From positions 1 to 27,301 of IMG/VR virus record IMGVR_UViG_3300042311_000757: a DNA stretch of 27,301 bases; one strand, written 5' to 3'. The notes under the pieces were generated by a model. It was given only the letters and a program-made list of their open reading frames with translations. It was not told where the DNA came from and did not search any database. The stretch is from a virus. Shown here piece after piece: positions 1-27,301 of this stretch. Positions within the stretch are counted from its first letter, which is position 1. Every line of letters starts with the position of its first letter. A program made the position numbers and the translations under genes.

Positions 1-158
1 GAAGATAAAAATAATTATATTAGACATAATTTTGACAATAATAAAATTAGTATTATTGCTTCGTTTAAAAAACTTAAACAAGGAGCTAATTTAAATAGTG
101 TTGACAATTGTGTAATACATTCATATTATGGTGTAGAAAAAGATATTATTCAGAGGGT
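1..158 (+). CDS. SF2 helicase, 5' exon of the C-terminal part (start outside window)
   Basis: Frame 1 is open from the window edge and encodes the end of an SF2 helicase C-terminal RecA-like domain. The segment ASFKKLKQGANLN resembles motif V, and IHSYYGVEKDIIQR runs into motif VI. Read straight through, the frame changes to VNKPALYKPF and stops at 187-189, so the motif is cut after QR. The missing GRLR lies at 1193-1204, past a group I intron. Joining base 158 to base 1192 gives QR-V-GRLRQNGDK, a complete motif VI with its arginine fingers. The enzyme would be an ATP-dependent nucleic-acid translocase used in phage replication or recombination. The N-terminal ATPase half is not in the window, so the subfamily (SNF2-like, UvsW-like or other) cannot be fixed. 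The frame and motif are seen directly; the role is inferred from the family. Confidence 0.82.
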
Positions 159-323
159 AAACAAACCTGCTCTCTATAAACCCTTTTAATTCAGGGAAAT
201 CTAAACGTAAAGACGTAGACAATCCTGAGCTAAGCTTGTAATTAATAAAATTACTTGAAAGTGCAGAGACTATCTCGAAAGAGAGTACATTGTAAAAGCT
301 ATTACAAATGGAAACGGAGGGTT

Positions 324-351
324 AAATATTTGTTAAAATATTTGCTTTTTT
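324..351 (+). other. AT-only hairpin followed by a T-run, upstream of the intron endonuclease
   Basis: AAATATTT (324-331) and AAATATTT (336-343) can pair around a GTTA loop, and GCTTTTTT follows directly. This could be a weak terminator or an RNA hairpin in the intron that limits read-through. The distal arm overlaps the -33 element of the promoter-like site. An all-AT stem in AT-rich DNA may be chance. Confidence 0.25.
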
Positions 352-372
352 AAGATATATTTCATATATTTG
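341..372 (+). promoter_or_regulatory. Bacteroidota-type promoter for the intron endonuclease
   Basis: TTTG (341-344), 20 bases, then TATATTTG (365-372) matches the Bacteroidota primary sigma factor consensus (TTTG or TTG near -33, TAnnTTTG near -7). The first good ATG of the endonuclease is at 391, about 18 bases downstream. The identical arrangement precedes the RNA polymerase gene at 19774-19805. TATATTTG alone also occurs by chance inside genes here; the paired element and position raise the support. Confidence 0.6.
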
Positions 373-390
373 TACTTAAACTATAAACAT

Positions 391-1152
391 ATGATAATAT
401 ATTGTACAACAAATTTAATTAATGGTAGAAGATATATAGGATTAGATTCAAATAATAATTCTAAATATTTAGGTAGTGGTAAAGCTTTTAAAATAGCTTT
501 AAAAAAATATGGTAAAGAAAATTTTAGAAAAGATATTCTTACTCATTGTAAAACATTACCAGAACTTTTAAAAATGGAAGAGTTTTATATAAAAAGATTA
601 AACGCTGTAAAATCTAAAAAATTTTATAATATTGCAGAAGGTGGTGGTAAAATAATTACTAAAAAAATATGTCAATATAATTTAGAAGGTAAGCTTTTAA
701 ATTGTTGGGATTCAATTAGTGCTGTAGAAAAAGAATTAGATTTTAGTAATTCTAAAATTACAGCTTGTGCTAAAGGTAATTATGGTAGACGAACAGCCTA
801 TGGTTTTGTTTGGAGATATTCTAATGAAAAATTTGAAAAATATCCAACAACTACTCAATATAATTTTACAGAATATCAAAGAAAAAAACTTTCAGAAAAA
901 ATAAAAGGTAGTAAAAATCCAATGTTTGGTAAAAAAGGAATATTACATCCTAATCATTCAAAAGTAAATCAATATAATCTAAATGGTGAATTTATTAAAA
1001 CATGGAATACTATTGGAGAAGCTCAAAAAACATTAAACATAAATAATATTAGTATGTGTTGTAATAATAAAAGAAAAAAAGCAGGTGGTTTTATATGGAA
1101 ATATTTAAAAGATATAGTCCAATCCTCAGAGAAATCTGAGAATATAAGTTAA
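391..1152 (+). CDS. Intron-encoded GIY-YIG homing endonuclease
   Basis: A 253-aa DNA endonuclease that would spread the intron by cutting intronless helicase alleles. The GIY-YIG domain is at the N-terminus: IIYCTT (residues 2-7) takes the place of GIY, RRYIG is at 13-17, a helix follows with GKENFRKDIL, the catalytic-type Glu lies in KMEEFYIKRL (61-70) and an Asn in FYNIAEGG. A DNA-binding tail follows: a NUMOD1-like unit (KKICQYNLEGK to AYGFVWRY), a NUMOD3-like LSEKIKGSKNPMFGKK, and a second NUMOD1-like unit (VNQYNLNGEF to GGFIWKY). The frame can be extended upstream to a TTG at 370, but ATG 391 is preferred because it starts right at the domain and lies downstream of the promoter. The last residues (DIVQSSEKSENIS) are encoded by the intron's P7 and P9 sequences. 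Confidence 0.9.
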   Translation: MIIYCTTNLINGRRYIGLDSNNNSKYLGSGKAFKIALKKYGKENFRKDILTHCKTLPELLKMEEFYIKRLNAVKSKKFYNIAEGGGKIITKKICQYNLEGKLLNCWDSISAVEKELDFSNSKITACAKGNYGRRTAYGFVWRYSNEKFEKYPTTTQYNFTEYQRKKLSEKIKGSKNPMFGKKGILHPNHSKVNQYNLNGEFIKTWNTIGEAQKTLNINNISMCCNNKRKKAGGFIWKYLKDIVQSSEKSENIS

Positions 1153-1191
1153 AGTTTGCAACTTTAAATAAAAACTTATATTATGTAATCG

Positions 1192-1369
1192 AGGTAGATT
1201 ACGACAAAATGGTGATAAAGTTGGTAACGTATTTATATTACTTACTAAAACTACACAAGAAGAAGTATGGTTTTCTAAAATGATGGAAAATATGAATGAT
1301 TTTAATATTATTAATTGTGATAATATTGAAGATTGTTTAAACAAATATAAAATAAATGAAAAAAATTAA
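1192..1369 (+). CDS. SF2 helicase, 3' exon (C-terminus)
   Basis: Base 1192 completes the valine codon left open by the 5' exon. The exon then encodes GRLRQNGDKVGNVFILL and a charged tail ending CLNKYKINEKN, with a TAA at 1367-1369. GRLR completes helicase motif VI. There is no suitable start codon for an independent gene at the beginning of this stretch, and the reading frame continues the upstream exon exactly, so it is an exon and not a pseudogene fragment. The end overlaps the start of the next gene (ATG 1356) by 14 bases, indicating close packing in the same transcript. Confidence 0.82.
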
Positions 1370-2090
1370 AGAATTACAAAAACGTTCATCTTTAAATGAA
1401 GGTAGAAACTATGGTATAGGTTTTGCAATTTTAAAACCTAATACAACTAAAACTAAGTTTGAAACTTTAAACGCTTTTACAGCTTGTAGAGATTATTTAA
1501 ATGATTTTAGTTATGTAGAATATACTAAAAAAGAAATTGGTTCTATACACGGATATAATCATAAATTATTAAATGTATTTAATAATAAACGTCTGTTTTA
1601 TTTAGGTGTAACTACATTAAATTTTAAAGGTGGAGGTACATGGAATTCAAAAGAAGAAGCTTTAAATATTTTAATTACTAATTATAAAAATTTAGAAAAA
1701 TTATTAAATAAATTTGAAGAAAATTTAGGATTAAAAACAAAATCCTCTATAGAATTAGATGAAGACACTTTAATTATTAAAGCACCTATTTATTGGACTA
1801 AAACTACAGCTTTAATTAGTATTTACACATTATTAATTAGATGTTATTTTAATATTCAAGATTTTAATGATGATACTTTTGAAGATTTATTAAAAACACA
1901 TAACTGTTTTATTAGTGATGATTCAATGTACAAAAAAAATTGTTTAAAATTTTATAATAATCCTAAATTAAAATATCATAAAATAAATTATGATAATTAT
2001 AACATTAAAGGTGCTTCAACAATTCATAACTTTGGTATTGTAGGTTATTTTAATTTAGAAGACGTTAAATCAAAAATGAATGACAAATAA
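1356..2090 (+). CDS. Conserved-type phage protein of unknown function (244 aa)
   Basis: I do not recognise the family. The 244-aa protein is predicted soluble and mixed alpha/beta. It has a basic N-terminus (KKIKELQKRSS), a GIGFAILKP strand, a GGGTWNSKEEAL segment near the middle, and a Cys-containing C-terminal half ending in a GIVGYFNLEDVKSKM segment. No signal peptide or clear membrane segment is seen; IYWTKTTALISIYTLLI is moderately hydrophobic but too polar to call transmembrane. It overlaps the helicase end by 14 bases and the MazG-like gene by 11 bases, so it is co-transcribed with replication and nucleotide genes. A role there is only a guess from context. Confidence 0.8.
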   Translation: MKKIKELQKRSSLNEGRNYGIGFAILKPNTTKTKFETLNAFTACRDYLNDFSYVEYTKKEIGSIHGYNHKLLNVFNNKRLFYLGVTTLNFKGGGTWNSKEEALNILITNYKNLEKLLNKFEENLGLKTKSSIELDEDTLIIKAPIYWTKTTALISIYTLLIRCYFNIQDFNDDTFEDLLKTHNCFISDDSMYKKNCLKFYNNPKLKYHKINYDNYNIKGASTIHNFGIVGYFNLEDVKSKMNDK

Positions 2091-2370
2091 AGAATTAATT
2101 AAATATCTTGTAAAAAATAATGATTATAAATATAATCTTTTAAAAACTGCAGAAGAACTTCAAGAATTATCTCTTGTTCTTACACAAATGGCTCTTAAAG
2201 AAGAGAAAGTAGATACACAAGAAGTAATAGATGAGATAGGAGATGTTAAAATACGTTTAAAGGTATTAGGACATCTATTTAGTAAAAAAGACGTTAAAAA
2301 ACGTATTAAATACAAAACAGATAAACTTAAATCCTATATTGCTAAAAATAAATATATTGGTAAATTATGA
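2080..2370 (+). CDS. MazG-like NTP pyrophosphohydrolase
   Basis: A 96-aa all-alpha protein with the metal-binding signature of the MazG/dUTPase-like superfamily: EELQE (residues 25-29, EExxE) and then EVIDEIGDVKIRL (48-60, with ExxD at 52-55). Such enzymes hydrolyse NTPs or dNTPs to the monophosphate plus pyrophosphate using Mg2+. In phages they may clean the nucleotide pool or lower (p)ppGpp signalling. The length is typical of single-domain phage versions. It overlaps its upstream neighbour by 11 bases and the next small gene by 4 (ATGA), so translational coupling is likely. The motif is seen directly; the substrate is unknown. Confidence 0.82.
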   Translation: MTNKELIKYLVKNNDYKYNLLKTAEELQELSLVLTQMALKEEKVDTQEVIDEIGDVKIRLKVLGHLFSKKDVKKRIKYKTDKLKSYIAKNKYIGKL

Positions 2371-2507
2371 GTAAAAAAATATTAAATAATTTTATAGTTC
2401 ATTTAGAAAAATATACTAAACTTGGACCTAATATTTATTGTCAAAAAGGTTATAGTAGATTTTATACTAAAAAAGAAGTAATTGAACACTTTATTAAAAA
2501 ATCATGA
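2367..2507 (+). CDS. Small hypothetical protein (46 aa)
   Basis: The gene starts at the ATGA overlap with the MazG-like stop, runs 46 codons and ends TGA inside another ATGA overlap with the following gene. Being framed by two 4-base overlaps is strong evidence that it is translated. The protein is basic and rich in Lys, Tyr and Ile, begins MSKKILNNFIVHLEKYTKLG and ends VIEHFIKKS. A central GPNIYCQKGYSRFYTKKE stretch looks like a small beta hairpin. The function is unknown. Confidence 0.68.
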   Translation: MSKKILNNFIVHLEKYTKLGPNIYCQKGYSRFYTKKEVIEHFIKKS

Positions 2508-2830
2508 CAGAAGAAAGATTTGATCAAATAATATCAGAAACTTTAGATAAAATTAAAGAAACACTTATTGTTAAAGGTAAAGAATATCGTCGTAATAACA
2601 ATGTTTTTCATAATTTTGATGAAGGTAGTAAAAGAAGTGGTCTAATACGTGAAAAAGTATTAGATGGATTTCTTTTAAAACATGAAATATCTATTGCAGA
2701 TATGACAAATGATTTAGTTGAAGGTAAATTACCTAAAATTGAAACAGTTGAAGAAAAGTTTGGAGATAATTTAATTTATCTTCTTATTAAAAAAGCATCT
2801 ATAATTGATAAGATAGAACAAAATGTATAG
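2504..2830 (+). CDS. DUF1599/Nmad1-type protein
   Basis: A 108-aa protein resembling the DUF1599 (nucleotide modification associated domain 1) family. KGKEYRRNNNVFHNF (residues 24-38) carries the family's KGxEY...N.F.NF pattern. It is followed by LKHEISIADM (58-67) and by EEKFGDNLIYLLI (83-95), which matches the conserved EEK.GD..NYL..L helix. Members often sit beside phage nucleotide or base-modification genes; the biochemical activity is not established to my knowledge. It overlaps the 46-aa gene by 4 bases and the next small gene by 8. It ends in TAG, the only TAG stop seen among the window's genes. Thymidylate synthase and the MazG-like enzyme lie in the same block. Confidence 0.72.
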   Translation: MTEERFDQIISETLDKIKETLIVKGKEYRRNNNVFHNFDEGSKRSGLIREKVLDGFLLKHEISIADMTNDLVEGKLPKIETVEEKFGDNLIYLLIKKASIIDKIEQNV

Positions 2831-2978
2831 TTATGAAGAAGTTTTAAAACTTATGAAACAAGCTTTTGAACAAGGTTTTAAAAAAGCAGATGTTGTAGAA
2901 GCTGGTTTAGAAGGTAAAGAAACAGAAGAAGAATGTAGGTGGATTTTAGCTAAACATGATAAAGATGACAGTAAATGA
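2823..2978 (+). CDS. Small acidic hypothetical protein (51 aa)
   Basis: ATG 2823 overlaps the end of the Nmad1-type gene, and the frame runs 51 codons to TGA 2976-2978. The sequence begins MYSYEEVLKLMKQAFEQGF and continues with an acidic helix (GLEGKETEEECRWILAKHD), so a small helical protein is likely. Its coding is supported by overlap on both sides: the next gene begins at 2956 or 2965, inside it. The function is unknown. Confidence 0.6.
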   Translation: MYSYEEVLKLMKQAFEQGFKKADVVEAGLEGKETEEECRWILAKHDKDDSK

Positions 2979-3234
2979 ATTTAATGAAAAATATAAAGAT
3001 TATTTAGAAGAAGGTCATTATGGTCTTGATTTAAATACTCCTAGTATTATAAAATATCTTGATGAAATGTTTCAAGGTTTAATAAAAATTCCTGGATTTA
3101 AATATAGTCAAATTAAAGAAAAATTTGGAACAAGTAGATGTTATACAAATTTATATCAATTAATAGGTAAACCAGGATTATTTATTGAACGTGAAATTGA
3201 AAATACATTAAATATATTTTTAAAATATGAGTAA
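2956..3234 (+). CDS. Hypothetical phage protein (92 aa)
   Basis: A soluble 92-aa protein beginning MIKMTVNEFNEKYKDYLEEG, with YGLDLNTPSIIKYLDEMF and PGFKYSQIKEKFGTSRCYTN in the centre. I recall similar small proteins in other crAss-like phages but know no function. Two starts are possible: ATG 2956 or ATG 2965. The second gives a smaller overlap with the 51-aa gene and a start at MTVNEF, and may be the true one. The 3' end overlaps the phosphoesterase start by 8 bases (ATGAGTAA), the same junction seen at 5108-5115. Confidence 0.75.
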   Translation: MIKMTVNEFNEKYKDYLEEGHYGLDLNTPSIIKYLDEMFQGLIKIPGFKYSQIKEKFGTSRCYTNLYQLIGKPGLFIEREIENTLNIFLKYE

Positions 3235-4018
3235 AACTTTTGTAATTGCAGATATTCATGGTAATTATAAAGGTTTAAAACAAGCTTTAGAACGTAGTAA
3301 CTTTGACTATCAAAATGATACACTTATATCTTTAGGTGATATTGTTGATGGTCATAGTGAATCGTTTGAAGTTGTTGAAGAACTTTTAAAAATACCAAAT
3401 TTAATTAAAATTCGAGGTAATCACGATGATTGGTGGTTAAGTTGGATTCAAAGAGGTATACATCCTGCATTATGGATGCAAGGTAGTTTAGCTACTGGAC
3501 AATCTTATGTTAAACACTTAATAGGTGAAAATGTTGAATTTTCGGATAGAAGTACAGGAATTCCAAGACCTGTGTTAACAACCTCACATTTACCTGATTC
3601 ACATATTAATTTCTTTGATAGTCAAATTCCTTATCATATAGATAATCAAAATAGATTATTTGTACATGGTGGATTTAATAGACATTTTAGTATTGAAGAT
3701 CCAATATATAATAATGAAGATGTATTAATGTGGGATAGAGATTTATGGTCACAAGCATTATCTTGGGAAGGAATGTCTAAAGGAATGTTAGAAGAAAAAC
3801 CTAAATTTAAAATGTCTGATAATTTTAATGAAGTTTTTATAGGTCATACTTCTACACAATTTTGGAAAGAGGATAAACCTATGAAAGCGGCTAATATCTG
3901 GAATTTAGATACTGGTGGTGGATTTATTGGAAAAATTACTATTATGGATGTGAATACTAAAGAATTTTGGCAATCAGATGCTGGAAATGTATTATATCCT
4001 GAATTTAAAGGAAGATAA
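3227..4018 (+). CDS. Calcineurin-like metallophosphoesterase (phage Ser/Thr phosphatase type)
   Basis: A 263-aa protein with the full two-metal phosphoesterase motif set: DIHGN (residues 9-13), GDIVDGH (37-43), GNHD (64-67), VHGG (146-149), IGHT (206-209) and NLDTGG (226-231). The fold hydrolyses phosphomonoesters or phosphodiesters using Mn2+ or Fe2+. The motif layout and final DTGGGFIGK resemble lambda-type PPP phosphatases and ApaH-like enzymes, which act on phosphoproteins or on capped or dinucleotide substrates. The length is slightly above the roughly 220 aa of lambda phosphatase. There is no signal peptide, so it acts in the cytoplasm. It overlaps the upstream gene by 8 bases and is 2 bases from the DUF3307-like gene. 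The activity is well supported; the substrate is unknown. Confidence 0.88.
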   Translation: MSKTFVIADIHGNYKGLKQALERSNFDYQNDTLISLGDIVDGHSESFEVVEELLKIPNLIKIRGNHDDWWLSWIQRGIHPALWMQGSLATGQSYVKHLIGENVEFSDRSTGIPRPVLTTSHLPDSHINFFDSQIPYHIDNQNRLFVHGGFNRHFSIEDPIYNNEDVLMWDRDLWSQALSWEGMSKGMLEEKPKFKMSDNFNEVFIGHTSTQFWKEDKPMKAANIWNLDTGGGFIGKITIMDVNTKEFWQSDAGNVLYPEFKGR

Positions 4019-4020
4019 AT

Positions 4021-4428
4021 ATGAATTTAATAGAAATATTTAGTATAATAATTATACATTGGTTTGCAGATTTTTTAATGCAAGATGAAAAATGGGCGTT
4101 AGGTAAAAGTAAAAATTGGGATGATTTAATAATGCACACATTAACATATAGTTTAATGTGGCTTGGTGCTGGATTAACATGGTGTTTATTTGATTTAAAT
4201 AATGCTTCAAAAATAGCAGATTATACATTATGGTTTGTACCAATAACTTTTATAGCTCATACAATAACAGATTATTTTACATCACGTATTGTAAGTAAAA
4301 AATTTGCTAAAGGAGAATATGGTAGTTCAATACCTAATATAGGTGCTTTTACAATAATTGGAATAGATCAAGTTTTACACTATATGCAATTGTTTTTAAC
4401 TTATTATATATTAGTAAAATGGCAGTAA
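4021..4428 (+). CDS. DUF3307-like integral membrane protein
   Basis: A 135-aa protein with about four hydrophobic segments (IFSIIIIHWFADFLM, LTYSLMWLGAGLTWCLF, YTLWFVPITFIAHTI and a C-terminal VLHYMQLFLTYYILV). The conserved-looking polar residues of DUF3307 are present: HWFADFLMQ near the start, LIMHTLTYSL, IAHTITDYFTSR in the centre and IDQVLHYMQL at the end. These buried His, Asp and Gln residues are typical of this small membrane family, whose function is not established. In a phage it would sit in the host inner membrane, perhaps altering the envelope or excluding other phages; that is speculation. It starts 2 bases after the phosphoesterase. Confidence 0.75.
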   Translation: MNLIEIFSIIIIHWFADFLMQDEKWALGKSKNWDDLIMHTLTYSLMWLGAGLTWCLFDLNNASKIADYTLWFVPITFIAHTITDYFTSRIVSKKFAKGEYGSSIPNIGAFTIIGIDQVLHYMQLFLTYYILVKWQ

Positions 4429-4458
4429 TAGATAAAATAATTTAATAAAAATTAGGAA

Positions 4459-4483
4459 TTGTAAAATAAGTTTCGTATATTTG
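4459..4483 (+). promoter_or_regulatory. Possible promoter for the free-standing endonuclease
   Basis: TATATTTG at 4476-4483 matches the Bacteroidota -7 element and lies 23 bases before ATG 4507, in the only sizeable gap of this part of the block (4429-4506). The nearest TTG (4459-4461) is only 14 bases upstream instead of about 20, so the -33 half is poor. Confidence 0.4.
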
Positions 4484-4506
4484 TATAAATTAATAATTTA
4501 TATAAA

Positions 4507-5115
4507 ATGATAGGAATTTATAAAATAACAAGTCCTAGTGGTAGAATATATATTGGACGGTCACTTAATGTTGAAAAAAGATTTAAACAATATAAATCAT
4601 TTAGTAAAAGTAATAATACTCAAATTAAATTAATTCGTTCTTTAAAAAAGCATGGAATTAATAATCATACGTTTGAAATTATTGAAGAATGTAGTTTTGA
4701 AGATTTAAATATTCGAGAAAGATACTGGCAAGAGTTTTATAATGTTATTGGTAAAAATGGTTTAAATTGTGTTTTAACAAAAACTAATGAAAAACCTTGT
4801 GTTTTTTCAAAAGAAACTAGAGATAAAATTAGTAAAGCACATAAAGGTAAAAAGAAAAAACCTTTTACTAAAAAACATATTGAAAATTTATCAAAATCAC
4901 ATAAAGGTAAAATTTTTTCAAAAGAAACTAAATTAAAAATGTCAAAATCTTCGTTAAAGTGTAATAGTAAAATTTTAATTTCACTAAATACTGGAATTTT
5001 TTATAATTCAATTACAGAAGCTTCTTTTATTTATGAAATAAAACGAACAACACTTAACGCAATGTTAAAAGGACAATTAAAAAATAAAACAGATTTAATA
5101 TATTGTAATGAGTAA
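4507..5115 (+). CDS. Free-standing GIY-YIG homing endonuclease with NUMOD3 repeats
   Basis: A 202-aa DNA endonuclease. The catalytic domain shows GIY (residues 3-5), RIYIG (13-17), HTFEII (54-59), a catalytic-type Glu in IRERYW (E71) and Asn 87 in GLNCVL. The DNA-binding part has repeated NUMOD3-like units (FSKETRDKISKAHKGKK, KKHIENLSKSHKGK, FSKETKLKMSKS) and then a NUMOD1-like ILISLNTGIFYNSITEASF region. No group I core elements surround it and the neighbouring gene is whole, so it is a free-standing (intronless) homing gene. It follows a 78-base gap with a promoter-like site and overlaps the thymidylate synthase start by 8 bases (ATGAGTAA). I-TevI of T4 belongs to the same nuclease class and targets the T4 thymidylate synthase gene. 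Confidence 0.9.
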   Translation: MIGIYKITSPSGRIYIGRSLNVEKRFKQYKSFSKSNNTQIKLIRSLKKHGINNHTFEIIEECSFEDLNIRERYWQEFYNVIGKNGLNCVLTKTNEKPCVFSKETRDKISKAHKGKKKKPFTKKHIENLSKSHKGKIFSKETKLKMSKSSLKCNSKILISLNTGIFYNSITEASFIYEIKRTTLNAMLKGQLKNKTDLIYCNE

Positions 5116-6211
5116 AATTGATAAAACATACCATCAGTTGTTAAATAAAATAATAACTGATGGTTATACATATGAAGATCCTAATAGAAAAAATGTTAAT
5201 AGAATTGAGATACCGAGTTATACATTTAGACATGAATTTAAAGATGGTTTTCCAGCAATAAGCACAAAAAAACTCCATTACAAAAATGTTGTAACAGAGT
5301 TAATATGGTTTTTACGTGGTGATACAAATATCAAATATCTTGTAGATAATGGTTGTAATATTTGGAATAAAGATGCTTATAATTATTATTGTAAACAATG
5401 TAATATTCATAAAGTAGAACCTATGACATTTATTAGATTTATAAGTAGTTTAAAAAATATATCTAATAAAAAATATCATTTTTTACCAAATTATACTAAT
5501 TATAAATTAGGAGATTTAGGACCTGTTTATGGACACCAGTGGAGAAAGTGGACAGACGGTTATTATAACGGTGTAGACCAAATTCAAAGATTAATTACTA
5601 ATCTTAAAGAAAAACCTTTAGCTCCAGATCATATTGTTAATTCTTGGAATGCTGGTGATTTAGAAGATATGGCTTTACCACCATGTCATTATGGTTTTCA
5701 AATAGTTGTAAGACCTTTAAGTTTTAAAGAGAGATGTTTGTTGTACTCTAATGGAAAAATGTATTTTGAAGCAGAAGAAACAAGTGATATTGAAGAAATG
5801 TTTGATGTTCATAAAATTCATAAGTATGGTTTTGAACTTCATTGGAGTCAGAGAAGTGTAGATACATTCCTTGGATTGCCTTATAATATAGCTTCATATG
5901 CTACATTAGCGTTGATTTTAGAGAAGATTACAGGTTATAAAGCATTAGCTATACAAGGAGATTTAAAGAAGGTTCATTTGTACGATAATAGCTTAGAAGC
6001 TGTTAAAGAACAATTAAGTAGAGATGTTGATAAATATAATAAATGTGAATTAAAAAATTCAGATGAATTAGATGCTATTTTTTTAAATTTTGAAACAAAT
6101 TCTTTTGATTTAGATAAAACAATTAATTTTTTAAAATCTGAATATTTTCAATTACAAAATTATGAATCATATCCAGCTATTAATGTAAAAATGTTAGAGA
6201 GAGATAAATAA
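5108..6211 (+). CDS. thyA: Thymidylate synthase (ThyA type), long form
   Basis: Converts dUMP and methylene-tetrahydrofolate to dTMP and dihydrofolate. Seen motifs: TELIWFLRGDTN (residues 63-74, with E64), GDLGPVYGHQWRKW (135-148), PPCHYGFQ with catalytic C193 (191-198), SQRSVDTFLGLPYNIASYA (247-265) with N260 in the position that selects dUMP over dCMP, and HLYDNS (290-295). At 367 aa it is about 100 longer than E. coli ThyA. Insertions lie at about 91-134 (a position where some bacterial enzymes also carry one), at about 215-243, and near the C-terminus. Odd: the segment that is SRRIIVSAWN in E. coli reads APDHIVNSWN (172-181), so the two arginines that bind phosphate across the dimer are missing. 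The C-terminus also extends past the usual end. It overlaps the endonuclease gene by 8 bases. Confidence 0.93.
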   Translation: MSKIDKTYHQLLNKIITDGYTYEDPNRKNVNRIEIPSYTFRHEFKDGFPAISTKKLHYKNVVTELIWFLRGDTNIKYLVDNGCNIWNKDAYNYYCKQCNIHKVEPMTFIRFISSLKNISNKKYHFLPNYTNYKLGDLGPVYGHQWRKWTDGYYNGVDQIQRLITNLKEKPLAPDHIVNSWNAGDLEDMALPPCHYGFQIVVRPLSFKERCLLYSNGKMYFEAEETSDIEEMFDVHKIHKYGFELHWSQRSVDTFLGLPYNIASYATLALILEKITGYKALAIQGDLKKVHLYDNSLEAVKEQLSRDVDKYNKCELKNSDELDAIFLNFETNSFDLDKTINFLKSEYFQLQNYESYPAINVKMLERDK

Positions 6212-6234
6212 AAATAAATTAAAAATTAATTAAA

Positions 6235-6531
6235 ATGGTAAAATATATTATAATTGAAGCAGATACTAATGATGGTGATTATATTACTGAAAGATCTGTA
6301 ATTACTGATGAACAAATTAAATTAATTCTTCCTATTATTGAAGAAATTGAAAAAAATAATGGTCAATATGGAAAAGGTGAAGTAGGTTATGATTTTGATG
6401 CTGAAGAAAATTACGGTCATTTAGAAAACTTTGAATTATTTGATGAATTTGCACCATATGGTGAATATGGAATACATACTATCGAAAGTATTGAAATTTT
6501 AGAAGTTATTAACGAAACAAAATTATTATAA
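6235..6531 (+). CDS. Acidic hypothetical protein (98 aa)
   Basis: A 98-aa, strongly acidic soluble protein starting MVKYIIIEADTNDGDYITE, with ITDEQIKLILPIIEEIEKN in the first half and an aromatic, acidic second half (FDAEENYGHLENFELFDEF). The pattern of beta strand, helix and acidic loop is common in small phage regulators and mimic proteins, but I recognise no family. It lies 23 bases after thymidylate synthase in an A/T-only spacer, and its stop touches the next start (TAATG, 1-base overlap). Confidence 0.72.
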   Translation: MVKYIIIEADTNDGDYITERSVITDEQIKLILPIIEEIEKNNGQYGKGEVGYDFDAEENYGHLENFELFDEFAPYGEYGIHTIESIEILEVINETKLL

Positions 6532-6758
6532 TGAATAACACAATAAATACACCTAAAAGCTCTGTAATTAAGAGTTTAACATATGATGAAAATAGAAAAG
6601 ATTTACAAGTAAATTTTAAATCTGGTAAGTTATATGTATATACACCTGTTTCACAACAATTTTTTAATAAATTGCAAAATGCTGAAAGTAAAGGTAAATT
6701 CTTTAATAAAAATATTAGAGATAATGAAGCATTAACTTGTTTAAAATTGATTAAATAA
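6531..6758 (+). CDS. KTSC-domain protein
   Basis: A 75-aa protein resembling the KTSC domain. SSVIKSLTYDENRKDLQVNF (residues 10-29) followed by SGKLYVYTPVSQQFF and then AESKGKFFNKNIRD matches the family's S.I..v.Yd....L.v.F..G..Y.Y..V pattern with its A.S.G.fFn..Ir end. The domain is found in many phages and some bacterial proteins; its role is not established, though nucleic-acid association has been proposed. It overlaps the previous gene and the next one by 1 base each (TAATG type), so the three small genes form a coupled unit. Confidence 0.75.
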   Translation: MNNTINTPKSSVIKSLTYDENRKDLQVNFKSGKLYVYTPVSQQFFNKLQNAESKGKFFNKNIRDNEALTCLKLIK

Positions 6759-6949
6759 TGATTTATGTAATAACAAATCCTGAATTGGGATGGGATTGTG
6801 TTTGTGGAGTTTATAATGCAGATTCCGAACAACAAGTTGCAGAATCTTATGTTGAACAAACTAATTTAAAAGAAGGACAAACTGCTGAAGAATGGATGGA
6901 AGAACATAATTATATTATTCATGAAATAAGTCTCATAAAATTAAATTAA
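6758..6949 (+). CDS. Small hypothetical protein (63 aa), last gene of the + block
   Basis: A 63-aa protein beginning MIYVITNPELGWDCVCGVYN with an acidic helix (SEQQVAESYVEQTNL, EGQTAEEWMEEHNY) and a C-terminal strand HEISLIKLN. It has a beta-helix-beta look and two close cysteines (DCVC). No family is recognised. It overlaps the KTSC gene by 1 base and ends 5 bases before the terminator hairpin, so it closes the transcript. Confidence 0.68.
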   Translation: MIYVITNPELGWDCVCGVYNADSEQQVAESYVEQTNLKEGQTAEEWMEEHNYIIHEISLIKLN

Positions 6950-6954
6950 AACAC

Positions 6955-6997
6955 AAAAAGCCGTAGCGACCTTAATTGGTTACTACGGCTTTTTTTT
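6955..6997. terminator. Bidirectional intrinsic terminator between converging gene blocks
   Basis: AAAAAGCCGTAG (6955-6966) pairs with CTACGGCTTTTT (from 6983). Inside it, GACC pairs with GGTT around a TTAATT loop, with one C-A mismatch. The stem is GC-rich in very AT-rich DNA. On the + strand it is followed by a run of T to 6997; on the - strand it is followed by TTTTT. It lies between the end of the + block (6949) and the end of the - block (7009), so it can serve both. Confidence 0.88.
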
Positions 6998-7008
6998 GAC
7001 CCTTTAAA

Positions 7009-10000
7009 TTATTTATCAAACAGTCCATGTAACTGTTTATAACTTTTATCTGATTGTGCAAATACTGGAATTACTTTTTTACCATGTTCCCACATAATAT
7101 ATTTATCTTTTTTATTTTTACTTAAATAATCAAAATAACGTTCATTATCTTCAGGGAAAAAGTTAATAGGTGTAATTAAATCTGATGCAAATGTAATAGA
7201 ATTTTGAATAAATCTATTTGCTGCAACAGGATTTTGAATCATTCTATTTAATTCACGAGGATCTCTAAATTGAGAAAGCTCTGATTCTAATCTTCTAAAA
7301 GCATACATCCAAAAATATACATTGTCATCATCATCACCTCCAAGAGCTCCCAATAAAGCACCTAATAATGGTAACATTACAGATGTTAATGTTATTTCTA
7401 AAGTAGTTTTTTTAAGATTTGCTTTTTCATGATCTGATAAATCATTGTAATATTCTTTCATGTGAGCTAATTGTAGACCTTTTAAGTTAGGTATTACACC
7501 TTGTTTAATAAATCGTACAAACGAAGTATAAATACCCTCTGTAAACTCTTGTTCTGCATTGTTATAAGTAATGTCTTCATCTGTTAATTCATCTTTAGAT
7601 TTTAAAGATGTTTCCATTCCTTTATAACGATATTTGAAACCTGATAAGAAGAAATTTTTAAACATTAATAATGTTTTACCCCACCAATGTTTAGCTAATT
7701 CTGCTTTCATTAATGAATCGTAAACTCCAAATATATCATGACCTTTTTTCTTAATTAAGTAATTAATATGTTGTTTACCACCTTCGTGATATTTACTATC
7801 TAAATTCTTATCAGTATAAACAACTTTATCACTCATTACAAGTTTACCATTTTTATCTAACGATAACATATCAAATAATGATGCTGCTTTATCTTTAGAA
7901 ACAACATTTCCTTCTTTGTCTATAAACTCACGATTTTTGTTCATAACTTTACGACCTCTAAGAATAGATTCAGTAAGAACAGTATTCATCATATGTTCAC
8001 CCATCTCATTTAAACCATTCATAGATTTTTTTGAAATAAGTCGTTTAGCCATATTATTTCTAATAAATTCTTGTGTAGCATTATCAAATCCTCCCATAAT
8101 ATCAAACATGTCTAACATTTGATTATGAAATGATGTTTTAACAGGATTTCCTAAATCTGCTAAAGTAGCCATTTGATTTTTAGGATTAAAATAATTTGCT
8201 TCAGCAGATGTGTAATCTTTTAAAGAAAATAAGTTACCACCTGTAGCATCAATCATCATTTGAAATGAACCATTCATTACGTTGACTACTCCTGAACCAA
8301 TATTCATTGTCATACCAATACTTGCAGCGGCTCCGTTAGCCATTGATGAAAGTTTGTTAGCTTCAATATTAGTACCAAAAGCTTTACCACCGTTATAAGA
8401 AAGTATATCATAAAGATGGGTTTCTAATAAACCTTTAATCTTTTTATATTCATTACTTAAACCGTCTTTAACAGTAACACCAGGTTGATTTTCAGCATAT
8501 TTATTTTGCAACCATTTACCTGTATTTTTAGAACGTTTTTTATATTCTTTCTGACGAGCAATATCTAAAAATAATTTAAGTTTTACTTCATTACTTTTCT
8601 TTTCACCATAATTAATTGCATTATGAGCTTCTTTACGATAAATTGTAAATAAATCTAAACTTTGATCTTTAGAAGAAATCTTACCTCTATAATGAATTCT
8701 TACACGACGTAACTCTTCATTCTTACTATTAACTTCTTCTTCATAACCAATATCGTCAACTCTAATTTGAGTTAAATCTTTAAATTTATCTGTAAATTGA
8801 CCTTTAATATCTCCTTCTAAAGTACGTTCTAAATCATTTTTAGTAACAGCAGGTAATTTATAAAACTCTGCTCCATAAAGTTTAGAAATTAAAGAAACTT
8901 TACCATCGTAAATATCTTTATCATTTTCGATAGTTTGTTTTCTAAAATAGTCTAATGTTTCTTTTTCAACACCTGTTAATTCTTTATTTTTATATTTAGG
9001 ATTAGGTTGTGTTAAACTTTGACCATTTGGACCAAAAGATTGAATAGTGTGTTTACTAAACCATTCTCTTCGTTGTTTAGATAATTCTTTATATTCAGGA
9101 TTAGATTTTAAAAGTCTATTATTTTTAGCTTTAGTTAAAGTTTCATCATATAACTTTTCTTTTAACTCTGTAATTTTATCTAAAATAGGATATAATTCAT
9201 TATTAACAGCATCTAAAAAATCAATTGAATATTCACCTTTTAAATAATAAGAATCTTTAGATTTACTTAATTCAAGTAAATTACCATACATTTTAGATTG
9301 ACTACCTTGACCTTTAGCTTTTACAAACTTTTCAAATAAAGGTAATAGTTCAAATTCTTTATCTTTATATTTTTGAATAATGTTATCTCTAACTTTACCA
9401 ATAATATTAGACATAATGTTAATTAAACTACTATTAGTATTTAATAAATCTTCACCGTGTAAACTAAAGCTTGAAATATCAAAAGTAGGATCATTTACAA
9501 TACTTTTAGCACTATCTTTTAATGCTTGTTGATATTCTTCTTTATATTTACCATTAATCATTCTACCAAAATACTGTTCACGAGTTTCGTTTTGTATTTT
9601 TAATTTAGAGTATTCTGCAAATAATTTATCTCTCCATTCTGTAACAACTCTCGTGTTATTTTCAGGTTTAGAAAATAATTTTACAGCATATGCTTTACGA
9701 ACGTTATTGAAAGTACCTTCAATTTTATCATGACTTTCTTGTAAGTTTCTTAAAATACTTTTAATTTCAGTAGTTTGTGCACGTACATCAGAGTTTACAG
9801 TAATATCGTTTTGACTATCTTTAATTAATGTTTGAATATTTTCTAACAAATCATAAGCTGCTACATATTCTTCATGAGCATAAACAACTTCTAACATTTT
9901 TTCAGAATCAATTTCTTTAGTAAAAGTATCTGTTTTTTCATCATATAATAATGAATCTAAAATATTATTACTTCTTTCTAATGTTTTAGAAAATGAATTA

Positions 10001-11223
10001 ACATAGGATACAATTGCTTTCCACTTATCTGTATTTTCTAATACTTTAATTTCATTTAATAAAGATTCAAAAGATTTTAAAAATTCTTCTTTATCTTTTT
10101 TACTTTTAGACTTCTTATTAGATCTTGTTCTATCAATTAATTGTTCAATTCTATCTTTAGATAAATCTATAGTATATTGAAGTTTCTTTTCTAAAGTATC
10201 TAATTTAATATTTTTAGAATCTACTTTTTTAAATAATACATTACCAAATGAATTACTATAATCATTTTTATATGTATAAGTAGTACCTACTTGTTCAATA
10301 TATTTTTCAACTTCTTGAATTAATAAAATACTATCTATTAATTCTTCATTAGCTAAAGTTTTAGGTAATCCTAATATTCTTCTAAAAGCATCTTTAAATT
10401 TTTGCCATAATGATTTATCTAAACTAATAATTTCTTGTTGAAATTCTTTATTAGAATATAATTCCGCAACAAATTCTTTTACATTAGTAAAACCATAACT
10501 TTTACTAAAATTACGTTCTCCTAAATATTTATATTGTTCAAAAGCTTTTGTAACTAATTCAGCAAATTGTTTTTCAGCATAAGTTATAGGATTAATTAAA
10601 GCATTAATACTTAATTCATGTGCAATTTCATGTAAAAAAGAAGATATTACGTCATCACTTCTAAAATTAGCTAAAGAACTTTCAGGTAAATAAATAACAC
10701 TTTCTAATTCATAATTATAAGCCATTATTGCAACACCATCACCATCAGAATCTTTAGTCATTTTATCAAATCTTTCTTGACTAATAACTTTAACACGACT
10801 ATTTGAACGTTCTAATAATGTCATTGCTTTAAAAATTAAATCAATAGTCTCATCTTTAAAATTTAAATTTGAATCAATTATATTTTGTAAAACTTCTTTA
10901 GATGTATATGATTTATCTAAAGTACCTTTACCAAATAATAATTTCTTATTTAAATCTAATAATGTTTTCTTTTTAAAATTCAAAGTATTTTCATCAAATA
11001 TAGAAGTTTTAACAGATTCATCTACAAATTCAGATAAATTTTTTTCATTTGTTATTATATCATTATCTTGAGTTTCTTCAACTTCTATACTTTTTTCATT
11101 GTAATAATTGTCAGGTACATTACCGTTATATTCAGACCATAAAAGGTAGGCTTTATTTTCACCTACCTTTTGGACTAAATCTTTCCAACTTTTTAAGCGT
11201 TTATTTGGACAAGATATACTCAT
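7009..11223 (-). CDS. Giant virion-cargo-type protein with a zinc-metallopeptidase motif (1404 aa)
   Basis: The last gene of the virion block. The N-terminus MSISCPNKRLKSWKDLVQKV, with a following WSEYNGNVP, is of a kind I associate with large crAss-like virion proteins. Residues 196-206 (SFLHEIAHELS) contain HExxH (H198, E199, H202), and EFVAELYSN (250-258) offers a third zinc ligand (E250 or E254), as in gluzincin peptidases. A long charged helical middle (about 330-720) looks coiled-coil. Near the C-terminus a hydrophobic segment (TSVMLPLLGALLGALGG, about 1277-1293) is followed by DDDD. A peptidase carried in the virion could cleave envelope, peptidoglycan-linked or other cargo proteins at entry; this is inference. 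The start lies 3 bases after the ferritin stop. A DSDGDG loop (158-163) is not the polymerase motif. Confidence 0.85.
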   Translation of the reverse strand: MSISCPNKRLKSWKDLVQKVGENKAYLLWSEYNGNVPDNYYNEKSIEVEETQDNDIITNEKNLSEFVDESVKTSIFDENTLNFKKKTLLDLNKKLLFGKGTLDKSYTSKEVLQNIIDSNLNFKDETIDLIFKAMTLLERSNSRVKVISQERFDKMTKDSDGDGVAIMAYNYELESVIYLPESSLANFRSDDVISSFLHEIAHELSINALINPITYAEKQFAELVTKAFEQYKYLGERNFSKSYGFTNVKEFVAELYSNKEFQQEIISLDKSLWQKFKDAFRRILGLPKTLANEELIDSILLIQEVEKYIEQVGTTYTYKNDYSNSFGNVLFKKVDSKNIKLDTLEKKLQYTIDLSKDRIEQLIDRTRSNKKSKSKKDKEEFLKSFESLLNEIKVLENTDKWKAIVSYVNSFSKTLERSNNILDSLLYDEKTDTFTKEIDSEKMLEVVYAHEEYVAAYDLLENIQTLIKDSQNDITVNSDVRAQTTEIKSILRNLQESHDKIEGTFNNVRKAYAVKLFSKPENNTRVVTEWRDKLFAEYSKLKIQNETREQYFGRMINGKYKEEYQQALKDSAKSIVNDPTFDISSFSLHGEDLLNTNSSLINIMSNIIGKVRDNIIQKYKDKEFELLPLFEKFVKAKGQGSQSKMYGNLLELSKSKDSYYLKGEYSIDFLDAVNNELYPILDKITELKEKLYDETLTKAKNNRLLKSNPEYKELSKQRREWFSKHTIQSFGPNGQSLTQPNPKYKNKELTGVEKETLDYFRKQTIENDKDIYDGKVSLISKLYGAEFYKLPAVTKNDLERTLEGDIKGQFTDKFKDLTQIRVDDIGYEEEVNSKNEELRRVRIHYRGKISSKDQSLDLFTIYRKEAHNAINYGEKKSNEVKLKLFLDIARQKEYKKRSKNTGKWLQNKYAENQPGVTVKDGLSNEYKKIKGLLETHLYDILSYNGGKAFGTNIEANKLSSMANGAAASIGMTMNIGSGVVNVMNGSFQMMIDATGGNLFSLKDYTSAEANYFNPKNQMATLADLGNPVKTSFHNQMLDMFDIMGGFDNATQEFIRNNMAKRLISKKSMNGLNEMGEHMMNTVLTESILRGRKVMNKNREFIDKEGNVVSKDKAASLFDMLSLDKNGKLVMSDKVVYTDKNLDSKYHEGGKQHINYLIKKKGHDIFGVYDSLMKAELAKHWWGKTLLMFKNFFLSGFKYRYKGMETSLKSKDELTDEDITYNNAEQEFTEGIYTSFVRFIKQGVIPNLKGLQLAHMKEYYNDLSDHEKANLKKTTLEITLTSVMLPLLGALLGALGGDDDDNVYFWMYAFRRLESELSQFRDPRELNRMIQNPVAANRFIQNSITFASDLITPINFFPEDNERYFDYLSKNKKDKYIMWEHGKKVIPVFAQSDKSYKQLHGLFDK

Positions 11224-11226
11224 ATA

Positions 11227-11721
11227 TTATAATAATTTATCACCAACATAATGATCTATAATCAACATATCAGTACTTAGTTTAAAAATATCTAAATTAG
11301 TAATAGCTTTACCAATTTCTTCTTGTTGTTCTGCACAATATTTAGAAGCTAATGCATATAATACATGATTCCCTTCTTTTAAAGCAGTAGAAGCTAATTC
11401 TTCACATTGTCTTGTAATATCAAGTTCGTGTTCTAAAGTCGCTTCAAAAACATCTTTAAGACTAGTAATCTCCATTTCTGGAGACTCTAGTTTCATAAGA
11501 CAAGGTGTAATACCATAATCTAAAAGATATGATTTAGACCACTGTGCGTGTTTTAATTCTTCATCTGAATACTTTTTATATAATTCTGAACAATTTAAAA
11601 AACCTTCATTATTTAACCATAATGATAGTTGTTCATATAATCTTGAAGAAAATTCTTCTTGTTGTATTCTGTAGTTTAAAGTATCTACAATTATTTTACT
11701 TAATAAGTTTGATTTATCCAT
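11227..11721 (-). CDS. Bacterial-type non-haem ferritin
   Basis: A 164-aa iron-storage protein that oxidises Fe2+ and stores it in a 24-subunit shell. The whole length aligns by eye with E. coli FtnA. Ferroxidase residues are all present: E22 (QQEEFSSRLYEQ, FtnA E17), Y29, E55 and H58 in YSDEELKHAQ (FtnA E50 and H53), E99 in LEHELDIT (FtnA E94), and Q132, E134, E135 in AEQQEEI (FtnA Q127, E129, E130). The LESPEMEITSLKDVFE turn matches FtnA's VESPFAEYSSLDELF. The length is about the usual 165. It is not Dps-like. Its ATG overlaps the RNA polymerase stop by 1 base (TAATG), so it is translated in the virion operon, between the polymerase and the metallopeptidase gene. Family assignment is firm; location in virion or cell is unknown. 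Confidence 0.92.
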   Translation of the reverse strand: MDKSNLLSKIIVDTLNYRIQQEEFSSRLYEQLSLWLNNEGFLNCSELYKKYSDEELKHAQWSKSYLLDYGITPCLMKLESPEMEITSLKDVFEATLEHELDITRQCEELASTALKEGNHVLYALASKYCAEQQEEIGKAITNLDIFKLSTDMLIIDHYVGDKLL

Positions 11722-14702
11722 TATTTACATATTTTTTTAAGCAGTTCTGCTAATTCATCTTCAGATAATTTACTTAAATCATCTACATTATTTACTCCTG
11801 ATTCGTTAAACTTATTTAACATTAAACTTTGTTCAAACATTTCTTTTAAACTATTCATAGTTTTAGATTCTTGAATATTATCAAATAAAGATAATTGTTG
11901 AATTTCAACAATTGGTGTAACTTCAGATACTATCATTGGCTCACTACCATATTGCATTGAATTTAAAAATTCTTCCATATTTACATCTTCATATAAATTA
12001 TCAACACTATCTGTAGGTACAAAATCTTCTATTTGAGGTGATTGTACATCTAAGTCAGGTTTAATAGTTGTCTTAACATCGACATAGTCTGAATAAGTGA
12101 TTAAAGATCTATCATTTAATTTATTAATAACATCTTCAATTCTTTGATAAACACCTTGTTTTAATTCATTATAACCTACAAGTTTATAATATTGTTTAGG
12201 TATATTTGCTAAAGGATCTGCTCCTAATTTTGAAGGTATTCTTAATTCTACATATTTACGAGATTTACCAGGTTCTTTCATTATAAAATCATTAGTAAAA
12301 TCTTGTTCACTTTTTAAATTTTTAGTAAATGTATAAATTAAACTATCTTTTATTTTTTTAACATATTTTTTATTAGTTAAATTATTTAAATAAAATTTAT
12401 CTACAAAATCATTTAATTGTTCATTATTAATTTCTTCAGTAATATCTTGTATTTTACGATTAATATCGTTCTGATTAAAATATTCAGAAGGTATGAATGT
12501 AAAAAATTGATTAGTATTCATTTGAAATCCTGAAGTAATAAAACCATATTTAACTAAATCTTCAGCTAATTTGGGATTATCTATAAATAAATCTTTCCAA
12601 GAATTTGTAAATGATCTATCATAAGATTTAGATTTCTTTCTATTACCTAATTGAATTGAATCAGAATATTTATTATTTTTATAAGTTTTAATATTCATTT
12701 CATTTAACATGAAATATTTTTCACCTATTATATCTTTATATTCTTTTATTCTTTTAGGAAGATTGTCTAATAAATCTTGTGATTCTTCTTTAGATAAATT
12801 AAAGAATTTAGACATTAAATAACTATTATAATGTTTACTTAAATCTGTTAATAGTTCAGCGTCAATTGCGTTAGTACCATATAAATCATTAGATATTTCA
12901 TTAAACATATTCTTAGCTTGCGACATACCTGACGGAAATAATAAAGGATTAGCCTCTACAAGGTTTTTAACCCATTCTAATTGATTCCAATATACTCCAA
13001 GTGTAGTATTGTTTAATTTAGTATTAAAACCTCTAATTGAACCTTTAACTTGATCTATCTCTTTATCTATAACTTGTTCATATAAATTAAAAATACCAAA
13101 TAAACTATTGTGATCTTTTCCAAAACCATCAGTATCAATTTTAGATAGTCTTACAGTTTCACCAAGATTTTTAGAGTATTCAACTAAATCTTTAAATGTT
13201 TTTAGTAAATTAACTTCAAACATTAACGAATCTTCATTTTTATTTTTAATCTTATTTTGATTTCTAAAGTATTTTAAATTTAATTTAAACTTATTATATT
13301 GTAAAGTATTTCTATCAAATATATTTAAAGGTTTTGCATCAAAAACAGAATTATTAATACTTATAATATCTTTTCTTACTTTTTCTAAATCATCTGTTTC
13401 TAACTTTAATTTTTTATTTAATATATTTAAAGAATCTTTAAGTTCTTTATCTATACTAACTAGTTCTTCATCATATTGTTGTTGATTAATATATCCTTTA
13501 TCTAAACGATATTTTAATTTCTCTTTACGTTCTTCAACATTTAATTTATTAAATTGTTTATCATAAATTGCACCCAAATCAAGTTTAAATCCTTGTTTTT
13601 TAGCATAATTATTTAAATTATTTATTACTAGCTCTGCTTTAAATGATTCCATTAAATCTCCAGGTTCATTTTCAGTTAAACCTTCTTTAGATTTTTGAAA
13701 TTCTACATATTGTGTAATAACATCATTTGCTAAAAAGTTTACAACATATAGTGGATGTGCACCCAATCTTAATAATAAGTTTCCAACATTTGTTGTAGAT
13801 GTTGTCCAGTTACCTTTAGAAATATATGGATCTTTTGCAATATCCACAAATGCATTCAAAATAGCTGTTAAAGAATCAATTGTTTTTACTTTACGAAGTT
13901 CATTTTTAAACTCTTTAATTCTTTCAGAATCTGCATTTTTATCAACAAGTTCATTAACATAATAATTTAAATCTTCTTCAGATAATTTTTCAGAAAACTC
14001 TAAGTCAAATATTGATTCACCTTCTATATTGTGATGACCCCATAAAATATCTTTAACATCATTTAAAACTAATTTACCAGGTCTACTAATATCAACCATA
14101 GCATTAGCTTCTTGTCCAACTCCTGCTTTACCACCTAATAAAGAATATCTTAATTTAGTGTCTACTTCAGGATCAAAATGATTCATAAATATATTAGATT
14201 TATCAGGAAAAATATCTTTAATTTCTTTTTCTATAAAATCAATATCAATAGGTTTCATTACACTTGAATAAACTTCAGGATGTGTAAGTACTGATTTATA
14301 TAATTCAATTAATTTATTTCCTAAATCTCTAACATCATATTTTAAACTTTCAACCGTGTCAAAATCAGTTTGATCTTTAATATCTTTTAATAACGGTGAT
14401 TGTTTTTTAGTTTTACGTAAAACGTTAATAAATAAATTTACAGTATCTTTATATAATTGTTTTTCTAAATCTTGGGTATCACTTACATTTGAAATATTTA
14501 AAATTTCTTCTGCAAAATCATCTACATTAAATGATTCATCATAATCAGGATTAATTTGATCAATTACTTTATTAATATTATCAATTGTTTCCTCTTTAGT
14601 TTTACCTTTTAAATTTGTACGAACATAATTAAAAATTTTATCTGACAAATTATATTGAGGTACAATTTTAGGAAACATTATATACATTTTATCAACGTCA
14701 AA
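11721..14702 (-). CDS. Virion RNA polymerase, 3' exon (catalytic Asp loop and C-terminal part)
   Basis: Encodes 993 residues beginning FDVDKMYIMFPK, the second half of the metal-binding DFDVD loop. The ATG just before it (14703-14705) is the last three bases of the intron, so it is not a genuine start. Joined after GAT 15657 in the first exon, the frame reads GSD-FDVDKMYIM. The rest contains long charged helical regions, a LGGKAGVGQEANAMVDISRP segment, an NGPL-free charged middle and an acidic tail rich in Val and Glu that ends LLKKICK. This part would complete the second double-psi barrel side and C-terminal domains of the crAss-like polymerase; I cannot assign the domains further. The stop overlaps the ferritin start. 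Confidence 0.87.
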   Translation of the reverse strand, partial: FDVDKMYIMFPKIVPQYNLSDKIFNYVRTNLKGKTKEETIDNINKVIDQINPDYDESFNVDDFAEEILNISNVSDTQDLEKQLYKDTVNLFINVLRKTKKQSPLLKDIKDQTDFDTVESLKYDVRDLGNKLIELYKSVLTHPEVYSSVMKPIDIDFIEKEIKDIFPDKSNIFMNHFDPEVDTKLRYSLLGGKAGVGQEANAMVDISRPGKLVLNDVKDILWGHHNIEGESIFDLEFSEKLSEEDLNYYVNELVDKNADSERIKEFKNELRKVKTIDSLTAILNAFVDIAKDPYISKGNWTTSTTNVGNLLLRLGAHPLYVVNFLANDVITQYVEFQKSKEGLTENEPGDLMESFKAELVINNLNNYAKKQGFKLDLGAIYDKQFNKLNVEERKEKLKYRLDKGYINQQQYDEELVSIDKELKDSLNILNKKLKLETDDLEKVRKDIISINNSVFDAKPLNIFDRNTLQYNKFKLNLKYFRNQNKIKNKNEDSLMFEVNLLKTFKDLVEYSKNLGETVRLSKIDTDGFGKDHNSLFGIFNLYEQVIDKEIDQVKGSIRGFNTKLNNTTLGVYWNQLEWVKNLVEANPLLFPSGMSQAKNMFNEISNDLYGTNAIDAELLTDLSKHYNSYLMSKFFNLSKEESQDLLDNLPKRIKEYKDIIGEKYFMLNEMNIKTYKNNKYSDSIQLGNRKKSKSYDRSFTNSWKDLFIDNPKLAEDLVKYGFITSGFQMNTNQFFTFIPSEYFNQNDINRKIQDITEEINNEQLNDFVDKFYLNNLTNKKYVKKIKDSLIYTFTKNLKSEQDFTNDFIMKEPGKSRKYVELRIPSKLGADPLANIPKQYYKLVGYNELKQGVYQRIEDVINKLNDRSLITYSDYVDVKTTIKPDLDVQSPQIEDFVPTDSVDNLYEDVNMEEFLNSMQYGSEPMIVSEVTPIVEIQQLSLFDNIQESKTMNSLKEMFEQSLMLNKFNESGVNNVDDLSKLSEDELAELLKKICK

Positions 14703-15656
14703 CATTTATGTTAACTCATACTTTCATATGAGATCAGACTATATCTTCACTATTTTTAGTGTATTGTGTTTCGAGTTATTAAACTCTACGCAACGTAATC
14801 TTTACGTTGGCTCAAATCATATTGAATTTTATATAGCATCGACGGACATGATTCTACATAAGGTTTTATTAATTGTATAAATTTAACACCTTCTTGTGTT
14901 CCACAACACAAAGAATAAGTTTCTTTACCTTCTTTAAATTGATAAAAAGATATATTCCAAACTTCTTTAAAATAATCTATTATAATTTGGTTTTGTTCTT
15001 TAGTTAAACATGTTGCAATTTTAATATAAAAACCATGAACTTTATTTTCAGTTTTTCTAATGTTAATATGACCATCGTCCATATACCAAATTGCAATTGT
15101 TAATTCGTTTAATCTATTTAATAGTTTGCGATTAGCATAATTTTTTTTAGGATTATAAATTACTCTTCTTAAAACTTTAATAAAGGGTATAATACTTAAT
15201 TGAGAATAATAAACTTTAGATCCAATATTATAACCTACTGTTTGAATGTATTCTTTTAAACCATTATTTTTTATACCATATTTATTAAGAAGTTTAATTT
15301 TCCATTCTAAATATTCTTTTTGTTTTTCTCCGTGTGAAAGTTTAAACACGTAGTTATTAGAAATTGTTCCGTCACCTAATAACATTCCAATAATCAAGTT
15401 TCTTGACTCTTTGTTAAATTTTGTTTTCATATGATTTTGTTTGTGTTACCCATATAGGGAACTATTAATTTGAGCATTAGTCGTTGAACCCTCTCCATAT
15501 TAAAGGAGCTCGGCTGCTGATTGTCCATTCGCCATCTTTGTAATTTTTAAACATTCACGCTTATTTTTTCAAATTACGTTGTAGTTTACAAAGCTTTAGG
15601 AGTTTCCAGCAATTAACAATATTTTTATTTTTATACTGGGTCAAACATTAACGTTT
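14703..15656 (-). ncRNA. Group I intron in the RNA polymerase gene
   Basis: An intron of about 954 nt. Positions are + strand; sequences are read on the transcript. P1: exon ACTGGGTCTGAT (15657-15668) pairs with GTTTGACCCAGT (15635-15646): eight perfect pairs, one U-U, then G-U, A-U and a U-G at the splice site. Core elements: AATTGCTGGAAACTCC (P, 15599-15614), AATCAGCAGCCGAGC (Q, 15508-15522, P4 GCTG/CAGC), and GGGTTCAACGACTAATGCTC (R, 15472-15491). The matching GAAGATATAGTC is at 14737-14748, so GACTA pairs with TAGTC as P7. A P9 hairpin CTCATA/TATGAG lies at 14715-14732. The last intron base is G. These are textbook group I elements, close to the IA type of T-even phages. The endonuclease ORF lies between R and S. 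Splicing restores DFDVD. Confidence 0.92.
14786..15430 (-). CDS. Intron-encoded LAGLIDADG homing endonuclease
   Basis: A 214-aa homing endonuclease of the LAGLIDADG class, in which two helices carry the metal-binding Asp at their ends. Helix 1: LIIGMLLGDGTI (residues 12-23). Helix 2: LTIAIWYMDDGH (about 110-121). Both are in the form seen in the LAGLIDADG_2 type family (phage and organelle introns). The protein is basic, as expected for DNA binding. It lies wholly inside the group I intron, ending about 37 bases before the P7 3' strand, so unlike the GIY-YIG gene it does not overlap the core. No TAnnTTTG site is seen upstream, so it is probably translated from the polymerase pre-mRNA. Expected target: the intronless polymerase gene around the GSDFDVD codons. 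Confidence 0.9.
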   Translation of the reverse strand: MKTKFNKESRNLIIGMLLGDGTISNNYVFKLSHGEKQKEYLEWKIKLLNKYGIKNNGLKEYIQTVGYNIGSKVYYSQLSIIPFIKVLRRVIYNPKKNYANRKLLNRLNELTIAIWYMDDGHINIRKTENKVHGFYIKIATCLTKEQNQIIIDYFKEVWNISFYQFKEGKETYSLCCGTQEGVKFIQLIKPYVESCPSMLYKIQYDLSQRKDYVA

Positions 15657-18600
15657 ATCAGACCCAGTTTTAGTAGTAATCCCTGTATAAGCTACAATTG
15701 TATCTCCTGCAGATTCAGGTAATATACCTACAATTTGTAAAGCATCATTTGAAGCTAAACCTTGATTAGGAATACGATAACCTATAATATTATCTAATAT
15801 TTTAGGATCAATTAAACCTTTAACAAATTCGCCATTTTCATTTGTATAACCAAATATTTGTTCAGGTGTTTTAGTTTTCCAATTAGGTATATATTTTGCA
15901 ATAAAACTACCTGACACTAATATACCACCAGGTCTTACTGTACGTCTTAATGTATCAGGATCTATATACATATGAGGTTCATGGACTGTTTCTAATGCAT
16001 TAGGACTCCATATCACACCTTTACTATCTACTTCTGACTTATTTAAACCAAAGTTTGACATTTGAATAAATGCTCCACCATTAGTTTTAATTTTAATAAG
16101 TCTACTTTTCATTATAGAAGCAAATATATTATATAATTTTCCTGCTGATTGAGGAATACCTACAATAGTTGTTTCAGTTTCTAATGCTTTAATAACATTT
16201 TCAGAACCACCACGCTGTTCTAATTCTCTAATTAATGATTTGTAAAATCCAGAAATATTTCCTATTTTATAATCATCACCAATATTGAATTCTTCTTTTA
16301 ATGATTTTAAACCTTTATCAGATAATCCTGAAACTGTTTTAACAATTTCATCCATTATTTGTTTACCTGTATAAGACTTACCATCTAACATAAATCCATC
16401 TAATGTTTCATTATGTCTTAAACCTGCAAATATATTTTTTTGAATTTGTGATCCAACATCAATATTTTTAAATGTTTTTGTAGGTAAGTCTTGTTGAAGT
16501 TTCCAATCTCTGTTAGATAACGTTTGTACATTTAGAGGAAAATCTTCTAAAATATTACCGTTTTCATCATGTATTTGTGTTGGTTCAATAGCTCCTACTT
16601 TAACACCATCAAATGTAATAAGTTCGTCAACATTATTATCAATCATTTTGTTATACATTGTTTCTAAATCAGAACCTTGTATTAATGCTTTAGATAATAC
16701 TGCTTGAGAATATTTTAAATATGTTGGTTTTCCAGTAGCATCTCTACCAAAAAATACACCTTTTAAAGGTTGTGCTGCAATTTTTAATTCTTTTTCAGAA
16801 TATTCTTCAACTTTATCAGACATCATTTTACGATAAACTTCATCATGTGCTTTAGACCATTTACCTAAACCTTGTATTAAAAATTTCCAACGTTGAGGTG
16901 TAATCCAAGCTTGAGCATCTGCAGAGTTAATTTTCTCATAAGGTTGTGCGTCTTTTTCTCCTAAACTTTCTACTAATTTATCATAAAAAGGAGATTTTCT
17001 ATTTACACTATTAATTGTAGCAATATTAAAATATTCTTGACCTTCTTTAATTCTTAACTGTAAACCATCTGTATATGTAGCAGGAATACGTTTTTTATAA
17101 TCAATCATATTCTTATAATAAGCTACATCACCTGCAAACATTTTAGAATATTCTATATTAGATATTAAATTGTTTACTAAATAATCCATTACTACTGCGT
17201 AAGGTTTTTGAGCTTCATGTATTTTAGAATATGTTTTAGTAACAGTATTATTATCTATTTTATTTATTACATAATCACCTTTTTCATTAATATTTAATAT
17301 ACCCATAGAAGTTAAATAACTTCTTGTTCTAACAAATGAATTAAATAAATTAAGTTCTAAATATCTACTAAATAAATCATATAATTCTTCACTAGATTCT
17401 TTAGTTAATTTATTAAATAAAACATTACCTTCTTTATCAAATATTAATTCAGAAATTTGTTTTTCTAATGGTGATTTATTTTTAGCATTGAATGATAATT
17501 TTTCAAAATATTGAAAATTAAAAGCATTACCATTTTTTGAATAAATATATTCAGGATTTTTATTTATTGTATCAACATCATATTTATAATGATAATGAGG
17601 TGTTAATTTTATAGAAGAATCTAATTTAGCATTTTCAACTTCTTGATTTGCTTCAATCATTCTATTAACTTGTGATGCAAAATAATTAAAGAAAACATCT
17701 TTAGTTTGATTTTTAACACCTACAATACTTTCTTCCTCACCTTTTTCATTTACTATTGTTTTAACTCCAGCATATGAAGAAACTTTTATACCTGTTTTAA
17801 TTGCAAATTCAGTAGTCTTATCTGCTTGTGTAGTAGTTCTAATAAAGTCATCACCTTTTAAAACTTTATTTAAAACATCTACAATATAATCTGAATAAGC
17901 TAAATCTGTAGTAGTTTTAAATTTACCATCTGCAGACATTTGATTCATTATACCTACATCTAACTTTTCTAATATTTTTTTAGAATATTCTAATTGTTCA
18001 TTTAAATCTTTATAAGTAAGTTGTTTACTATTTACATCTATAGAACCTGTTAAAATACCCATATAATATGAACCTTTTGTATCACTACTTGAATTATATA
18101 ATTCTAAAAGTAATTCAGGATTAGCTTTCCATTGTTTAACTTTTGTAGCAATATATGAAGGATATGAATAAATCCATTTCTGTTTATCACCTGTTCTAAT
18201 TGTTGCATCAGAACCATCTGTTAAAAAGAAAGCTTCTGATTTAGCTAAGTTAGTAAAAGATTGTGATAATGTTAAAAAACTTGAATAGTCTTTTGTAGGA
18301 CTTTCATATTTAGTAATAATACCATTTGTAAGATACTGTGATTGTTCAGCTAAAGTAACTAAATTATTTAACTTATCTTTAATTGTTAAAAACTCACCAT
18401 AATTATCTAAATAGTTTTCAACAGCATTAATATCTGTAGTAATTCCTAATTTATCTAAAAAAGTAAATAATTTTAATTTTACATTTTCAAAAGTTTCAAT
18501 TTGAATATCTTGTTCAAGATTATTAAAATTTCTTTTAAATTCTAAAATTTCTTCATATATCGATTTAATTTCAGGAATTCCTTTAGTTAATAAATTTTGC

Positions 18601-19757
18601 TTAACATTTTCTTTTAAGGTGTTATCTTTATTTAAGAATTTATCTTGAAAATTACTATCCCATTGTTCTTTTATAGTTGTTGTCTTAGAACCTGAATCAG
18701 ATATTTGAGAAGTTGTATGAACAACAGTTCCGTTAACTTCAGAATAATTACTTACAATATGATTGTTTTTAAGTAAATTAAATGCTTGAGAAAATTCAGA
18801 ACGATATTCTTCTTTAAAATTAACATCACTTAAATAATTATATAATTGTCTTAATAAAGGTTTTCTATCTAAAACTTTACTTAAAGCATTTAATTGTAAT
18901 TCAAAAATATCTTTACCTTTTTTAGCTACAATATCTGATAATATAAATTGTAAATCTGATTGAACTGAATCTCTACTTAAAAAAACAGGTTCTCCCCAAA
19001 TAGGATCAATATTATTAGTATCTTCTAATAATGATAATCTTAATTTTACATTAGTACTAACACTATCTTTAGTATTTCTTTCAGCAGAATGTTGATTAAA
19101 TGCAGGATCTTTTAATTCTTCACCTGCAGTAATATCAATATTACCATCTACGTCATCAGTTTCTTCAATTGAAATAGACATTTCTTTAAATATTTTTTCT
19201 ACATTTGTAGAAAACTCATCAATGTAATTTAATGACTCTGTTAATGTTTTAGCAATAAGTTTATTTTTAAATCCACCTTTTTCGTTTAATTCTTGAATTT
19301 TATCAATAATTTGTTTTTGAATAAAATTAGATAAATTAGGTAGTTTTTCAGAGTTACTAAAATCAATATTATTAAAATCTAAATTAGAACCTTTAAAATA
19401 ATTCAAGGCTAATCTTGAAGCAATTTTATCAATTTGCTGATTACTAAATAAAGCAACCAACCCTCTGTTAATTAGAGGGTAGTATACTTTTTCATTATTT
19501 TTATTTAAATAATAATGTTTTTTAGAAATTTCATCATAAATTAATAATGGTTCTCCATTTTCATTTATACGATCACTTACAACATTATTTTTATAGTCTA
19601 ATATATAATCACCAAAATCTTCTATAAATGCTTCAGATTTAAAATATGTAAACATTTCATCAGCTTTAGTTTCATTTTTATCAGCTATTTTTTCATATAA
19701 ATCTTTATACAGTAAAGACTCTGCTCCACCTGTAAGAGATATTCTTGTACAACTCAT
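15657..19757 (-). CDS. Virion RNA polymerase, 5' exon (N-terminal 1367 residues)
   Basis: The first exon of a crAss-like single-subunit RNA polymerase of the two-double-psi-barrel superfamily, which in studied phages is carried in the virion and transcribes early genes after entry. The N-terminus MSCTRISLTGGAESLLYKD is typical in style. Long helical regions follow. Near the end are GKPTYLKYSQAVLSKAL (about 1055-1071), a first-barrel candidate with conserved-looking lysines, then GYRIPNQGLASNDALQIVG and GDTIVAYTGITTKTGSD, which lead straight into the catalytic loop. Unspliced, the frame adds KR and stops at 15648, so the unspliced product lacks two of the three metal-binding Asp residues. The spliced protein would be about 2360 aa with D1367-F-D1369-V-D1371. 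It has its own promoter-like site 17 bases upstream. Confidence 0.9.
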
Positions 19758-19773
19758 ATATTTTTATTTTTTA

Positions 19774-19805
19774 CAAATATAGTGAAAATAATTGACATTA
19801 CCAAA
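19774..19805 (-). promoter_or_regulatory. Bacteroidota-type promoter in front of the RNA polymerase gene
   Basis: On the transcript strand: TTTG (19802-19805), 20 bases, then TATATTTG (19774-19781), an exact match to the TTTG-N19-21-TAnnTTTG consensus of the Bacteroidota primary sigma factor. It lies in the only sizeable gap of the - block (19758-19805) and the start codon follows 16 bases later. It would let host RNA polymerase transcribe polymerase, ferritin and metallopeptidase separately from the upstream structural genes. The -33 element touches the stop region of the 1513-aa gene. Confidence 0.72.
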
Positions 19806-22800
19806 TTATTTAGCACAAATTTTATTAATTTCTTTAATATCTTTAATATTACTAACAAGTTCTTTAAATTCTTCAATTGTTCCTTCAAAATCTTCTATTT
19901 TTTTGTCATTTAATTTTAAAGCATTTTGAAACATTTTAAGTTGTGTATCTTCATTAGCATTTTTAAATATTTCAACAACGTTAGATTCTTTTAATGTTTC
20001 AGTAATAGTTTCAACAATTTCTTGAGATTTATTCAAATCATATTTATATTCTAAACCTTCATATTTTAATATTTTATTAAAATTTTCAGATATTTCATCT
20101 AATATAAATTCATCTTTAATTACTTCAGATAATGCAATCATCACATTGTTTTCAGTATATATACCGTCAATATTTATTTTTCCAAATCCTGCGTAACTAA
20201 TTACAGTAGCTTTTGAATCATTTTCATCTTTAGATATCAAATTCCATAAAATTTGCATTATAGAATCTTTATCACCTATATCATTACCTATTTTTCTATT
20301 TTGAATATTGACTTGTTTAAATAATTTTACAATTTCGTTAATTGAAACTTCATTTTTATTATTTAATTGATTACTTGTTGTAGTTTTGATAGGTTGTGAA
20401 ACATCTCCACTATAACTCAAACTTGCTAATAATTCTTCAGCACTTAAATCTTCAACTTTTTCAGAAGGTACTTCTTTAGGTTGTGTTTTATTACTATTAG
20501 TAACTGTTTGATTTAAATAAATATTAGAATAACCTTGAAATGTTGGTTCGTTAACTACTGCATTAGTTGTTAAAACAGGAGATTGTTCACTTAATAAATA
20601 TTTAAGATAATCATCATTATTAAATGTTGAAGTTTCATCTTTAGTAATCAAAACATTATGTCTTTTATACATTAAATACTTTACAATTGCTTCTTGTTGT
20701 AATTCTGTTAAACCATTTAATGTATCTGTAGTATATGTATAATGACCAATAGAATCATTAACTTCTTTATTTACCTTTTGTAATAATTCTCCTAACGCTA
20801 ATGTTCCGTTTTCATCAACAATTAATTTAGTCTTAGTATTAGTATTTTGAAAAAATACAATAGTATTAATTAATCTTTCTAAATTGATTTCAATAGGTTC
20901 GTTACTTTTTTCAATTAATTCTAATTCAGGTAAAACTTCATTTAAATTATTTGTTTCAATAAATTCTCTTAATGAGTTATAGTCAAAATTTTGAGCTTCA
21001 GAACTTTGTTTATTTTTCATTAAATTTGAATAAAGTTTAATTAGTTCAAAAGTTTGTCTTGCTTTATTTTCACTTAATCTTGAAGTGTTTAATTTTAAAT
21101 AAAACATTTTACCATTTAACATTGGTATTTTTAGAAAAACTTCTCCTCTATGCATATCTTTTAAAGAACTATTTTCATCTAACTTATCGTTATATGTAAA
21201 TTTAGTTTCGCCTTTATTTGATACATATACAGTATTTTTTTTAAAGTAATCTAACTTTTGTTCTTGAGTCATTCCTTTAAAAACATCTAATTCTAAAATA
21301 TTAGAATTTTGTTCTCCTAATTTTAAAACACCTGAGAATTGTTTTTTAATATTTCCTTTAATACCTTCAAAACTACCTTTATTATCAATTAACGCTTGTA
21401 TGATTGATTTTCTTAAAGGTAATGTTTCATTATTAAATACATTTAGTGAATCAGGATTTTTACTAATATTGTCAGTTAATGCTTCTATAAATGAAAATAC
21501 TTTTTTATTACCGTTTTTAAAATTAACTTTAATAGGTAGCTTTTCTTCTAATTCTTTAATTTCAGATTCTGTAAGATTTTCATTTTTTAATTTTAATAAT
21601 ATTTCAGAAACATTATTTGAAACAATATCTCCTAATTCAAAAGTAACTTCATCTTTAGTTTTATCACGAGATTCTTTTTCATATTGAACAAAAGGTTCTA
21701 ATATACTAAATAAGGTTTCACCTGTATCTCTATTAGTACTAAGAACTTTTGCAGAACCTTGATTTTTATCTACATTACTAGGATTAGTAGATTCTTCTAA
21801 TACAACTAGTTCTTTTGGTGAACGATCATATTCATTATTATCACTATCTACTTCAGCATTTTTAGATGTTTGAACTGTTTCTAAACCTTGTATGTTTGTT
21901 TTCTCACCAACTTTATCTGTTGTTTCAGGTGTTGTAGTAGTTCCAAAATCTTTATCTTCTTGAAACTTCTCAGCATCTTTTTCTTCAGCTTGTTGTTGTT
22001 CTAATTGTTTTTGTAATAATTCTTTATAACCTAACTCTTTAAATATATCTTCAATTTTACTTTGAATAATATCATTTTCTGTATATTTAGAATCTAGTTT
22101 ATTAACATAGTTTATTAAGTCTTCTTTTGAAGATATTGATTCTAAATCTGAAATAATTGTATCGTATTCTAATTCAACTTCTGGTGAAGTAGCTTTTTCA
22201 ACTTTAGTTGTTTGATTTACAAATTTATCAAATATTTTATTTACTTTTTCAGAATCCCAAAGTTGATTATTAATTCTATTATTAATACTTTTAATTTTTT
22301 TTGAAGTATTTTCAATATCTTTATTAATTCTTACAATACGAGGATCTTCTTCAAACTTATATTTAAAAGCATCATCTTGAGTATTTTCATCAACTATTTC
22401 ATTAGTTTTAATCATTACATTATCTTCTAATTCAGATAACAATTCTGATTTTTGTTGATTTAATTTATTAAGTTGTTTTTTAGATTCATATAATAAACCT
22501 TCTTTATAAACATAATTGTCAGCTAAATAATTATAAAAACCTATTTTTTGTTCATCAGTAGCATTTTCATTATTTAACACAATTAAATCTCTACTAAAAT
22601 CTTGATAAGTTTCATATTTCTTTTGCATTTTTTCAGCACGAGAAATTAAATCTTTAACTTTAGATTCAGCTTGTTTGTTTTCATTTGTAGATTGAACATC
22701 TTCAGATTTAATAGTTGCTTCTAAATTTTCTCTTAATGCTTGAATTCCTGGTTCACCTTTTCTTGCAAACGGTAATAAGAATTGTGTTTCTGCAATTTTT

Positions 22801-24347
22801 TGTATTTCTTCTGCTGTTTTATAGTCTCCATTTTGAACAGCTTTTTCATATTGTGCATTTAATTTTTCAGTTGCTTGTAATGCTTCAAATCTTTTAATAA
22901 CCTTTTTAGGATCTTGTACAGGTTCATTATTAGGATGATATTGAATATTACCTTCTTCATCTCTAAGATAAGTATCTTCTTCTAATAATGTGTTAAAGTT
23001 AAATTCTTCACTATTAATCCAATCTTGAATACTAGCTGAATTCTTTCTATCTGAAATATCTTGTTTAGCTCCACTATATGCAGACATACCTCCACCTAAG
23101 AACGCTCCTAAAAACATAGCTTTTTGACCTTCAGTAGATGAAACAGTATCCAAATAAGCTTGTCCTAATTCACTAATATTAAATGATTTAGCTGTACCAA
23201 AGAAACCTTCTTTTAATTCTCCACGTTTAGCTTTATCAGTAAACATGTTTTCAACAGTCATTTGTCCTGCTTCTTCTAAAAATCCTTCAGATGCAGTTGC
23301 ACCTAAAACATCTTTACTACGATTACCTATTTTTTTTAATACTGAAGGATTATCTACTTTAGCTAATTTATTAACAGCTTTACCCCAAATCATTTTAGAT
23401 TGAATTAAATTGGGAATTGCTAATATACCAACATTAGATACAAATATATCTCTACCTAATCTACCTTTTTGTTCTACAAATTGTTTTTCAGCTTCTTCTA
23501 CTGATAAACCTTGTTGTAAATAACTATTTATAATAGAATCCTTATTTTTATTAAAGTTTTCCATTGCATTCCCAGCTTCAGCAGCAGATTCAATATATGT
23601 ATTAACAATAGCTGTACCCGCAACATCAAAGTTTTTAGCATTAAGACCTAAACCTTCAATTGTTCTGACAGCACCTGCAAGTTTAGAATTATTTTTAATC
23701 ATTGCTAAACCTTTAGTAGTAGCACCCATTGCTTTAGAACCTAATCCTAAAGATTTAAATATTGCTCCAGGAACTAACATTGATGCAATAAAACCAATAC
23801 CGTCAGCTCCTTCGGTTGCCCAAAAATCTACAGAACTAATATTATCCCATAAGTTTCCTTCTTCTACTGATTTTTTAACATATACAGGTAAATATTCAGT
23901 ATTTACTTTTTCATTTAATTCATTAATTGATTTAATCCATTGATTATTAAATGCTGTTTCAAATCCTTCACCTTCTTCAGCACCTAATGACATTATTGCT
24001 CCTCCTACATATCCTGGTAACTTAGCAGTTTCTGCTAATATTTTTGTACTCACACGAGCTAATCCAGCACTTGCTTTATCTAACCATGGTTGTGTTTGAG
24101 CACGATGTTCTTTTATAGAACCTTGTATATCTTCATAATCTGCTTGTGCGTTCCAGTTAAAATTAGAATCATATTTTGATTGATTTATACCTGTATTATA
24201 ACCTTGAAATTTAGGTGCCATCGCAGCACCTAAATCTCTATTTTTTGGTTTATTATTTATAGGATTTTGAGAATTTAAACTTTTAAATGCTTCAAAAAAA
24301 TCATCATATTGTTCTACTGGATCATTTTTAAATTGTTTTTTACCCAT
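19806..24347 (-). CDS. Giant virion-cargo-type protein (1513 aa)
   Basis: Function not known. The N-terminal third has low charge, with hydrophobic or amphipathic stretches: GADGIGFIASMLVPGAIF (about 180-197), DIFVSNVGILAIPNLI (about 300-315) and KAMFLGAFLGGGMSAYSGA (409-427). An EHRAQTQPWLDKASAGL segment (80-96) precedes them. The remainder is long, acidic and helical with coiled-coil character, including a Q-rich stretch (QKQLEQQQAEEKDAEKF) and Ser/Thr-rich linkers around residues 800-900. It ends NKICAK. Size, position next to the polymerase and membrane-active-looking N-terminus fit the large cargo proteins of crAss-like virions that are delivered with the DNA; this is inference from context. 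It starts 2 bases after the stop of the 632-aa gene at a TAATTATGGG junction. Confidence 0.82.
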   Translation of the reverse strand: MGKKQFKNDPVEQYDDFFEAFKSLNSQNPINNKPKNRDLGAAMAPKFQGYNTGINQSKYDSNFNWNAQADYEDIQGSIKEHRAQTQPWLDKASAGLARVSTKILAETAKLPGYVGGAIMSLGAEEGEGFETAFNNQWIKSINELNEKVNTEYLPVYVKKSVEEGNLWDNISSVDFWATEGADGIGFIASMLVPGAIFKSLGLGSKAMGATTKGLAMIKNNSKLAGAVRTIEGLGLNAKNFDVAGTAIVNTYIESAAEAGNAMENFNKNKDSIINSYLQQGLSVEEAEKQFVEQKGRLGRDIFVSNVGILAIPNLIQSKMIWGKAVNKLAKVDNPSVLKKIGNRSKDVLGATASEGFLEEAGQMTVENMFTDKAKRGELKEGFFGTAKSFNISELGQAYLDTVSSTEGQKAMFLGAFLGGGMSAYSGAKQDISDRKNSASIQDWINSEEFNFNTLLEEDTYLRDEEGNIQYHPNNEPVQDPKKVIKRFEALQATEKLNAQYEKAVQNGDYKTAEEIQKIAETQFLLPFARKGEPGIQALRENLEATIKSEDVQSTNENKQAESKVKDLISRAEKMQKKYETYQDFSRDLIVLNNENATDEQKIGFYNYLADNYVYKEGLLYESKKQLNKLNQQKSELLSELEDNVMIKTNEIVDENTQDDAFKYKFEEDPRIVRINKDIENTSKKIKSINNRINNQLWDSEKVNKIFDKFVNQTTKVEKATSPEVELEYDTIISDLESISSKEDLINYVNKLDSKYTENDIIQSKIEDIFKELGYKELLQKQLEQQQAEEKDAEKFQEDKDFGTTTTPETTDKVGEKTNIQGLETVQTSKNAEVDSDNNEYDRSPKELVVLEESTNPSNVDKNQGSAKVLSTNRDTGETLFSILEPFVQYEKESRDKTKDEVTFELGDIVSNNVSEILLKLKNENLTESEIKELEEKLPIKVNFKNGNKKVFSFIEALTDNISKNPDSLNVFNNETLPLRKSIIQALIDNKGSFEGIKGNIKKQFSGVLKLGEQNSNILELDVFKGMTQEQKLDYFKKNTVYVSNKGETKFTYNDKLDENSSLKDMHRGEVFLKIPMLNGKMFYLKLNTSRLSENKARQTFELIKLYSNLMKNKQSSEAQNFDYNSLREFIETNNLNEVLPELELIEKSNEPIEINLERLINTIVFFQNTNTKTKLIVDENGTLALGELLQKVNKEVNDSIGHYTYTTDTLNGLTELQQEAIVKYLMYKRHNVLITKDETSTFNNDDYLKYLLSEQSPVLTTNAVVNEPTFQGYSNIYLNQTVTNSNKTQPKEVPSEKVEDLSAEELLASLSYSGDVSQPIKTTTSNQLNNKNEVSINEIVKLFKQVNIQNRKIGNDIGDKDSIMQILWNLISKDENDSKATVISYAGFGKINIDGIYTENNVMIALSEVIKDEFILDEISENFNKILKYEGLEYKYDLNKSQEIVETITETLKESNVVEIFKNANEDTQLKMFQNALKLNDKKIEDFEGTIEEFKELVSNIKDIKEINKICAK

Positions 24348-24349
24348 AA

Positions 24350-26248
24350 TTATTTTACAGCATTTACAGTATTAATAAATTCAGATTCTGTCATATAATG
24401 AATAACACCCTTAGTGTCTTTTATTTCATATTGTAAAGAACCTCTTTTAGGATCATATTTAGGATTATATGTATTATATTTAACTTTTAATTTATTTAAT
24501 GATGGTGATTTAGATTTAAATGGTACAAATTCATTATGATTTACTGACCAATTTCTATAATTTTCTTGTAATTCGTTGTGTCTATCAACATTAATACCTA
24601 CATTATCACTATTTAATCTACTTGTTTTAAATTCTTTAAACGTACCATCTTTAGTTTTAACAGTAATTACATGTGGTGAAGCTTTACTATTTGTACCATT
24701 AAATGATTGTTCTTCCCAATTTAAAGGAGATATAAATCCATGATATGTCACAGTATCTACACCGTCTAAATCATATTTATCTTGTGCTTCTTCAAAAGAT
24801 ATTGGTTGACCTGTTTCAGGATCTAGTAATTTTCTAGCACCACTATTTGTAAGTCTTAATTGTTTACGCATAGTTTTATCTCTTTCATCTGCAGTTTTAC
24901 CAATTGAAGAACTAAAACCACTATTATCTAACATTGTGTCAGTAGTTACTAATTTACTTGTTAATGTGATAGCAGGTGTTTCTTTTAACATTTTTACAAC
25001 AAGTTGAGCATTTGTTTTATCATTTTTACCTTTTTTACGACCATCTGCATTTATAAAATGTTTTTTACCATCTGCTCCAACAACTCCTTCAGTTGTTAAT
25101 TTTTTATACATATTTTCGTATAGTGCTTTTTGACGAGGATCTTTTATATCATCAACTGAAAAAGTTTTACCACCTTGTTTTATTTCTGTTGAAACAGCAC
25201 CTGTTCCAGCATCTACAGGTGAAAACCCGTCACCTTCTATTTCTCCAACTTTTGTATTTGTAGTATTACCAATTCTTTCAACTTCTGAATAATCTTGAGC
25301 ACTACCACCTACTTCTGCAGTATTATAATCTTCACCATAAATATCACTCATATTTAAAGTTCCTGAACCATCTCCAATAGGTGCTGCACCTTCTTCAGAA
25401 CTATATTTGTTAGAAATACCTGTAGCTGTTTCCAATTGAGATAACATGTCTCCTTGAAATTGTGCTGTAAAATTTTCAGGATTAATTCCTGCTTCTTGAT
25501 TAAATGAATATCCCGCACCACCTGGTGTTAACCATTTAGCACGCATTGCTGCAGTCATTTGATTAACTTGATCTAAATTAGTTTTAGTCATTTGTCTATT
25601 ATTACTATCAAAAGCAGTATAACTACCATCAGCATTTTTAACTACACGACCACCACCACTTTCAATTTCAGACATTGTACTACCTAAAATATTATTACGA
25701 GCTTGCAAATCTTTTTCATAATCTTCTGCTGCAACAATACCATAATCTCCTATATTTATAATTTTATTTTCAGCATCATATCCTTTATAACCTGTATTTT
25801 CATCTTTTACTTTTTGTTCCCATAGTTGTGAAGCTCTGTCACTACCATATTGTTTAGTAGCATTTTCTAAAAATAAAGCTTTTTTCTTATCGTATGTTTG
25901 TTTTGCAGTATTAATTTGACCTATTCTACCTGTAGGTGCAACTAAATCATTGTAACGTCTATTTAAAGATATAATTTTAGAAGTTACATTAGGATCGTTT
26001 ACACCTGTTTTAGCTAAAGTTGCAGCATTATTATCTAATTCACTTTCAATTTCACTTTTTAATTTAATTGCTTCATCATAGTGTACATCTAAAGGATCTA
26101 CTTTAGCTAATCCTGAACGAATACCTTCTTGTTTAACTAATAAATCATCATGTTTTTTTCTCTGCATTGCAGGAACTAACATGATTTCTTCCATTGATAA
26201 AGGATTAAATTGTGATGGTGTTAACGATGTATATCTATTTACTCCCAT
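24350..26248 (-). CDS. Structural-type protein of crAss-like phages (632 aa)
   Basis: A 632-aa protein with N-terminus MGVNRYTSLTPSQFNPLSME, followed by EEIMLVPAMQRKKHDDLLVK and a helical region (about 20-180) that looks coiled-coil. The middle is Gly- and Asn-rich (SEIESGGGRVVKNADGSYTAF, APIGDGSGTLNMSDIYGEDY). The C-terminal part is beta-rich. The LTPSQFNPLSMEE start is of a kind seen in crAss-like virion proteins encoded near the polymerase, but I cannot say which structure it builds (tail, collar or cargo). No signal peptide or membrane segment is seen. It sits 2 bases after the preceding gene, and both its upstream and downstream junctions read ATAATTATGGG, where TAA is one gene's stop and ATG the next start. 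Confidence 0.78.
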   Translation of the reverse strand: MGVNRYTSLTPSQFNPLSMEEIMLVPAMQRKKHDDLLVKQEGIRSGLAKVDPLDVHYDEAIKLKSEIESELDNNAATLAKTGVNDPNVTSKIISLNRRYNDLVAPTGRIGQINTAKQTYDKKKALFLENATKQYGSDRASQLWEQKVKDENTGYKGYDAENKIINIGDYGIVAAEDYEKDLQARNNILGSTMSEIESGGGRVVKNADGSYTAFDSNNRQMTKTNLDQVNQMTAAMRAKWLTPGGAGYSFNQEAGINPENFTAQFQGDMLSQLETATGISNKYSSEEGAAPIGDGSGTLNMSDIYGEDYNTAEVGGSAQDYSEVERIGNTTNTKVGEIEGDGFSPVDAGTGAVSTEIKQGGKTFSVDDIKDPRQKALYENMYKKLTTEGVVGADGKKHFINADGRKKGKNDKTNAQLVVKMLKETPAITLTSKLVTTDTMLDNSGFSSSIGKTADERDKTMRKQLRLTNSGARKLLDPETGQPISFEEAQDKYDLDGVDTVTYHGFISPLNWEEQSFNGTNSKASPHVITVKTKDGTFKEFKTSRLNSDNVGINVDRHNELQENYRNWSVNHNEFVPFKSKSPSLNKLKVKYNTYNPKYDPKRGSLQYEIKDTKGVIHYMTESEFINTVNAVK

Positions 26249-26250
26249 AA

Positions 26251-27301
26251 TTATTCTTTTGTTTTATTATTAAATCCTTTTAAAACAGCAGTACCTACTT
26301 GTGATTTTTTTTGTTGACGATTATATTTATCACTATCAATCATATCTGCCATTTCTTGTGTTGTTTTTTTAGTACCATCTGGAGCAACATAATATTTACC
26401 ATTAAAATCATATCCATATAATTTTTTAGCCATATCTTTATAAGTTTCTTCTTTACCAATTTCTCCTAAATCAGTTCCAATTTGACCACGTAACTTAGAT
26501 TGTTCAGTTTTAAAAGCCCCTTTATTCATTGCAGTTCTATCTTCAGCACCAATACGTCTTCCAATATTAGCTTCATCAACACTTAAATTAAATTGTTGTC
26601 CAGCTTTATTTTCATTACGATTAACATCTGCAACTTTACTGTAAGCATCAGATAATCCTCTAGTTTTATTTAATTGAGATGCTAATATACTATTACTTAA
26701 CGCTCCCATTGAACCATTTGATGCATTTACTAAAGCATTACCTGCATAATTAGATTCTGCATTAATTTGATTAGTTAATGATTTTTCATCCATATATTGT
26801 GGATTATAACGTGTATTGTTAATCATAGGATTTACAGTATCATAACCTTCTTTATTTAATTTGTGTAATTGAAACGCATTCATTGCAACTGGTGCATATC
26901 TTAAAGCTCCTTTATTATCTTTAATAAATTCACCTGCTTTGTTTAAACCTGTACCAATTTGATCTGTTACATTTTTAATTTCAGCTTGTGTTGAATGACC
27001 TCCTTGAGGACCAAAAGTTCTTGCTGAAATTGCTGTAACATTGTTTGGTATTGTAGTAGTAGATGTTGAAGAAGGATTAAACCAATTTGTAAGACCATTA
27101 ACAGCACTGTTAATTGGTTGTACAGTATTATTAATATTATTTGGATCATATGAAGCCATTGATTTATCAAAAGGTCCACCACCTGCATACATATTACCAC
27201 CCATTGCAAAATTTTTATTTGCTGAAAGATAATTATTTAACTCATAATTATATAAAGGGTTTTCAGTACCGTCTGCTAATCTACTTCTTTGACCTAATGA
27301 G
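26251..27301 (-). CDS. GG-rich structural protein, C-terminal part (start outside window)
   Basis: The frame is open to the window edge: upstream of the internal Met at 27204 it continues without a stop, ending ...YNYELNNYLSANKNFA directly before MGGNMYAGGGPFDK. The 317-residue segment beginning at that Met is therefore only the visible C-terminal part of a longer protein. A pattern of NYL..K..FA.GG with GGGPFD is familiar from a large Gly-rich structural protein of crAss-like phages. Further on are low-complexity Ser/Thr/Asn stretches (STSTTTIPNN), a KDNKGALRYAPVAMNAFQLHKL segment, helical repeats rich in Ala and Asn (about 150-210) and a basic end (NRQQKKSQ to NNKTKE). It is first in the visible part of the virion operon. 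The exact structural role is unknown. Confidence 0.78.
   Translation of the reverse strand, partial: SLGQRSRLADGTENPLYNYELNNYLSANKNFAMGGNMYAGGGPFDKSMASYDPNNINNTVQPINSAVNGLTNWFNPSSTSTTTIPNNVTAISARTFGPQGGHSTQAEIKNVTDQIGTGLNKAGEFIKDNKGALRYAPVAMNAFQLHKLNKEGYDTVNPMINNTRYNPQYMDEKSLTNQINAESNYAGNALVNASNGSMGALSNSILASQLNKTRGLSDAYSKVADVNRNENKAGQQFNLSVDEANIGRRIGAEDRTAMNKGAFKTEQSKLRGQIGTDLGEIGKEETYKDMAKKLYGYDFNGKYYVAPDGTKKTTQEMADMIDSDKYNRQQKKSQVGTAVLKGFNNKTKE

Follow-up and report, generated by a model that had tools for sequence, protein, structure and literature searches.

How does a crAss-like phage whose RNA polymerase (RNAP) gene is broken within its catalytic triad make a working enzyme? The question dates from 2021, when the polymerase ORFs of zeta crAss-like phages were described as broken even within the DxDxD motif and "additional, yet unknown expression mechanisms" were proposed; the same study (Yutin et al. 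2021, PMC7886860) reported many group I introns in delta and zeta crAss-like phages and, in the legend of its Fig. 3, labelled an intron endonuclease of the LAGLIDADG family within the transcription block. The stretch of DNA analysed here, IMGVR_UViG_3300042311_000757, positions 1 to 27,301 (27,301 nt, hereafter the window, to which all coordinates refer), raises the question anew. Read without splicing, it holds ORFs of 1369 aa (15648-19757, ending ...TGSDKR*) and 994 aa (11721-14705, beginning MFDVDKMYIM), and the first catalytic aspartate is present only in exon 1 while the other two are in exon 2. Our analysis identifies a group I intron between them, which provides a testable answer to the 2021 question.

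Excision of 14703-15656 yields a single open frame of 2360 aa that reads KTGSD|FDVDKMYIM at the junction (Table 1). Exon 1 matches phi14:2 gp66 (PDB 6vr4) with a phmmer E of 8e-153, and its tblastn match in phi14:2 g066 covers residues 31-1367 and ends at record position 47725. The exon 2 match starts at record position 47724, the base adjoining the end of the exon 1 match. The joined protein gives one alignment to gp66 over 31-1707 (31.7% identity, E 0.0), plus a C-terminal match, and this alignment is gapless across the junction (TKTGSDFDVDKM vs TKTGSDFDIDKM), placing the DFDVD of the window opposite the DFDID at gp66 1361-1365. On this full-length homology, DFDxD included, the gene is a homologue of phi14:2 gp66 and encodes a single-chain crAss-like virion RNA polymerase; neither exon was recognised by Pfam or PHROGs. 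The initial annotation had listed the same two ORFs, had put the exon ends at TGSD and FDVDKMYIM with the motif restored in frame, and had named gp66 as the protein to which the joined product should align, all of which the present results bear out. After splicing, the predicted junction peptide is GITTKTGSDFDVDK and the predicted RNA junction GGGUCUGAU|UUUGACGUU.

Table 1. Features of the interrupted polymerase gene in the window, and alleles with an intron within the DFDxD codons (sites in nt from the site in the window)
Feature	Position	Strand	Support or members
Exon 1 of virion RNA polymerase, 1367 aa, ends ...ITTKTGSD	15657..19757	-	phmmer 6vr4; tblastn phi14:2 g066
Exon 2, 993 aa, begins FDVDKMYIM	11721..14702	-	tblastn phi14:2 g066
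Group I intron, 954 nt	14703..15656	-	RF00028 in two segments; P1, P10, P7, P9, terminal G; P4/P6 consensus with covariation
P1 exon strand, ACUGGGUCUGAU	15657..15668	-	U at 5' splice site; 11/12 paired; covaries with guide
Internal guide sequence (P1 intron strand), GUUUGACCCAGU	15635..15646	-	G opposite splice-site U
P10 intron strand, AACGUUAA	15648..15655	-	8/8 pairs with exon 2 bases 2-9 (14694-14701)
P4 5' strand UGCUGG	15606..15611	-	partner UCAGCA 15515-15520; Rfam alignment and consensus fold of 17 introns
P7 5' strand GACUA	15478..15482	-	partner UAGUC 14737-14741; Rfam alignment
P9 hairpin CUCAUAU-GAAA-GUAUGAG	14715..14732	-	7-bp stem, GAAA loop
Terminal G (3' splice site)	14703..14703	-	every listed intron ends in G
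LAGLIDADG homing endonuclease, 214 aa	14786..15430	-	PF03161 E 6.7e-25; phrog_11023 E 7.6e-22; P8 region, between P3' and P7'
Site 0, 11 alleles			window/L003, L019, L035, L085, L088, L089, L090, L093 = cr131_1, L094, L095, L354
Site +3, 7 alleles			L099, L117, L314, L377, L378, L381, L382
Site +6, 7 alleles			L016 (without ORF), L086, L087, L091, L096, L115 = cr116_1, L116 = bajarodcaudo virus 1
Site +9, 1 allele			L097

The sequence between the exons carries the parts expected of a ribozyme. In a scan of the 1-kb region (cmscan), RF00028 matched 15441-15619 (E 1.4e-6, model 52-155) and 14717-14749 (E 4.4e-4, model 219-251), two collinear segments on either side of the LAGLIDADG_2 ORF. Their scores of 33.5 and 25.2 are below the gathering threshold of 50, as expected for pieces between which an ORF intervenes, and an Rfam scan of the whole window returned no group I intron, probably since the model is interrupted there by the 645-nt ORF. 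P1 has a U.G pair at the splice site, and its pairing was never equalled when the start of the intron was shuffled 200 times; the P10 pairs form one contiguous 8-bp helix. An in-frame UAA (15648-15650) lies within the intron strand of P10, two codons past the 5' splice site, and the 3' end of the intron reads AUG. In relatives at sites 0 to +9, P9 has at least seven perfect pairs in differing sequences. A second record, L003, is identical to the window over 17,064 nt, which makes an assembly slip at the intron unlikely. The initial annotation had placed a group I intron inside DFDVD, with splice sites exact to the base, from the P1 U.G pair, P4, P7, P9 and the terminal G, and had suggested the Rfam search; its proposal agrees with what we find, to which P10, the covariation and the recurrence in other phages are additions. 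We put the probability of the mobile-intron explanation as a whole, in which 14703-15656 is a group I intron with exact boundaries that restores DFDVD in frame once removed, at about 95%.

Comparison with relatives indicates that the pairings are maintained. P4 and P6 both emerge from the predicted consensus fold of 17 related introns, and four of the P6 pairs show compensatory changes, each in 6-10 sequences. Over seven distinct site-0 alleles, P1 has nine two-sided changes compared with 2.6 in shuffles (0/500), a count among kindred rows that is not usable as a probability, and sliding the partner by one column lowers the pairing from 89% to 42-51%. These changes accompany synonymous changes in the exon, the glycine GGG/CCC of the window being GGC/GCC in L019, and in L035 ACA stands opposite UGU. 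In addition, intronless alleles of relatives confirm such predicted boundaries exactly where L087 (3818|4724) joins L200 (3312|3313), gapless and with nothing missing; L095 (3837|4734) and L216 (3299|3301) agree within 1 nt, with one base ambiguous. For the window phage, the exact spliced 27-mer had zero matches in viral_contigs, where neither a spliced junction nor a near-identical intronless copy was present, and the closest RNAP lacking the intron, that of L004, shares ~70% identity with the window across the junction region.

Several other explanations of the interrupted frame have to be weighed. Some RNA polymerases have split large subunits, and the two ORFs of the window might be translated apart and assemble as two subunits of one polymerase, in the manner of split beta' subunits, with the insert as a leftover. 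An in-frame AUG for exon 2 at the 3' splice site could in principle serve as its start, but this AUG is not conserved (ACG in L035, L088 and L099, GCG in L087), the break falls between two metal-binding aspartates, and compensatory change maintains pairing in P1, P6 and P9, all of which make a truly split gene very improbable. Downstream start codons vary among the relatives, as does intron length modulo 3. The latter bears on an intein or other in-frame insert removed at the protein level, an idea prompted by a length of 954 nt, a multiple of 3, and by the inteins that crAss-like phages do carry (PMC7886860). The early UAA means that the insert is not open in frame with its flanks, homologous inserts are often not multiples of 3 (958, 910, 911, 905 nt), and the RF00028 matches also speak against removal as protein, which we consider barely credible. 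It is also conceivable that the insertion killed the polymerase of the window phage and left a pseudogene. Such a dead intron is highly improbable in view of exons open over 2360 codons, an intact endonuclease, and the presence of all core elements and splice-site pairings.

Under the mobile-intron explanation, a LAGLIDADG group I intron sits in DFDVD between the first codon (Asp) and the second (Phe), in codons whose role in binding the catalytic metals keeps them almost unchanged. The end of exon 1 would pair with the guide to form P1 and exon 2 with the adjacent bases to form P10, and the ribozyme would excise itself through the usual two steps started by guanosine, so that GAU meets UUU and DFDVD is back in frame. 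On unspliced RNA, translation would end at the stop codon inside the intron. The anatomy of the ribozyme, its boundaries and the restored protein are established by the sequence. We strongly infer that an active polymerase requires splicing, the motif being coded correctly only with the intron removed, and we infer that splicing takes place in vivo. Virion carriage of the polymerase is stated for phi14:2 (PMC7886860), and with the polymerase carried in the virion, late splicing in one infection would decide early-gene transcription in the next. The endonuclease, which has both LAGLIDADG motifs (LLGDG and YMDDG), most likely cuts intronless alleles across the motif codons, and repair would then copy the intron in.

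The same motif is interrupted in many other crAss-like phages. Alleles were gathered by RNAP-seeded and endonuclease-seeded scans, leaving out endonuclease relatives below ~40% identity, which, where examined, belong to other genes. This yielded 26 distinct alleles in which a group I intron interrupts the DFDxD codons, and 25 of these alleles have a homologous endonuclease. In Steigviridae, Suoliviridae and zeta-like crAss phages, four neighbouring codon boundaries (0, +3, +6 and +9 nt) are taken up by a single LAGLIDADG-intron lineage. The +6 intron of L016 (L016:10814-11067), which is 254 nt long and without an ORF, is different from this lineage; it scores 85.1 bits against RF00028, above gathering (50), and its phage is close to L019, a carrier of the site-0 intron. 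Two zeta-like phages, L312 and L315, have introns of 1.36-1.39 kb (about 4155-5547) at a site 14 nt upstream of the motif, tentative at the intron 5' end, with a different ORF of 352-370 aa near that end; the L315 intron is a clear RF00028 match (74 bits). A possible site at -3 (L316) was excluded from the counts, its P1 being unsupported. The scans seeded with the RNAP met introns in or close to the motif at 4/79, 3/80, 3/80 and 4/38 loci (the last including L316, L312 and L315), frequencies that are underestimates because one search pattern crosses the junction. All four well-defined sites are phase 0, and the need for a U before the splice site, which D, F/Y, D and I codons supply at their third base in these AT-rich genes, may suffice to explain this. 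The kind of element is already known, and what is new is the recurrence of introns at the same motif, as opposed to a one-off case. We found no published description of this motif hotspot in the literature searched, which includes only a minority of subscription journals.

Differences in divergence between intron and host gene indicate how this distribution arose. In 189 of 190 pairs of intron-bearing alleles, similarity is higher between the endonucleases than between the RNAP regions, and the median difference is 43 points. Between the window and Steigviridae, Suoliviridae and unclassified gut alleles, the RNAPs are ~22% identical and the endonucleases 65-73% (about 67%), and at the same site the exon regions of L019 and L035 are 53% and 44% identical to those of the window as against 88% and 85% for the endonucleases. 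The RNAPs of L089 and L116 are 73% identical, yet the intron interrupts the first at site 0 and the second at site +6. In a tree built from 216 RNAP segments (FastTree) the intron rows are scattered, with 25 gains or losses, at least 14 of them forced by well-supported branches, although the long branches of this tree keep the count soft and endonuclease-seeded sampling enriches introns. Judged from these comparisons, the data show that the intron moved repeatedly by horizontal transfer into the same motif, and its scattered distribution fits the predicted cleavage of empty alleles by the endonuclease. Endonuclease relatives in bacterial genomes are distant, bar one crAss-like contig in a Lachnospiraceae MAG; this contig (L354, JAGAKD010000106.1) has a crAss-like RNAP with the site-0 intron and is probably a phage contig misbinned with the bacterium. 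It is tempting to speculate that the lineage specialised on the crAss RNAP active-site codons, with more than 12 invasions of the same dozen bases, shifts among four boundaries, and cutting of the gene of intronless competitors in co-infection, though the odds are somewhat against so full a scenario.

The alleles at +3 and +9 all fall in one RNAP-tree clade with zeta-like size and recoding, features from which, rather than from the accessions of Yutin et al., its zeta membership was taken. Examples include L097 (171.7 kb, frames open with TAG=Q), L099 (TGA=W) and L381 (178.9 kb). Compared with the zeta breaks reported in 2021, the eight zeta-like-clade alleles described here carry an endonuclease intron of the same lineage at +3 or +9, with splice sites defined, and group I introns probably explain the RNAP genes with a "disrupted DxDxD" (Yutin et al. 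2021). Stop recoding and an intron seem to be combined in one polymerase gene in L093, L094, L095 and L097 (TAG readthrough) and in L099 (TGA). Automatic annotation, in turn, breaks up the principal polymerase of these abundant gut phages and leaves "hypothetical proteins" without an active site. That gene callers would report two separate proteins had been foreseen in the initial annotation, and the GenBank entries of cr131_1, cr116_1 and bajarodcaudo virus 1 do list the exons and the endonuclease as separate CDSs. Their labels are nearly all "hypothetical"; one exon is labelled "VOG3903" (cr131_1/cr116_1), and an "endonuclease" stands between the exons in bajarodcaudo virus 1.

Other features of these records were noted in passing. 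The polymerase of the window is separated from the next giant ORF by a 164-aa ORF (11227-11721, minus strand); in phi14:2, g066 and g065 nearly abut (2 nt apart), with no gene between. Further along, a GIY-YIG/NUMOD3 homing-endonuclease-like gene (202 aa; region 4507-6211, plus strand) runs into the beginning of a thymidylate synthase gene, whose 367-aa product seems to have extra segments around residues 89-134 and 214-246 relative to solved enzymes. A strong hairpin, GCCGTAG...CTACGGC, with A-run and T-run flanks (6955-6997) lies between head-on gene blocks and probably terminates transcription in both directions; its match to RF02057 is weak (E 0.87). Among the crAss-like records, L117:9915-9958 contains a CRISPR-DR50-like repeat below threshold (38.7 bits, gathering 47).

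The ribozyme resembles T4 td and other phage group I introns, in which a P1/P10 guide, a G-site in P7 and a terminal G are combined with an endonuclease in a peripheral loop, a stop codon follows soon past the 5' splice site, and insertion is in the codons of critical residues; the host gene and the endonuclease family differ. In rRNA genes, group I introns a few bases apart share related endonucleases, whereas the neighbouring sites described here belong to a protein gene, fall within its active-site motif and are spaced by whole codons. Homing endonucleases habitually target codons of critical residues (PMC3984707). In these polymerases a catalytic motif has become a hotspot for mobile elements, and the constraint that keeps its codons invariant also makes them a dependable landing site. 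The closest functional precedent is gp210 of PhiPA3, for which a putative group I intron with a homing endonuclease was described in the gene of a virion RNAP beta subunit, and where a co-infecting phage without the intron has its gene cut by the endonuclease, which cripples this competitor (Science 2024, PMC11620839). In both systems the intron lies immediately after conserved aspartate codons of a virion RNAP gene. Unlike the HNH enzyme of PhiPA3, the endonuclease here belongs to the LAGLIDADG family, and the gene affected in PhiPA3 encodes the beta subunit of a multisubunit enzyme, with a fidelity-linked aspartate, whereas here it is a single-chain polymerase interrupted in its metal-binding DxDxD motif. 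Finally, PhiPA3 has one such site, while the crAss-like polymerases have a cluster of adjacent sites.
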